From assembly GCF_002109385.1 (NCBI RefSeq), contig NZ_CP020814.1, forward strand, positions 2,131,501-2,195,500: a DNA stretch of 64,000 nucleotides, written 5' to 3'. Both the position numbers and the translations under genes were made by a program. Shown piece after piece: positions 1 to 64,000 of the stretch. Under the pieces are notes generated by a model. It was not told the origin of the DNA and made no database searches. It saw only the letters and a list, made by a program, of their open reading frames with translations. Each line of letters begins with the position of its first letter. Positions within the stretch are counted from its first letter, which is position 1. The stretch is from Halalkalibacter krulwichiae. GTDB taxonomy: Bacteria; Bacillota; Bacilli; Bacillales; Bacillaceae_D.

Positions 1-193
1 CTTCAGAATAGAGAGAGTTCAGTTTATTTAATACTTCTTCTTCATTTAGATGTCGATCTTTTATAGCCTCTGAAATTGGTTGGTTTCCTCCGCAACAAAA
101 GTCAATTTTGTATTCCTTAAGCACCTGACTCGCTTTAGGAAATTTTGTTACTATATCACCCGTTTTTGTTGTTCTGAAAAATACTTGTTCCAT
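1..193 (-). CDS. RIC/ScdA family iron-sulfur cluster repair protein (3' part outside window)
   Basis: Only the first 64 codons lie in the window; the gene runs off the left edge. The N-terminus carries the ScdA_N (DUF542) signature FPKASQVLKEYKIDFCCGGN at about residues 18-37, including the Cys-Cys-Gly-Gly motif. Family knowledge: these di-iron proteins repair Fe-S clusters damaged by nitric oxide or oxidants. The ATG is preceded by GAGGAGGTT on the minus strand. It is divergent from a radical SAM gene, with a CRP/Fnr-type dyad between them, which fits expression when nitrate or nitrite respiration produces NO. The hemerythrin-like C-terminal domain cannot be checked. Confidence 0.85.
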   Translation of the reverse strand, partial: MEQVFFRTTKTGDIVTKFPKASQVLKEYKIDFCCGGNQPISEAIKDRHLNEEEVLNKLNSLYSE

Positions 194-252
194 TTGATAA
201 CCTCCTCGTATTTTATTACAAATTAACTCTAACTTTTTCTGTCTTAACAAAA

Positions 253-268
253 GGTGATACAGCTCACA
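253..268. promoter_or_regulatory. Fnr-type binding site
   Basis: GGTGA-TACAGC-TCACA matches the Bacillus Fnr box TGTGA-N6-TCACA with one mismatch. On the minus strand a TAGAGT -10-like element (226-231) lies at the distance expected for an activator centred near -41.5 of the RIC gene. No good -10 is seen on the plus side. Confidence 0.6.
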
Positions 269-384
269 TAAAAAGTGACAATCTCGTGAATGGAGTTATT
301 GCCAATTTTATTGTGATAGACTTCACTCCTTTTTTCTTTAATTACCATTATCATGTCTTTAGAAAGAGAAAGGAGTGGTTATCT

Positions 385-1476
385 GTGATCCAGCAATATC
401 ATCAAAATCCTTTTATTGTTATTTGGGAAGTAACAAGAGCGTGTGCGTTAAAATGTCTTCATTGTCGTGCTGAAGCACAACATTTACGGGATTCTAGAGA
501 ATTGACTTTACAAGAAGGGAAAGCGTTAATTGATCAAATCTATCAAATGAATAATCCATTACTTGTTCTTACCGGAGGAGATCCATTAGTTAGAGAGGAC
601 CTTTTTGAATTAATCGAACACGCAGTTAAACGAGGAGTCCGAATCTCTATGACACCGAGCGCTACTCCTCGAGTTACAAAAAAAGTGATGGAAAAAGCTA
701 AAGTAGCTGGGTTATCTCGATGGGCGTTTAGTCTAGATGGCCATAATAGAGATATTCATGATCATTTTAGAGGAACAAAAGGGTCATTTGATTTAACAAT
801 GAAAGCCATCCGACATTTAAAAGAATTGAAGATGCCATTACAGATTAATACGGTTGTTTCGAAATTTAATGTTAAACATATGAGGGAAATAGCTGAATTA
901 GTAAGTGAGTTAGAGGCAGTACTGTGGAGTGTATTCTTTCTTGTACCTACAGGAAGAGGTAAAAACCTTCAGCCTATTACCCCAGATCAACACGAGGAAG
1001 TGATGAATTGGTTAGTTGACTTGAAGAAAACAGCATCTTTTGATATTAAAACAACTGAAGCACCGTTCTTTCGAAGAGTCTTGATTCAAAGACAAGGAGA
1101 AAATAGTAACTATAAAATGAACTCAAGCCATTTAGATCGCGATTGCTTAGGTCGAGCTCAAAATGTTAATGATGGTAATGGCTTTTTGTTTATTTCACAC
1201 ATTGGTGATGTTTTTCCTAGTGGCTTCTTACCAATTAATTGCGGTAATATACGTATAAATGACCTTGCAACTATTTACCGGGAGCATCCTGTGTTTACTT
1301 CGCTAAGAAATCCATCACTTTATAAGGGAAAATGCGGAACGTGTGAATATAAATTTATTTGTGGTGGTTCTCGTGCTAGGGCTTTTGCAGTAACAGGTGA
1401 TTATTTAGAAAGTGAACCGTATTGTAACTATATACCAAGAGCTGTGCAGTTTGGAAAGGTTGAAAAGGCTGACTAA
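385..1476 (+). CDS. Radical SAM/SPASM domain protein (BA_1875-like family)
   Basis: Radical SAM enzyme of 363 aa. The 4Fe-4S motif is CALKCLHC, inside TRACALKCLHCRAE near residue 20, followed by the LTGGDPL strand. A C-terminal Cys cluster (CGTCEYKFICGG ... EPYC) is SPASM-like and should hold extra Fe-S clusters. The sequence (SATPRVT, WAFSLDGH, WSVFFLVPTGRG) resembles the TIGR04053 group, related to the NirJ/AhbC-type heme enzymes; the substrate is unknown. The start is GTG 385 with AAAGGAG nine bases upstream; an in-frame ATG further upstream has no such site. It lies opposite a RIC gene and beside a YwiC-like gene, so an anaerobic or nitrogen-oxide-linked role is likely but inferred. Confidence 0.8.
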   Translation: MIQQYHQNPFIVIWEVTRACALKCLHCRAEAQHLRDSRELTLQEGKALIDQIYQMNNPLLVLTGGDPLVREDLFELIEHAVKRGVRISMTPSATPRVTKKVMEKAKVAGLSRWAFSLDGHNRDIHDHFRGTKGSFDLTMKAIRHLKELKMPLQINTVVSKFNVKHMREIAELVSELEAVLWSVFFLVPTGRGKNLQPITPDQHEEVMNWLVDLKKTASFDIKTTEAPFFRRVLIQRQGENSNYKMNSSHLDRDCLGRAQNVNDGNGFLFISHIGDVFPSGFLPINCGNIRINDLATIYREHPVFTSLRNPSLYKGKCGTCEYKFICGGSRARAFAVTGDYLESEPYCNYIPRAVQFGKVEKAD

Positions 1477-1503
1477 GGAAAAGCGCGATTCCTAGTCAGC
1501 CTT
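1465..1503. terminator. Convergent bidirectional terminator
   Basis: AAGGCTGACTA pairs with TAGTCAGCCTT, with an inner GGAA/TTCC. It overlaps the radical SAM stop codon and lies just past the end of the opposing YwiC-like gene, so it can serve both. T tracts are weak. Confidence 0.65.
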
Positions 1504-1508
1504 ATGAA

Positions 1509-2219
1509 TTACATCAGAACAAGATAGAGAACAAAAAATATACAACCATTTACAATTTCAATTATACCAATTTTCATTGGTTGTAATTGTTTCTTTCTTG
1601 AAGTTAACCAATCTTTTAATGCACTAGGCAAATAGGCAAACGTAAAAAGGGGAATGCAGAGCAGCGTTGGAACTAGTAATAAAAGTAGATGGAATAAATG
1701 AGATTTTTTCTTGAATTGTATGTTTTTACGTTCACGAATTAATGACTTTACATAGAACGCACTTGCTGTAAAATAAAAAGCTACGAGTATCAATAATAGA
1801 ATGACTTCTATTGTATAGGGTGCAACGATTGCATAAGACGCAACTCCTCCAAGTGTAAATGTTATGATTCCGCTAAGGTTGTTCCATAAGCTTCTTTCAT
1901 TCTTTTTATTAATGAAATAAATATTAACTAAAAGAAGAGGAAAAAGGCATAATCCAAGCCAAAGTAAAAACGGATAAATCCAAATGATCGGTATTAGAAA
2001 TATACAAGCAACAACTGCATACAAAATTAGCCATCGGAACATTTCTTGATTACGTTTTTTATTGCGGTAAATAGTTAACAGTGGTGTAGAAGCTAAATAG
2101 AGAAAAAACCAACCGACAAATAACGGGATGTGGACGAGGCTAGGTGTTGAAGTAATGACTCCAAGTAAGAAAGGTAAGAAAAACATCATCCACGTACCGT
2201 GTTCTTTTGGTAAAACCAT
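1509..2219 (-). CDS. YwiC-like integral membrane protein
   Basis: 236 aa, almost entirely hydrophobic, with about seven to eight membrane segments. It begins MVLPKEHGTW, the conserved N-terminal signature of the YwiC-like family. The ATG at 2219 follows AAGGAGGAATTTTA; a longer in-frame start at 2264 lacks a comparable site. In B. subtilis ywiC sits in the narK-fnr-ywiC region, and here it again neighbours genes with Fnr-type sites. Its function is not known. Confidence 0.75.
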   Translation of the reverse strand: MVLPKEHGTWMMFFLPFLLGVITSTPSLVHIPLFVGWFFLYLASTPLLTIYRNKKRNQEMFRWLILYAVVACIFLIPIIWIYPFLLWLGLCLFPLLLVNIYFINKKNERSLWNNLSGIITFTLGGVASYAIVAPYTIEVILLLILVAFYFTASAFYVKSLIRERKNIQFKKKSHLFHLLLLLVPTLLCIPLFTFAYLPSALKDWLTSRKKQLQPMKIGIIEIVNGCIFFVLYLVLM

Positions 2220-2289
2220 TAAAATTCCTCCTTGCTGTATAAAAGCCTTTATCAATGTTTTCAATTTAACGAATTAGATCATTTATGAC

Positions 2290-2305
2290 TGTAATAAAGA
2301 TCACA
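2290..2305. promoter_or_regulatory. Possible second Fnr-type site
   Basis: TGTAA-TAAAGA-TCACA differs from the Fnr box by one base. It lies in the divergent gap between the YwiC-like and AcuI-like genes. No matching -10 was fixed, so its target is uncertain. Confidence 0.35.
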
Positions 2306-2419
2306 CTGTACTCTTTAAACTAAGCTTCAGTTAGTAATCATGTTTAGGAAAAAGAAGGGAATTCAGTGGAAAAGAAAGAAGTAAGTGGTCAATATTTTAT
2401 TTTAAGGAGTTGTAGTATA

Positions 2420-3405
2420 TTGAATCATTATCGAGCCTTGGTATTTGATTTAGCTAAAGATCAGAGCGTTATAAGCATACAAGAAAGAACGAAAAGAGAC
2501 CTTGCCGAGGGTGAGGTTACAATTAAGGTTTCTTATTCAAGCGTGAACTATAAAGATGGTTTAGCAACCATTCCTAAGAAAATTATTCAATCTTATCCCT
2601 TAGTGCCGGGCATTGACTTAGCGGGTACGGTTATTGAATCGCGTGATGAACGCTTTTCAAAAGGAGACGAAGTGATTGCCACAAGTTATGATATAGGGGT
2701 ATCACATGATGGAGGTTTTAGTGAATTAGCAATTGTCCCAGCCAATTGGGTTGTGTCTTTACCAAACGGGTTAACGTTAAAAGAAGCTATGATTCTTGGG
2801 ACTGCAGGCTTGACAGCAGCTTTATCGATCCAACGCTTGGAGGAAAATGGCCTGTCACCCGAACAAGGATCGGTGTTGGTGACAGGTGCAACAGGTGGAG
2901 TTGGTAGTTTAGCTGTAAACATGTTAGCTCAAAGAGGGTATAAAGTAACAGCAAGTACGGGAAAAGAAACGGAGCATGATTACTTAAGAGAACTAGGGGC
3001 TACTGACGTAATTCACCGTGATCTATTTCTTAGTGAAGAGAAAAGAGTATTAAGAAAAGAACTATATGCAGCAGCGGTGGACCCAGTTGGCGGGAGGACG
3101 TTAGAGCATATATTAACTCTAATTAAATATGGTGGTTCGATTGCTAATAGTGGTTTAACTGGAGGAACAAAGGTAGAAACAAGTGTTTTTCCATTTATAT
3201 TAAGGGAGTAAATTGGCTAGGAATAGATTCTGTATATTGCCCAATGCCACTAAGAGAAAAAGTATGGGCAAGGTTGGCAACTGATTTAAAACCAACACAT
3301 CTTCATTCTGACATTGTAAACGAAATTACATTAGACGAATTACCAGTGACTCTTCAAACCATTTTAAACGGGGATGCTCGAGGAAGAACTATTGTGAGAT
3401 TATAG
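2420..3405 (+). pseudogene. AcuI/YhdH-family NADPH quinone (acryloyl-CoA) reductase, frameshifted
   Basis: MDR-superfamily oxidoreductase of the YhdH/AcuI type: VNYKDGLA and the LVPGIDLAGTV catalytic-domain motif, then the nucleotide-binding VTGATGGVGS. The first frame stops at 3211 after FPFILRE. The next frame continues the family C-terminus without a gap (VNWLGIDSVYCPM ... GRTIVRL) to 3405. Restoring one G in the GGG at 3204-3206 joins them. The TTG at 2420 is taken as start because AAGGAG at 2404-2409 is ten bases upstream and the downstream sequence fits the family N-terminus; an in-frame start at 2366 adds unrelated residues. The break is either a sequence error in a G run or a real null allele. 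Confidence 0.8.
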
Positions 3406-3517
3406 TCCACTCTTATAAATAGAATGGTATAATTCAGAGAAAATGGAAGATCTATGTTGAAGTTATATTCTAAGTATGTTACAAATAGAAGTATATTTAT
3501 ACACAATTTAAAATGTT

Positions 3518-3608
3518 TTCGCTGCTAGGGGTGCAAAATTTGCTGAGAGAGACAGTAGTCTTAACCCTTAAAACCTGATCTAGTTCGTACTAGCGTAGGG
3601 AAGAAGTG
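3518..3608 (+). ncRNA. TPP (Thi-box) riboswitch
   Basis: The conserved TPP aptamer parts appear in order: GGGGTGC (3528-3534), GCTGAGAGAGA, ACCCTT, then AACCTGATCTAGTT and TAGCGTAGGGAAG. It precedes the thiamine salvage operon. AAGAAGTG at 3601-3608 is complementary to CACTTCTT in the downstream terminator, which suggests an aptamer / antiterminator / terminator switch. High TPP should stop transcription. Confidence 0.97.
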
Positions 3609-3660
3609 TAAAAATCTATTATTCAATTTGTCTAATGTTTTTAGTCTTATTGATAGTAAA

Positions 3661-3697
3661 GCCACTTCTTTAATCTTGGAAGTGGTTTTTATTTTTT
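3661..3697 (+). terminator. Riboswitch-controlled intrinsic terminator
   Basis: CCACTTC pairs with GAAGTGG, followed by TTTTTATTTTTT. It lies between the TPP aptamer and the first gene of the operon. Its left arm can instead pair with AAGAAGTG at the 3' end of the aptamer. Confidence 0.88.
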
Positions 3698-3718
3698 CTG
3701 AAAAAGGAGGGGATGAAA

Positions 3719-5001
3719 TTGAGTGCAAAGATTGAGGCAATTATTGACCAAGTTGAGGAACGCCAAGAAGAGTTAATCAATCTATTAAAAACGTTAATTT
3801 CATTTGAAACCCCAGCTCCGCCTGCGAGGAATACGAAAGAAGCTCAAGAGTACGTAGCTAGCTTACTAGAAGAGATGGGCTTTGATATTGATATGTGGGA
3901 TGTGTATCCGAATGATCCGAATATTATCGGAACATTAAAAGGTAATCAATCTAATGAGTATAATAGTCTGATTATTAACGGTCATATCGATGTTGCTGAG
4001 GTAAATGAAGATGAAGAGTGGGAAACAAATCCATTTAATGCTGTAGTTCGAGATGGAGTAGTCATTGGCAGAGGTGCCGCTGATATGAAAGGTGGACTAG
4101 CAGGCGCTCTTTTTGCGATTCAGTTACTTCGCGAAGCAGGGATAGAATTGCCAGGTGATCTTATTTTTCAATCAGTCATTGGTGAAGAAGTAGGGGAAGC
4201 TGGGACACTTCAATGCTGCAAAAGAGGAAGTACGGCTGATTTTGCTATAGTTGTTGATACAAGTGAGTTACATATTCAAGGTCAGGGCGGAGTTATCACT
4301 GGGTGGATCACAATAAAAAGTAACCAAACTTATCATGATGCTACTAGGAGGAATATGATTCATGCTGGTGGTAACTTATTTGCAGCAAGCGCGATTGAAA
4401 AAATGACAAAAGTCATTGATGGTTTACAAGAACTTGAACGTCATTGGGCGATTACCAAAAGTTATCCTGGAGTTCCTCCTGGAGCAAACACGATCAATCC
4501 TGCTGTCATTGAAGGTGGACGTCATGCAGCATTTATTGCTGACGAGTGCCGACTATGGATAACGGTTCATTTTTATCCGAATGAAACATATGAACATGTA
4601 GCCAAGGAAGTTGAAGAACATATTTTAAAAATAGCAGAGGCGGATATATGGTTACGAGAAAATCCACCTACCTTTACGTGGGGGGGACTTCGATGATTGA
4701 GGATCGTGGTGAAATATTTCCTTCACTTGAAATTAATCCAGCGAATCCTGCTATTCAATTACTTGCAAATACGCATAAGGAAATAGTCGGACAAGAAGCG
4801 ATTATTGACGTTTCACCTACCGTAACAGATGGCGGATGGCTTGGTGATGCAGGAATTCCAACTGTTATTTACGGACCTGGAGATTTACTTAATGCGCATT
4901 CAGTAAACGAACAAGTTTCAATTAAACAACTTGTAGAGTATACAAAGACACTTATGAAGTTTATTCACGAATGGACAAATCAAATAAGAAGAGGTGCTTA
5001 A
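3719..5001 (+). pseudogene. ylmB: YlmB-like M20 deacylase (formylaminopyrimidine deformylase), frameshifted
   Basis: M20 metallopeptidase-fold hydrolase, about 428 aa when joined. Metal ligands are visible: NGHIDVAE (His, Asp), GRGAADMKGG (bridging Asp), GEEVGEAGT (Glu pair), VVDTSE, and a late AHSVNE. The frame breaks at the seven-G run 4680-4686: the first frame ends FTWGGLR and the other resumes TSMIEDRGEIFPSLEI; eight Gs would restore WGGTSM. TTG 3719 is preferred to ATG 3713 because AAGGAGG at 3704-3710 is eight bases from it. Within a TPP-riboswitch operon with tenA and thiXYZ it most likely deformylates N-formyl-4-amino-5-aminomethyl-2-methylpyrimidine in thiamine salvage. The break may be a sequence error. 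Confidence 0.8.
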
Positions 5002-5003
5002 GA

Positions 5004-5678
5004 ATGAAATTTAGTGAACGTTTACACAAAAAATTACAGCCAATTTGGAGGAAAAACCACGCGCATCCGTTTGTTCAAGGGATTGGCGATGGATCATTAG
5101 ATCAAAATAAATTTCGTTTTTACATGATTCAAGATTATTTATATTTAACAGAATACGCTAAATTATTTGCTTTAGGTGTAATGAAAGCAGAAGATCTTGA
5201 AACAATGGGGAAATTTGCAAACTTACTTGATGCAACTTTAAATGAGGAGATGTCTTTACATCGCGAATACGCCAAAAAGTTTGGAATTGAGGAAAGTGAA
5301 TTTGAAAACGCCAAGCCCGCTCCAACTATGTTAGCGTACACTCATTATATGCTTCATGTAGGTCAAAATGGAACACTTGCGGATTTAGTAGCTGCTGTTC
5401 TTCCTTGTACTTGGAGTTATTGGGAGATTGGGAAAGAATTAAACGACATACCGGGAGCAGCTGATCATGAATTTTATGGTGAATGGATTCAAATGTATCG
5501 TTCAGATGAGTTTGGTCAGTTGGCAAAGTGGTTAATTGACTTATTAGACACTTTAACGGAAGGGAAACCAGAGACAGAACTTTCTAAACTCGAAGAAATT
5601 TTCTTGAATACAACTAGATTTGAATATATGTTTTGGGAGATGTCTTACAACCAAGAGATGTGGCCAACGGATGAGTAA
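5004..5678 (+). CDS. tenA: Aminopyrimidine aminohydrolase (thiaminase II)
   Basis: TenA, 224 aa, the usual length. It hydrolyses 4-amino-5-aminomethyl-2-methylpyrimidine to HMP for thiamine salvage. Catalytic elements are in place: the Asp in FRFYMIQDYLYL (residue 44), the nucleophilic Cys in VLPCTWSYWEIG (near 135) and the Glu in the C-terminal FEYMFWEMSY. It starts two bases after the ylmB stop, and its 3' end overlaps the start of the ATPase gene by eight bases, indicating translational coupling. It would receive the product of YlmB. Confidence 0.95.
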   Translation: MKFSERLHKKLQPIWRKNHAHPFVQGIGDGSLDQNKFRFYMIQDYLYLTEYAKLFALGVMKAEDLETMGKFANLLDATLNEEMSLHREYAKKFGIEESEFENAKPAPTMLAYTHYMLHVGQNGTLADLVAAVLPCTWSYWEIGKELNDIPGAADHEFYGEWIQMYRSDEFGQLAKWLIDLLDTLTEGKPETELSKLEEIFLNTTRFEYMFWEMSYNQEMWPTDE

Positions 5679-6447
5679 AAAGTCTTTAAATTTTAAAGAT
5701 GTAAGCTTTTCCTACACCAAAGGACAACGTTCAGATTCGGATAAAATTCTTGATAAACTCAGTTTTGATGTGAACCAAGGAGAATTTATAAGTATTATTG
5801 GACCAAGTGGTTCAGGTAAAAGCACGCTGTTTAGATTAATTACAGGGTTAGAACAGCCACTCGATGGTGATATTCTGATTAATGATCAATCGTTCCCAAA
5901 CCGCTTTGGAAAAGTAGGATACATGCCTCAAAAAGATTTATTAATGCCTTGGCGTACAATCCTAGCGAATGCAGCTTTACCGTTAGAGTTAAGAGGTGTA
6001 AATAAGGAAGAGGCCTATAAACAAGTTAAGAGTCTCCTAGATGATTTCGGTTTAAAAGGGGTTGAACAAAAGTATCCAGGAGATTTATCTGGTGGAATGA
6101 GACAGCGTGTCTCATTCTTAAGAAGTGTATTAAGTGGATCGAATGTTTTATTGCTTGATGAACCATTTAGTGCCCTTGATGCAATCACTCGACTGATAAT
6201 GCAAGAGTGGCTAATAGAACAATGGAGTAGATGGGAGAAAACAATTCTATTTATTACACATGATGTAGATGAAGCTCTGTTTTTATCGGATCGGATTTTT
6301 GTCTTTACAGAAACACCTGTGTGCCAGTTAAATGAAGTGATTGTTCCATTAAAGAGACCTAGAGATATTCGAGACATTCATGTTCCGGAAGTGCTCTCAG
6401 TTAAAGAACAATTAATTAACCAACTTCGTAAACAGGTGAAGAGATGA
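5671..6447 (+). CDS. thiZ: Thiamine-pyrimidine ABC transporter, ATP-binding protein
   Basis: 258-aa ABC ATPase with Walker A GPSGSGKST, signature LSGGMRQR, Walker B LLLDEPFSALD and switch His in FITHDVDEALF. It belongs to the nitrate/sulfonate/taurine/thiamine-precursor group. The ATG at 5671 lies inside the end of tenA, and the gene overlaps the permease by four bases (ATGA). A longer in-frame start at 5620 would lie deep in tenA and was rejected. Its partner genes and the TPP riboswitch place it with ThiXYZ, the importer of formylaminopyrimidine. Confidence 0.92.
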   Translation: MSKKSLNFKDVSFSYTKGQRSDSDKILDKLSFDVNQGEFISIIGPSGSGKSTLFRLITGLEQPLDGDILINDQSFPNRFGKVGYMPQKDLLMPWRTILANAALPLELRGVNKEEAYKQVKSLLDDFGLKGVEQKYPGDLSGGMRQRVSFLRSVLSGSNVLLLDEPFSALDAITRLIMQEWLIEQWSRWEKTILFITHDVDEALFLSDRIFVFTETPVCQLNEVIVPLKRPRDIRDIHVPEVLSVKEQLINQLRKQVKR

Positions 6448-7196
6448 ATCTAGTGAAAAATTACTATACATCAATTCTCGTTGTGTTCGTTTTGTTTATT
6501 AGTTGGGAATTAATCGCTAGACTAATAGGAATGGCCTTTATTTTACCTTCACCTATTCAGGTAATGGTAAAGCTATGGGATATTAGAGAATTATTATTTT
6601 GGGTTCATCTGCCATCCACTTTAGCTATTATTATTATTGGGTTAGCACTATCTATCTTATTTGGAGTAGGATTGGCGGTTTGGATGAGCTTAAGCAAAGC
6701 AGTTGAAAAGGCATTTTATCCTATCATTATTTCATCGCAAACGATCCCTATCATCGCACTTGCACCAATTTTTGTTCTTTGGTTTGGTTACTCTATTTGG
6801 AGCAAAGTTGTAGTGACGGTACTTATTACGTTTTTTCCGATTACGGTTAATACGTTTGATGGTTTGAAGTCAGGTAGTAAGGAATTAAAAGAGCTATTAC
6901 AAACAATGGGGGCAAATAAAAGAGATATTTTCTTTAAATTAAGTGTTCCATCAGCTCTACCACATTTTTTCTCTGGTTTAAAAGTTGCGGTTACATTTAG
7001 TGTAATTGGAGCGGCGATAGGAGAGTGGCTTGGTGCACAATCGGGACTAGGTTATTTTAGCAGACGAATGATGACTCAGTTTGACGGAGCAGGAGTATTT
7101 GCACCAATTGTTTTGTTATCATCAGTTGGGATTGTTTTATTTCTACTCGTTCTTATATTAGAAAAAGTGACATTAAAGTGGAGGAGAACAGAATGA
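6444..7196 (+). CDS. thiX: Thiamine-pyrimidine ABC transporter, permease
   Basis: 250 aa with about six membrane segments of the BPD_transp_1 type. The EAA-like cytoplasmic loop is the stretch ELLQTMGANKRDIFFKLSVP (residues about 152-171), which docks on the ATPase. It overlaps thiZ by four bases and thiY by four bases, so the three are made as a unit. Confidence 0.92.
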   Translation: MNLVKNYYTSILVVFVLFISWELIARLIGMAFILPSPIQVMVKLWDIRELLFWVHLPSTLAIIIIGLALSILFGVGLAVWMSLSKAVEKAFYPIIISSQTIPIIALAPIFVLWFGYSIWSKVVVTVLITFFPITVNTFDGLKSGSKELKELLQTMGANKRDIFFKLSVPSALPHFFSGLKVAVTFSVIGAAIGEWLGAQSGLGYFSRRMMTQFDGAGVFAPIVLLSSVGIVLFLLVLILEKVTLKWRRTE

Positions 7197-8218
7197 AGAA
7201 ATGGGTAAGGTTTGCAAGTGCAAGTGTCATTTTAGCAAGTTTGGTAGCTTGTGGAGACGGTGAACAACAAGAAGAAGCAGAAGGAATGGAACAACCTATA
7301 GTTGAGGAAGAATTGGCACAAGTTGATATCATGCTGGATTGGTATCCTAATGCTGTACATAGTTATTTATATGTAGCACAAGAAAAAGGTTATTTTGAAG
7401 AAGAAGGTGTTGAAGTAACGATTCAATTTCCAGCTAATCCAACTGACCCAATTAATTTAGCAGCAGCAGGGCAGGTTACGTTAGGGATTTCTTATCAGCC
7501 GGATGTTGTAATTGCCAGAGCAACACAAGATGTTCCTGTTAAATCAATTGGCGCCATTGTTCGTTCCCCATTAAACCATGTTGTTTTTATGGAAGATAGC
7601 GAAATACAAACTCCGAAAGATTTAGAAGGTAAGAAAGTTGGCTTTCCAGGTATCCCTTTAAATGAATCCATTTTAAAAACAATGGTTCAAAATGATAATG
7701 GCGATCCGGAAAATGTACAAATGATTGATGTTGGTTTTGAATTAGGTACTTCTGTCGTCAGTGAGCGCGTTGATGCTGTAATTGGAGCTTATATTAACCA
7801 TGAAGTTCCCGTATTAAAGTATAATGGACATAATACGCGCTTTTTTAATCCAGTTGAATATGGTGTTCCAAGCTACTATGAACTTGTTGTCGTAACGAGT
7901 GATTCTACATGGGAATCAGAGGAAGAAAGTATTCGAGCTTTTTGGCGTGGAGCAACAAAAGGCTATCAGTTCATGAAAGAGAATCCTGAAGAAGCCTTAG
8001 CTATTCTGTTATCAAATCAGGATGAAGCGAATTTCCCATTAATTGAGGATGTAGAGCAAGAAAGTTTAGAAATTCTTCTCCCTAAGATGGAATCGGAGAA
8101 TGGATTTGGAAATCAAGAAGACGTCTCTTGGCAAGAAACAATTGACTGGATGCTCGATTATGAATTAATTGAAGAAGCACCATTGTTAGAAGATATTTTT
8201 GTGAACATAGTTGAATAA
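7193..8218 (+). CDS. thiY: Thiamine-pyrimidine ABC transporter, substrate-binding lipoprotein
   Basis: 341 aa. It begins with a lipoprotein signal (MKKWVRFASASVILASLVAC); the lipobox LVAC puts the mature Cys at residue 20. An acidic linker follows, then an NMT1/THI5-like domain (DWYPNAVHSYLYVAQEKGYF) that binds pyrimidine precursors. The ATG at 7193 has GGAGGAGAACAG upstream; an earlier in-frame start at 7178 would sit inside that site. The predicted ligand is N-formyl-4-amino-5-aminomethyl-2-methylpyrimidine, by operon analogy with B. halodurans ThiY. Confidence 0.92.
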   Translation: MKKWVRFASASVILASLVACGDGEQQEEAEGMEQPIVEEELAQVDIMLDWYPNAVHSYLYVAQEKGYFEEEGVEVTIQFPANPTDPINLAAAGQVTLGISYQPDVVIARATQDVPVKSIGAIVRSPLNHVVFMEDSEIQTPKDLEGKKVGFPGIPLNESILKTMVQNDNGDPENVQMIDVGFELGTSVVSERVDAVIGAYINHEVPVLKYNGHNTRFFNPVEYGVPSYYELVVVTSDSTWESEEESIRAFWRGATKGYQFMKENPEEALAILLSNQDEANFPLIEDVEQESLEILLPKMESENGFGNQEDVSWQETIDWMLDYELIEEAPLLEDIFVNIVE

Positions 8219-8282
8219 TAAGCAAAAATGATCAATAAATGGTGAAATCAAGTCTTTAAATCATAATGTATTAATTGTCTCT

Positions 8283-8321
8283 AGGTTCATTCATGGATTT
8301 TTTTACTCTATGAATGAACCT
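8283..8321 (+). terminator. Terminator of the thiamine salvage operon
   Basis: AGGTTCATTCAT pairs with ATGAATGAACCT (12 bp), followed by TCCTTTATTG. The T tract is interrupted but the stem is long and lies directly behind thiY. Confidence 0.7.
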
Positions 8322-8426
8322 CCTTTATTGTAAAGGAAAGTGTACCTCGTTGTTTTATTTGTATATAAAGCCTGCATCGAGAAGAAACTAACTTCTAGGT
8401 TTTGATTACAATAGAGGTGCGTATTT

Positions 8427-9101
8427 ATGAAGCATAGATTATGGTGGGTTTTTTTTGTATTTTGTATTCTACCGTTAGCAGGATTTATTGCTATTTCTTT
8501 TTTTGTTTCGAATGGTCAAGTTTCAACTATAGATCAATTTGTTATTGATTTTGTGAAGCGGATAGAGTCTCCTAGCTTGACGAATGCAATGGTCTTTGTT
8601 AGCCATTTAGGTTCAACAGGACCTGTTATTGTTCTATCTTGTATTGTATTGGCGATGATTTATCTTAATTACCGAAAAAAAGATGAAGTTATCTTGTTTA
8701 TTATTGTCTCATTAGGATCTACAGGAATAAATCAAGCCCTTAAAATTTTATTTAAGAGAGATCGCCCATTAGAACAAATAATTATGGAAACAGGTTTTAG
8801 TTATCCCAGCGGGCATACAATGGCAGCAGTTTCCCTTTACGGAATTGTGACTTTCTTATTTTGGAGGCACATTCCGTCTAAAATAGGAAGAACGGTGCTA
8901 ATTTGTGTTAGTAGTTTTATGATTTTAGTGATTGCTTTCAGTCGAGTGTATTTAAGAGTTCATTACGCTAGTGATATCATAGGAGCCGTTCTTTTAAGCG
9001 GAATCTGGCTTTACCTTTCTATTTGGGTGTACCAGTATAGTAAGGAGAAGCATCATGATAAAGAGGTATTAAAAAAAGAATCTAATCCAAAAAGGAGTTA
9101 A
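8427..9101 (+). CDS. PAP2-family membrane phosphatase
   Basis: 224 aa with six predicted membrane segments. The three PAP2 phosphatase motifs are present: KRDRPLEQ (K-x6-RP type), SYPSGHTMA (PSGH) and SRVYLRVHYASDIIGA (SR-x5-H-x3-D). Such enzymes dephosphorylate undecaprenyl pyrophosphate, phosphatidylglycerophosphate or phosphatidic acid; which one cannot be told here. It is followed after two bases by a PC4-like gene. Confidence 0.88.
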   Translation: MKHRLWWVFFVFCILPLAGFIAISFFVSNGQVSTIDQFVIDFVKRIESPSLTNAMVFVSHLGSTGPVIVLSCIVLAMIYLNYRKKDEVILFIIVSLGSTGINQALKILFKRDRPLEQIIMETGFSYPSGHTMAAVSLYGIVTFLFWRHIPSKIGRTVLICVSSFMILVIAFSRVYLRVHYASDIIGAVLLSGIWLYLSIWVYQYSKEKHHDKEVLKKESNPKRS

Positions 9102-9103
9102 AC

Positions 9104-9322
9104 ATGGCAGAAATTAAATATGAAATTGTTCAAACAATAGGAGTCATATCTGAGAATGTGAAAGGTTGGAGGAAGGAATTAAACTTGATTAGTTGGAATG
9201 GGAGAGAGCCCAAGTATGACCTAAGAGATTGGGCACCCAATCATGAGAAAATGGGTAAGGGGATCACATTGTCAAAAGAAGAAGTGGATACGCTTAAAGA
9301 AATTTTAATAAGAGGAATCTAG
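9104..9322 (+). CDS. YdbC-like PC4/Sub1-family nucleic-acid-binding protein
   Basis: 72 aa, full length for the bacterial PC4-like YdbC group. The pattern GVISENVKGWRKELNLISWNG followed by KYDLRDWAPNHEKMGKGITLS is typical of the PC4 beta-sheet/helix fold that binds single-stranded nucleic acid. AAAAAGGAG lies seven bases before the ATG. It is likely co-transcribed with the PAP2 gene and ends at a strong hairpin. Confidence 0.8.
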   Translation: MAEIKYEIVQTIGVISENVKGWRKELNLISWNGREPKYDLRDWAPNHEKMGKGITLSKEEVDTLKEILIRGI

Positions 9323-9382
9323 AATCTTATTTTTATACAATTTTTCATAAACAATCGTATTTTTCTGGCAATCATTTTCTTG

Positions 9383-9422
9383 CATAAATATGAGCTCCTT
9401 TACTGAGGAGCTCATATTTATG
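9383..9422. terminator. Long perfect inverted repeat, probable bidirectional terminator
   Basis: Two 17-base arms (CATAAATATGAGCTCCT and its complement) pair perfectly around a six-base loop. It lies behind the YdbC-like gene and also behind a small minus-strand ORF. There is no clean T tract directly after the stem on either strand. Confidence 0.65.
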
Positions 9423-9551
9423 TTATTCCTCTTTTTGTTTTTCATCGGCCTTTTTGAAATTAAAAATATTCTTAATGGGTGTTTGATTTACTTTCTCATT
9501 TTCTGCTTTTTTGTCTTTTTCCTTATGAGCATACCAAGAAATGATCTTCAT
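9423..9551 (-). CDS. Small highly charged protein, 42 aa
   Basis: Not recognised. The minus-strand frame encodes MKIISWYAHKEKDKK... ending KKADEKQKEE, rich in Lys and Glu. A GGTGG-type site lies shortly before the ATG, and the stop abuts the perfect inverted repeat at 9383-9422. An overlapping plus-strand ORF (9390-9572) starts inside that hairpin and is very hydrophobic; it looks like a shadow. Existence of the protein is only moderately supported. Confidence 0.4.
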   Translation of the reverse strand: MKIISWYAHKEKDKKAENEKVNQTPIKNIFNFKKADEKQKEE

Positions 9552-9685
9552 CGTAAGCACCACCATTCTTAGATTCAAGTTTTGATACTTTGTCCAAATA
9601 TATGTACGAGGTTACCTTATTATGCTAAATGATTCATAGAGCTTAAGAGATCGTTCTAATGATAAAAAGGGCAAGGATTTACGAA

Positions 9686-9725
9686 AGCCACTGAAGAAGG
9701 CATATATTTCACCTTGTCAGTGGCT
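9686..9725 (-). terminator. Hairpin downstream of the YjcZ-like gene
   Basis: AGCCACTGA pairs with TCAGTGGCT, with an inner AAGG/CCTT. It lies 30 bases beyond the stop of the minus-strand YjcZ-like gene; the tail on that strand is only TTT. Confidence 0.5.
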
Positions 9726-9753
9726 CGATTTACCTATGCTCTTTTAAATTTCA

Positions 9754-9843
9754 TTATTTAATATAAGCAGCTCCTACAATTACTAGTAGGATAAACAATA
9801 CTACGATTAGCGCAAATCCACTACCTGCACCGTAAAAACCCAT
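9754..9843 (-). CDS. YjcZ-family small sporulation membrane protein
   Basis: 29 aa: MGFYGAGSGFALIVVLFILL then VIVGAAYIK. The Gly-rich N-terminus and single hydrophobic helix with the FALIVVLFILLVIVG core are the hallmark of the YjcZ/YrzQ-like sporulation peptides of Bacillus. AAAGGAGGT lies eight bases before the ATG, a strong site that decides this short start over the longer frame extending to 10011. The exact role is unknown; such proteins are membrane-associated in spores. Confidence 0.88.
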   Translation of the reverse strand: MGFYGAGSGFALIVVLFILLVIVGAAYIK

Positions 9844-10179
9844 AATGGAATACCTCCTTTTTGAGTTATAATACATAGATATGTCATTTTGTCTGAGACG
9901 GGTGGGCAGGTGTGGAATGATTTTCAGATTAATTGAAATGCCTAAAACTAATAAGTTGAAGACAATTGAAGGCCCTAGCATTGAAGGATTACAAAACCAT
10001 AAATGGGACAATAATGGCCTCGCAAGTAGCTGTTACAGAAGCAGTTTTAAATTAAAAGTTGTGTAGGTAATGTTTAGAAGAGATAACCTCTATAATAAGT
10101 TAAATGCATATAGTTAATCTAAATTATTTAAATTATTTATGATAAGATAAAGGTAGATTGTATAGTTAGGAGAAAACAG

Positions 10180-11058
10180 ATGATTATTGACCCACTTAAG
10201 ATTTTTGTAACAGTTGTGGAGCAAAGGCATTTTTCTAGAGCTGCCAAACTGTTGAATTTATCCCAACCGAATGTGAGTTTGCATATTCGTAACCTTGAAA
10301 CAGAATTGGATACGACATTATTTATTCGTTCGCCAAAACAGGTTAAAGTAACAGAAGCAGGGGAAATGTTATACATCAGAGCGAAGAAAATTCTTTCCCT
10401 TTATGAAGAAGCTAAACAAGAAATTGCTGATCAAAAACATATTGTTCAAGGAACAATAAAAATAGGAGCGAGTTTTACAATAGGAGAATATATATTACCA
10501 AGAACATTAGCACAATACGCAAACGAACATCCATTAGTTCATGTAGAAGTAACAATAGGAAATACTGAAGAAGTGATTGAAAAAGTAAGAAGTAACCAGC
10601 TTGATATAGGTTTAATAGAGGGAGAACGGCATGACTATGATGCTGTACCTTTTATGGAAGATGAGATGATTATTATTGCACCTGCTGACCATCCGATAGC
10701 ACAACTACGTATTGTGAAACCAGATATGCTTGAAGGTCAAACATGGATTTGGCGTGAGAAAGGATCGGGAACACGTGCTTATAGTGATCAATTAATTCAA
10801 AAATTAGATATTAATGTGAAACGCTCTTTTATCTTTAGTAGTAGTCAAGGAATTAAAGAAGCTGTTTCAGCAGGTTTAGGTATTGCGATGATTTCAAAAT
10901 TGACGGTAAAAAAAGAATTGCAAACAGGTGAGATAAAACAAATACAAGTCAGTAACCGGACATTTACACGAAACTTCTCAATTATCCAAGGAAAACAAGA
11001 TTTTGTAAATCGAGCACATGATCTTTTCATCGAGAAGATTATGACGATTGAAAAATAA
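10180..11058 (+). CDS. LysR-family transcriptional regulator
   Basis: 292 aa. The N-terminal winged HTH is clear: FVTVVEQRHFSRAAKLLNLS then QPNVSLHIRNLETELDTTLF, followed by a LysR substrate-binding domain (KIGASFTIGEYILPRTLAQY...). AGGAGAAAACAG precedes the ATG. It resembles the CysL/YwfK group but the effector is not predictable. No divergent target gene adjoins it; upstream is a non-coding stretch and the YjcZ-like gene, downstream a terminator. Confidence 0.85.
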   Translation: MIIDPLKIFVTVVEQRHFSRAAKLLNLSQPNVSLHIRNLETELDTTLFIRSPKQVKVTEAGEMLYIRAKKILSLYEEAKQEIADQKHIVQGTIKIGASFTIGEYILPRTLAQYANEHPLVHVEVTIGNTEEVIEKVRSNQLDIGLIEGERHDYDAVPFMEDEMIIIAPADHPIAQLRIVKPDMLEGQTWIWREKGSGTRAYSDQLIQKLDINVKRSFIFSSSQGIKEAVSAGLGIAMISKLTVKKELQTGEIKQIQVSNRTFTRNFSIIQGKQDFVNRAHDLFIEKIMTIEK

Positions 11059-11076
11059 TAAGTGGAAATTGTTACT

Positions 11077-11110
11077 AATAAGAACTTCTTAGTGATGTTC
11101 TTATTTTTTA
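11077..11110 (+). terminator. Intrinsic terminator after lysR
   Basis: AATAAGAAC pairs with GTTCTTATT, followed by TTTT. Confidence 0.85.
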
Positions 11111-11247
11111 TGTTTGAACTACAAGCTGGTATAGAAGGGATGAGTAATGTTTCATTTGTAAGGGACTATTCTCAAAACTATCGTTCTTGCTAGTTGTGAT
11201 ATAATTATATTAAATAATGATGACGTTTTCAGGATGGAGGCAGGCAA

Positions 11248-12954
11248 ATGAATATAAAAGAAACCGTTAATCAGTTTGCTCGATCTTTTGATCAAGTTGA
11301 ATCGATTGTTCAAGCGTTACCTTTTGCTGTTGTGCTAACAAATAAGAAAAGAGTCATTCAATATTACAATAGTATGTTTGAAAAAATTGTGAGAGAGAAC
11401 CAAGCAGGTCTAGTACATCATTTTTTAGATGATGTCATAAAAAAAGATCTAGATCATATTCAAGCTGGAACAAACATTCATCTGAACTCACATGATCGTT
11501 CTTTTGTTATGAGAACAGAACTTGCTTATATTCATGGAGAAGAACATAACATCTACTTATTCTCCTCTATCAAGGAGTTAGAAGATCTATTGCACGTAAA
11601 TCGAGAAAAAAGTGAACTGTTAGAAACCGTTATGGAACTAGCGTATGATGGTATTGTGATTGTTGATGAGAATGGATATATCACAATGCTTAGTAAGGAA
11701 TATGGTGACTTTATTGGAGTTGATCCTAAAGAAGCTATTGGCAAACATGTGACAGACATAATTGAAAATACACGAATGCATGAAGTTGCTAAATCTGGAA
11801 AAGTAGAGATAGCTGATTTACAGAAAATTAACGGAGATTATATGATTGCTACAAGAGTCCCCATAATTCGAAATGGTGAAATTAAAGGAGCAGTTGGAAG
11901 AGTTCTATTTAAAAATGTTGGCGATTTCAACTCTCTGTATAAAAGAGTCAATGCCATTGAAAAAGAATTAAAAAAATACAAAGGAGAATTTAAAGAACAA
12001 AACAAAGCAGCATATACGTTTTTACATATCATTGGCAAAAGCAAAGCGATTAACCTGGCAAAAAGTGAGGCTGAGCGAGCGGCCTTGAGTGATTCAAGTA
12101 TTTTACTATTAGGTGAAAGCGGTACGGGAAAAGAGTTGTTTGCTCATTCGATTCATCATGCTAGTAAACGTTCAAACGGTTCGTTTGTTAAAATTAATTG
12201 TGCAGCAATTCCCGCTGATCTACTTGAGTCTGAGTTGTTCGGATATGAAGAAGGCTCTTTTACGGGGGCGAAAAAAGGTGGGAAAAAAGGAAAATTTGAA
12301 GCTGCTGATGGAGGAACAATTTTTCTTGATGAAATAGGAGAGTTGCCTTTACACATGCAGGTGAAATTTCTTCGCGTTCTTCAAGAAAAAGAAGTAGAGA
12401 AAATAGGTTCAACCTCTACAAAGAAGATTGATGTGCGCATCATTGCCGCAACGAACCGTAATCTTGAAGAGATGATTGATAAAGGAGAATTTAGACTTGA
12501 TTTGTATTATCGCTTAAACGTTGTTTCCATTCACATCCCTTCACTAAGAGAACGAGACAATGACTTGTCAATACTATCAAGATACTTCATAGATAAATTA
12601 AATAAACTTATGGATAAACGAGTACAAGGACTTACGAAAGAAGCGGAAAATAAACTATATCACTATCAGTGGCCGGGTAATATTAGAGAATTAGAAAATG
12701 TAATGGAACGTGCGATGAACTTAGTTCATTCAAACGATAAAATGATTGATATAAACCACTTATCTGAGAAATTATTGAGTAAAAACGAAACGAAAGAGAT
12801 TATCCCTTTAAGTGACTTAATGGAGCAAACGGAAAAAGAGGCTCTACAATCTGCTTTACTCTTTACAAAAGGAAATCGTTCAAAAGCGGCTAAACTTCTT
12901 AAGGTGAGTCGAACAACTTTTTATGAAAAGCTTTCAAAATACGAACTAATGTAA
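11248..12954 (+). CDS. PAS-domain sigma-54-dependent activator
   Basis: 568 aa. Two N-terminal PAS-like sensory segments (about residues 15-110 and 125-230, the second with DGIVIVDENGYITMLSKEYG) precede an AAA+ domain with Walker A GESGTGKE, the sigma-54-contacting GAFTGA loop in the form GSFTGA, Walker B GGTIFLDEIGE and the arginine-finger region. A Fis-type HTH closes the protein (NRSKAAKLLKVSRTTFYEKL). It lies directly upstream of an operon with a consensus sigma-54 promoter, so it is very probably the activator of that operon, sensing a small carboxylate or its CoA ester (inferred). Confidence 0.93.
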   Translation: MNIKETVNQFARSFDQVESIVQALPFAVVLTNKKRVIQYYNSMFEKIVRENQAGLVHHFLDDVIKKDLDHIQAGTNIHLNSHDRSFVMRTELAYIHGEEHNIYLFSSIKELEDLLHVNREKSELLETVMELAYDGIVIVDENGYITMLSKEYGDFIGVDPKEAIGKHVTDIIENTRMHEVAKSGKVEIADLQKINGDYMIATRVPIIRNGEIKGAVGRVLFKNVGDFNSLYKRVNAIEKELKKYKGEFKEQNKAAYTFLHIIGKSKAINLAKSEAERAALSDSSILLLGESGTGKELFAHSIHHASKRSNGSFVKINCAAIPADLLESELFGYEEGSFTGAKKGGKKGKFEAADGGTIFLDEIGELPLHMQVKFLRVLQEKEVEKIGSTSTKKIDVRIIAATNRNLEEMIDKGEFRLDLYYRLNVVSIHIPSLRERDNDLSILSRYFIDKLNKLMDKRVQGLTKEAENKLYHYQWPGNIRELENVMERAMNLVHSNDKMIDINHLSEKLLSKNETKEIIPLSDLMEQTEKEALQSALLFTKGNRSKAAKLLKVSRTTFYEKLSKYELM

Positions 12955-12984
12955 AAAGACTTCTAATTTCAGAGGTCTTTTTTA
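12954..12984 (+). terminator. Intrinsic terminator after the sigma-54 activator
   Basis: AAAGACTTCT and AGAGGTCTTT form the stem with a short loop, followed by TTTTT. It separates the regulator from the operon it is thought to control. Confidence 0.85.
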
Positions 12985-13048
12985 CTATTTTATAACCTTA
13001 GTAAAAGTTATAACGGACTATTTGGTAATGATCATTCTTTTGTGTAAG

Positions 13049-13060
13049 TGTTCTCGAACA
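13049..13060. promoter_or_regulatory. Candidate upstream activator site
   Basis: TGTTC-TC-GAACA is a perfect dyad about 145 bases upstream of the sigma-54 -24 element, the usual distance for an enhancer-binding protein. A GAACA half-site recurs near 13130. Assignment to the neighbouring activator is inference. Confidence 0.4.
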
Positions 13061-13203
13061 GAAGGAGAAAAAGCTTTAAATATTGTCAGATTTTCCGTAC
13101 ACTTTTGCCTCGTCATGTAAGGAGATACGAACAGGAATAACAATAAATATACAAAAAAATGTAAGCGGATTCAAATCAAAGGTGCTGTCACTGTTGCAAT
13201 GAA

Positions 13204-13220
13204 TTGGCATATTTATTGCA
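13204..13220 (+). promoter_or_regulatory. Sigma-54 (-24/-12) promoter
   Basis: TTGGCATATTTATTGCA fits TTGGCAYR-N4-TTGCA, with exactly ten bases between the invariant GG (13206-13207) and GC (13218-13219). It lies 54 bases before the CoA-transferase start. Confidence 0.9.
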
Positions 13221-13273
13221 ACAATCGATGTTGTATAGATTTTGATATTACTTCTTAAAGGAGGAATAACAGG

Positions 13274-14848
13274 ATGATCAATAAACAAAAAACAGCGCAA
13301 GAAGCCGTGAAACTCATTCCATGTGGAGCTACAGTAGCAACAGGTGGATTCGTAGGGAATGGCCATCCGGAAGAATTAACAGCAGCACTTGAACAAAGAT
13401 ATTTAAAAGAAAAACAGCCTGTAGGGTTAACGCTTGTCTATGCTGCTGGTCAAGGGGATGGCAAAGATAAAGGACTTAATCATCTTGGGTATGAAGGGCT
13501 TATCTCTCGTGTAATAGGGGGGCATTGGGGGCTTGCACCAAAACTTCAAAAATTAGCTATTGAAAATAAAATAAAAGCATACAATTTTCCACAAGGAGTA
13601 ATCTCTCATTTGTTCCGTGATATTGCAGCAGGGAAACCAGGAACTTTAACACATGTAGGGTTAAAAACATTTGTTGATCCAAGAATGCAAGGTGGAAAAT
13701 TAAATCATGTTACAACGGAAGATCTAGTTTCGTTAATGGAATTGAATAGTAGAGAATATTTATTTTATAAAACATTTCCAATTGATATTGCTTTAATTCG
13801 TGGAACTTTCGCTGACGAAGCAGGCAATGTTACGTTGCATAAGGAAGCGGGCTCACTCGAAATTCTCTCGATTGCTCAAGCTGCAAAAAACTCTGGAGGA
13901 AAGGTGATTGTACAAGTCGAGAAAATGGTGGAAAAAGGAAGTTTAGATCCAAAATTAGTTAAAATTCCTGGAATTTTAATAGATACCATAGTAGTATCTG
14001 ACCCCGTTAATCACATGCAGACCTTTGCGGAACAATATAATCCTTCTTATTGTGGAGAAATAAGAGCGGTTAATCGAGGTTTAGAGCCATTAGTATTAGA
14101 TGAAAGGAAAATAATTGCAAGACGTTCCGCGATGGAACTACAACCGAATGCGATAACAAATCTTGGTATTGGTATGCCTGAAGGTGTTTCGATGGTAGCG
14201 AATGAAGAAGGAGTAGATCATTTCATTCATTTAACAGTTGAATCAGGTCCTATCGGGGGAATCCCAGCAGGAGGAATGAGCTTTGGGGCTTCTATTAATC
14301 CTGAATGCATTATTGACCAACCGTACCAATTTGATTTTTATGATGGTGGTGGATTGGATGTTGCTTTTTTAGGTCTTGCTCAACTCGATCGTTTTGGCAA
14401 TGTCAATGTAAGTAAATTTGGACCGAAAATAGCAGGAGCAGGAGGATTTATCAATATTACTCAAAATGCAAAAAAGGTTGTGTTTTGCGGAACATTTACA
14501 ACAGACGGATTAGAGATTTCCATTGATCAAGGTAAGCTGAATATCATTAAGGAAGGAAAAACAAAAAAGTTTCTAAATGATGTTGAACAAATTACATTTA
14601 GTGGTGATTATGCCAATGAAACGGGTCAAACGATTCTCTACATTACTGAGAGAGCAGTATTTGAATTAACAAAAAAAGGTGTTTTATTACTAGAGGTGGC
14701 ACCTGGTATTAATATTGAAAAAGATCTTCTAGCACATATGGACTTTACCCCAATAATTCCGAAGTACGTATCTACAATGGATGCTCGCATATTCCGGAAC
14801 GATAAAATGGGACTCTCATTAGAAAGCGGCACAGCTGTTTTAAATTAA
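13274..14848 (+). CDS. Acyl-CoA:acetate/3-ketoacid CoA-transferase (fused alpha-beta, YdiF/COG4670 type)
   Basis: 524 aa with both CoA-transferase halves in one chain. The N-terminal half has the [13 protein letters not shown] glycine-rich region. The C-terminal half has the catalytic Glu in [16 protein letters not shown], the family-I nucleophile that forms a glutamyl-CoA thioester. AAAGGAGGAATAACAGG precedes the ATG. Order with a GntP permease and an SDR resembles B. subtilis yxjC-yxjF (with scoAB), so activation of acetoacetate or a related short-chain acid is likely. Control by sigma-54 is indicated by the promoter at 13204. The exact acid is not determined. Confidence 0.9.
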
Positions 14849-14872
14849 AAAGATTCTGGGAGGTCAGATCAT

Positions 14873-16159
14873 ATGTTTGGAATTGTATTAGGGTTAATTT
14901 TATTGATGTTTTTAGCATATAGAGGTTGGTCAATTATATGGGTTGCTCCAATTACAGCGGGTGTCGTAGCTATATTTGGCGGTCTTGATTTGCTTGATGC
15001 ATATACCGATACGTATATGCAAGGATTTGTTAATTTCGCCAAGCAATGGTTTCCGGTATTTATGCTTGGTGCAATATTTGGTAAGCTTATGGAGGACACA
15101 GGAGCAGCTAGCTCTGTTGCTTTAGCGATTACAAAAGTAATAGGAAAGAAGCGAGCGATTTTAGGAGTGGTTGCAGCATGTGCTGTATTAACCTATGGTG
15201 GAGTTAGCTTGTTTGTTGTTGTTTTTGCTGTCTATCCATTAGCTATTGCCTTATTCCGTGAGGCAAAGATTACTAGAAGACTTTTGCCAGGTACCATCGC
15301 CTTAGGCGCTTTTACTTTTACAATGACAGCGATACCAGGAACGCCTCAAATACAAAATCTCATCCCTACCAGTTATTATGGTACAACTGCTACAGCAGCT
15401 CCTTTTATGGGTATTATTGCAGCACTTGTGATGGGTGTTGGTGGTTACATGTACTTAATTTGGCGTGAAAGGAAGACGAAAGAAGCAGGTGAGTTCTTTA
15501 CCGAACCAAATGAACAAAAAGTAGAAGCAATTGAAGATCATAAATTGCCAAATGCTTTTTTATCATTCTTACCATTAGTCACCGTGATTCTCACTTTAAA
15601 TCTATTAAAATGGGACATTATCGTTGCATTATTAGCAGGAATTCTCTTAATTGTTCTGTTAAACGTAGGGATTCTTAAAAAATTTACACAATCGGTAAAT
15701 AAAGGGGCAGCTGGATCAGTAATTGCCATTGTTAACACAAGTGCTGCAGTAGGATTTGGATCTGTAGTAAGGGCTGTACCAGGTTTTGAAAAGTTAACCG
15801 ATTTAGTAATGGGAATTCAAGGAAGTCCACTTATTTCTCAGGCAGTTGCAATTAATGTGTTAGCTGGCTCGACGGGATCAGCATCTGGTGGATTGGGAAT
15901 TGCTTTAGAGGCACTCGGTGATAGATATATGGAATTGGCATTGCAAACAGGGATTAGTCCAGAAGCATTTCACCGTGTCGCTTCAATTGCTTCAGGTGGA
16001 TTGGATACTTTGCCTCATAACGGTGCGGTATTAACATTGCTAACAATCACCGCAATGACTCATAAAGATTCGTATAAAGACATTTTTGTTGTAGGGTGTG
16101 CTATCCCCATTTTAAGCGTAGTTGTCGCTATATTGTGTGCATCTATTGGAATCGTTTAA
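14873..16159 (+). CDS. GntP-family carboxylate permease
   Basis: 428 aa with about 11-12 membrane segments and the GntP family layout, including the LTYGGVSLFVVVFAVYP and IASGGLDTLPHNGAV stretches. Members import gluconate or short hydroxy/keto acids. It sits 24 bases after the CoA-transferase with GGGAGGT upstream, so it should supply that enzyme's substrate (acetoacetate, 3-hydroxybutyrate or similar; inferred). It is closer in context to YxjC than to GntP. Confidence 0.88.
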   Translation: MFGIVLGLILLMFLAYRGWSIIWVAPITAGVVAIFGGLDLLDAYTDTYMQGFVNFAKQWFPVFMLGAIFGKLMEDTGAASSVALAITKVIGKKRAILGVVAACAVLTYGGVSLFVVVFAVYPLAIALFREAKITRRLLPGTIALGAFTFTMTAIPGTPQIQNLIPTSYYGTTATAAPFMGIIAALVMGVGGYMYLIWRERKTKEAGEFFTEPNEQKVEAIEDHKLPNAFLSFLPLVTVILTLNLLKWDIIVALLAGILLIVLLNVGILKKFTQSVNKGAAGSVIAIVNTSAAVGFGSVVRAVPGFEKLTDLVMGIQGSPLISQAVAINVLAGSTGSASGGLGIALEALGDRYMELALQTGISPEAFHRVASIASGGLDTLPHNGAVLTLLTITAMTHKDSYKDIFVVGCAIPILSVVVAILCASIGIV

Positions 16160-16179
16160 ATCATTTTAAGGAGGATAAA

Positions 16180-16920
16180 ATGAGATTATTAGACAAAACA
16201 GCTATCATAACAGGAGCAGGAAGAGGGATTGGTGAAGCGACAGCAATTAAATTTGCTAAAGAAGGAGCAAAAGTAGTCATTGCTGATTTAAATAGTGAGG
16301 ATATTGACCGAACAGTCTCGATCATAAATGAGGCAGGGGGAGAAGCGATCGGTGTAATCGTCAATGTTACGAAACGCAAGGAAGTAAAAGCGTTAATGAA
16401 AAAAACATTGGAACAATATGGACGTGTAGATGTTGTTGTAAATAATGCAGGCATTACTGCTGACGCACAATTGTTAAAAATGTCAGATGAACAATGGGAC
16501 CAAGTTATTGATGTTAATTTAAAAGGTGTATTTACTGTTTCACAAGAAGCAGCTCAAATCATGAAAGAACAAAATGGGGGTGTTATTTTAAACGCTTCTT
16601 CTATTGTTGGGTCATATGGTAATTTTGGTCAGACAAACTATGCGGCTACAAAATGGGGAGTAAATGGGATGACAAAGACTTGGGCAAAGGAACTCGGGCG
16701 CTATAACATCCGCGTCAATGCCATCGCACCAGGCTTTATCTTAACATCAATGACAGAAAAAATGCCGGAAAAAATTCTGGCAACAATGAAAGATAAATCT
16801 GTTTTAAATGATCTAGGGACACCAGAAGATATAGCAAATGGATATATGTTTTTAGCATCTGATGAAGCAAGGTTTATAACAGGTACCATCTTAAGTATTG
16901 ATGGAGGGATCGTTATCTAA
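16180..16920 (+). CDS. SDR-family 3-hydroxyacyl/3-hydroxybutyrate dehydrogenase (FabG-like)
   Basis: 246 aa classical short-chain dehydrogenase: cofactor motif TGAGRGIGEA, NNAG at about residue 87, catalytic Ser in NASSIVG and the Tyr-x3-Lys motif YAATK, ending in the usual IDGG. Sequence is FabG-like, but position at the end of a CoA-transferase/GntP operon favours oxidation of a 3-hydroxy acid, as for YxjF. ATG 16180 has AAGGAGGATAAA directly upstream; an extended frame from 16096 overlaps the permease and was rejected. Confidence 0.85.
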   Translation: MRLLDKTAIITGAGRGIGEATAIKFAKEGAKVVIADLNSEDIDRTVSIINEAGGEAIGVIVNVTKRKEVKALMKKTLEQYGRVDVVVNNAGITADAQLLKMSDEQWDQVIDVNLKGVFTVSQEAAQIMKEQNGGVILNASSIVGSYGNFGQTNYAATKWGVNGMTKTWAKELGRYNIRVNAIAPGFILTSMTEKMPEKILATMKDKSVLNDLGTPEDIANGYMFLASDEARFITGTILSIDGGIVI

Positions 16921-16942
16921 ATTTTATTACATTATCATTAAT

Positions 16943-16958
16943 TGTTAAAGCGCTTTCA
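16943..16958. promoter_or_regulatory. cre-like site
   Basis: TGTTAAAGCGCTTTCA contains AAAGCGCTTT and ends in CA like a CcpA-binding cre, with one off-consensus end. It lies between the SDR gene and fadH, before a terminator. Confidence 0.35.
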
Positions 16959-16963
16959 AAATA

Positions 16964-17009
16964 AGAAAAAAAGAGCGAAAGTGGATGTTAATCTATATTC
17001 GCTCTTTTT
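16964..17009 (+). terminator. Terminator of the CoA-transferase operon
   Basis: AAAAAGAGCGAA pairs with TTCGCTCTTTTT, an A/T-flanked stem behind the SDR gene that could act in both directions. Confidence 0.85.
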
Positions 17010-17112
17010 AAAAGATAATAAAAGGTTGGTAAATTATCTTCCCTGCATGAAAAAAATCATGTTAAAATGAATATACCTTTACAGCATGTAATGGTTTTTA
17101 TTAGAAATTTTA

Positions 17113-17130
17113 TGAATGATTATTCATTCA
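17113..17130. promoter_or_regulatory. FadR operator
   Basis: TGAATGATTATTCATTCA is a perfect match to the Bacillus FadR box TGAATGANTANTCATTCA and extends to a larger dyad with flanking TTTTA/TAAAA. It lies 27 bases before fadH; long-chain acyl-CoA would relieve repression. Confidence 0.92.
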
Positions 17131-17156
17131 TAAAATACTTTGAGGAGGAAAGTTGA

Positions 17157-17927
17157 ATGAAGGGAAAAGTGGTAATTGTGACTGGCGGTAGTAGTGGGAT
17201 GGGAAAAGCAATGGCGAAAAGGTTTGCGCAACTTGGAGCATATGTTACAATTTCTGGACGTAATTCAGATAAACTTACTCAAGCCAAACAAGAAATAGAA
17301 ACATTTAAAGGTCAAGTTTTACCTTACTCTATGGATGTTCGTAATAATGAAGATGTTCAAGCGATGGTAACAAAAACAAAAGGACATTTTGGAAGTATTG
17401 ATTATCTTGTAAATAATGCAGCGGGTAATTTTTTAGTTCGCGCTGAAGAACTGTCTATAAATGGTTGGAATTCGGTTATTGATATTGTCCTCAACGGAAC
17501 TTGGCACTGCACACAAGCCGTTGCGAAAGAATGGATTAAAGAAAAGAAGGCTGGTAGTATAACAAATATCGTTGCAACGTATGCATGGACAGCGGGAGCT
17601 GGTGTCGTACATTCTGCTAGTGCAAAGGCTGGTGTTTTAGCAATGACGCGCTCATTGGCAGTTGAATGGGGAAGTCAGTATGGCATTAGAGTTAATGCTA
17701 TTGCACCCGGTCCTATTGAAGATACGGGTGGAGCTAAAAAGCTAATAATGAATGAAGAAGCTTATAAAAAGGTCATTCGTAGTGTTCCAGTTAGAAGGTT
17801 CGGAAAAGTCGATGAAGTTGCTGGGCTCGCAGCATACCTTTTTTCAGAAGAAGCTCAATATATTAACGGTGAGTGTATTACGATTGACGGAGGTCAGTGG
17901 TTAAACAATTCAGCATTTCAATTTTAA
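17157..17927 (+). CDS. fadH: 2,4-dienoyl-CoA reductase
   Basis: 256 aa SDR of the YkuF/FadH type: TGGSSGMGKAMA cofactor motif, NNAAGNFLVRAEELS, and APGPIEDTGG near residue 185. These are features of 2,4-dienoyl-CoA reductases rather than FabG. It reduces dienoyl-CoA intermediates from unsaturated fatty acids during beta-oxidation. The perfect FadR operator in its leader supports this. GAGGAGGAAAGTTGA precedes the ATG. Confidence 0.88.
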   Translation: MKGKVVIVTGGSSGMGKAMAKRFAQLGAYVTISGRNSDKLTQAKQEIETFKGQVLPYSMDVRNNEDVQAMVTKTKGHFGSIDYLVNNAAGNFLVRAEELSINGWNSVIDIVLNGTWHCTQAVAKEWIKEKKAGSITNIVATYAWTAGAGVVHSASAKAGVLAMTRSLAVEWGSQYGIRVNAIAPGPIEDTGGAKKLIMNEEAYKKVIRSVPVRRFGKVDEVAGLAAYLFSEEAQYINGECITIDGGQWLNNSAFQF

Positions 17928-17955
17928 ATAATGATAGCGCTTTAAAAATCATCAG

Positions 17956-17980
17956 CTGAAGTTGATAAGTTCAACTTTCT
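17956..17980 (+). terminator. Probable terminator after fadH
   Basis: AAGTTGA pairs with TCAACTT around a short loop, followed by TCTTAAT. The tail is weak. Confidence 0.4.
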
Positions 17981-18117
17981 TAATACAAAACTTGTTATTG
18001 TTTACCTTACTGCATCTCTAGAGATTTTTTTAAATATAGAGCAATTGTTTAGGCAGTATGTACCATTATATGATAAAGTAACCTCAAGTAAGCAAAAAAA
18101 ATAATAGGGGTGTCAAA

Positions 18118-18444
18118 ATGGGAATTAAACAATTGACAAGTATTGAAGACATGAAGCAATTTATCAAACAACCGGGAAAGCATATACTTTTTAAGCACAG
18201 TACAACGTGCCCAATTAGTGCTAAAGCACATGAAGAATTTCAAGCGTTTGTTGAAGAAAACAATACATCTGCTGCTCTTGTAAGAGTAATAGAAGAACGT
18301 CCTGTATCAAATCAAATTACTGAAGAGCTTGGAATCAAGCATGAATCTCCACAAATCTTCTTGCTTGAAGATGGTCAGGTTCGCTGGAATACATCTCATT
18401 GGAAGATTACAAAGGATGCAATTAAGGAGGCTATTACCCAATGA
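18118..18444 (+). CDS. brxC: Bacilliredoxin BrxC/YtxJ
   Basis: 108 aa thioredoxin-fold protein with the active-site segment FKHSTTCPISAKAHEEF; the TCPIS motif with a single active Cys identifies the YtxJ family of bacillithiol-linked monothiol proteins. It is thought to remove bacillithiol from S-bacillithiolated proteins. The next gene overlaps it by four bases and also encodes a redoxin, suggesting the two work together. Confidence 0.9.
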   Translation: MGIKQLTSIEDMKQFIKQPGKHILFKHSTTCPISAKAHEEFQAFVEENNTSAALVRVIEERPVSNQITEELGIKHESPQIFLLEDGQVRWNTSHWKITKDAIKEAITQ

Positions 18445-18680
18445 GTAAGCAAGTAATTGTCTATTCAACAGATGGCTGTGTAGAATGCAATTATGTTAAG
18501 CAAATGTTGAAAGAAGAAGGTGTAGATTTTGAAGTTAGAGATGTCATGGCTAGTGAAGAACACCAAAAAGAAGTAGAGAAATTTGGATTTATGGGTGTAC
18601 CGGTGACAGTCGTGAATGAGCGAGCTGTGAAAGGCTTTACACCAGAACTACAAGAACTTATTAAAATTGCGAAATCATAA
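18441..18680 (+). CDS. Glutaredoxin/NrdH-like dithiol redoxin (CxxC = CVEC)
   Basis: 79 aa glutaredoxin fold: STDGCVECNYVKQML at the N-terminal active site, the cis-proline GVPVTVV and FTPELQELI at the end. AAGGAGG sits inside the preceding brxC gene, and start and stop overlap as ATGA, so translation is coupled. CVEC is an unusual active site compared with CPYC. A role as reducing partner in the bacillithiol system is inferred from the overlap. Confidence 0.85.
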   Translation: MSKQVIVYSTDGCVECNYVKQMLKEEGVDFEVRDVMASEEHQKEVEKFGFMGVPVTVVNERAVKGFTPELQELIKIAKS

Positions 18681-18681
18681 G

Positions 18682-18738
18682 AAAAAGATGACTGTAAATT
18701 CGGATGTTGAAGTCCGACTTTAGCAGTCATCTTTTTTT
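18682..18738. terminator. Bidirectional terminator
   Basis: AAAAAGATGACTG pairs with CAGTCATCTTTTTTT, with an inner CGGA/TCCG. T tracts on both strands allow it to end the redoxin operon and the converging XRE gene. Confidence 0.88.
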
Positions 18739-18809
18739 CATAGTATGTTAATTCAGGGGCAGGAAGGAATCGATCATCCTGTTTAGCACTGATTGTAAAG
18801 TTCATTTAA

Positions 18810-19352
18810 TTATTCCTTCAAACCTGATTCAGAGTAGACGGCAATAAGAATTATTGCAGATTCCTCGCCTATGTTCTTAACCATATGAGGAACGCTCGCA
18901 CTCCAGCTAAAGGAATCTCCCTTTTCCAATACAACGGATTCTTCACATTGCTCGGCCAAAATCTTACCTTTTACGACAACATGACATTCTTCTCCTTCAT
19001 GAGAGTGAGGTTTCAACCCTGTTGATTCACCAGGTGCAAGTTCCACATTCATTAACCTTAACCCATCTTTTGAGCATAAATTTTCAACTTTCATCTTTCC
19101 ACCTTGGTACGTTGTATAACTTCTCTCGTTGTGTCTCACCACTTTCATTCGATCTTCTTTCTTCAATAAAAGGTATGGGAGTGGAATGTTTAAAAAGTTT
19201 GCTACTGTTTCTAATGTATTAATAGAAGGCGATGTATTATTGTTTTCCATATTACTAATAAAACCTTTTGAAAGGCCTGTACCTTTGCTCATTTCAGCGA
19301 TGGTAATTGCTTTTCTTTTTCTAATAGTACGAATCGTAGAACCGATATCCAT
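18810..19352 (-). CDS. XRE-family regulator with C-terminal cupin domain
   Basis: 180 aa. An N-terminal helix-turn-helix (GSTIRTIRKRKAITIAEMSK then GTGLSKGFISNMENN) is followed by a cupin domain with PHSHEGEECHVVVKG near residues 116-130, the metal-binding cupin motif 1. This is the PuuR/SutR-type layout. It diverges from a GTP-cyclohydrolase-II-like/monooxygenase pair and may regulate it. GAGGTGG precedes the ATG. Confidence 0.85.
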   Translation of the reverse strand: MDIGSTIRTIRKRKAITIAEMSKGTGLSKGFISNMENNNTSPSINTLETVANFLNIPLPYLLLKKEDRMKVVRHNERSYTTYQGGKMKVENLCSKDGLRLMNVELAPGESTGLKPHSHEGEECHVVVKGKILAEQCEESVVLEKGDSFSWSASVPHMVKNIGEESAIILIAVYSESGLKE

Positions 19353-19518
19353 GTTGCCACCTCGAAGAATTCTTTTATGAAACTTATATTCATATTAACA
19401 AATAAAATGTTGACGATCAATCACTACTTTGTTATTGTATAATTAACTTTTTTTCATATTTAAAAACTATAAAACTATTATATATATCATTCAAAGGATA
19501 GGAAAAGAGGAGAAGCAG

Positions 19519-20259
19519 ATGAATCCAATTCACAACATCTTAGAACAAAAGATAGAAATTATTCACCAAAAAGGCAGTCATGACCTTGCTCTAGTAGGAC
19601 CTATTCAACTTCCTGTTCAACTAGGAACAAATGAAGTGAGTTTTCAATGGTATACATGGTTATCCTTGCGTGATTTTCCATCAGATAAAGAACAATTGCT
19701 TAAAGCTCTACCTACAGCCAATCTGGCTGAATCACAGCAATCTTCTGTTTTTGTTTACGGTGATTTCTCAAGTGCAGATCAGTCTTTTATCCGATTCCAT
19801 AGCATCTGCCATACAGGTGATATATTTGGAAGTAAACGTTGTGACTGCGGATATCAATTACAGCAATCATTAAAGATGATAGTTGAAAATGGAAGTGGTG
19901 CACTTTTCTATTTAGCCAATCATGAAGGTCGAGGAATTGGTTTGTTCTCGAAATCATTGGCGTATCTTTTACAACAAGAGGGATTTGATACGGTTGAAGC
20001 AAATGAATTATTAGGTTTTGAGGATGACCAGCGTTCATATGAAGAGGCGATTGAAGTCTTGAAAACATTTAGATCGAAACCGGTTAGTCTTATAACAAAT
20101 AACCCTAATAAGGTAACATCCCTACGTGAAGCCGGTATGATTGTTGATCAATCTGTTCCATTATGGGGAGCTGTATCTGAGCATAATAAGAAATATTTAC
20201 AAACAAAAATAGAAAAGTCAGGACATATGAAAGGTTTGGAGACTAGTTTTCTAAGTTAA
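19519..20259 (+). CDS. GTP cyclohydrolase II-like protein
   Basis: 246 aa. Core GCH-II motifs are present: HSICHTGDIFGSKRCDCGYQ (zinc ligands Cys-x10-Cys-x-Cys, about residues 94-113), catalytic NHEGRGIGLF and the late LITNNPNKV. The region LGFEDDQRSY departs from the canonical LGLPADxRxY, and the first 60 residues are not those of RibA. It is not in a rib operon. It could open the GTP ring for a specialised pterin/flavin-like product, or be a divergent RibA. The start of the FAD monooxygenase follows after 20 bases, and a cupin repressor is divergent. Confidence 0.8.
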   Translation: MNPIHNILEQKIEIIHQKGSHDLALVGPIQLPVQLGTNEVSFQWYTWLSLRDFPSDKEQLLKALPTANLAESQQSSVFVYGDFSSADQSFIRFHSICHTGDIFGSKRCDCGYQLQQSLKMIVENGSGALFYLANHEGRGIGLFSKSLAYLLQQEGFDTVEANELLGFEDDQRSYEEAIEVLKTFRSKPVSLITNNPNKVTSLREAGMIVDQSVPLWGAVSEHNKKYLQTKIEKSGHMKGLETSFLS

Positions 20260-20279
20260 GAATAAAAAAGGTGATTAAT

Positions 20280-21380
20280 ATGCATCTAGATACGGATGTT
20301 TGTATCGTAGGCGGGGGACCTGCTGGAGTCTTACTCGGATATCTTCTTGCTCAAAAAGGGATATCTACTATAGTTCTAGAGCGTTCTAATGGTGGAAAAA
20401 GAGAGTTCAGAGGCGAACATATTTCTGCTGAAACAGAAAAGTTATTGAAAGAACATCTATTATTTGAAAAGATCGAAGCTAAAGGAATCCTAAGAATGAA
20501 CAAAGTAGAATACTTTGATCATGGTCAAATTGTAAGAACGATTGTGCCGAAATTGGGTGAGGAACATGTTGGAATTCACGTTCCACAGTCTCATTTATTG
20601 TCAGCCGTTGTTAAAGAATCAAAAGGTTTTGACAACTATCAATTGTTCTTGAATACAGCAGTTACAGATTTAATTCAAGATGAGAAGGGTACGTATAGAG
20701 GAGTCAAAGCTAAGAAAAATGGTGAAGAACTTACAATATACTGTTCAATTATTGTAGGTGCAGACGGTCGTTTTTCGACAGTTCGGAAGCTTGCAAACAT
20801 ATCGACAAATCACTTATCTCATGGATATGATGTCTTATGGGCAAAGATACCTACCCCGAGTAATTGGGAGGCAACTACAAGAATGCTACTTGTTGATGGC
20901 CATCAATTAGCCTTATTTACACAAACGGGGGGATTCATTCAGATTGGATGGAATATTAAAGAAGGCTCATTTCCAGAACTGAAAAAGCAGCCCCTTGAAC
21001 CTTTGTTGGAACCGCTTGTTAATAATTTTCCAGAGTTAAATAAAGCAGTCTCACGGCACTTGCAATCGTGGAAAAACTTTGTTTGTTTAAAAGTAGAAAG
21101 CTCTCGTTCTGAAACATGGGTGAAAGATGGTTTAGTCATCATTGGTGATGCAGCCCATACGATGACACCAACTGGGGCAATAGGAATCAACTGTGCAATG
21201 AAGGATGCTCATGTTTTAGCACCGATTCTTCTAGATGCCATAGCAAAGAAAGAAACTTCTGCAAAATGGCTTAAAAGATTTGAACGAGTGAGAAGAGCGG
21301 AAATTGAAATTCAACAAAGTAAGCAAATTGAAAATGAACTTTCCTTTATTAAGCAATTTGCCCAAACTTCAGGTTTTTGA
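20280..21380 (+). CDS. FAD-dependent aromatic monooxygenase (UbiH/PHBH family)
   Basis: 366 aa flavoprotein hydroxylase: dinucleotide motif CIVGGGPAGVLLG at the N-terminus, the GADGRFSTVRK (DG) motif near residue 160 and the GDAAHTMTPTGAIGIN (GD) motif near residue 285. These three define group-A flavin monooxygenases, which hydroxylate electron-rich rings using NAD(P)H and O2. AAAAAGGTGAT precedes ATG 20280; an in-frame GTG at 20271 lies within that site. Pairing with a GTP-cyclohydrolase-II-like gene suggests a small pathway acting on a pyrimidine/pteridine product (inference). Confidence 0.85.
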   Translation: MHLDTDVCIVGGGPAGVLLGYLLAQKGISTIVLERSNGGKREFRGEHISAETEKLLKEHLLFEKIEAKGILRMNKVEYFDHGQIVRTIVPKLGEEHVGIHVPQSHLLSAVVKESKGFDNYQLFLNTAVTDLIQDEKGTYRGVKAKKNGEELTIYCSIIVGADGRFSTVRKLANISTNHLSHGYDVLWAKIPTPSNWEATTRMLLVDGHQLALFTQTGGFIQIGWNIKEGSFPELKKQPLEPLLEPLVNNFPELNKAVSRHLQSWKNFVCLKVESSRSETWVKDGLVIIGDAAHTMTPTGAIGINCAMKDAHVLAPILLDAIAKKETSAKWLKRFERVRRAEIEIQQSKQIENELSFIKQFAQTSGF

Positions 21381-21469
21381 TTATAGTAAAGATAAAATAG
21401 CGAGTAGGTATATTCCTACTCGTTTCTTTATTTACAGGCTTACATATTGTCAAGACAAAGGAGAGACCT

Positions 21470-21889
21470 ATGGAAGTTACAATCGAAAAAATAGAAAAGG
21501 AAACGGCTTGGGAAATAAGGCATAAAGTTATGTGGCCTGAAAAGGACCTCACCTATATTAAGTTAACAGATGATGAACTAGGGATTCACTATGGCTTAAT
21601 TAAAGAGAACAAAGTGATTTCGGTCATTTCACTCTTTATTAATAAAGAAGAAGCTCAATTCAGGAAGTTTGCCACCCTTCAGTCCGAACAAGCTAAAGGG
21701 TATGGAAGTTTACTATTAGAAAATACAATTGTAGAAGCAAAGAAATTTGGCGTGAAAAAAATTTGGTGTAATGCAAGAAAGAATAAGGTTGATTTCTATA
21801 AGAAATTTGGTTTAGTAGAAACTGAAATCAATTTTACGAAAGGTGGAAAATCCTATGTTATTATGGAAAAAGAATTCGGAAATAAATAA
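21470..21889 (+). CDS. GNAT-family N-acetyltransferase
   Basis: 139 aa. The acetyl-CoA loop appears as SEQAKGYGSLLLENTI and the last strands end with FYKKFGLVETEI, typical of GNAT enzymes of the ElaA/YjcF-like type. The substrate is unknown. AAAGGAGAG precedes the ATG. It stands alone before a convergent terminator. Confidence 0.8.
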   Translation: MEVTIEKIEKETAWEIRHKVMWPEKDLTYIKLTDDELGIHYGLIKENKVISVISLFINKEEAQFRKFATLQSEQAKGYGSLLLENTIVEAKKFGVKKIWCNARKNKVDFYKKFGLVETEINFTKGGKSYVIMEKEFGNK

Positions 21890-21918
21890 GCAACAATTTT
21901 CAAGAAGTATATTTAAAC

Positions 21919-21955
21919 TGTAAGAGCGTAAGCCCATATTGAGTACGCCCTTACA
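21919..21955. terminator. Convergent bidirectional terminator
   Basis: TGTAAGAGCGTA pairs with TACGCCCTTACA (one mismatch). It lies between the GNAT gene and the end of the DUF2254 gene and overlaps the latter's stop codon. Confidence 0.65.
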
Positions 21956-23261
21956 TTGGTATAAAATGACTTCCTTGATTAGTTTGTATTGCTAATTTCT
22001 GAAGTTTTTCATTCAAATACGTTCGGTCAAGATCAAGCATCTCTTCTTTTTTGATTCCTTCTTGAATGTATTTTGAGAACTCCCAAATCGTTTCCTTTAC
22101 TTGTTGATCATTTTGAGCAGCAATTGTTTGAAGAGAATCGATAATCGCTGCGAGGACGGATACATCTTCCGTACCAGGTTGACGTATTTGGTAATAACAT
22201 TTATACAAATAATCTTTGAACTGGCGCTGTTTGACGATGACTCGCAAGGATTGGTAAGAATCGTTGTAATAAGAACGGTGCAAATTCTTCCTAGCTAAAA
22301 CGGTTAAAATTCTTGCCAATGCACGAATCCCACTAATGGCAGTATTTGGATCATTGATTCCAGGAGATAAAGCGCGCAAGGAGATTTCTACCAATTTCGT
22401 AAGACCAAAATCAATATCTTGTATAGTCGCTCGTTCTTCAGCGACATGTAGCTTTTTTACATAATCAGAAGGGTCAATCTTATCTCTTTCGCCCCAAATT
22501 GAAAGAATAATCGTCCCTACTTCTATATAATCGCCTACGCCAACTTCAATTTTAACAATGACATCATCATCTTTTGCTTGTTTAATTAACTCATCTAGTT
22601 CTACTACAAGCAAGTAACCTGAAACGTAAGAATGAATGTGGTATGGATCTACTAATTTAACGTCTTCACTCTCCCAGTCTTTCCAAGGCTCGTCTGCAGG
22701 TTGATCTTCGGCTTCTTCATAATTTTCATGAATTGATTCAATCGTACTCCGAGTAATATGATGAATCAAATTACTTACTTGAATCCATCTACCAACATGA
22801 TGAACAAAAAAGACAAAATATCCGACGCATATGATAGCATACAGAACAGCTACCGTTGGAGAGATGAATAGTTGCTCATGATTTGAGTCCCGTAGAAGCA
22901 ATAATAAAACAAGTGAATAAACAAAACCGCCAATAAATACACCAAGTATACGTTGTGTATAAACATCTGTTATAAAGTCTTGCATTGTTCGTGGAGAAAA
23001 TTGTGATAAATAAGTGGTTAATACGACCATTATAGTTGAGAAAGAGATTGTAGTCATTGTTAAAAGTGAAGAAACAATTGTACTTAGTAAGGTCTGCGCA
23101 AGAGCAAGGTTAACAAGTAATGCATTTGGCAACCAGTTAAAATGAAAAGTGAAATCTAAATAAATAGAGAATATAGCAAACAAGATAGACATTAGCCCAT
23201 AGACTCCTGGGATAAACCAAAATTGTGCTCGTAATATTAAAAATACGGGATGAGATTTCAT
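21951..23261 (-). CDS. DUF2254 predicted membrane protein
   Basis: 436 aa with four N-terminal membrane segments, then a soluble domain with the family pattern GVGDYIEVGTIILSIWG and SLRALSPGINDPNTAISGI, which marks DUF2254. Its biochemical role is unknown. GGGGGGAT precedes ATG 23261; an earlier TTG at 23279 overlaps that site and is less likely. Confidence 0.85.
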   Translation of the reverse strand: MKSHPVFLILRAQFWFIPGVYGLMSILFAIFSIYLDFTFHFNWLPNALLVNLALAQTLLSTIVSSLLTMTTISFSTIMVVLTTYLSQFSPRTMQDFITDVYTQRILGVFIGGFVYSLVLLLLLRDSNHEQLFISPTVAVLYAIICVGYFVFFVHHVGRWIQVSNLIHHITRSTIESIHENYEEAEDQPADEPWKDWESEDVKLVDPYHIHSYVSGYLLVVELDELIKQAKDDDVIVKIEVGVGDYIEVGTIILSIWGERDKIDPSDYVKKLHVAEERATIQDIDFGLTKLVEISLRALSPGINDPNTAISGIRALARILTVLARKNLHRSYYNDSYQSLRVIVKQRQFKDYLYKCYYQIRQPGTEDVSVLAAIIDSLQTIAAQNDQQVKETIWEFSKYIQEGIKKEEMLDLDRTYLNEKLQKLAIQTNQGSHFIPM

Positions 23262-23399
23262 GTAAATCCCCCCACTCAAAATATTTTATAATTAGTTTGA
23301 ACGAATAAGAACAATTTAAACGTTTCTTTTGTAGCTTTTGCAGGAATATAGAGTAAGAAAGGAAAATAAGAACACGATAAAATAAAAAGGAGTGGTTGT

Positions 23400-23813
23400 A
23401 TGAGTATGGAAAACCCTACAAATGAAGAAATTAAAACACTTTTACATCAAAGTAAACGTATAGCAGTGGTTGGATTGTCTGAGAATCCTGAACGAACATC
23501 ACATATGGTATCTGAAGCGATGCAAAATGCAGGGTACGAGATTATTCCCGTAAATCCTACTGCGAAAGAAGTACTAGGAATGAAAGCAGTAAGCTCACTG
23601 AAAGAAATTGAAGGTGCTATTGATATTGTAAATGTTTTTAGACGTAGTGAATATTTACCAGAAGTCGCGAAGGAAGCCATTGAAGTAGGGGCAAAAGCCT
23701 TTTGGGCACAACTTGGTGTAGAAAACCAAGAAGCGTATGATTTACTAAAGGAGCACGATATTCAAACGGTTATGAACCGCTGTATTAAAGTTGAGCACGC
23801 TAAATGGAAGTAA
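23400..23813 (+). CDS. yneT: CoA-binding-domain protein YneT
   Basis: 137 aa Rossmann-fold CoA_binding_2 protein: IAVVGLSENPERTSHMVSEA near the start, then IIPVNPTAKEVLG and AKAFWAQLGVENQEA. In B. subtilis yneT also stands immediately upstream of parE, so this is conserved synteny. The function of the family is unclear. AAAAAGGAGTGG precedes the ATG. Confidence 0.88.
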   Translation: MSMENPTNEEIKTLLHQSKRIAVVGLSENPERTSHMVSEAMQNAGYEIIPVNPTAKEVLGMKAVSSLKEIEGAIDIVNVFRRSEYLPEVAKEAIEVGAKAFWAQLGVENQEAYDLLKEHDIQTVMNRCIKVEHAKWK

Positions 23814-23825
23814 ACGTGTAGGAAG

Positions 23826-23857
23826 CGGGACTTAATCAAAAAGTCTCGTTTTTTCTT
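23826..23857 (+). terminator. Terminator after yneT
   Basis: CGGGACTT pairs with AAGTCTCG, followed by TTTTTT. Confidence 0.85.
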
Positions 23858-23932
23858 TCTAAAAAACTTTGAGAAAATAAAGGATAATAGAAAAGAGGTT
23901 GCGAATACAGAAATAACCTTTAAAATAGATAA

Positions 23933-25978
<2,046 letters not shown>

Positions 25979-25980
25979 GT

Positions 25981-28434
25981 TTGGCACAATCAGAGCGTTA
26001 CTTAGACCTTCCCTTAGAAGAAGTAATTGGCGATCGTTTTGGGCGCTATAGTAAATATATAATTCAAGAGCGTGCTTTGCCAGATGCAAGGGATGGGTTA
26101 AAGCCAGTACAGCGTCGTATCTTATATGCGATGTATAGAGAGGGGAATACGGCCGAGAAACCATTTCGTAAATCAGCGAAAACGGTCGGTAATGTAATCG
26201 GTAACTATCACCCGCACGGGGATTCTTCTGTGTATGAAGCAATGGTGCGGATGAGTCAAGAGTGGAAGGTTCGAAATCTTTTAGTTGATATGCACGGCAA
26301 TAATGGTTCGATTGATGGCGACCCACCAGCTGCTATGCGTTATACAGAAGCGAGATTATCAAAGATAGCTTCACAACTGTTGCAAGATCTCGACCGTGAT
26401 ACGGTTGACTTTATTCCCAACTTTGATGATTCTGAGGAAGAACCAGTTGTGTTGCCTTCTCTATACCCTAATTTACTTGTAAATGGGTCGACAGGTATCT
26501 CAGCTGGGTATGCAACAGACATACCTCCTCATCACTTAGGTGAAATTATTGATGGTGTCATCATGCAAATGGAAAAACCAAGTACAACGTTAGATGATTT
26601 ACTTACTGTTATTAAAGGCCCAGACTTTCCGACTGGTGGGATTGTTCAAGGAATCGATGGTATTCGTCAAGCTTATAAGACAGGAAAAGGTAAAGTCGTT
26701 GTCCGTGCTAAAACGGAAATTGAAGAAATCCGTGGGGGACGAGAACAAATTGTTATTACAGAAATTCCTTATGAGGTCGTTAAAGCTAATCTAGTCAAAA
26801 AAATGGACGAACTTCGCTTCGATAAGAAAGTTGATGGTATTGCAGAAGTCAGAGATGATACCGACCGGACTGGATTACGAATTGTCGTTGAATTAAAAAA
26901 AGAAGCAGACGCTAAAGCGATCTTAAACTATCTTTTAAAAAATACTGATTTACAAGTTACATATAACTTTAATATGGTTGCAATTGCTAACAAGGCCCCG
27001 AAATTAATGGGCCTCCAAACATTAATTCAAGCATATGTTGATCACCAAAAAATCGTATTTACTAGAAGAGCTAAGTTTGATCTGAAGAAAGCATTAGATC
27101 GTCAGCATATCGTGCGGGGCTTGATTAAAGCAATTTCCATTTTAGACGAAGTCATTTCAACAATTCGCGCATCAAGAGATAAAAAAGATGCAAAAGAGAA
27201 TTTAATTGCGAAATTTGAATTCACAGAAGCACAAGCAGAGGCGATTGTAACATTACAACTTTATCGCTTGACAAATACAGATATAACAACTCTTGAAGAA
27301 GAAGCAGCTGATCTTGAACGCCGTATTCATGAACTTGAAGCCATTCTCTCAAGCGAGAAAAAGTTAATCTCTGTCATTAAGAAAAGTCTTCAGTTAATTA
27401 AGAAGGAATTTGCTGATCCTAGACGTACTTTAATTAAGGAAGAAATTGAAGAAATTAAGATCAACATGGACGTCTTAATTGCTTCTGAGGATGTCATGGT
27501 GACTGTCACAAAAGAAGGCTACGTGAAACGGACTAGCGTACGTTCTTACGGGGCTTCAAATGGTGAAGATCCTGGAATGAAAGAGGGGGATTACCTTCTT
27601 GGTCACTTTGAATTGAATACAACTGAAACATTGTTGCTCTTTACGAAATTAGGAAACTACTTATATCTTCCTGTCCATCAGTTGCCAGATATTCGTTGGA
27701 AAGATAACGGTCAGCATGTGGCAAATTTAGTCAGTGGACTAGACCGAGAAGATGAAATTATAAAAGCTTTGCCGATTAAAGAGTTTAAAGAAGAAGAGTC
27801 ACTTCTTTTTATAACGAAAAATGGCATGGCCAAACGCTCACAACTATCTCTTTACCAAGCTCAACGTTTCTCAAAACCATTGATGGCAATTAAGTTAAAA
27901 GAAGGCGATGAAGTTGTCACGATGATGCATACGAGTGGAAAAAATGATTTATTTATTGCGACCCATTTAGGGTATGGTCTTTGGTTAACAGAAGAAGAAA
28001 TCAATTTAGTTGGTCAAAGGGCAGCTGGCGTTAAAGCGATTAATTTAAAAGAGGGCGATGCTGTCGTGGGTGCTGCAACATTTTCTCCTGAAGACAAGAA
28101 AGTAGAATTTATGGTTGTCACCCAGCGAGGGGCCGTAAAGAAAGTTCCCATTACAGAGTTTGATAAATCTTCTCGAGCAAAGCGTGGGTTAGTTATGCTT
28201 CGGGAATTGAAGTCTAACCCGCATCGCGTCATCGCGTGTAAAAAAGTAACGAATCAGGCATCAACATTTACTTTACGAACAAAAAATGATGTTATCGAAA
28301 GCTTTGCAGCTGGAAATTACCGCAATAGCGACCGCTACAGTAATGGATCATTTATTGTAGATGTGGCTACTAAAGGCGAAGTTGTTGAAGTTTGGGAAGT
28401 GATCGATACAACGATAAAGACCGATGAGCAATAA
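25981..28434 (+). CDS. parC: DNA topoisomerase IV subunit A
   Basis: 817 aa. It begins with TTG after GAGGAGGAG in the end of parE. The breakage-reunion domain contains the catalytic Tyr in [11 protein letters not shown]; the C-terminal beta-pinwheel lacks the GyrA box, as expected for ParC. The quinolone-determining stretch [10 protein letters not shown] has the wild-type Ser82 and Glu86, equivalent to S. aureus GrlA S80/E84, so no resistance change is visible there. Confidence 0.97.
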
Positions 28435-28454
28435 TCTCATCGGTCTTTCCCTTT
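28416..28454 (+). terminator. Terminator of parE-parC
   Basis: AAAGACCGATGAG pairs with CTCATCGGTCTTT, followed by CCCTTT. The parC stop codon lies in the loop. Confidence 0.85.
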
Positions 28455-28511
28455 CAATGACGATTTTTGTTCATTATAATATTATTATGTAAACTAAAGA
28501 GGATGGAATGA

Positions 28512-28994
28512 ATGAAAGGAACTACTCATATATTAGGCGGAATTGCTGCAGCTGCAATTGCGCAAAACCAATTTAACTTAGGAATGGAAAATACAATTAT
28601 TTATTATTCAACAGCCGTTATCGGGGCAATTATTCCAGACATTTGTCACCCAAATTCAATGATTGGTAGGCGACTCCCAATCTTATCAAAAGTTTTCAGC
28701 TCAGTGTTTGGACATCGTTCATTTACTCATAGCTTATTATTCTTTCTCCTTGTTTTTATTTTAACGGAGCAATTCACATTTGAATATGCACAAACTGTTC
28801 AAGCAGGGATTCTAGTCGGAATAGGAAGTCATATTGTTTTGGACGCTTTAACAGCAAGAGGAGTGAAGTTACTTTACCCATTAAAAGTTAACATTAGAAG
28901 TCCATTATTCGTACGGACAGGTTCGTTAATTGGCGAATCACTTGTCGTTGTTGGATTACTTACTCTAATGGTAATGACTTTTTTTGTTTCATAG
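28512..28994 (+). CDS. YdjM/YfhP-like membrane-bound metal-dependent hydrolase
   Basis: 160 aa with four to five membrane segments. Conserved polar motifs of the DUF457/YdjM family are visible: MKGTTHILGGIAAA, IIPDICHPNSMIG, FGHRSFTHSLLF and the later SHIVLDALTARGVKLLYP. The His and Asp residues suggest a membrane hydrolase, but the substrate is not known. The E. coli homologue is LexA-regulated; here no own LexA box was seen. Confidence 0.82.
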   Translation: MKGTTHILGGIAAAAIAQNQFNLGMENTIIYYSTAVIGAIIPDICHPNSMIGRRLPILSKVFSSVFGHRSFTHSLLFFLLVFILTEQFTFEYAQTVQAGILVGIGSHIVLDALTARGVKLLYPLKVNIRSPLFVRTGSLIGESLVVVGLLTLMVMTFFVS

Positions 28995-29059
28995 ATTTTA
29001 AAGGCTTGGATGAATGGAAGTATAACTCCTATAAAAAAGACTAATACTTTGAAATATAG

Positions 29060-30046
<987 letters not shown>

Positions 30047-30053
30047 TCAAATG

Positions 30054-30091
30054 AAAGACGTGCAGAACTAATGTCCTTGCACGTCTTTTTT
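30054..30091 (+). terminator. Terminator after pfkA
   Basis: AAAGACGTGCA pairs with TGCACGTCTTT, followed by more T. Confidence 0.93.
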
Positions 30092-30096
30092 CGGGC

Positions 30097-30438
30097 TTAT
30101 TTTTCTTTATTTTTAATAAGAATTGAAGCTAGTAAGCAAGCACTGCCTGCCAAATACAACAAAGGTGTATAGTTCATTGTTGGTATGTAACGTGTTCTCT
30201 TGTTTGTAACCTCATACACCCCAACAGGTTTTAAACGAATAAATGTACCTCCACCATCCCCACCGGAATGATTTGTCTCCTCACTACCTTGGCCACCGCC
30301 TCCAACAACAAAATAAGTTGCTTTGGCTACGGGTACAATCTTCTGACATTCTCCTTCAATCGCTTCACCAAATACAGTTTCAGTTGTCGTAGGCTTTATG
30401 TGATCGATCAATTTACTAACAGGGGACATTCCACTCAT
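30097..30438 (-). CDS. GerW/YtfJ-like sporulation protein with C-terminal membrane anchor
   Basis: 113 aa. ETVFGEAIEGECQKIVPVAK followed by a Gly-rich VVGGGGQGSEE stretch and IRLKPVGVYEV matches the GerW (YtfJ) sporulation family, which affects spore germination. Unlike typical YtfJ it ends with one hydrophobic helix (TPLLYLAGSACLLASILI), predicting membrane attachment. AAAAAGGCGTGA precedes the ATG. Confidence 0.7.
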   Translation of the reverse strand: MSGMSPVSKLIDHIKPTTTETVFGEAIEGECQKIVPVAKATYFVVGGGGQGSEETNHSGGDGGGTFIRLKPVGVYEVTNKRTRYIPTMNYTPLLYLAGSACLLASILIKNKEK

Positions 30439-30611
30439 ATTATCACGCCTTTTTATATAATGAAAGCTTGTTTATATATATGATGATACGAGAACGGTTC
30501 AGAATTAAAAAGTTAAATAATTCAAGAAATCTCCTACTTTGACCAGTGAAACCTTTTGAAGTTATTTTCCGTTTTATAACAGTAATTTTCAAACGGAGGA
30601 GGATGAGCATA

Positions 30612-31160
30612 TTGAAATTCAATAACATATTTATATCGATGATGTTTTTGTTCTTATTAACTGCATGTGCGGTTACCCCTATGCAAAATGAAGTGCTTAG
30701 TTCGAATGATAAAGAAGTTCATTTTTCCTATTTAGAGGAGCTATCGGAAGCAGAATTAAAGCAATATCAACAATTTACGTACAATAATAATGCAGAACAT
30801 CTAAAAGGCTTATCACCTGAAAAAATTGTATTAATCTATATGCATTTAATCGTCACGAACAATATAGAATTGATCTATTGGCTAACAGCTAGTTCACAAT
30901 TACAGCTTGATATTGATCAATTCCAACAAGACTATGACCAATATCTGCATCAATTAAACACAGATATGGCTATCCGACTAAGATATTATAACGACCTTGC
31001 GACAAAATCCGATTTGAAAAAGAAACACTCTGCACAAGTAGAAATGAGCGTAACAATAGAAAGTTATACGTATACGGTCTTACATGAATTAAAAAGCGAA
31101 GAGGATGTCTGGAAAATGGACCTAATACCAGTAATGGAATACTTAAAAAATGAAAAGTAA
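30612..31160 (+). CDS. Lipoprotein of unknown function
   Basis: 182 aa. A short signal ends in the lipobox LTAC (FLFLLTACAVTP). The rest is helical and polar, with QQFTYNNNAEHLKGLSPEKI as a distinctive stretch. GGAGGAGG ends at 30602; ATG 30603 is too close, so TTG 30612, nine bases on, is the likelier start. No family was recognised. It is followed by a hairpin shared with the converging gene. Confidence 0.75.
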   Translation: MKFNNIFISMMFLFLLTACAVTPMQNEVLSSNDKEVHFSYLEELSEAELKQYQQFTYNNNAEHLKGLSPEKIVLIYMHLIVTNNIELIYWLTASSQLQLDIDQFQQDYDQYLHQLNTDMAIRLRYYNDLATKSDLKKKHSAQVEMSVTIESYTYTVLHELKSEEDVWKMDLIPVMEYLKNEK

Positions 31161-31161
31161 T

Positions 31162-31185
31162 AAAAAAGGCACTGAAACAGTGCCT
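31162..31185 (-). terminator. Terminator of the minus-strand 65-aa gene
   Basis: GGCACTG pairs with CAGTGCC around AAA; the A6 tract to its left becomes a T tract on the minus strand. It may also stop the lipoprotein transcript. Confidence 0.8.
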
Positions 31186-31192
31186 CAGAATC

Positions 31193-31390
31193 TTATTCGG
31201 GCTTTTGTTTGGTTTCTACTGATGTTGCGGTTGCTCCATCATATTCTCGGTCAATTTGTCCGGTCGTTTTTGGCTTTGAACTTAATGAATAGTCGGCAAT
31301 TTCATCTGGACCAGTTAAACCAAAGAGTCCCATGGTTCCTTGTCCCATTCTTACATGATCAAAGACATCATTTTCTTTATACTCAGACAT
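31193..31390 (-). CDS. Small acidic protein, 65 aa
   Basis: Not recognised. MSEYKENDVFDHVRMGQGTM begins a hydrophilic protein with GLFGLTGPDEIADYSLSSK in the middle and no membrane segment. GAGGTGAA precedes the ATG, and a terminator follows. It is probably co-transcribed with the DUF1292 gene 24 bases upstream. Confidence 0.65.
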   Translation of the reverse strand: MSEYKENDVFDHVRMGQGTMGLFGLTGPDEIADYSLSSKPKTTGQIDREYDGATATSVETKQKPE

Positions 31391-31413
31391 ACATTCACCT
31401 CATTCATAGACAT

Positions 31414-31668
31414 TTAATCCGCAGGGTTGGCATCAACAGCTATTTCATACGCATCCAAGATTGAATCTCTTTCTGCAGGATCTGTAATTCCAACTAAATA
31501 TTGTCCATCCTCTTCATCTTCCACACGCATCAGAATTGTTTCTTCATTTGAAGTCAACAGAGCGTAAGAGTGCTGATCCATATCAAATAATGCTTCCACT
31601 GCATAATCCTTTGTATGCCCATGTTCATCTTCAATTGTTATATGATCGCGAATTTCATTTGTATCCAT
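31414..31668 (-). CDS. DUF1292 family protein (YrzB-like)
   Basis: 84 aa acidic protein. ITIEDEHGHTKDYAVEALFD, YALLTS and ETILMRVEDEEDG form the DUF1292 pattern. AAGGAGTG lies six bases before ATG 31668; an in-frame GTG at 31677 is inside that site. Function unknown. Confidence 0.85.
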   Translation of the reverse strand: MDTNEIRDHITIEDEHGHTKDYAVEALFDMDQHSYALLTSNEETILMRVEDEEDGQYLVGITDPAERDSILDAYEIAVDANPAD

Positions 31669-31764
31669 GTGTATCACTCCTTCAAAGGATCTAGAGTTAT
31701 TTTGTCCGTTAATAAATTAATTATTTTTGCAACACCTTACCATAATAACCATGAGGAGGTTATT

Positions 31765-33207
31765 ATGAAAATTTTTCAAACTTTAATGATTCTCTTACTA
31801 TTAATGTCGTTTGTTGTCGGCGATGTAAACGCATTTGAACACGACCAGCTTCATCAAATTATTGAAAGCGACCCCGTTTTACAAGGTTCTTTCATCTCAA
31901 TAAGTGTTCGGTCTGCTCAAACGGGTGAAGTATTATTTGAACACAACGCTAATACACGATTAAGGCCAGCCTCTAATATGAAGCTTTTAACAGCTGCAAC
32001 AGCCTTGTCTGTTTTGGGGGAAGAACATAGGTTTACAACAGAGTTATACTCCGATGGTGTGTTGAATTGGAAAGTGTTGAATGGAGATCTGATCATTAAA
32101 GGAAGTGGTGACCCAACATTAATGGTAGAGGACCTCAGAAATCTCGTTCAAGTATTAAAGACACAAGGAGTTAAAGTCATAAGAGGAGATGTAATTGCTG
32201 ACGACACGCATTTTGATGATGTTCGATATCCAATCGATGTGCCTTGGTCAGATGAAGAAACGTATTATGGTGCTCAAATATCAGCATTAACCGTTTCGCC
32301 TGACCAAGATTATCATACGGGTACGATTAGAATAATGATGAAACCTGGAAAACAAACCGGAGATAAAGCACTTATTTCAATTGTTCCACAAACAAATTAT
32401 GTCACAATTGTTAATGAAGTAAGGACAACATCTAGAGATAATAAAGGAGCCATATCTGTTTCTAGAAAACATGGAGAGAATGTAATTTATCTTAAAGGCT
32501 CTATTCCGATGAATGGAACTACAAAAACAGAATATGTGGCCGTTTGGGAGCCGACAGAACATGTGCTTGAAGTAATAAAACAAGTGTTAACAAACCATGG
32601 CATTATATTGCTAGGTAGTACAAAGGTCGGTAAAACACCAGAAAGAGCGAAACAAGTTGCTGTCCATCAATCTATGCCTTTATCAGAAATTCTCGTCCCT
32701 TTTATGAAATATAGCAATAATGGACATGCCGAGATGATTGTGAAGGAGATGGGATATAAAGTGACAGGAGAAGGAAGTTTTGAATCAGGATTAAGTGTGT
32801 TAAAAAATGAATTACAACGTTTTGACCTTGAAGGAGAGAATTTGATCATCCGTGATGGTTCAGGCATTTCTCATGTTAATTCAATTACAGCAAATGACAT
32901 TTCAAAGCTTTTGTTTAAAGTGCAAGAAGAACCATGGTTCAGTTCATTTTATCATTCACTGCCGCTTGTCGACGGAGACACTCGTATTGAAAGAGGGACA
33001 CTTTATTCAAGAATGAAACAAACAGCAGCAACGAAAAGAGTACGAGCAAAAACTGGTACGCTTACATCTGTTAGCTCATTAGCAGGATATATTGAAAGGA
33101 ACGATGAGAACGATCTTATTTTTTCGATCTTATTAAATAATGTGCTAGATGTTAAACAAGCTAAAAAATTAGAAGATCGAATTGTCCTTTCCCTCACCAA
33201 TAAATAA
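31765..33207 (+). CDS. D-alanyl-D-alanine carboxypeptidase/endopeptidase (PBP4 class, DacB/DacC-like)
   Basis: 480 aa secreted penicillin-binding protein. A signal peptide (residues 1-23, ending VNA) precedes a class-C PBP domain: SxxK as SNMK near residue 74, SxN as SNN in MKYSNNGHAEM and KTG in RAKTGTLTSVSSLAGYI. The enzyme trims D-Ala and may cleave cross-links in peptidoglycan. GAGGAGG precedes ATG 31765; the frame open from 31615 adds unrelated residues. Confidence 0.92.
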   Translation: MKIFQTLMILLLLMSFVVGDVNAFEHDQLHQIIESDPVLQGSFISISVRSAQTGEVLFEHNANTRLRPASNMKLLTAATALSVLGEEHRFTTELYSDGVLNWKVLNGDLIIKGSGDPTLMVEDLRNLVQVLKTQGVKVIRGDVIADDTHFDDVRYPIDVPWSDEETYYGAQISALTVSPDQDYHTGTIRIMMKPGKQTGDKALISIVPQTNYVTIVNEVRTTSRDNKGAISVSRKHGENVIYLKGSIPMNGTTKTEYVAVWEPTEHVLEVIKQVLTNHGIILLGSTKVGKTPERAKQVAVHQSMPLSEILVPFMKYSNNGHAEMIVKEMGYKVTGEGSFESGLSVLKNELQRFDLEGENLIIRDGSGISHVNSITANDISKLLFKVQEEPWFSSFYHSLPLVDGDTRIERGTLYSRMKQTAATKRVRAKTGTLTSVSSLAGYIERNDENDLIFSILLNNVLDVKQAKKLEDRIVLSLTNK

Positions 33208-33278
33208 CCAAATCGCATACCCTTTTTACCGTAAGGATATGATAAAGATTATCTGAACGAAGAAAAGGAGGGATAACA

Positions 33279-33533
33279 TTGAATAACGAGCATGAGCCAT
33301 TAACCTATTTTGAGAAACTTGAGAATGTGTACATTCTTCTTGAAACGAAACAAATGCTTGAGGCGAAATTAAAGGAATCACAAGCAAGTATTCAGGAAAA
33401 ATCAATTTTAGAAGACGATCTTCGTAAGATTCATGAAGAGATATTAGAATATACAAACGGCTATCAGATTGAACCAGAACAAATGTCTGTAAGTTCTTTA
33501 TTTAACCCTGGAATAGATGCAGATAATGAATAG
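33279..33533 (+). CDS. Small coiled-coil protein, 84 aa
   Basis: No family recognised. TTG start with AGGAGG seven bases upstream. Residues about 10-60 are Leu/Glu/Lys-rich (KLENVYILLETKQMLEAKLK), predicting a coiled coil. It lies between the PBP4-type gene and a secreted protein gene 28 bases downstream, so it may be co-transcribed with the latter. Confidence 0.7.
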   Translation: MNNEHEPLTYFEKLENVYILLETKQMLEAKLKESQASIQEKSILEDDLRKIHEEILEYTNGYQIEPEQMSVSSLFNPGIDADNE

Positions 33534-33561
33534 TTATATCTAACAAATAAGGAGTAAAGTG

Positions 33562-34668
33562 ATGAAAAAGAAGGTGTTGTTACTGCTTCTGATGAGTATA
33601 ATCTTGTCTGTCCATCCTCAAATAGGGCAAGCAAGAGGAGAGGGCGAACAGGCTTCTTTAATCGTAAAATCATCAAGTCGATCTCTCCATCAAACCGTTC
33701 TGAACATCAAATCACCCAAAGTAGTCCAAGCCTTATTACAGGCTTATCCTCAACGTGAGGTGCAGGAAATTCCAGGAACAACGAATTATATTTTGGTTGA
33801 AGATAACGGATTGCTTCGGATCTTAGCTGTTGATTTAACAGGAAACCTCTATGATGTTCAACAAAAGGTTTTGCTACACCTAGATTCAAACACAGAGAAA
33901 AAAATCATTTCTTATTTTGAAAGGTTGCATCTGTACCATTTTGGTCAGCCAGTGAATTGGGAGGAAGTAGACGATATTATTCCCCGTTATACAACATTTA
34001 CTGTGATAGACCTTGAAACTGGATTGCGTTTTAAGGCACAGCGAAGAGCCGGTAATAAGCATGCAGATGTTCAACCATTAACAAAAACGGATACTGCGAT
34101 TATGAAAGAGATTTATGGTGGAAAGTGGAGTTGGAAAAGAAGGGCGGTTGTTATACAGCATAAAGGGTATAAACTTGCGGGTTCAATGCACGGAATGCCT
34201 CACGGAGGAGGGGCCTTAGCTAATGGCTTTCCTGGTCATTTTTGTATCCATTTTAAAGACAGTGTAACTCATTCGACAAGGAGTCTAGATTTGTCTCATC
34301 AACTAATGGTACACAAAGCAGCAGGTGACTTATCTTCCTATGTAAACGAATTAGAAGCTCAAGAAGTAGTAGAAGCCTTATTTATCGCAATTAATCAGCA
34401 TGATTTAGATTTACTAAATATCGTTGATCCAACCATTTCAAAACAAGCTAAATATTTAATTGATCACGTTGAATCCATCCGTTTTATTAAAAAGAACAAT
34501 CCTCCAACAATTCAAGGAGACCTTGTTTTTGAACTTCCACTACGTTTTAAAATAAAGCAAAAGGGTAGAAAAGAAGTCGATTCACATTATACTTTTCTCT
34601 TAAGACGTGAGTCACCAACTGATCCATGGAGGTTTCATGAATTGGATGAAGAGAAAATGATTAAATAA
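33562..34668 (+). CDS. Secreted protein with a conserved HGMPHGGG...GHFCIHF domain
   Basis: 368 aa. A signal peptide of about 26 residues precedes a conserved region: FTVIDLETGLRFKAQRRAGN, HADVQPLT, then SMHGMPHGGGALANGFPGHF and CIHF. Similar segments occur in uncharacterised secreted cell-wall proteins of Firmicutes. The clustered His and one Cys (GHFCIHF) recall an L,D-transpeptidase-like SHGC site but are not that motif. ATG 33562 has AAGGAG seven bases upstream. Function unknown; a wall-associated role is inferred. Confidence 0.75.
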   Translation: MKKKVLLLLLMSIILSVHPQIGQARGEGEQASLIVKSSSRSLHQTVLNIKSPKVVQALLQAYPQREVQEIPGTTNYILVEDNGLLRILAVDLTGNLYDVQQKVLLHLDSNTEKKIISYFERLHLYHFGQPVNWEEVDDIIPRYTTFTVIDLETGLRFKAQRRAGNKHADVQPLTKTDTAIMKEIYGGKWSWKRRAVVIQHKGYKLAGSMHGMPHGGGALANGFPGHFCIHFKDSVTHSTRSLDLSHQLMVHKAAGDLSSYVNELEAQEVVEALFIAINQHDLDLLNIVDPTISKQAKYLIDHVESIRFIKKNNPPTIQGDLVFELPLRFKIKQKGRKEVDSHYTFLLRRESPTDPWRFHELDEEKMIK

Positions 34669-34897
34669 TAATTAAGTACAGATTTTAAAGTCATACGCTT
34701 CCTTTAAGGTAGACAGGTTAAATTGTAAGATAACTGTTTACTTCAAGGGGAGTATTTTTTTCTGTTAAAAAGGCTCAATCCTTAAAGGGTCAAATCACAT
34801 CAAAAACGCCTAAACGGCCTCAGCTCTGTTCATAGAGCTGAAGCTGCTTAAGATCGATTTTACGATTTCTGATGCTTACGTTGAAACGGGGCATTCA
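34669..34897. other. Non-coding gap with a strong hairpin
   Basis: No ORF. TCAGCTCT (34820-34827) pairs with AGAGCTGA (34834-34841) around a six-base loop. On the minus strand it is followed by GCC/GGC and GTTTTT, so it may end the VanW transcript. The GC-rich flank up to 34895 has no assigned role. Confidence 0.5.
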
Positions 34898-35983
34898 TTA
34901 TAGGATTTCTGCGTTGTTTATGATGATTTCTTTAGGTAATTTCGATGGAGCACCTGGCACACGTCTTTGCTCATAAATAACTGAATCGGATGATAAAATA
35001 TATACTAACATTTGACCGCCATATATTTTGGCTTGAATAAGAATAGGTTGGTTTAAATTGTTTTTAAACGTAAAATCAGGTCCATACCAACTAACTGTTG
35101 CATCACGCCCACGTGGAACATAAGGGACCCTCCTGCTATGAGAATAGCGCTGAATAACTTTTAAACCAGCATGGTCAATCGCATTGTATAACGTTGATGA
35201 AACTTGGCAAATACCACCTCCGATATCTTCCGATAATTCCCCTCGGACTATAACAGGAGCTGATAAATACCCACGTTCTCGAGTCCGTTTTCCGACAACC
35301 TGATTGAATGAAAAAGTTTCACCAGGAAACACAACATGATTGTTAATAGCTTCGGTCGCCAAATGAATATTATGCGAACGCTCTTTGTTACGATTGTTAA
35401 AATAGGTTACATATTGTCCTATACGTTGAACACGAATATTGGACAAAATTTCGCTATTTACTTTTGGATGTACAGGCCGTATCGGTACTTTTAACTCAGC
35501 TGATTCAATACCGTAATAATATTGGTAGAATCTTTCTTTAAATTGGCGCTTATCGAGCATATACCCAATCTGTTCCGGAATCAATTGACCATTTTTAGCG
35601 ATTTTCGCATTAACAGGAGGCAGAAAAACTTTTTGTTCCACTTTAGTCAAAAAGAAATGATATTTATCATGATCAATCATTTCTTTACCAATTAAAGGCA
35701 GGTAGAAGTCTTCCCTGTTTACAGTGGCAATCGTTTCACCCTCATGTGTAACAGTTAAATCATCAGGAGTTAAAAAAGGGGATAAGAGCATAAGAATCGT
35801 TAAGAAATATGTCATTTTGTTAAGATACCTCCCTAATTTAGTATAACTAGAGAAGTGAAATTTCATGTGAAAAGTAGAAACGAAAAACATGACTTTTTTA
35901 AAGAATCGTATTACTGGGTTAAACAGATGTAAAGAGTACAAAAAAAGGATGACGCAACAAATCATTGCAACATCCAAGCTCAT
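34898..35983 (-). CDS. VanW-family protein
   Basis: About 361 aa. A membrane segment near the N-terminus is followed by a YoaR-like region and a VanW domain: FPGETFSFNQVVGKRTRERG then GGGICQVSSTLYNA and HSRRVPYVPRGRDATVSWYG. VanW proteins are surface proteins of unknown activity, seen in some vancomycin-resistance clusters; no resistance genes are nearby. The start is uncertain: ATG 35983 is chosen, and TTG 35995 overlaps the upstream gene. It is coupled to the YqeG-like gene. Confidence 0.85.
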   Translation of the reverse strand: MSLDVAMICCVILFLYSLHLFNPVIRFFKKVMFFVSTFHMKFHFSSYTKLGRYLNKMTYFLTILMLLSPFLTPDDLTVTHEGETIATVNREDFYLPLIGKEMIDHDKYHFFLTKVEQKVFLPPVNAKIAKNGQLIPEQIGYMLDKRQFKERFYQYYYGIESAELKVPIRPVHPKVNSEILSNIRVQRIGQYVTYFNNRNKERSHNIHLATEAINNHVVFPGETFSFNQVVGKRTRERGYLSAPVIVRGELSEDIGGGICQVSSTLYNAIDHAGLKVIQRYSHSRRVPYVPRGRDATVSWYGPDFTFKNNLNQPILIQAKIYGGQMLVYILSSDSVIYEQRRVPGAPSKLPKEIIINNAEIL

Positions 35984-35988
35984 TTCTC

Positions 35989-36471
35989 TTACCAACGCTT
36001 TTTAATCCAATTTTCAATTTTTCGTTTAAAAACAATTTGAATAGGCTCATGTTCTTGGCCTATCGGGTTAACGAGCACGGTTCGAATACCTACATTTTTG
36101 CCACACCAAATATCAGTGAATAGCTGATCGCCCAGAAAAAGTGTAGTATCATCTTTAGCACCTAGTGTATTCATATGTTTTCTCACCTCTGAAGCGGAAG
36201 GCTTTTTGCATTTTCCGAAGCCGATGATGCCGTGCGGCTCACAAAAGCGATCGACACGCCCCTGACTATTATTAGAGGCAATTACCAATTGAACACCATT
36301 GTTTTTTAACATTTGAATCCAATCAATCAGCTCATCATCACCAGGCTGATCGTGAGTTGCCAGCGTACTATCTAAATCGGAGAAAATCGTTTGAACATTG
36401 TTTTTCTCCAACCACTCTTTTGTAATATCAGAAAAATGATGGAGCTCAAAATCAGGTTTGAAAAACTTCAT
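35989..36471 (-). CDS. YqeG-like HAD phosphatase
   Basis: 160 aa HAD superfamily (III-A). Motif I is IFSDLDSTLATHDQ (DxDxT nucleophile), motif II VIASNNSQGRV and motif IV FLGDQLFTDIWCGKNVGI, like YqeG/PgpP phosphatidylglycerophosphatases. YqeG normally precedes yqeH; here it precedes vanW, so this is probably a paralogue. Activity on PGP is plausible but unproven. Confidence 0.85.
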   Translation of the reverse strand: MKFFKPDFELHHFSDITKEWLEKNNVQTIFSDLDSTLATHDQPGDDELIDWIQMLKNNGVQLVIASNNSQGRVDRFCEPHGIIGFGKCKKPSASEVRKHMNTLGAKDDTTLFLGDQLFTDIWCGKNVGIRTVLVNPIGQEHEPIQIVFKRKIENWIKKRW

Positions 36472-36690
36472 AATATACTCACTGCCTTTTATGTATTTGC
36501 CATGTTCTCATTGAATAAGAGAGCTTCATAAATTATACACTATTCTTCTCTTACATTTCATCAAAGTTTATGAATTAACAATCCATCATTTATTTTTTAT
36601 TAGAATTTCACTTTATCCAAAATTTTGAAATAAGTGTTATACTATTAGAGATGCGAAATAAATTCAATTATTTAAAGAAGGCGATTTCTT

Positions 36691-37722
36691 TTGAGTAAAA
36701 AACTAGTATATATTTTGAGTGCTGTAATGGTTGGAGGACTTTTCTCTCTTCTAAACATCCCGGCAGGTTGGTTACTCGGTTCCATATTAGCTGGAATGGT
36801 TTGTTCATTTTTTATTATGAAAATCTATTTACCTAATAAGCTATTTACTGTTGTATTAGCGATTATCGGTGCAAACATTGGCTTGATGCTTAGACCTGAA
36901 CAATTTTTAAATTATCAAGCATTGCTCTTACCATTTTTTATCACGTTAACGATTACGATTATAAGTGGCATTTTGTTAGGAAAGTTTTTAAAGCGTTACT
37001 CAAATTTAAACCACAATACGGCATTTTTTTGCTGCTTACCTGGGGGAGCGTCTGAGGTAATTGCCCTAAGTCATCAGTATGGAGCGAATGAACAAGTGGT
37101 TGCAGCCTTCCATACAACGAGAATTACTTTGTTTGTGTTAGTGATCCCTTTAGTCGTAGGTTTAAATGAACCTATTGCCGGGAAGCAATCGAATTATTTT
37201 ATCGATGTAAATGTGTCTCAAGTCTTTCTCTCCATAAGTATTTTAATATCGATCATGCTGGTAACTATTTTATTAAGCAAACGGGTGAATTTTCCTGGTT
37301 CTTCATTATTTTTTGCGATTGGTTTAGGCTTTCTATGTCATCTGCTATTTCCTACAATAGAGGTACCGGGATTTATAATGGGAATTGCACAGTCGATTAT
37401 GGGAGCAATAATTGGGATTCGCTTTGATCGAAAAGCACTTTTACAACTAAAGGAAATAGGTGGTATTAGTGCAATAACCTTATTCATTTACTTTATGATG
37501 AGCCTAGGCCTTGCTACAATCTTCTTTGTGCTAACACCGATTGATTGGCTTTCAAGTTTATTAGGGATTGTTGCAGCAGGAGCAGCAGAGATGGCTTCAA
37601 CTGCTGCTGCATTGAACATGGATGCAGCACTAGTAGCAACATTGCAGATGGCAAGAGTACTGGCATTGTTTTTAGCTTTGCCATTTCTGATAAAACTATT
37701 TGCTAACACAGAACAAGAGTAG
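36691..37722 (+). CDS. AbrB-family (PF05145) membrane transporter
   Basis: 343 aa with about ten membrane segments and an internal repeat (NIPAGWLLGSILAGMVCSF vs the C-terminal half), typical of the AbrB/ammonia-monooxygenase-annotated permease family. CLPGGASEVIALSHQYGANE is the conserved central stretch. TTG start with AAGAAGGCGA upstream. It is not the AbrB transition-state regulator. Substrate unknown. Confidence 0.8.
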   Translation: MSKKLVYILSAVMVGGLFSLLNIPAGWLLGSILAGMVCSFFIMKIYLPNKLFTVVLAIIGANIGLMLRPEQFLNYQALLLPFFITLTITIISGILLGKFLKRYSNLNHNTAFFCCLPGGASEVIALSHQYGANEQVVAAFHTTRITLFVLVIPLVVGLNEPIAGKQSNYFIDVNVSQVFLSISILISIMLVTILLSKRVNFPGSSLFFAIGLGFLCHLLFPTIEVPGFIMGIAQSIMGAIIGIRFDRKALLQLKEIGGISAITLFIYFMMSLGLATIFFVLTPIDWLSSLLGIVAAGAAEMASTAAALNMDAALVATLQMARVLALFLALPFLIKLFANTEQE

Positions 37723-37741
37723 ATAAAATATACGGTAATCT

Positions 37742-37771
37742 AAAAAAAGGATGGAGGTTTTCCTTCATCCT
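37742..37771. terminator. Convergent terminator between the AbrB-type gene and sinI
   Basis: AGGATGGAGG pairs with CCTTCATCCT (one GU). The A tract on its left gives a T tract for the minus-strand SinI gene. Confidence 0.75.
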
Positions 37772-37819
37772 ACATTTTCTAAACGTATTCTACATTTCTT
37801 ATTAAGGCTGATAGTCCGA

Positions 37820-37954
37820 TTATTTGTTTTTATTGAGCATGATAAAATCCCTAACTTCTTTAGGGGTGAGACCTATTCTTTTTGCTTCCAATAATAGCTG
37901 AAGCCACTCCAAATCTAACGAACTTTTTCTTTCGTCCTCTGGCGAAAAAATCAT
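37820..37954 (-). CDS. SinI-family antirepressor
   Basis: 44 aa: MIFSPEDERKSSLDLEWLQL then LLEAKRIGLTPKEVRDFIML. The LDLEWLxLLxEAKxIGLTxxEVRxF pattern is the SinI helical hook that binds SinR and frees biofilm genes. GGAGG lies eight bases before the ATG. No sinR is adjacent, so it would act in trans. Too short for usual ORF calling. Confidence 0.88.
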   Translation of the reverse strand: MIFSPEDERKSSLDLEWLQLLLEAKRIGLTPKEVRDFIMLNKNK

Positions 37955-38370
37955 CTTCCATCCTCCATTTGTTCGGTAACTCAGCCATCCTAGTAATAAA
38001 ATTCACCTTAGATCTGAAGTTTTGCGTCCTTATCTTTCAATAAGTTTGCCTTTTCATTATTTAAATGTAATAAGAAACAAAGAACAACGAATTTTATAGA
38101 GTGAAAAAATAGGTAAAATCTTACATTTGAACCCTTTTTACGTTAATTATGTTGTTAATCTAATAAAATAGTAACATAATATCGATATCGTAATTAGTAA
38201 AAAAAATCCAAAAAAATCGACAGTTATATACAATCTTCATAAAAGGGATTATAGGACCATTTGGCTAAATAAGCTTTATGTTTTGTACTTTTTATTAATT
38301 TCTGTTTTAATAATAAAATAGGATATTTTAGGTAAAATAGAAAAGTACGATAAAGTTAGGAGCGATTAAA
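37955..38370. other. AT-rich non-coding stretch
   Basis: 416 bases without a supported gene. The only marked structure is the small palindrome ATATCGATAT at about 38179-38188; the promoter of the downstream reductase presumably lies in the last 60 bases. Confidence 0.5.
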
Positions 38371-38904
38371 ATGAAATTACTTGGGGTTTCTGGGTCTTTA
38401 ATTGGAGAAAAAACGGCTATAGCTGTAAATGAGGTTCTAAAAAGAGCGAAAGAGTTAGAGCCTAAATTAGAAATTGAATTAATCGATATGAAAGAGTTAA
38501 ATGTTGAATTCGTAACGGGGAAGCCGTTCGATCAATATAATCAGGACACGCAAATGGTCATTACGAAAATAAAAGAAGCTGATTTGTTTGTGATTGGTAC
38601 GCCAATTTATCAAGCATCTATTACTGGTGCATTGAAAAACTTATTTGATCATCTGCCTACGAATGTTTTCGAATCAAAAGTGGTTGGAACTGTAACTACA
38701 GCTGGATCAGACAAACATTTCCTTGTTGCAGATAATCAATTAAAGCCAATCTTGTCTTTCTTTAAAGCTATTACACCTACGAATGTGTTTGTACACAGCA
38801 GCTGCTTTGATCAAAACAATGTGATTACAAATGAAGAGGTAAACGATCGTATTGATACATTAGCAAAAGAATTGGTAACCTTACATACGAAGTTAAAGCT
38901 GTAA
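38371..38904 (+). CDS. NAD(P)H-dependent FMN reductase / azoreductase-like flavoprotein
   Basis: 177 aa flavodoxin-fold protein: MKLLGVSGSLIGEKTAIAVN phosphate-binding start, TPIYQASITGALKNLFDHLP as FMN-contacting loop. It belongs to the SsuE/YwrO-type reductases that reduce quinones, FMN or azo compounds. An MhqR-like repressor gene follows, suggesting a role in quinone stress, though no MhqR operator was found in its own promoter. TAGGAGCGATTAAA precedes the ATG. Confidence 0.85.
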   Translation: MKLLGVSGSLIGEKTAIAVNEVLKRAKELEPKLEIELIDMKELNVEFVTGKPFDQYNQDTQMVITKIKEADLFVIGTPIYQASITGALKNLFDHLPTNVFESKVVGTVTTAGSDKHFLVADNQLKPILSFFKAITPTNVFVHSSCFDQNNVITNEEVNDRIDTLAKELVTLHTKLKL

Positions 38905-38913
38905 GCAATTCCC

Positions 38914-38966
38914 AAAGGGGCGTCCAAAAGGTCAATAATTGGCTTTTTGAAACGTCCCTTTGTTTA
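38914..38966 (+). terminator. Terminator after the flavin reductase gene
   Basis: AAAGGGGCGT pairs with ACGTCCCTTT (ten pairs, one GU), followed by GTTTATGG. The tail is poor but the stem is strong. Confidence 0.7.
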
Positions 38967-38985
38967 TGGTACACAAGTGGGATCA

Positions 38986-39015
38986 TTGACAAAGAGGTAT
39001 TTATAACGGTATAAT
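38986..39015 (+). promoter_or_regulatory. Sigma-A promoter of mhqR
   Basis: TTGACA (38986-38991), 18-base spacer, TATAAT (39010-39015). Both hexamers are perfect. Confidence 0.88.
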
Positions 39016-39034
39016 TATCTCGAAACTGAGATAA
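39015..39034. promoter_or_regulatory. MhqR operator
   Basis: TTATCTCGAAACTGAGATAA is a dyad close to the B. subtilis MhqR box (ATCTCGAATTCGAGAT). It abuts the -10, so the product would repress its own gene. Confidence 0.78.
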
Positions 39035-39056
39035 AAAATAAAGGAATGAATGAATA

Positions 39057-39497
39057 ATGAAAATAAATGATCAAGACCAATCGTTGAAATTATTCGTTGT
39101 ATTGTCACGAGCAGTTCAAACTATTACGAAGCGAGTAGAGGAAGACATAAAAACGTATGGTTTAAACCCAACAGAGTTTGCGGTATTAGAACTTCTCTAT
39201 AGCAAAGGTGATCAGCCTATCCAAAAGATTGGCGAAAAAGTATTGCTTGCGAGCAGCAGTATAACTTATGTAGTTGATAAGCTTGAGAAAAAGAACTTTC
39301 TGTTTAGAAAACCATGTCCGAAAGATCGTCGTGTTACATATGCCGCAATAACAGAAGAAGGAACGCAGCTTATGAACGATATTTTTCCTAAACATAGGGA
39401 AGCAATTCAAGATATATTTGGTGGTTTAGATGAAAATGAAAAAGAGAACATGATCGTTCAATTGAAAAAGTTAGGATTTTACGCGAAAGATCTATAA
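39057..39497 (+). CDS. mhqR: MarR-family repressor MhqR
   Basis: 146 aa winged-helix regulator with QSLKLFVVLSRAVQTI, GLNPTEFAVLELLYSKGDQP and LLASSSITYVVDKLEKKNFL; the pattern is that of YkvE/MhqR, the quinone- and electrophile-sensing repressor. The wing carries PKDRRVTYAAITEEG. The operator in its own promoter supports autorepression, and the flavin reductase upstream fits quinone detoxification. AAAGGAATG precedes the ATG. Confidence 0.87.
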   Translation: MKINDQDQSLKLFVVLSRAVQTITKRVEEDIKTYGLNPTEFAVLELLYSKGDQPIQKIGEKVLLASSSITYVVDKLEKKNFLFRKPCPKDRRVTYAAITEEGTQLMNDIFPKHREAIQDIFGGLDENEKENMIVQLKKLGFYAKDL

Positions 39498-39644
39498 TTT
39501 TTTCAAGTTAAACGAACGAATTACTACCTCTTTTAAATTGATTTAAGGTGTTAGAGCGTTACTTTTTTCCTGGTTGCAATCTTAAATGTTGCTTTCATGA
39601 CAAAAGACATGCATAGACAAGTTTGACCAGTTTTTTAAAAATTC

Positions 39645-39678
39645 CCTCCTAATCTATAACAGATTAGGAGGTTTTTTT
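39645..39678 (+). terminator. Strong intrinsic terminator
   Basis: CCTCCTAATCT pairs perfectly with AGATTAGGAGG around ATAAC, followed by TTTTTTT. It lies 150 bases behind mhqR with no gene in between. Confidence 0.95.
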
Positions 39679-39876
39679 ATACAGAAATTTGTAGAAAACT
39701 GCGCTTGCCTTGGAAATAACATAGTTTTTGCTTTTAGAACTAGAAGAATTTGATGTACTATTAGTAAATTAATTAAACGTTTGTTTAAATATAGCATGGG
39801 ATGGTGTTTAAAAAGAGAGTCTAATTTTATAGCAACAAATCGTTGTGGGGACTTTTAAACCAAGCCTAAAAGACCG

Positions 39877-39906
39877 TTGACGAACGAATATGTAAGCGAT
39901 TACAAT
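39877..39906 (+). promoter_or_regulatory. Sigma-A promoter of the pectate lyase gene
   Basis: TTGACG (39877-39882), 18-base spacer, TACAAT (39901-39906). Confidence 0.75.
39891..39904. promoter_or_regulatory. cre site overlapping the -10
   Basis: TGTAAGCGATTACA matches the CcpA cre consensus and covers the spacer and -10 of the pectate lyase promoter, predicting glucose repression. Confidence 0.82.
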
Positions 39907-39910
39907 AGTG

Positions 39911-39969
39911 TCGAAATAACAACGTTGTTAAAGGAACTGTTTGTTGTTCGAAATAACAACGTTGTTAAA
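39911..39969. repeat. Tandem LacI-type operators
   Basis: A 22-base sequence starting TCGAAATAACAACG occurs twice (39911-39932 and 39948-39969, 37 bases apart). Each copy contains the perfect palindrome TAACAACGTTGTTA (39917-39930, 39954-39967) with the central CG typical of LacI-family operators. Both lie downstream of the -10, in a repressing position. Confidence 0.85.
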
Positions 39970-40038
39970 ATGCCTGACTTGAAAGGAGGAGTATGATTCG
40001 TTCGTTCTTTAATCTTGTAATTTAGAAAGGGGCAGGAA

Positions 40039-43000
40039 ATGAATAGAGAATGCAGACGGTATATTGCAATGTTACTGACAATCATTTTAATTGTCTCACC
40101 AATGAATCTCGCTGTTTTTGCCAACGAGGCAGAGGGCGATGTTGACCGGGAGATGATCTCGGTTTCGAGTGAGTGGCAGGGGAGTGTTTTTGGTGATAAT
40201 GGAGGGCAAGGTAACTACACATATGAACATTTCGAAATTACAGAGAACGAGGATCAAACCGTAACTCTTCGTAGCTCTGATGATAAAGGCAAGATTGCTA
40301 GTAACACAGAAGGAATGACGTATTATTATAAAAACGTACCTATTGATGGAAATTATGAACTTACAGCAACTGCACATGTTGATTCTTGGACTGCTAATAA
40401 TCAAGTGGCTTTTGGTTTAATGGTCCGTGAAAATGTATTAGAAAATCAAAATAAAGATGATTTCACAGGAGATTATGTTGCAGTAGGAGCATTGGATCAA
40501 CAAATGAAAGGCTTCTTTAAAAATGCAAATACAACTATTCAAAAGGAAGGATTAGCATTTGATCAAATCGCTCCTGCTGTTAATGAACAATATGAACTTC
40601 GTATTCAAAAATCAGGTGATTTGTTCGTGTTAACGGTAAATGATGAAATACATACGATTGAAGACTATGAGGGAGACATTCAATTTGCCGGCTTATTTAC
40701 ATCAAGAAACACAACGGTCACTTTTAGTGATATAACATTGAAAGTCGAAGGTGGCCAGGTTGAGTTAGGTGAATGGGACTTTCGAGCGTTTGGTTCAAAT
40801 ACAAGTTTAGAACGCAATCCTGAGCCAACACTCAATGAAGATGGCTCTGTTTCGATCGCTGCAATGGGTGGGAAAGTAGCAGCTGGGGATGAAGGAGTGT
40901 CATTTCATTACAAAGAAGTTCCCGCGGAAGCGAACTTTGAAATAAAGACTAAAGCTGTTGTAGATCAGTTTAATAGTGATAGCTCCATTAGCACACCAAA
41001 TCAAAAGTCATTTGGCTTAATGCTTAGGGATGAAATAGGTGAACACCTCGATTCAGAGACACAAACGACAGAATATGTAGCTGTTGGTGCACTTGATACG
41101 GTGATGAAAGGATTTTATAAAGAAGCTAGTAAACAAGTGAAGTTTGATCCGTTCGCTAACTTAGCCCTACCATCTGCTAGAGAAGAGTATGATCTTTCCA
41201 TCCGAAAGTCGGGCGATACATTTGTCATCACAGTAGATGGACAAACTGAAACGGTAACATTAGATTCACTTTTTGACGAAACGATTTATGTTGGAGTATA
41301 CGTGGCACGTGATGCACAAATTACGTTTAGCGATTATGAAATTGCCGTCGATGATCGCAACGTAACTGGACTAGCAGTAGATTCTAGCGAGATGAAAACG
41401 GAATACTTAAAAGGTGAAAGTCTGGATTTAAAAGGATTAATAGTAACAGCAGAGTTTTCTGATGGCAGTACATCAACTCTAACAAGCCGTGATTATATCG
41501 TTACTGGATTTGATAGTAGTGAAGTAGGCAAAAATACTATTAATTTAAATTATAATGGGGTAACAGCGACTATTGACTTGATGATTAAAGCATTGAGTGT
41601 GACAAATCTTAATATAAAATACTTCCCAGTTAAAACAGAGTATTATATTGGTGACCTCTTTGACCGACAGGGGCTTGTTGTAGTCGCAGAATATGAAAAT
41701 GGTTTTAAATTTGAAGAGTTAACGAGTGATCAATATACGTTAACGATTGACGGCAAACCTGCGGAAGATTTTGTTTTTGAATCAGCAGGAGAGGTTAAGG
41801 TTGTTGTCCAATCAAATGAAACAAAAGAAACGAATATTTCTTTTGATGTGGTGGTCAGTGATGCAGAACTAGAACAATTAGAGATCAGACAAACTCCGGC
41901 CAAAACGCTTTATTTTCTGGGCGATGAATTAGATTTAGCTGGATTGAGTCTTTATGCTAATTACAGTGATGGCACTGATGTGAGGTTGACGGCAGGAGAT
42001 TATGATGTTTCTGCATTTGATTCTGCAACTACGGGTGAACGTGAGGTGATACTGACTCATAAAGGTAAATCTATAGGTTTTACTGTGACGGTGAAAGAAA
42101 AAGAATTAAAAGCATACACAGTAACTAATTATCCTAAAACAACGTTTGCAACAGAAGAGGACTTTGATGCGGAAGGGTTAGAAGTTTCGAAGGTGTATGA
42201 TAATTTAGAAATGGAGATTGTACCACAGGAAAAATATACATTGGATAAATCAGCATATGATTCGAGTAAGGCTGGGGTCTATGATATTGTTATCCAACCT
42301 ACTAATGAGGTTATTGAGGCCATTACCTATTCTGTGACGGTAAGAGAATTCACGGAGCCCGAATGGAATAAGATGAGATTTGGTCAATCCACTTCCGATC
42401 AACGCAATTATGTTGAAGAGTTAGAAAACGAGGCAGTACGAATCGTTGCTCTTGAAGGCGGTGGGAAAATAACTGGTGACCATGATGGGATTGCTTTTTA
42501 TTACACAGAAGTTAATGCTGATGAAGATAACTTTGTATTATCTGCGAATATTAACGTGATAGAATATGCGAAAACGCCACATGATGGACAAGAGTCATTT
42601 GGAATTATGGCACGTGACGCTGTGAATTCTGTTGAGGATGCAAGTGTTTTTGCTTCTAACATAGCTGCTGTTGGTGGTTTTAGTGGAGGAACAAGAGAGG
42701 AAAACGGCACTCAAGCGTTTATTCGAACAGGAGTCTTAGCAGCTGATGGGGAAGGTAGTGAAGGGATTCAGAAACAGATGCTAAAAAAGGAAAGACCAAC
42801 AAAAGACAATACGTACCCTGAAAAAAATTATAGATTAACTCTGGCCAAAACGAATAGTGGATATACTGGTCAATTAAATGATGGACAAGACGTATTATTT
42901 TTTGAACCAGAACTACTAAATGTTCAAGATTCAAAGATTTATGTTGGTTTTTATGCCGCTCGACTTGCTACAATTGAGGTGAGTGACATTGAATTTGAGA

Positions 43001-44853
43001 TAACGGCAGCGAAAACAGATGCTCCAAAGGTCGAACCTCCACAAGAGGCTGTCACTCCAAAACTAGACGTTCTCTCTCTTGATAAAACAGCTAAATCAGA
43101 ATATGACTTGTTATTGGAATCGAACGTAGATGGCTTTGTGACAATTAAACAAGGACAAACTGTTATTGCGAAAGATCAAAGAGTTGAAGCAAGTAAAATT
43201 GTGGAAATTAAGGCTGAGCTAGCGGTTAATAACAATACTAATTTTAGTATAGCGTTCGTACCAGATGATACTCAATATTTAACAACTTATGAACAAATCG
43301 TTCGTAATTTTACAGTTGATATGAGGTCTTATGCGGAAGGCAAAGATATATATGTATCCCCAAAAGGGACTAGTACAGGTGATGGAACCAAAGAAAATCC
43401 ACTCGACCTTGATACAGCGATTCATTTTGTCCAGGAAGGTCAAAAAATCGTCGTTCTTGAAGGGCAATATATTCGATATACACCGCTTGAAATTAAGAAG
43501 TTTAATGATGGAACTGAAGAAGCTATGAAGTATTTAGTTGCTGATCCACATGCTACGGAGAGACCAGTTATTGACTTTGATCGACGTTCTGAAGGTGTTG
43601 TTCATAGTGGAAACTATTGGCATGTCGAAGGAATTGACTTTACTCGATCAGCTGGAAACACAAAAGGTTATACAATTGGTGGAAGTCATAATATTATCGA
43701 AAATGTTCGGGTATATGAAAATGGTGATACAGGTCTTCAAATAAGTAGAACAGACTCGTCTGCTCCTAGAGAAGAATGGCCTGCCTATAACCTTGTATTA
43801 AATAGTGTGGCGTTTGATAATCGAGATCCGTCTGAAAACAATGCTGATGGGTTTGCTGCTAAATTAACGGTTGGTGAAGGAAACACCTTTAGAGGTTGTA
43901 TTTCCCATAATAACATTGATGACGGGTGGGATCTTTATACAAAAGTAGGCACAGGTGCTATTGGTGCTGTAACGATTGAAAATAGTATTGCATTTAATAA
44001 TGGACGCCTAACAAACGGTTATGAAGGAAACGCAGGAAAGAACGGTTTTAAACTTGGAGGTGAAGGAGTTCACGTTCCTCACATGATCCGTAACAGTATT
44101 GCTTTTGGAAACGGATATTTCGGCTTTACGAGTAACAGTAATCCAGGTTTAATTGCTGAAAATAATATTGGTTTTAACAATGAAGGAGCTAATATCAGCT
44201 TTACTACTTATGCCCATATTCCGACAGACTTTACCATTAATGGGTTTGCTTCCATTAGGACGACAGGAACAGATCGTGATAGTTATCCAGCTGCATTAGA
44301 TTCGGATCGAAATTTCATGTTTAATGGTGCAAATACTGTAAATAAATCAGGGGATGAACTTCCAGATTCAGTTCTTGAAAGTTTGGAAGCCATTTTTGAA
44401 AGAGACGATGAGGGAAGAATTGTATCGATTAAACGAGATTCTGACGGTGAAATCCAGTGGGGGGAAGTTTGGGAAACCTTTGATTCAGTCACAAATGACC
44501 AATCAAATAACGAAGAAGAGGAAGCCGTGATTTCCTTTACTCCTAGTGTCATTAACTTGAAGGGAGTTCAAAGGTCTAATGGGAAAAGCAATGCAATAAT
44601 TCGTGCTCATATAGAATTAACAAATGATTCCTTTAGTACGAAAGAAATTGATGTTGGATCCATTCTTTTGAATGAAAAAGTACATGTAAATGGAGAAGCT
44701 GTAGTCAAAGAAAATCGATTAACAGTTACATTCCTACGAAAAGATTTGCTGCAACTAGTGGAAAAGGAAGATCAAGTACCGATTACAATTACTGGTCAGT
44801 CAAAATCAGGAGAAAAGTTTAAAGGAACTACATTCGTAAAAGTCTTAAAATAG
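40039..44853 (+). CDS. Large secreted multidomain pectate lyase (polysaccharide lyase family 9)
   Basis: 1604 aa. Signal peptide (about 1-30, VSPMNLAVFA). A ~200-residue module recurs three times (about 34-235, 236-435 and 772-990; markers FGLMVRE, FGLMLRD, FGIMARD). Four bacterial Ig-like (Big_3 type) domains fill about 439-770 (GLIVTAEFSDGS is typical). The catalytic parallel beta-helix spans about 1101-1480: IYVSPKGTSTGDGT at its start, and NADGFAAKLTVGEGNTF plus NNIDDGWDLYTK with the catalytic Lys and Ca-binding Asp residues of PL9. A ~110-residue beta-rich tail follows. No SLH or LPXTG anchor, so it is probably released. Expression is governed by cre and tandem LacI-type sites. Confidence 0.9.
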   Translation: MNRECRRYIAMLLTIILIVSPMNLAVFANEAEGDVDREMISVSSEWQGSVFGDNGGQGNYTYEHFEITENEDQTVTLRSSDDKGKIASNTEGMTYYYKNVPIDGNYELTATAHVDSWTANNQVAFGLMVRENVLENQNKDDFTGDYVAVGALDQQMKGFFKNANTTIQKEGLAFDQIAPAVNEQYELRIQKSGDLFVLTVNDEIHTIEDYEGDIQFAGLFTSRNTTVTFSDITLKVEGGQVELGEWDFRAFGSNTSLERNPEPTLNEDGSVSIAAMGGKVAAGDEGVSFHYKEVPAEANFEIKTKAVVDQFNSDSSISTPNQKSFGLMLRDEIGEHLDSETQTTEYVAVGALDTVMKGFYKEASKQVKFDPFANLALPSAREEYDLSIRKSGDTFVITVDGQTETVTLDSLFDETIYVGVYVARDAQITFSDYEIAVDDRNVTGLAVDSSEMKTEYLKGESLDLKGLIVTAEFSDGSTSTLTSRDYIVTGFDSSEVGKNTINLNYNGVTATIDLMIKALSVTNLNIKYFPVKTEYYIGDLFDRQGLVVVAEYENGFKFEELTSDQYTLTIDGKPAEDFVFESAGEVKVVVQSNETKETNISFDVVVSDAELEQLEIRQTPAKTLYFLGDELDLAGLSLYANYSDGTDVRLTAGDYDVSAFDSATTGEREVILTHKGKSIGFTVTVKEKELKAYTVTNYPKTTFATEEDFDAEGLEVSKVYDNLEMEIVPQEKYTLDKSAYDSSKAGVYDIVIQPTNEVIEAITYSVTVREFTEPEWNKMRFGQSTSDQRNYVEELENEAVRIVALEGGGKITGDHDGIAFYYTEVNADEDNFVLSANINVIEYAKTPHDGQESFGIMARDAVNSVEDASVFASNIAAVGGFSGGTREENGTQAFIRTGVLAADGEGSEGIQKQMLKKERPTKDNTYPEKNYRLTLAKTNSGYTGQLNDGQDVLFFEPELLNVQDSKIYVGFYAARLATIEVSDIEFEITAAKTDAPKVEPPQEAVTPKLDVLSLDKTAKSEYDLLLESNVDGFVTIKQGQTVIAKDQRVEASKIVEIKAELAVNNNTNFSIAFVPDDTQYLTTYEQIVRNFTVDMRSYAEGKDIYVSPKGTSTGDGTKENPLDLDTAIHFVQEGQKIVVLEGQYIRYTPLEIKKFNDGTEEAMKYLVADPHATERPVIDFDRRSEGVVHSGNYWHVEGIDFTRSAGNTKGYTIGGSHNIIENVRVYENGDTGLQISRTDSSAPREEWPAYNLVLNSVAFDNRDPSENNADGFAAKLTVGEGNTFRGCISHNNIDDGWDLYTKVGTGAIGAVTIENSIAFNNGRLTNGYEGNAGKNGFKLGGEGVHVPHMIRNSIAFGNGYFGFTSNSNPGLIAENNIGFNNEGANISFTTYAHIPTDFTINGFASIRTTGTDRDSYPAALDSDRNFMFNGANTVNKSGDELPDSVLESLEAIFERDDEGRIVSIKRDSDGEIQWGEVWETFDSVTNDQSNNEEEEAVISFTPSVINLKGVQRSNGKSNAIIRAHIELTNDSFSTKEIDVGSILLNEKVHVNGEAVVKENRLTVTFLRKDLLQLVEKEDQVPITITGQSKSGEKFKGTTFVKVLK

Positions 44854-44862
44854 AATAAGTTT

Positions 44863-44899
44863 GAGGCTACTGATTTGTTTAAACTCAGTAGCCTCTTTT
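44863..44899 (+). terminator. Terminator after the pectate lyase
   Basis: GAGGCTACTGA pairs with TCAGTAGCCTC, followed by TTTT. Confidence 0.92.
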
Positions 44900-44909
44900 G
44901 TGCAAACAC

Positions 44910-45071
44910 TTATGTTGGATTATGCTGACTTTCTTCATAGGCAATAAGGACAACGTCTTTTTCGGTCTCATTACGGATTTCTGACTCTAATAACATGATT
45001 CTATTTAGTAAGTCAGGATTTAAATCGGCTGCTGTATAGCGATCGAATTCAAGTGGCTGTTTTTGATCCAT
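44910..45071 (-). CDS. Small protein, 53 aa
   Basis: Not recognised. MDQKQPLEFDRYTAADLNPD then LLNRIMLLESEIRNETEKDV, acidic and helical. GAGGAGG lies eight bases before the ATG, and the pectate-lyase terminator could also serve it. Translational signals are good, function unknown. Confidence 0.65.
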   Translation of the reverse strand: MDQKQPLEFDRYTAADLNPDLLNRIMLLESEIRNETEKDVVLIAYEESQHNPT

Positions 45072-45239
45072 TCCATGATCCTCCTCTTTTTATATATCGT
45101 TAATGTTTCTCCTTAAATAGCGTTCTATTCAAAATAAGTTGCTCGTTTCTTTGGAATAGCAGGAAAATGTAAACAATCCAACATACTCGACATCATACAA
45201 GGAAAAGCTATAGAAAATAAGGAAATTAAGGTGAATTGA

Positions 45240-46151
45240 ATGAAAATTTTATGTATTGATGGTGGAGGAATTCGTGGGATATTTGCTGTGGCCATATTAA
45301 AAAAAATGGAAGAAGAGTATAAAAAACCAATTGGCGAATTATTTGATGTAGTTTCTGGGACAAGTACAGGAGCCATTATTGCGACATCTGTTATTTTAAA
45401 CAAACCTATGAAAGAATTACTTAAAGGATATAAAAAGTTCGGGAAACAGATTTTTAATCCACAGGCTCAAATAGGAATATTTAAAAGTGTGTACAGCGAC
45501 AGGTATTTAAGAAAATATTTTAAGAAGACTTTTGGTGAATTAAAACTGGCCGATATAAAAAAACCATTGCTTATTCCTGCTGTTGATGTTACGCATGGAA
45601 AGCCATACGTTTATCGCTCAAATTATGGTCATCCTGAGAGTGATGATTTATCAATAAAACTATGGGATGCTGTTCTATCTTCTTGTTCGGCTCCTGTCTA
45701 TTTTCCTCCAAATAATATTAATAATAAATACTTATCGGTTGATGGGGGATTATGGGCTAATAACCCATCGATGGTTTGTGTAACAGAGGCAATGCAGTTT
45801 TTTAATAAGCGTTTAGATGAAATTCATATATGTTCTGTTGGTACAGGACTGCAGCAAATCGAATATAAAATTGAGAAAGACAAATACTGGGGAATAAAAA
45901 AGTGGCTGCCGTTTCAATTTCCCTTTATGAAAATTAGTCCTAAACTTTTAGATTTAGCCCTTGACCTTTCTTCGGAATCTATAACGTATCACTGTCAACA
46001 TCTGTTAGGAGATAATTATTTTCGGTTAAATGAGGATTTAGGAACAGAAGTCCCATTTGATGATGTCTCTTGTATTGATGATTTAATAAAATTAGGTGAG
46101 GAAGTCTATCAGAATCAAAAAACAAAAGTGCAACATTTTTTGCAACTATAG
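45240..46151 (+). CDS. Patatin-like phospholipase
   Basis: 303 aa. Anion hole DGGGIRG (residues 7-13), nucleophile GTSTG (Ser42) and the Asp of the dyad in SVDGGLWANNPS near residue 168 are all present, so the enzyme should be an active lipid acyl hydrolase. It resembles cytosolic CapV/CBASS-type patatins, but no CD-NTase gene is near. The next gene (DUF3219) follows after 12 bases and is likely co-transcribed. Confidence 0.88.
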   Translation: MKILCIDGGGIRGIFAVAILKKMEEEYKKPIGELFDVVSGTSTGAIIATSVILNKPMKELLKGYKKFGKQIFNPQAQIGIFKSVYSDRYLRKYFKKTFGELKLADIKKPLLIPAVDVTHGKPYVYRSNYGHPESDDLSIKLWDAVLSSCSAPVYFPPNNINNKYLSVDGGLWANNPSMVCVTEAMQFFNKRLDEIHICSVGTGLQQIEYKIEKDKYWGIKKWLPFQFPFMKISPKLLDLALDLSSESITYHCQHLLGDNYFRLNEDLGTEVPFDDVSCIDDLIKLGEEVYQNQKTKVQHFLQL

Positions 46152-46163
46152 AAGGAGAAGAAA

Positions 46164-46454
46164 ATGAACACGGAAGTATGGTTAAATAAGGTTCCTATTA
46201 AGGTATTTAATTATAAAGAAATTTTAGATGTCGATGCGAAAACGCTAAAATCAGTTACATTTGACTTTGAAGTGCGAAGTGAAGAGTATCATACAATTAC
46301 AACTCTACTTTATGACAGGACATTCGATGTGAATATTCCTAGCAGGCAACGGTCATTTCAGGGTGAAATATATAATTACTCTACATCAATTACGAATTTA
46401 TATGAGAAAAATCAAGTTGGTATATTTCATTTAGAATTAAGAGAGATTAAATAG
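46164..46454 (+). CDS. DUF3219 family protein (YkvR-like)
   Basis: 96 aa beta-rich protein; VWLNKVPIKVFNYKEI, KSVTFDFEVRSEEYHTITTL and RSFQGEIYNYSTSITNLYE match the DUF3219/YkvR group. AGAAGGAGAAGAAA precedes the ATG. Function unknown. It is tightly linked to the patatin gene. Confidence 0.72.
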   Translation: MNTEVWLNKVPIKVFNYKEILDVDAKTLKSVTFDFEVRSEEYHTITTLLYDRTFDVNIPSRQRSFQGEIYNYSTSITNLYEKNQVGIFHLELREIK

Positions 46455-46461
46455 AAATAAT

Positions 46462-46488
46462 GGGGGTGTCTTAAATTTTATGACACCC
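46462..46488 (+). terminator. Terminator after the patatin-DUF3219 pair
   Basis: GGGGTGTC pairs with GACACCCC over a 11-base A/T loop; a T-rich tail follows at a distance. Confidence 0.75.
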
Positions 46489-46516
46489 CAGTTACCTTTT
46501 TTACAATCTATTTCTT

Positions 46517-46926
46517 TTAATAAAAATAAGGGAAAAGTAAGCTAGCTAATAAAAAGTAAGGGAAATGCTGACGTCTAAACCGTCTAAATCTTCTTGGGTA
46601 GCCATATCCGTATCCGGGATAGCCTCCGTAAGGGCCATACCCGCCATATCTAAAATCAGTATGAGTTCCTTGATCTTCACCAGCTGGGACTAAAACACTG
46701 ACTCCCTCACGGTCAATTCCATCAATGATTCCGTCTACCATTTGACCATCTGTCGTTTGAAATTGTACAAGGTGATGTAAATATTGTTGGCATAAGTCAT
46801 ACATTTGCTGTTGATGCATGGATGGATCTGCAGAATGTGAAGGCATTTGCTGTTGATGCCCCCCTGCGGCATCGTTTGCGGCATTCCTCCGTGAGGCATT
46901 TGATTCATTAAGTGGTTATGATTCAT
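46517..46926 (-). pseudogene. Gly/Tyr-rich C-terminal protein, frameshifted
   Basis: Two overlapping minus-strand frames form one protein. The first gives MNHNHLMNQMPHGGMPQTMP then QGG; the second continues HQQQMPSHSADPSMHQQQMY, QFQTTDGQMVDGIIDGIDRE and a tail rich in Gly, Tyr, Pro and Arg (YGGYGPYGGYPGYGYGYPRR). The six C's at 46859-46864 would need to be seven to join them. The middle part resembles small LSm-like or coat-associated Bacillus proteins, but no family is claimed. GGAGG is seven bases before ATG 46926. The break is probably a sequence error. Confidence 0.65.
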
Positions 46927-47017
46927 TTTCATTCCTCCTTTTTTACATGGTCAATATATGCAGATCTAGGCAAATGTGATACTCACACTGGTAAAGAATT
47001 GTAATTAACTAATTCAA

Positions 47018-47053
47018 TAAAAAAACCTATTTCACTAAATGAGGTGAAATAGG
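47018..47053 (-). terminator. Terminator of the alcohol dehydrogenase gene
   Basis: CCTATTTCAC pairs with GTGAAATAGG, with seven A's to the left giving a T tract on the minus strand. Confidence 0.92.
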
Positions 47054-47061
47054 AAGGGAAA

Positions 47062-48195
47062 TTAAGGTTTAAGCACGACCTTTATACAATTGTCCTCATG
47101 ATCGTTAAAAATCTTGTAAGCCTGCTTTGCTTCATCAAGAGATACTTTATGAGTGATTATTTCTTTAGGATCATATTCATTATTAACAATTTGTTCATAT
47201 AATTTCGGCATGATTGGGATAACAGGTGCTTGCCCCATTTTAATTGTGACATTACGTGTGAAAAACGGACCTAACGGGAAATTGTTGTAGTTTGCCCCAT
47301 AAACTCCAGTCAGTTGAACAACACCTGTTTTTCTTACTGCTTTTGTTGCGATTTGAATAGGGCCAATTGTTCCGCCTTGGAGCTTTAGCTTTTGTTCAAT
47401 ATATTCTAATGGTGATTTTTTTCCATCCATTCCGACACAATCTATGACTACATCTGCTCCACCCGATGTTATTTCCTTTAAGTGTTCACCCATATCCGGA
47501 AATTCAGTAAAATCAAATACTTCCACATGATTCATTTTTTTTGCATGGGCTAGTCGATAGTCAAGATAATCAATAGCAATAACACGTTTAGCTCCTTTTT
47601 GCCACGCATATTTTTGAGCCATTAAACCGACAGGACCGCAGCCTAGAACAATGACAGTATCTCCTTTTTTGACGCCTGCATGTTCTACACTCCAATAAGC
47701 TGTTGGAAGGACGTCAGATAAAAATAGTAACGACTCATCTTCTAATTCACAAGATTCAGGGATGACAAAAGGGGTGAAATTGCCAAAAGGGACTTTTAAA
47801 TACTCTGCTTGTCCACCAGGATGGTTTCCAAATTTTTCGGTATAACCAAAATAACCGCCTGAGTCATAATGTGGGTTTGAATTATCACATTGACTTGTTT
47901 CGCCATGATTACAATACGTACAATGACCACAAGCTACATTAAAAGGAACAACAACGCGGTCTCCCTTTTTTACTTTCGTTACCTCGGGTCCAACTTCCTC
48001 TACGATACCCATTGGTTCATGTCCAATGCTATAACCTTTAGGTAAGGGCATATTCCCTTGATATAAGTGTAAGTCAGAACCACAAATGGCGGTTGATGTT
48101 ATCCGAACAATTATATCATCTTTCTTTTCTATTTTTGCATCCTCAACTTCAGTTACTTCAACGTGATTAGGTCCTTGATACGTGACTGCACGCAA
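47062..48195 (-). CDS. Zinc-dependent alcohol dehydrogenase
   Basis: 377 aa MDR alcohol dehydrogenase. Catalytic zinc region TAICGSDLHLYQGNMPLPKG and GHEPMGIVEEVG, structural zinc Cys in ACGHCTYCNHGETSQCD, and the NAD motif VLGCGPVGLMAQ. It is of the AdhB/glutathione-independent formaldehyde dehydrogenase-like type (long form with GGYFGYTEKFGNHPGG insertion). TTG 48195 (MRAVTYQGPN) fits the family start and has GGAGTG six bases upstream; TTG 48213 with AAGGAG is an alternative. Confidence 0.87.
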   Translation of the reverse strand: MRAVTYQGPNHVEVTEVEDAKIEKKDDIIVRITSTAICGSDLHLYQGNMPLPKGYSIGHEPMGIVEEVGPEVTKVKKGDRVVVPFNVACGHCTYCNHGETSQCDNSNPHYDSGGYFGYTEKFGNHPGGQAEYLKVPFGNFTPFVIPESCELEDESLLFLSDVLPTAYWSVEHAGVKKGDTVIVLGCGPVGLMAQKYAWQKGAKRVIAIDYLDYRLAHAKKMNHVEVFDFTEFPDMGEHLKEITSGGADVVIDCVGMDGKKSPLEYIEQKLKLQGGTIGPIQIATKAVRKTGVVQLTGVYGANYNNFPLGPFFTRNVTIKMGQAPVIPIMPKLYEQIVNNEYDPKEIITHKVSLDEAKQAYKIFNDHEDNCIKVVLKP

Positions 48196-48376
48196 TACTC
48201 TCACTCCATTCAATTTATTCTCCTTTTAAAGTATTTCAATCCATAATCAACATTAGTCAGTTAATAATTAACATAATCAATTTATTGTTTTAGATTGAAT
48301 AAAATGGGTAACATACTAACTAAGATTATATGGGAAGAAGAGCAACTTAGACTACTGAAATAAGGGGACCTAAAAC

Positions 48377-49180
48377 ATGCTAACACCAGAGCAACGAATT
48401 ACTTTACATGGCTTTAATAACCTTACGAAATCTTTAAGCTTTAACATGTATGATGTTTGTTACACGAAGACGAAAGAAGAAAGAGAAGCTTATATAGAAT
48501 ACATTGACGAACAGTACAATGCTGATCGCTTAACGAACATATTAGAACATGTGACTGAAATAATAGGTGCACATGTTTTGAGTGTTGCGAAGCAAGACTT
48601 TGAACCACAAGGAGCAAGTGTTACTTTATTGGTTTCAGAAGGTCCAGTCGTTGAAGTTCCAAATGAATCTTATGATGAATCTCCAGGTCCACTACCAGAA
48701 TCTGTAGTAATGGGATTAGACAAAAGTCACATTACCGTTCATACGTATCCAGAGTTTCATCCGTATGAAGGAATCAGTACTTTTAGAGCGGACATCGATG
48801 TCTCGACTTGTGGTGAGATTTCACCATTAAAAGCTTTAAACTATTTAATTCACTCTTTTGAGACCGATATAATGACAATGGATTATCGAGTACGTGGCTT
48901 TACAAGAGACATAAAAGGTCATAAGTTATTTATCGATCATGACATAAATTCAATTCAAAATTATATACCAGATGAAGTAAAGAAGTTATATGACATTATT
49001 GATGTAAATATTTATCAGGAAAATATATTTCATACAAAGTGTAAACTTAAGGATTTCGATCTCGACAACTATTTGTTTGGCAAAACGAAGGTTGATCTAC
49101 ATCCTGGGGAAGCAGAAGAAATTACAAATAAACTCACGGTAGAAATGGATGAGATCTACTATGGAAAAAATATAAAATAG
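48377..49180 (+). CDS. speD: S-adenosylmethionine decarboxylase proenzyme (E. coli type)
   Basis: 267 aa, the length of the gamma-proteobacterial class rather than the short Bacillus SpeH class. The self-cleavage region is [16 protein letters not shown], where KS-H precedes the pyruvoyl-forming Ser; [19 protein letters not shown] follows. It supplies decarboxylated SAM for spermidine synthesis. No speE is adjacent. GGGGACC lies upstream of the ATG. Confidence 0.93.
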
Positions 49181-49186
49181 CTGCTA

Positions 49187-49218
49187 GGAACCATGTTATT
49201 CGTGGTTCTCTCTTTTTT
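49187..49218 (+). terminator. Terminator after speD
   Basis: GGAACCA pairs with TGGTTCT, followed by CTCTTTTTTT. Confidence 0.85.
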
Positions 49219-49304
49219 TATTAGGCTGGGAAATAATGACAGTAATTCCTTGTGTGAAAAGGAAGAAACTATAATGAGGGTTTATTGAAGGGGGATGAAT
49301 AAGG

Positions 49305-49574
49305 ATGGCAAGGAGAAAAAGACTACTCGTTCCAGAAGCACGAAAAGCGATGAATCAATTTAAAAATCAAGTGATGGCAGAGCAAGGTTATTTTATAGAT
49401 GAAAGAAATCCCGATCATGTCAAGTATTAAGTTGCAGAAGAGGTAAATGTCCCTTTAAAGAAAGGCTATAATGGAAAGCTAACTTCAAAACAAGCCGGAC
49501 AGGTTGGTGGTCAAATTGGTGGAAGTATGGTAAAAGAATTAATCCGAATGGCTCAACAAAATTTAAAAAAATAA
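49305..49574 (+). pseudogene. Alpha/beta-type small acid-soluble spore protein with internal stop
   Basis: The frame reads MARRKRLLVPEARKAMNQFK ... NPDHVKY, TAA at 49428-49430, then VAEEVNVPLKKGYNGKLTSK and QAGQVGGQIGGSMVKELIRM to a second TAA. The second half is a typical SASP DNA-binding C-terminus. Homologues have Glu at the stop position (KYEVAEEVGVPL), so a GAA-to-TAA change is implied. This Glu is within the GPR-protease recognition segment. The 41-residue first part would not bind DNA as a SASP. A sequence error is possible, but it is a substitution, unlike the G-run indels elsewhere here. Confidence 0.85.
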
Positions 49575-49586
49575 GGAGTGAATATA

Positions 49587-49739
49587 ATGATAGCTAAAGA
49601 TAAAGAGCAATGTGAACCTTTAGAGCATTGGTTAAACGAGGAAAAGGACCAAGAGTTTTCTGAGGAGCTTTCTGACGGAGGAGAACGCAATGAATTTGTA
49701 GAAGAACAAACAAAAAGTGGAAGAATTACTACAGGTTGA
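49587..49739 (+). CDS. Small acidic protein, 50 aa
   Basis: MIAKDKEQCEPLEHWLNEEK then DQEFSEELSDGGERNEFVEE, ending KSGRITTG. Not recognised. ATAAGGAGTGAATATA provides a good ribosome site; it follows the SASP reading frame by 12 bases and may be in the same sporulation transcript. Confidence 0.6.
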   Translation: MIAKDKEQCEPLEHWLNEEKDQEFSEELSDGGERNEFVEEQTKSGRITTG

Positions 49740-49780
49740 TGTTATGAGTATACTGGAAAGAGTTATAGGGGTGAACGAGA

Positions 49781-50320
49781 GTGCCAAACATCATTGAGGC
49801 AATTAAAGCCGCATTTAATAGCATTGTTGACGACGAAGCTAAACCTCCGTTAAATATTATTGAAGCGTCTTATTCTTGGTTGTATTACAGCATCGTTAAG
49901 GAAGCAATTGCTTTTGAAGAAGCTGGTTTGAATACGACGAGTGATGATGAACTGAAAGGCATTCTTACCGATGCAATCAAGTTATGTAACGAGCATGCAA
50001 CGCAGTTAGAAAAGTTAATGAGGGAGGAAGGAGTAACATTGCCTCCTGTCTCACAACAAAAACCTTATAGCAATAATAATGAGATTCCCCCGGGAGTCAA
50101 GCTAACAGATGAAGAATTGTCAAATGGATTAGCAATGAAGATTTTACTTATGAGTAATAAAGCAGCTTATGCGGCTGCGGAATGTGTTAGAACTGATGTA
50201 GGTGCTTTATATGTCCAATTTTTTAATGAAGCAGCAGTTTTTGGAGCTACATTAAAAACAAAAATGAGGAAAAGGGGCTGGGCTAAAATTCCACCCGCTT
50301 ATAGCCCTCCTGGAATCTAA
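49781..50320 (+). CDS. DUF3231 family protein (sporulation/coat-associated)
   Basis: 179 aa. The helical pattern PPLNIIEASYSWLYYSIVKE, CNEHATQLEKLMREEGVTLP and RKRGWAKIPPAYSPPG is that of DUF3231, proteins often linked with the spore coat in Bacillus. It starts at GTG 49781 after AGGGGTGAACGA. Position behind spore genes fits a sporulation role (inferred). Confidence 0.78.
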   Translation: MPNIIEAIKAAFNSIVDDEAKPPLNIIEASYSWLYYSIVKEAIAFEEAGLNTTSDDELKGILTDAIKLCNEHATQLEKLMREEGVTLPPVSQQKPYSNNNEIPPGVKLTDEELSNGLAMKILLMSNKAAYAAAECVRTDVGALYVQFFNEAAVFGATLKTKMRKRGWAKIPPAYSPPGI

Positions 50321-50356
50321 CAAATAAACCGACTCACTTGTGAGTTGGTTTATTTG
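50321..50356. terminator. Long hairpin terminator
   Basis: CAAATAAACCGACTCAC pairs with GTGAGTTGGTTTATTTG over two bases (17 pairs, one GU). Confidence 0.85.
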
Positions 50357-50524
50357 TGTATGTCAAATCTCACTATTACGACTTTCCTAATATTTCACAT
50401 ACCGTAATAGGTTATCAAATTTAATAGTAAAAAATTATTTGTGAGAAATTAAGTAAAAAAACAAAAATTAATTGTGTAGCAATGAAAAATCAACTAAGAT
50501 ATTATCATTCAATAATAAATGCCT

Positions 50525-50613
50525 GCTTAAGGGGAGTAGCTATCATAGAGTCGTAACCAGAAATACATCCTCGGCTTTATTTACAACTTGAATGTTGTTG
50601 GCGAGACTTTTAC
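50525..50613 (+). ncRNA. yybP-ykoY (Mn2+) riboswitch
   Basis: The conserved elements are in order: AAGGGGAGTAGC (50529-50540), GAGTCGTAACC, CCTCGGCTTTATTTACAACTT and TGTTGGCGAGACTTTTACC. This is the yybP-ykoY family, which senses Mn2+. Its 3' part overlaps the left arm of a terminator, so Mn2+ binding should favour read-through into the DUF368 gene. Confidence 0.88.
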
Positions 50614-50633
50614 CAGAAGTAAGGGTCTTTTTT
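50605..50633 (+). terminator. Riboswitch expression-platform terminator
   Basis: GACTTTTAC pairs with GTAAGGGTC (two GU), loop CAGAA, followed by TTTTTT. The left arm is also part of the aptamer's conserved 3' strand, which makes aptamer and terminator mutually exclusive. Confidence 0.9.
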
Positions 50634-50704
50634 GTATGTGTATACATCTTTAGAGTTAGAAGGTCTAAGTAGAAAATAAATGATTTATAAAGGAGAAAAA
50701 TAAG

Positions 50705-51559
50705 GTGTTTCAATGGCGTAATTTGTTTAAAGGGATGGCAATGGGGATTAGTGATTTAATTCCTGGAGTAAGTGGAGGAACCTTAGCATTAGTACTTGGG
50801 ATTTATCAGCAATTGTTATCAGCAATTAATGGTTTATTTACAAAAGAGTGGAAAAGGCATAGTATATTTTTGATACCATTAGGATTAGGGATTGTATCAG
50901 TACTTCTAACTCTCAGCCACTTAATTGAATGGCTATTAGCAGATTATCCTCAACCTACATTTTTCTTCTTTCTTGGGTTAATTATAGGGATTATCCCACT
51001 CTTATTAAAAGAGATTCATTATAAACAAACGTTTACGTTTTCTCATTATATTTTAATCATTGTTGGAGCTGTAATTGTTGGTTCTACGATCTTTGTAAAA
51101 GATCAAGAATTAGCAGTTGTTATGTCGAACTTAACAGCAAGTGATTTTGTCTTATTGTTCTTCGCTGGATGGTTAGCGAGTTCAGCAATGATTCTCCCAG
51201 GCGTTAGCGGTTCGTTTATCTTTTTGCTGTTAGGCGTTTATCCTACCGTAATCAATGCCCTTTCAACGTTTAACTTACCTGTTATTATGACGGTAGGGTT
51301 TGGAATTGCTATCGGGTTAGTCATTACGAGTAAATTACTCTCTTATTTACTCTCTCACTATAAAACAGCTGTATATGCGCTTATGGTTGGATTTATCAGT
51401 GGTTCCGTTATAGTTATATATCCAGGAATCTTACAAGACTCATTTTTACTGTTCGTCAGTGTGATTGCTTTTATTGCTGGATTGTTTACAGCTTACATGT
51501 TAAGTTACGCAGAGAGGCGTAAAACGGCTTCAACACTCTATGTTCAAAAGGATTGTTAA
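50705..51559 (+). CDS. popT: DUF368 / PopT-family polyprenyl-phosphate translocase
   Basis: 284 aa with eight or more membrane segments. The family signature LFKGMAMGISDLIPGVSGGT and the repeated MILPGVSGSFIFLLLG are clear. DUF368 (PopT) proteins recycle undecaprenyl phosphate across the membrane for wall synthesis. GTG 50705 has AAAGGAG eight bases upstream. A Mn2+ riboswitch leads the gene, which is an unusual pairing. Confidence 0.88.
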   Translation: MFQWRNLFKGMAMGISDLIPGVSGGTLALVLGIYQQLLSAINGLFTKEWKRHSIFLIPLGLGIVSVLLTLSHLIEWLLADYPQPTFFFFLGLIIGIIPLLLKEIHYKQTFTFSHYILIIVGAVIVGSTIFVKDQELAVVMSNLTASDFVLLFFAGWLASSAMILPGVSGSFIFLLLGVYPTVINALSTFNLPVIMTVGFGIAIGLVITSKLLSYLLSHYKTAVYALMVGFISGSVIVIYPGILQDSFLLFVSVIAFIAGLFTAYMLSYAERRKTASTLYVQKDC

Positions 51560-51692
51560 TATGAATTGGAACTGTAAAAAGGGTTAATTTACACATCTTA
51601 AAACGTTCTTAAGTACAAATGTAAGGGAAAATGGGACAAGGTAGATAAAAATTCTGATCAACAGAAAAGATTTCCGTAAATAGTAAGAAAGG

Positions 51693-51725
51693 GCTTATCG
51701 ATATAAATTCGGTAAGCTTTTCTTT
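51693..51725 (+). terminator. Terminator after popT
   Basis: GCTTATCG pairs with CGGTAAGC (one GU), followed by TTTTCTTT. Confidence 0.8.
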
Positions 51726-51853
51726 AGCAAAAATGTTAGTTAGGCTAATACATTACTAAAAATTACCTCAGTTCCTTTCCTATATAACTTATTTAAACTC
51801 CAGTATAATGAAAGATAATGTAAAAACACATCATGACTAGGAGACATCAGACA

Positions 51854-52972
51854 ATGGTTAGTACAAATGTAATTACTGATATTAGACAAAATCAGTTATC
51901 AAGTGAGCTAAGTCTTGATGAAATGATCTTGATTGAATCACTTTCTGAGGAGATTTCCGTGGAGAAGGGGCAAATAGTTATTGATGAAACACATCTTTCA
52001 CAAACCTTTTATTTAGTTAAATCTGGAAGTCTTAATGTACTTTTAGGAGACAAAGGTATTACGGTACGTGAAGCTGGTCATTTTGTTGGTATGCTTGATT
52101 TAGATGAAATACCGATCCATTCTGTTGTCGCACGTGAACCATCTACTTTAATTAAAGTAAACGTGGACAAAATCTTCTCTTCGAGTCGCTATCACTCTCT
52201 ACAAATCAAATTGCTATCAAAAGTAGTAAAGCAGTTATCTCAAGATGTGCGACTACACGAACAGGAAACAAAGAAGTATTATGCTCTTGGAACTCTGAGT
52301 GTTTATTTATTATGTATTTTATCTTTATATACGTTAAGTTTAGGCGTTCTAAGTGGTTTTGTGGCAAATTTTGGAGCGTCCACTTTTGTCGATATAAGTT
52401 TGATAATTGGTTTCGCTTTTGTTATGTACATATTTATGAAGGGTAGCCCTTATTCCTATAAAGACTTTGGGGTAACGACTGTAAATTGGCGAGATGATAT
52501 CAAAGAAGCTGCGATTATTACTTTGCCCATTCTACTTTTTTTTCTAATTTTAAAATGGTTTTTAATTACGTTTATCCCTGCATTTTCAGAGATTTCTTTG
52601 TTTAATCCAGCTGCAGCATTAACTGATATTGGGTTTAGCTATCCAATGTTTGTATTTATGATCCTCGTTTATATCGTTTTTTCTGTCATACAAGAATTCA
52701 TCGCAAGAACTGGTTTACAATCAGCTCTTTATCTCTTTTTGCCGAATTCAAAGTATAAGCTAATTATCTCGATTGTTCTGTCCAATTTGCTTTTTGCAAT
52801 GGCGCATTCACATATTGGAACATTGTTTGCCTTAGTAGCATTTCTTCCAGGTCTTTTCTGGGGGTGGTTGTTTGCTCGTCAGCAGTCAATTGTGGGAGTT
52901 AGCTTTTCTCATATGATCATTGGGATTTGGGTTCTATTTATTCTTGGGTATACAGAGTTCGTCCAATTTTAA
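51854..52972 (+). CDS. cNMP-binding-domain / CPBP intramembrane protease-like fusion
   Basis: 372 aa. Residues about 10-125 form a cyclic-nucleotide-binding (CRP-like) beta-barrel (SQTFYLVKSGSLNVLLGD). Then several membrane segments carry a CPBP (Abi) domain with QEFIARTG, FAMAHSHIG and SFSHMIIG. The usual EExxxR motif is QExxxR here, so the first catalytic Glu is missing. ATG 51854 has AGGAG ten bases upstream; ATG 51833 lacks a site. The domain order suggests a ligand-gated membrane protein or pseudo-protease. Not tied to a known pathway. Confidence 0.8.
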   Translation: MVSTNVITDIRQNQLSSELSLDEMILIESLSEEISVEKGQIVIDETHLSQTFYLVKSGSLNVLLGDKGITVREAGHFVGMLDLDEIPIHSVVAREPSTLIKVNVDKIFSSSRYHSLQIKLLSKVVKQLSQDVRLHEQETKKYYALGTLSVYLLCILSLYTLSLGVLSGFVANFGASTFVDISLIIGFAFVMYIFMKGSPYSYKDFGVTTVNWRDDIKEAAIITLPILLFFLILKWFLITFIPAFSEISLFNPAAALTDIGFSYPMFVFMILVYIVFSVIQEFIARTGLQSALYLFLPNSKYKLIISIVLSNLLFAMAHSHIGTLFALVAFLPGLFWGWLFARQQSIVGVSFSHMIIGIWVLFILGYTEFVQF

Positions 52973-53022
52973 ATTATGGTAGAAGGCTACGTTAGAGTGT
53001 AGATAGATGATGTTAAGAGAGA

Positions 53023-53049
53023 GGATGAGTAGTGAAAAACTACTCATCC
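53023..53049. terminator. Convergent bidirectional terminator
   Basis: GGATGAGTAGT pairs with ACTACTCATCC around GAAAA, between the CPBP fusion and the opposing RraA-like gene. Confidence 0.85.
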
Positions 53050-53057
53050 GAAAATGA

Positions 53058-53537
53058 TTAGATTAACTTATTCTTTGCTACTAAGATCCCATCTGCATCT
53101 GCGTAGATATAAGAACCTGGTTCGAAATTTATGCCAGCAAATTGTACGGCAATGTTTTCTTGGCCTTTACCTTGTTTGAAACTTTTTAATGGCGTTGTTC
53201 CAAGAGCAAATATGCTGACATCCATCTCATTGATTAGAGCACTATCTCGAATTGATCCATAAATTATAACACCTGATAGATTACGGTCTACTGCGATTTG
53301 TGCTAGATTGTCTCCCATAAGAGCTACTTTTTTCGAACCTCCCCCATCAACAACGAGTACACTTTCTTTCGGAATTGTTTCCAAAGCTTTTTTTACTAGT
53401 ACATTGTCTTCAAATACTTTAACAGTATGAATCACACCAGAGAAAGAGTGTTTCTTGCCAAACTTGGTAAAGATCGATTCAGCTACTTCAACCTGTTCGC
53501 GGTAGTCATCACAAATATCTGCCGTATGAATATTCAT
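53058..53537 (-). CDS. RraA-like family protein
   Basis: 159 aa with the RraA/HMG-aldolase fold: VVDGGGSKKVALMGDNLAQI and GVIIYGSIRDS, the phosphate/oxyanion loop and Arg-Asp pair. In bacteria without RNase E such proteins act as 4-hydroxy-4-methyl-2-oxoglutarate or oxaloacetate-type aldolases/decarboxylases, so the RNase-inhibitor label is not warranted. TTGGAGGGCCTTAA precedes the ATG. Confidence 0.85.
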   Translation of the reverse strand: MNIHTADICDDYREQVEVAESIFTKFGKKHSFSGVIHTVKVFEDNVLVKKALETIPKESVLVVDGGGSKKVALMGDNLAQIAVDRNLSGVIIYGSIRDSALINEMDVSIFALGTTPLKSFKQGKGQENIAVQFAGINFEPGSYIYADADGILVAKNKLI

Positions 53538-53725
53538 TTAAGGCCCTCCAATTATTTAAATTATGAGTGTAGAACAAGATGAAAACTATTACATAATTTA
53601 ACAGTAGTAGATTACCTTGTATTATTCAAGATTTTTATTAATGGCTAATAAATTTTAGTAGAATTGAATTTGTGAATATCCTTCATTTTCGCAGTGTTTT
53701 CCTGTAATATAATTAATATGAGATA

Positions 53726-53742
53726 TTATGACCTGATCTTAA
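53726..53742. promoter_or_regulatory. FapR operator before fabH
   Basis: TTATGACCTGATCTTAA matches 13 of 17 positions of the FapR consensus TTAGTACCTGATACTAA. It lies just after a TATAAT -10 (53708-53713). Malonyl-CoA would relieve repression. Confidence 0.75.
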
Positions 53743-53762
53743 AAATACGTTAGGGTGATGAA

Positions 53763-54707
53763 ATGAAATCTGTTGGAATTATTGGAGTAGGTGCCTATGT
53801 ACCAGAAAATGTTGTAAGCAACTTAGATCTTGAGACTAGCGTAGCAACAAGTGATCAGTGGATACGCTCTCGTACTGGAATAGAAGAACGTAGGATAGCA
53901 AGTGAAGAAGAGGACACCTCGCACATGGCTGTAATTGCTGCTAGAAGAGCCCTTGACGATGCCTCGTTACATCCTGAAGACATCGATTTAATTCTAGTGG
54001 CAACTGCAACTCCAGACTATGTATTTCCAACAGTTGCTTGCATGGTGCAGGAAGCCTTAGGAATACGTCATATACCGGCAATGGACCTTAGTGCTGCATG
54101 TTCTGGATTTGTTTATGCATTAGTAACAGGAAAACAGTTTATTGAAACGAATACATATAAGAATGTATTAGTTGTTGGCAGCGAGAAGTTCTCAAAAATA
54201 GTCGATTGGTCTGATCGAAATACTTGCGTCTTGTTTGGTGATGGGGCTGGGGCTGTTGTTTTAAGCGAAGTTTCAGATGGGAAGGGAATACTCTCATTTG
54301 AATTAGGTGCTGATGGTACTGGTGGCAAGCATTTATTTGTTGATAACCAAACGAATTATGTTGCCATGAATGGAAGTGAAGTATTTAAGTTTGCTGTGAG
54401 ACAAATGCCTGATTCTTGTTTACAAGTAATTAAAAAGGCAGGTTTGTCGAAAGAGGATGTTGATTTTCTAGTTCCTCATCAAGCCAATATTCGCATTATT
54501 GATGCAGCTAGACAGAGATTAGGTTTAGATAAAGAAAAAGTTTCAACAACGGTAACGAAGCATGGGAATACATCCGCTGCTTCCATCCCGTTAGCTTTAT
54601 TTAGTGAAATAGAAAAAGGTTCTATTAACGATGGAGATATTGTTGTAATTGTCGGCTTCGGTGGTGGTTTAACATGGGGTTCTGTTTGTTTAAAATGGGG
54701 GAAATAG
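53763..54707 (+). CDS. fabH: 3-oxoacyl-ACP synthase III
   Basis: 314 aa KAS III. Catalytic Cys in [13 protein letters not shown] (near 113), His in [10 protein letters not shown] and Asn in KHGNTSAAS. It starts fatty-acid synthesis from acyl-CoA and malonyl-ACP. The order fabH-fabF and a FapR site copy the B. subtilis fabHA-fabF operon. Confidence 0.95.
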
Positions 54708-54736
54708 ATCTGATTTAGTTGAAGGGGAGAGTTTTC

Positions 54737-55972
54737 ATGAAAAAACGAGTCGTAGTAACAGGAATTGGAGCCGTTACTCCTTTAGGGAATGATGTTAACA
54801 CAACTTGGGCAAATCTAACAGCAGGTGTTTCTGGAATCGGACCACTATCTAGAGTAGATGCTGACCAATTTAATGTGAAAGTAGCTGGGGAAGTAAAAGA
54901 ATTTACCCCTGGTGATTATATGGACAGTAAGGAAGCAAGAAGAATGGCACGTTTTACCCATTTTGCTATTGCTGCAAGTAAAATGGCTGTTGAAAATGCT
55001 GAACTTAAAATTGGTGAAAACATACAATCAGAACGTGTTGGGGTATGGATAGGTTCTGGGATTGGTGGTTTAGATGCATTTGAGGAGCAGCACAAAAAAT
55101 TCTTAAACAAAGGACCAAAAAGAGTAAGCCCATTTATCATTCCAATGTTAATTCCTGATATGGCATCAGGTCGTGTTTCGATAGAGCTTGGGGCCAAGGG
55201 GATAAACAATTGTTCGGTCACAGCGTGTGCCTCTGGAGCAAATTCAATTGGCGATGCATTCCGAGTAATACAAAATGGCGAAATGGATGCAATGATTACA
55301 GGAGGAGCGGAAGCGGCGATTACTGATATGACCATTGCTGGTTTTGCTAATATGACAGCACTATCTACGAATCCAGATCCGAAAACGGCTAGTCGTCCTT
55401 TTGACCAAAATCGTGATGGATTCGTGATTGCAGAGGGATCAGGGGTATTAATTCTAGAAGAATTAGAACATGCTCTTACACGCGGGGCCCGTATTTATGG
55501 TGAAATTGTAGGATATGGTGCTACTGGTGATGCTCATCATATTACAACACCAGCACCAGACGGTGAAGGTGGGCAGCGTGCGATGAAATCAGCTTTAAAA
55601 GATGCAAATCTAGCACCTGAACAAATTGACTATATAAATGCTCATGGAACTAGTACTCATTACAATGATTTATATGAAACTTCAGCAATCAAAGAAGTAT
55701 TTGGAGAGCATGCTTATCAATTAGTTGTCAGCTCGACGAAATCGATGACAGGCCACCTGCTCGGTGCTGCAGGAGCAATTGAGGCTATTTTTTCTCTTTT
55801 GGCTATTCGAGATAGTGTCGTACCACCGACGATCAATTACGAAACTCCGGATCCAAGTCTCGATTTAGATTATGTTACAAACGGGGCGAAAGAAATGCAA
55901 GTTGATGCTGTATTATCGAATTCATTAGGATTTGGTGGCCATAATGTATCATTAATCTTTAAAAAATACTAA
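54737..55972 (+). CDS. fabF: 3-oxoacyl-ACP synthase II
   Basis: 411 aa KAS II. Catalytic Cys in [16 protein letters not shown], His in [10 protein letters not shown] and Lys/His in [18 protein letters not shown]. It elongates acyl-ACP. ATG 54737 follows GAAGGGGAGAG; an in-frame TTG at 54719 sits upstream of that site. It lies 29 bases after fabH and ends at a terminator. Confidence 0.96.
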
Positions 55973-55980
55973 AATGGATG

Positions 55981-56011
55981 AGAGAAAAGGTGACTACCTT
56001 TTCTCTTTTTT
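55981..56011 (+). terminator. Terminator of fabH-fabF
   Basis: AGAGAAAAGGT pairs with ACCTTTTCTCT around GACT, followed by TTTTT. Confidence 0.93.
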
Positions 56012-56123
56012 GTTAATTTGGCTTATCTTTAATACAATAATCATAGCAACAAATTGTAAGGAAACACCCTTTTTTACATCGAAAAAGAAAGTGTTAAAAA
56101 GTAAAATAAAGGAGAGAGTTCCT

Positions 56124-56786
56124 ATGTATATCGATTATAAAATGTTAACGAAACAAAGTAATCACCTTGAAACCATTTCATTAGGGTTAGGTTGATTTTG
56201 GGGACCAGATGCCCGGTTCGGACATCTCAAAGGAGTCATTCGTACACGTGTTGGGTATGCAGGAGGTACATTGCAAAATCCTATATACAGACAAATGGGC
56301 GATCATACCGAAACAATTGAGATAGATTTTGATTCTTCGGTGCTTAAGTTAGAAGAACTATTTGATATTTTTTGGCAGAGTCATAATGCATTGAAAGTGA
56401 ATCATTATCGTGGGAAACAATATCAATCAATGATTTTATTTAGAAACGATGAACAAGCACAAGTCGCCCTTGCAAGTAAAAGAAAGTGGGAAGATAAATT
56501 GAACGGAACGATCCAAACAGAGATTGCTCCTCTAATTACTTTTTACCTAGCAGAGGAAAGGCATCAAAAATATTATCTTAAACGTTTTCCCAAAGCATAT
56601 TTTGAATTAATGAGTTATTTTCCCACATTTTGCGAATTTGTAGACTCTACATTAGTTGCAAGGTTAAATGGATTTGTAAGAGAGTATGGCTCATTGCAGT
56701 CTATTAAAATGGAATTAGCAGAATGGCCTTTAAGACAAAAAGAAAAAGGCGCTATAGAAAGTATGATTCAGTCTTTAAAGTGGTAA
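56124..56786 (+). CDS. msrA: MsrA peptide-methionine sulfoxide reductase with UGA at the catalytic Cys (candidate selenoprotein)
   Basis: One reading frame of 220 codons is interrupted only by TGA at 56193-56195 (codon 24). The context is ISLGLG-TGA-FWGPDARFGHLKGV; MsrA proteins have GCFWG here, so TGA takes the place of the nucleophilic Cys. The rest is intact MsrA: RTRVGYAGGTLQNPIYRQMGDHTETI, DIFWQSHN and a 120-residue C-terminus. AAAGGAGAG lies before ATG 56124. A hairpin suited to a bacterial SECIS lies 19 nt downstream of the UGA. Selenocysteine MsrAs are known in other bacteria (Alkaliphilus) and algae. The alternative is a Cys-to-stop nonsense mutation; no sel genes lie in the window to decide. 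Confidence 0.75.
56207..56227 (+). promoter_or_regulatory. SECIS-like hairpin in msrA
   Basis: AGATG (56207-56211) pairs with CATCT (56223-56227); after a C-A mismatch CC pairs with GG. The apical loop is GGTTC, with GG starting 19 bases after the TGA, within the usual 16-37. The loop is encoded by the GCC CGG TTC GGA codons, G/C-rich for this AT-rich genome. Confidence 0.6.
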
Positions 56787-56799
56787 TTAAAGAGAGAAA

Positions 56800-56840
56800 G
56801 GGCTTCTCACAAGGTCAATACGAGAACTTGTGAGGAGCCC
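56800..56840. terminator. Convergent bidirectional terminator (msrA / narK)
   Basis: GGGCTTCTCACAAG pairs with CTTGTGAGGAGCCC (one mismatch). Confidence 0.85.
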
Positions 56841-56849
56841 CTATTGTAA

Positions 56850-58169
56850 TTAAGATGCTTTTTGTTTTGATTCAATCATAGTGTCACACGCAACTTCTGC
56901 ATTTTTCCGCTGATAGTAGTACCAATTTAAAACAATAGATAGTACGTAGAACCCAATAAAGAGATACAAAGCTGTTACTGGTGTTCCGGTAGCAGAAGAT
57001 GACCAACCGAAAAGTTGTGGAATAAAAAATGACCCATACGCGGCAAAAGCAGCAGTAAATCCAAGTACAGGTGCAGCTTCTTTAACAGGAAAGATAAGTG
57101 GGATCATCTGGAATGTTGAACCTGATCCCATTCCGGCTGCAATAAATAGAATTAAAAATGAAATGAGAAAGCCTGCAAAATGTTGTTGACCACTAAAATA
57201 GATAACTGCTAGAGCGCCAAGACTCATCGTTATAAGGACCAAAGTAGTAACTTTAGCGCCACCAAATTTATCAGAAACCCACCCACCAACAGGACGGAAA
57301 GCCGCGGCTAGAAAAGCTCCTAAAAAGGCTAACGCAACATACTCAGGAAATTGTGATCTTAATAGTAATGGGAAGGCTGCCCCATATCCAATGAATGAGC
57401 CAAAAGTAGCAACATAGAGAATGGTCATGATCCATGTATGCTTTCGTTTCACAATAATAAATTGGTCTTTTACAGATTGTTTTGCAGTTGGGAGATTATC
57501 CATTCCGAAATAAGCAACGATTGTCATGATAATAATTGGGACAACCCAGATAAATGCAGCGTTTTGTAACCAAATCTCTTGACCATTGGCTAAGACTTGA
57601 CCTTCACCACCGATAAAGGCAAACGTTCCAACTGTGATAATTAACGGAGTAACAAATTGAACAACTGAAACCCCCATATTTCCTAATCCGCCATTAATTC
57701 CTAGAGCTGTTCCTTTCTCTTTTTTAGGGAAGAAGAAACTAATATTTGCAAGAGCGGAAGAGAAATTACCTCCACCAAGTCCGCATAATGCCGCAAGAGT
57801 TAACATAAGCCAATATGGTGTTTCTGGATTTTGAACCGCAAACCCAATTCCAATTGTTGGCAGTAATAATATACCTGTTGAAAAGACGACCCAGTTTCGA
57901 CCACCAAATTTGCCAACAGCAAAAGTGTAAATAAATCGTAATGAGGCACCAACTAAACCAGGTACTGCTGCTAAAGTGAACAGCTGTTCATCTGTAAATT
58001 GAAAACCGATATCATTTAAGCGGACAGCAACTACGGACCATATTTGCCATACAACAAAAGCAAGTAATAATGTTGGAACTGAGATCCATAAATTTCTTCG
58101 AGCGTGTCTTTTTCCTTCCCTTTCCCAAAACTCTTGATTTTCTGGCTGCCATTCTGTTATTCGTGCCAT
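56850..58169 (-). CDS. narK: NarK-type nitrate/nitrite MFS transporter
   Basis: 439 aa, 12 membrane segments. The nitrate signature is visible (ALCGLGGGNFSSALANISFFF and the second AALNGG-like GINGGLGNMGVSVVQ). It imports nitrate and/or exports nitrite. ATTGGAGGAATTATC precedes the ATG. It is divergent from nirB, each with its own Fnr box; the narK box is at 58272-58287. Confidence 0.92.
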   Translation of the reverse strand: MARITEWQPENQEFWEREGKRHARRNLWISVPTLLLAFVVWQIWSVVAVRLNDIGFQFTDEQLFTLAAVPGLVGASLRFIYTFAVGKFGGRNWVVFSTGILLLPTIGIGFAVQNPETPYWLMLTLAALCGLGGGNFSSALANISFFFPKKEKGTALGINGGLGNMGVSVVQFVTPLIITVGTFAFIGGEGQVLANGQEIWLQNAAFIWVVPIIIMTIVAYFGMDNLPTAKQSVKDQFIIVKRKHTWIMTILYVATFGSFIGYGAAFPLLLRSQFPEYVALAFLGAFLAAAFRPVGGWVSDKFGGAKVTTLVLITMSLGALAVIYFSGQQHFAGFLISFLILFIAAGMGSGSTFQMIPLIFPVKEAAPVLGFTAAFAAYGSFFIPQLFGWSSSATGTPVTALYLFIGFYVLSIVLNWYYYQRKNAEVACDTMIESKQKAS

Positions 58170-58244
58170 GATAATTCCTCCAATAATAACTTTATCAAAT
58201 TCTTTTTTAAAATTGCTTCTTATCTAAACATGATTACAAAACAA

Positions 58245-58287
58245 ATCATACAAACAAAAAGAACTGTTGAAAGTGATATGTATCACA
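58245..58287 (-). promoter_or_regulatory. narK: Fnr-activated promoter of narK
   Basis: The box AGTGA-TATGTA-TCACA (58272-58287) is one mismatch from consensus. A minus-strand TATGAT -10 (58245-58250) lies where a start with the box centre at about -41.5 requires it. Confidence 0.85.
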
Positions 58288-58385
58288 TAAAAAGATAAGA
58301 ATGTACCGGAATATCTCGAAAACCAAAACAATATATAAAGGAAGCTAATTCTTTCAATAAAAAAGAAATATAAAAAATTGAAAAT

Positions 58386-58428
58386 GTGATTGTTATCACA
58401 TTAATTTCTAAGTAAAAGTCATATTATG
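58386..58428 (+). promoter_or_regulatory. nirB: Fnr-activated promoter of nirB
   Basis: Perfect box TGTGA-TTGTTA-TCACA (58386-58401) and TATTAT -10 (58423-58428). The start near 58435 puts the box centre at -41.5, the class II activating position. Confidence 0.9.
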
Positions 58429-58476
58429 AGTGTAACAAATACATTGTGAATTATTGAACAAAATGGAGGGATAAAC

Positions 58477-60896
58477 ATGAAGAAAGAAAAATTAGTAATG
58501 GTCGGAAATGGAATGGCTGGTGTTCGTGTTATAGAAGAAATATTAAAAGTGAATCCTGATTTATATGACATTACAATATTTGGGGCAGAACCACATCCAA
58601 ACTACAACCGAATTAAGCTATCAAATATATTGCAAGGTGAAGCGAGTTTTAAAGAAACAATTATAAACGATTGGCAATGGTACGAATCGAATGACATTAC
58701 TCTCTATACTGGGGAATCGGTTGTTGATATAGATACGAACGCGCAACATGTAATATCAGAGCATGGAACAAAAGTAGATTACGATAAATTAATTCTAGCA
58801 ACAGGGTCAGTACCTTTTATCTTACCTGTGAAGGGAGCTGACAAAAAAGGTGTAATAGGGTTTCGTGATATAGCTGATTGTGAACAAATGATCAAAGTGG
58901 CAAAACAGTTTAAGAAAGCTGTTGTAATTGGTGGGGGTTGCTTGGGTTAGAAGCAGCAAAGGGGCTTATTCATTTAGGTATGAAAGTGGATGTAGTTCAT
59001 TTGCCGGAGCATTTAATGGAAAGACAGTTAGATACGATTGCCGCGACAATGCTAAGAAATGAATTAGAAAAACAAGGTATGAATTTCCTGATGGAAAAAG
59101 TTACAGTCGAGTTATTAGGATCAGAACGTGTGACAGCTGTTCGCTTTAAAGATGGAACAGAAATTGAAGCTGATTTAGTTGTCATGGCAGCTGGTATTAA
59201 ACCAAACGTAGCAATTGCTGAAAGAAATGGTCTTTTTGTAAACCGTGGAATAGTCGTCAATGATTTTATGGAAACATCCGTTCCTAATGTCTATGCGATT
59301 GGAGAATGCGCAGAACATCGAGAAATTGTCTATGGGTTAGTAGCGCCATTGTATGAACAAGGCAAAGTATTAGCTGAACTGTTAACTGGCAACAAAGGAA
59401 AAGGATATGAAGGGTCTATTACAGGGACTCAATTAAAAGTTTCAGGAATTGATCTATTTTCTGCGGGAGAATTTATTGATGATCCAACCTCAAAGTCGAT
59501 CGTTGTTCATAATGAATTTGAAGGAATTTATAAAAAAGTTCAAATACGTGATAATCGCATAGTTGGAATCGTTCTATATGGCGACACAAAAGATAGCAAT
59601 CGGTTATTCAGAATGTTGATGAATAAAGATGATGTGAAAGATCTCATTTCGGTTTCTTTCTTACAAAAAACAGGTCAGGACGAAGCGAATGACATTGCTT
59701 CAATGACAGATGATGAGATTGTTTGTGGTTGTAATGGAATCGTTAAACAAACAATCGTCGAAGCCGTTAAAAAAGAAGGTTTGACAACTGTTGAACAAGT
59801 AGGAAGATGTACAAATGCGGGGCGTTCTTGTGGACGTTGTAAGCCTGTCATTCAAGACATTCTCGAATATACGCTTGGTGCTGACTTTGATCAAACGGCT
59901 ATAAAACAAACCGTTTGTGGATGTACTACATTAAGTAGAGACGAAGTCGTTGCAGAAATTCGTGAAAAAGGACTTACAACAATTAGAGAAGTAATGAACG
60001 TCCTTGAATGGCAGAACGAAGAAGGCTGCTCAAAATGTCGTCCGGCATTAAATTACTTCCTTGGAATGGTGCACCCTGATTATATTGACGATAGGAATTC
60101 ACGCTTAGTAAATGAAAAAATGCATGCCAATATCCAAAAAGATGGGACATATTCGGTCATTCCAAGAATGTATGGAGGAATAACTTCTGCCAAGGACTTA
60201 AGAAAGATCGCAGACGTGGCAGATAAATACAATGTAGGTCTTGTGAAATTAACAGGCGGACAACGAATTGGATTATATGGATTGAAAAAAGAAGATCTAC
60301 CAGCTGTTTGGGAAGAATTGGGGATGCCTTCAGGCTATGCATACGGGAAAACATTACGAACTGTAAAAACTTGTGTTGGTGCAACATTCTGCCGGTTTGG
60401 AACTCAAGATTCAATGAGTCTGGGAATTGAACTAGAGAAAAGATTCGAACGACTTGATACCCCGCATAAAGTGAAAATGGGTGTTTCAGCTTGTCCAAGA
60501 AATTGTGCAGAGGGTGGGATTAAGGATGTTGGTGTTGTTGGTTTAGACGGTGGTTGGGAAATATATGTTGGAGGTAATGGAGGTACTGATCTCCGAGCTG
60601 GCGATCTTTTATGTAAAGTGAAGACTGAAGATGAAGTATTTGAATTAACAGGTGCCTATTTACAATATTATCGTGAAACAGCATTGTATTTAGAACGCAC
60701 TTCACAATGGATTGAACGTGTCGGCTTAGAACATGTAAAAGAAGTTCTTGAAGACCAAGGAAAACGAAAAGAATTAAATGAGAGACTTAATAAAACGCTT
60801 GATCGTTACGAAGAGCCTTGGCAAAAAGCAATTGAGGATGAAAATATTCGTGATACGTATTACACAAAGCGTCAAGCATTTACTGTTTCTAAATAA
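58477..60896 (+). pseudogene. nirB: NADH-dependent nitrite reductase large subunit, frameshifted
   Basis: About 806 aa when joined. The first frame gives the FAD part (VMVGNGMAGVRVIEEI) and stops at 58950 after VVIGGGCLG. The second frame resumes LGLEAAKGLIHLGMKVDVVH. One base is missing in GGGGGTT at 58933-58939; restoring a G (or T) gives VVIGGGLLGLEA. Downstream are two BFD-type 2Fe-2S motifs (CGCNGIVKQ...CGRCKP and CGCTTLSRDE...CSKCRP), then the sulfite/nitrite reductase half with TCVGATFCRFGTQDS and SACPRNCAEGG binding siroheme and 4Fe-4S. Reduces nitrite to ammonium. Fnr control suggests an anaerobic role. The break is likely a sequence error. Confidence 0.88.
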
Positions 60897-60913
60897 GAAA
60901 GGAGAAAGGAAAA

Positions 60914-61234
60914 ATGTCAACTTTAACAAAGCAAATAGAAATAAAAAATATCGATCAATTTCCAGTGGGTATAGGACAAGTTATTCTGTATAAAGGCGAA
61001 GAATTAGCTGTATTTCGATTAGCTAGTGGAGAGGTCTATGCCATTGAAAATAAAAGTCCTCATCCAAAAGGAGGAAAACTTGCGGATGGATTAGTAAGTG
61101 ATCATTATCTATTTTGTCCAATTCATGATTGGAAGATTTCCTTAATAGATGGTCAAGTACAAGCTCCTGACCAAGGTCATGTAAGAACTTTTCCGGTACG
61201 TGAAGTGGGAGATGACATTATTATCGATCTTTAG
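60914..61234 (+). CDS. nirD: Nitrite reductase small subunit
   Basis: 106 aa Rieske-like fold. The region ENKSPHPKGGKLADGLVSDH and FCPIHDWKISL follows NirD, where the first Rieske Cys is replaced (Ser here), so it probably holds no 2Fe-2S cluster, as in E. coli NirD. AAGAAAGGAGAAAGG precedes the ATG, 17 bases after nirB; the two form one operon. Confidence 0.92.
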   Translation: MSTLTKQIEIKNIDQFPVGIGQVILYKGEELAVFRLASGEVYAIENKSPHPKGGKLADGLVSDHYLFCPIHDWKISLIDGQVQAPDQGHVRTFPVREVGDDIIIDL

Positions 61235-61274
61235 GAGACGATGTCATTATATTGACAAAATTATTAATAGTGAT

Positions 61275-61315
61275 TGTGATTATTATCACATTCTAAATAA
61301 TCCTTTTTCTATAAG
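61275..61315 (+). promoter_or_regulatory. pflB: Fnr-type site and promoter of pflB
   Basis: TGTGA-TTATTA-TCACA (61275-61290) is perfect; a TATAAG -10 lies at 61310-61315, near the spacing for activation at about -41. The flanks TTGTGA...TCACAT also come close to a Rex site, so redox control by Rex is an alternative. Confidence 0.8.
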
Positions 61316-61386
61316 CTTATAAGTAAGAGGAATTCCTTTCAAGTTAGCTTTCTTACCGATATGACAGATGTAAAATCTTCTCAATC

Positions 61387-61408
61387 TGTGATATCGGTTA
61401 CTATCACA
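61387..61408. promoter_or_regulatory. Second dyad in the pflB leader
   Basis: TGTGATA-N8-TATCACA is a perfect inverted repeat with a spacer too wide for Fnr. It lies in the leader, 35 bases before pflB. It may bind another regulator or form a hairpin. Confidence 0.45.
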
Positions 61409-61442
61409 AATGTCCGCAACCTTATGAAAGAAGGGATACAGT

Positions 61443-63671
61443 ATGACAGATTATTGGAGAACATTTAAAAAAGGCAAGTGGCAGCATCTTGTAGATGTTA
61501 GAGATTTTATCCAACAAAACTATACACTATATACGGGAGATGAAAGTTTTTTAGTAGGGCCTACGGAAAGTTCAAGCGAACTGTGGGGACAAATTATGGA
61601 CCTTACTAAGAAGGAAAGAGAAAATGGTGGTGTTCTTGATATGGACACAGAGATTGTATCTAGTATCATCTCCCATGAACCAGGATACTTAAATAAGGAA
61701 TTAGAGACTGTTGTTGGGTTACAAACGGATGAACCATTTAAGCGTTCTCTTCAACCATATGGTGGAATTCGTATGGCAATTGATTCATGTAAATCTTACG
61801 GATATGAAGTTGATCCTGAAGTAATTGAGACGTTTACAAATTATCGTAAGACACATAATCAAGGAGTATTTGATGCTTATACATCTGAGATGCGTTTAGC
61901 GCGTAAAGCAGGAATCGTTACAGGGTTACCTGATGCATATGGACGCGGAAGAATCATTGGAGATTATCGTAGGGTGGCTCTTTATGGAGTGAACTACTTA
62001 ATTGAAGAAAAAAAGAAAGACTTAGAGTCAACTAGTAGAGTTATGTCAGAAGAAGTGATTCGGGACCGTGAAGAGATCTCTGAACAGATTAGAGCGTTGC
62101 AAGAACTTAAAGCAATGGCCTCATCTTATGGATTTGATATTTCATTGCCGGCTCAAACGGCCAAAGAAGCATTTCAATGGTTATATTTCGCTTATTTAGC
62201 AGCCATTAAAGAACAAAATGGAGCTGCAATGAGTCTAGGTCGTACCTCGACGTTTTTAGATATTTACATTGAACGTGATTTACAGGATGGTACGTTGACT
62301 GAAGTTGAAGCACAAGAATTAGTAGATCATTTTGTTATGAAACTAAGGCTAGTAAAGTTTGCAAGAACACCAGATTACAATGAATTGTTTAGTGGTGATC
62401 CGACATGGGTAACAGAATCGATTGGTGGGGTTGGTATAGATGGTAGACCACTAGTAACGAAAAGTTCATTCCGTTTCTTGCACACTCTCGAAAACTTGGG
62501 ACCTGCTCCAGAGCCCAACCTAACCGTTTTATGGTCCGATCAATTACCAAGAAACTTCAAAAACTTCTGTGCAGATATGTCAATCAAAACAAGTTCGATC
62601 CAATATGAGAACGATGATATTATGAGAGCGCATTTCGGAGATGATTACGGAATTGCTTGTTGTGTAAGTGCGATGAGAATTGGTAAGCAAATGCAGTTCT
62701 TTGGAGCGAGAGCTAATTTAGCAAAAGCGCTGTTATATGCTGTTAATGGTGGCGTAGATGAAAAACTTAAAGTACAAGTGGGACCAGCATTTGCACCTAT
62801 TACAAAAGAATACTTAGAATACGATGACGTTCTTGAAAAGTTTGACGCGATGATGGATTGGTTAGCTGAGCTTTATATGAATACACTAAATGTTATTCAT
62901 TATATGCACGATAAATACAGCTATGAGCGTATTGAAATGGCATTACATGATAAAGAAATCTTTAGAACAATGGCCTGCGGAATTGCCGGATTATCTGTAA
63001 CTGCTGATAGCTTAAGTGCAATTAAGCATGGGAAAGTCAAGGTTATACGTGATGAAAATGGTATAGCGGTAGACTATGAAATTGAAGGGGATTACCCGAA
63101 ATACGGGAACAATGATGAGCGGGTCGATGAAATCGCTGTTTGGCTTGTCGAAACATTTATGGACAAATTGAAGAAACATAGAACATACCGTAATGCTGTT
63201 CCAACGATGTCTGTATTAACAATTACAAGTAACGTTGTTTACGGAAAGAAAACAGGTAATACACCAGATGGACGGAAAGCTGGAGAACCATTCGCTCCAG
63301 GAGCTAATCCACTTCATGGACGTGATAAGAAAGGGGCACTTGCTTCTTTAACTTCTGTAGCGAAAATTCCTTATGAATCTTCATTAGACGGCGTGTCAAA
63401 TACATTTAGCATCGTACCAAAAGCACTAGGAAAAGAAGAAAACGATCGTATTGGCAATTTAGTAGGAATCTTAGATGGCTACGCGAAGCAAGGTGGTCAT
63501 CACCTTAACATAAATGTATTTAATCGTGAAACATTAATTGATGCAATGGAGCATCCGGAAGAATACCCACAATTAACGATACGTGTGTCAGGCTATGCTG
63601 TAAACTTCATTAAACTAACACGCGATCAACAAATTGATGTCATAAACCGGACATTCCACGAATCACTTTAA
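61443..63671 (+). CDS. pflB: Formate C-acetyltransferase (pyruvate formate-lyase)
   Basis: 742 aa. The glycyl-radical site is RVSGYAVNF (Gly717) and the thiyl pair Cys406-Cys407 in [10 protein letters not shown]. Converts pyruvate and CoA to acetyl-CoA and formate without oxygen. AAGAAAGGGATAC precedes the ATG. The activase gene follows after a structured 189-base gap. Confidence 0.97.
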
Positions 63672-63691
63672 GTATAAAAGTATGTAGAAGG

Positions 63692-63835
63692 AAGTGAAGC
63701 CGAGATAAAAGAGTTGTTATTAATGAAAAATCCGAACGTAATAGATGCGTAGCATCCGCTACGGAAATAGAATTCTCTATGTGGCCTCGTTCGTATCTTC
63801 AATAAAACACTTTTTATCTCAGTTTCCTGCTTTCG
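63692..63835. repeat. Structured inverted-repeat element between pflB and pflA
   Basis: GAAGCCGAGATAAAA (from 63696) is complementary, with two mismatches, to TTTTATCTCAGTTTC (to 63825). Complementarity continues loosely inward to CCGAACG / CGTTCG. Inside are two perfect hairpins: CGTAGC-ATCC-GCTACG (63748-63763) and ATAGA-ATTC-TCTAT (63767-63780). No ORF. It looks like a folded RNA or a repeat element. Confidence 0.6.
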
Positions 63836-63860
63836 ACTTAATAGAAAATGAGGGGTTTAT

Positions 63861-64000
63861 ATGATTGGAAAGGTGCATTCGATTGAAACATGCGGCACAG
63901 TAGATGGTCCAGGGCTGCGCTATGTCGTTTTTATGCAAGGCTGTTTATTACGCTGTCAATTTTGTCACAATCCAGATACTTGGAAGATTGGAGAAGGAAA
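63861..64000 (+). CDS. pflA: Pyruvate formate-lyase-activating enzyme (3' part outside window)
   Basis: First 46 codons only. [20 protein letters not shown] followed by the radical SAM cluster motif CLLRCQFC and HNPDTW is the PflA N-terminus. It generates the Gly717 radical on PflB. A GAGGGG-type site precedes the ATG. Confidence 0.96.

Follow-up and report, generated by a model that had tools for sequence, protein, structure and literature searches.

Does the single UGA that interrupts an msrA frame of Halalkalibacter krulwichiae mark a broken gene, or does it encode the catalytic residue of a selenoprotein? The gene lies in a 64,000-nucleotide stretch of DNA (the window) from a genome assembled as one contig of 4,610,863 bases; its features are listed in Table 1. 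We consider it very probable that the gene encodes a selenocysteine (Sec)-containing MsrA without a conserved resolving Cys, with UGA codon 24 decoded by way of SelB, tRNA-Sec, and a SECIS hairpin. The evidence consists of the frame, the conservation of the UGA, the Sec genes of the genome, a hairpin constrained in its codons, and homology to MsrAs of solved structure. As the initial annotation held, the frame is open over 220 codons apart from one TGA in place of the catalytic Cys (context GLG*FWGPDARFG, with the stop as an asterisk), and it is preceded by a good ribosome site that matches AAGGAGG in six of seven bases. The protein read through this codon scores 137.8 bits against PF01625 (cut-off 23.7) and 120.5 bits against TIGR00401 (cut-off 108.1). 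The database proteins of this genome and of Alkalihalobacillus deserti (P0001 and P0024) start 3′ of the UGA, so that a Sec-msrA gene is readily mistaken for a fragment. The genome also encodes two MsrAs with GCFW and one short degenerate MsrA. The 125-residue MsrA-like protein at L029:1383-1760 carries GASEFF close to its N terminus and lacks GCFW.

Table 1. Features of the msrA locus in window coordinates, and of the MsrA-MsrB fusions beside related UGA genes in coordinates of their own loci
Feature	Position	Strand	Remarks
msrA gene	56124..56786	+	220 codons plus stop, single in-frame UGA; PF01625 and TIGR00401 when read through
AAGGAG ribosome binding site	56109..56114	+	9 nt 5′ of ATG
UGA codon 24, catalytic position of GCFWG	56193..56195	+	putative Sec codon
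Catalytic MsrA domain, residues 18-154	56175..56585	+	Pfam PMSR match
C-terminal region, residues 155-220	56586..56783	+	homologous to the C. oremlandii MsrA helical domain
Candidate bacterial SECIS hairpin	56207..56227	+	apical loop GUU 56216-56218; comparative support, weak in single sequence
MsrA-MsrB fusions	L030:3168-4124, L031:3164-3853, L036:3145-4098, L042:3124-4107, L043:3170-4159, L047:3132-4085

The state of the catalytic codon in relatives was read from a scan of genome contigs, which covered the best 80 of 238 relatives and yielded 79 loci. The codon is TGA in 15 of the 79 named relatives and TGT or TGC in the other 64; none of the aligned frames contains another stop, each TGA locus having that single one. 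These 15 loci belong to Alkalihalobacillus, Halalkalibacter, Bacillus, Evansella, Litchfieldia, and Sediminibacillus, and the nearest named relatives of the window gene are those of Alkalihalobacillus deserti and Halalkalibacter akibai, which makes it likely that the host is an alkaliphile. Genomes of the genus, family, and order form further sets that overlap with one another and with the named relatives. An MsrA match with a single TGA is found in seven of 13 genus genomes. Nine of 41 family genomes have an orthologue (E 1e-50), and all nine carry one TGA, each in G*FW. Of the 25 genomes with an orthologue among 199 drawn from the order, 23 show one TGA (counted wherever it falls in the gene) and two show none.

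With TGA at the equivalent codon in 15 of the 79 loci and no further stop, the position of the UGA is far beyond chance. This bears out the earlier argument that a random nonsense mutation would hardly fall on the catalytic Cys, and the alignment of homologues that had been proposed to find U or C at this codon shows both states. The further decay of msrA that had been envisaged in relatives is absent: the frames of the 15 that share the UGA stay open beyond it. Past the UGA, dN/dS is 0.18 and 0.13 in two pairs of close relatives; a third pair is saturated. The msrA tree requires at least three changes between U and C, and the data neither establish a single UGA clade nor reject it (AU P = 0.245). 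Sediminibacillus massiliensis has tandem UGA msrA copies (L102:2534 and L102:3828) separated by an unread base, perhaps through duplication in the assembly.

The search of the genome for selA, selB, selC, and selD that the initial annotation called for returned SelB (354.8 bits; cut-off 242.25), SelD (405.7 bits; cut-off 125), and tRNA-Sec (57.7 bits; gathering threshold 47; tRNA-SeC(tca) according to ARAGORN); SelA was also found (399.9 bits; cut-off 267.9), although its gene falls into two frames in the assembly. The selD gene has an in-frame UGA of its own, in AG*GCK (L026:4577-4579), and is likely a second selenoprotein gene of this genome. The frame of selA (L026:3090-4079; G000:C1) breaks at a run of G. 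Breaks at runs of G are also seen in two genes that we take to be hutU and nirB: a urocanase gene near selA (L026:14323-15849) loses its frame near the 3′ end, and a nitrite reductase gene of the window (58477-60896) is split into two overlapping frames. An Fdh-alpha-like gene (G000:C1:2228939-2230983) likewise lies in two adjacent pieces, by their coordinates mutually out of frame, and with no TGA inside. Taken together, these broken genes suggest that the selA break is an assembly error, a real loss being possible as well. Among the Fdh-like proteins of the genome, which number six matches, none is over the cut-off and none has an internal stop.

SelA is over the cut-off in 12 of the 13 genus genomes and is a single open frame in 10 of these 12; it is split in the genome studied here and in one other (G059). 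The genome without SelA (G054) is also without the UGA gene, as are five SelA-positive genomes. Over the wider set, SelB and tRNA-Sec both exceed their cut-offs in all 15 UGA genomes versus four of 34 Cys genomes (P = 2.5e-9, Fisher's test, kinship ignored), the Sec search having covered 34 of the 64 Cys loci and left out L070 and 29 others. A kinship-aware test of UGA with SelB has just one to three pairs, which is too few. The presence of the sel genes, the sharing of the UGA by relatives, and the occurrence of SelB and tRNA-Sec in every UGA genome all support the original proposal that the UGA is read as Sec.

The candidate SECIS element was described at the outset as a 21-nt hairpin with GG at the start of an apical loop 19 nt past the UGA. 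The hairpin is present, AGAUG(C)CCG[GUU]CGG(A)CAUCU, with a C-A mismatch, but its loop starts 20 nt past the UGA and is GUU rather than GG, closed by a G-C pair. As evidence for a SECIS it is weak in the single sequence (z = −1.71; 11 of 200 shuffles fold as well, and 18% of synonymous recodings pair equally many bases), and a 58-nt segment folds with a different pairing (z = +0.68); its conservation across the 16 UGA genes (that of the window and 15 relatives) is what sustains it. In these genes the hairpin equivalent to 56208-56226 fills 120 of 128 cells (93.8%), versus 27%–50% with its 3′ side slid, and a mean of 7.5 of the eight pairs is formed, against 4.3 in Cys genes. In recoding tests, which count related genes as independent, 120 cells are reached by none of 2000 synonymous recodings and the summed energy by none of 500.

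The hairpin is thus kept across the 16 genes by synonymous codon choice, as codon counts that likewise treat related genes as independent indicate. Where UGA genes have Arg at the loop, it is CGG in 12 of 12 cases; the corresponding figures are 20 of 174 for Arg codons farther 3′ in those genes and four of 18 for Arg codons at the same place in Cys genes. The stem Gly is GGG in 12 of 16 (24 of 164 later), and Phe is TTC in 14 of 16 (22 of 128 later), although Cys genes too favor TTC there (42 of 64). Covariation is slight: A single pair has both of its bases changed, and the covariation score is equaled or exceeded in 28 of 500 shuffles. RNAalifold, given the 58-column alignment, prefers a different fold in which the UGA itself is paired; the pairs of the named hairpin were tallied directly, before the RNAalifold result was known.

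According to the portion of a 2026 review that we consulted (PMC13188914), the bSECIS model has a loop of 3-9 nt with G in the first two places, a stem of 4-16 bp, a spacing of 16-37 nt, and an MFE of at most −7.5. The window hairpin agrees with this model in loop, stem, and spacing, but its energy is borderline, −7.0 bare and −7.6 with flanks. This generic model is passed by 12 of the 16 UGA genes (one via another hairpin), the window gene lying outside the 12 on bare energy, and also by 22 of 64 Cys genes. The selD gene has a hairpin of its own (L026:4605-4623; 8 bp, z = −4.36) with a GUU loop 33 nt past the UGA, and this is separate support for a GUU-type signal. Four Cys msrA genes (L048, L077, L079, and L100) form seven of the eight pairs, possibly as a relic SECIS or by chance. 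A search of 55900-57100 with Rfam gave two matches far below the gathering threshold, which we took as chance.

Could the gene nevertheless simply be broken, by a nonsense mutation or a sequencing error, while other MsrAs of the genome do the work? The two GCFW proteins encoded elsewhere and the further broken frames in this assembly lend this some color, yet a single sequencing error cannot account for the same codon being hit in several independent genomes, and the same UGA is found in 15 of 79 named relatives and in all nine family orthologues with no further stop. We regard this explanation as very unlikely, and a pseudogene reading of msrA was rejected because the UGA is conserved in relatives. 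An altered code, with UGA read as Trp or another ordinary amino acid, is less credible still. A metagenomic homologue (P0002) does have W at this place, perhaps through translation of TGA with another code; however, relatives without TGA have Cys codons alone (64 of 64), and the genome holds SelB and a tRNA-Sec with the anticodon tca.

The least improbable of the alternatives, though we give it little credence, concerns the strain rather than the family: The gene would belong to the Sec family, but the protein would not be made here since SelA is truly broken. The selA gene is split in the assembly and is likewise split in G059. Set against this, the break falls at a run of G like those of the hutU-like and nirB-like genes, which suggests an assembly error; selA is one open frame in most SelA-positive genomes of the genus; and the msrA frame past the UGA is still open. 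Under the selenoprotein reading that we prefer, SelD and a working SelA would provide selenophosphate and Sec-tRNA, and the UGA at codon 24 would be read as Sec by SelB and Sec-tRNA(Sec), directed by the SECIS hairpin with its loop 20 nt downstream. The selenolate at residue 24 would then reduce methionine-S-sulfoxide, and the enzyme would be recycled by an external thiol reductant that may resemble glutaredoxin, as in Clostridium oremlandii.

In six of the 15 UGA loci (L030, L031, L036, L042, L043, and L047) the next gene is an MsrA-MsrB fusion that overlaps the end of the UGA gene or sits at most 40 bases past it; no such fusion was seen adjoining the window msrA. Both domains are confirmed by Pfam in the five complete fusions, which keep the MsrB Cys motif. 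In all six the MsrA half has another residue in place of its catalytic Cys, namely His in five and Pro in L043. GCFW is present in 118 of the best 120 (of 7999) homologues listed for the L030 fusion, and His in two, of which one is the query; the same His form is seen in four of nine family loci, which are probably in part the same genomes. It is conceivable, if rather less than an even bet, that in part of these Bacillaceae the selenoprotein MsrA took over S-sulfoxide reduction from the MsrA half of the adjacent fusion, the dead half being kept for substrate or partner binding. On such a takeover, the lack of the catalytic Cys in the MsrA half and the retained Cys motif of the MsrB half would make the two genes one repair unit.

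Sec-MsrA as such is already known; the present case very probably adds a group of them in Bacillus-like bacteria. The consulted portion of the 2026 review places Sec-MsrA in certain bacteria with the motif GUFWG/H (PMC13188914), and the words Bacillus, Bacillales, Bacillota, Bacilli, and Bacillaceae are absent from its main text. In the excerpts used here, a 2006 survey credits Bacillales with three selenoproteins, each from a different family, and includes Syntrophobacter fumaroxidans as having an MsrA selenoprotein (PMC1794560). As far as the excerpts of the cited papers go, Sec-MsrA was characterized from an anaerobic clostridium, and they do not place Sec-MsrA in Bacillales. Among the literature titles and abstract openings listed, none reports Sec-MsrA in Bacillaceae; a report elsewhere is possible. 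The plasmid collection gave no match. Ordinary gene finding cuts a Sec-msrA gene short at its UGA "stop." Within the family, related hosts carry one enzyme in either a Sec or a Cys form, and the neighboring MsrA-MsrB without its catalytic Cys makes the reason for Sec retention testable.

The best PDB matches of the window protein are 4lwj, 4u66, 7c13, 4lwm, 4lwl, and 4lwk (E 1e-50 to 1e-51), which we take to be structures of C. oremlandii MsrA (CoMsrA), as name and numbering fit. The alignment with 4lwj spans query residues 17-216 and includes the C-terminal region, so by homology the helical domain is predicted to be present in the window MsrA. That Sec-containing MsrAs exist, as the initial annotation stated, is exemplified by this enzyme. 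In the sections of its description consulted, CoMsrA has one Sec and no Cys, Sec raises its activity 20-fold over that of the Cys form, it requires its C-terminal helical domain, and it is reduced by glutaredoxin and not by thioredoxin (PMC4333827). The six active-site residues named for CoMsrA in those sections (Tyr47, Glu55, Gln89, Tyr90, His137, and Tyr140) match invariant columns of a 21-row alignment.

The window MsrA resembles that of Clostridium (Alkaliphilus) oremlandii, as described there, in having UGA for the catalytic Cys of GCFWG, in lacking a conserved resolving Cys, and in a C-terminal region aligned to residue 216 with E about 1e-51. No Cys follows the UGA in seven of the 16 UGA proteins, and the other nine have no such position in common. 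The two differ in that the CoMsrA host is an anaerobe whereas the present host belongs to the Bacillaceae, and in that CoMsrA, by the same account, is without any Cys, whereas the window protein has a single Cys, whose position is not common to the set. The Cys long MsrAs of Paenibacillus, Planococcus, Domibacillus, and their kin are of the same family and length and 43%–53% identical, but have TGT or TGC at the catalytic codon (64 of 64), and 30 of the 34 genomes searched are without SelB and tRNA-Sec over the cut-offs. The SelD encoded in the window's own genome is an unrelated enzyme, and its loop lies 33 nt past the UGA rather than 20 as in msrA; what the two genes share is an active-site UGA followed by a hairpin with a GUU loop.
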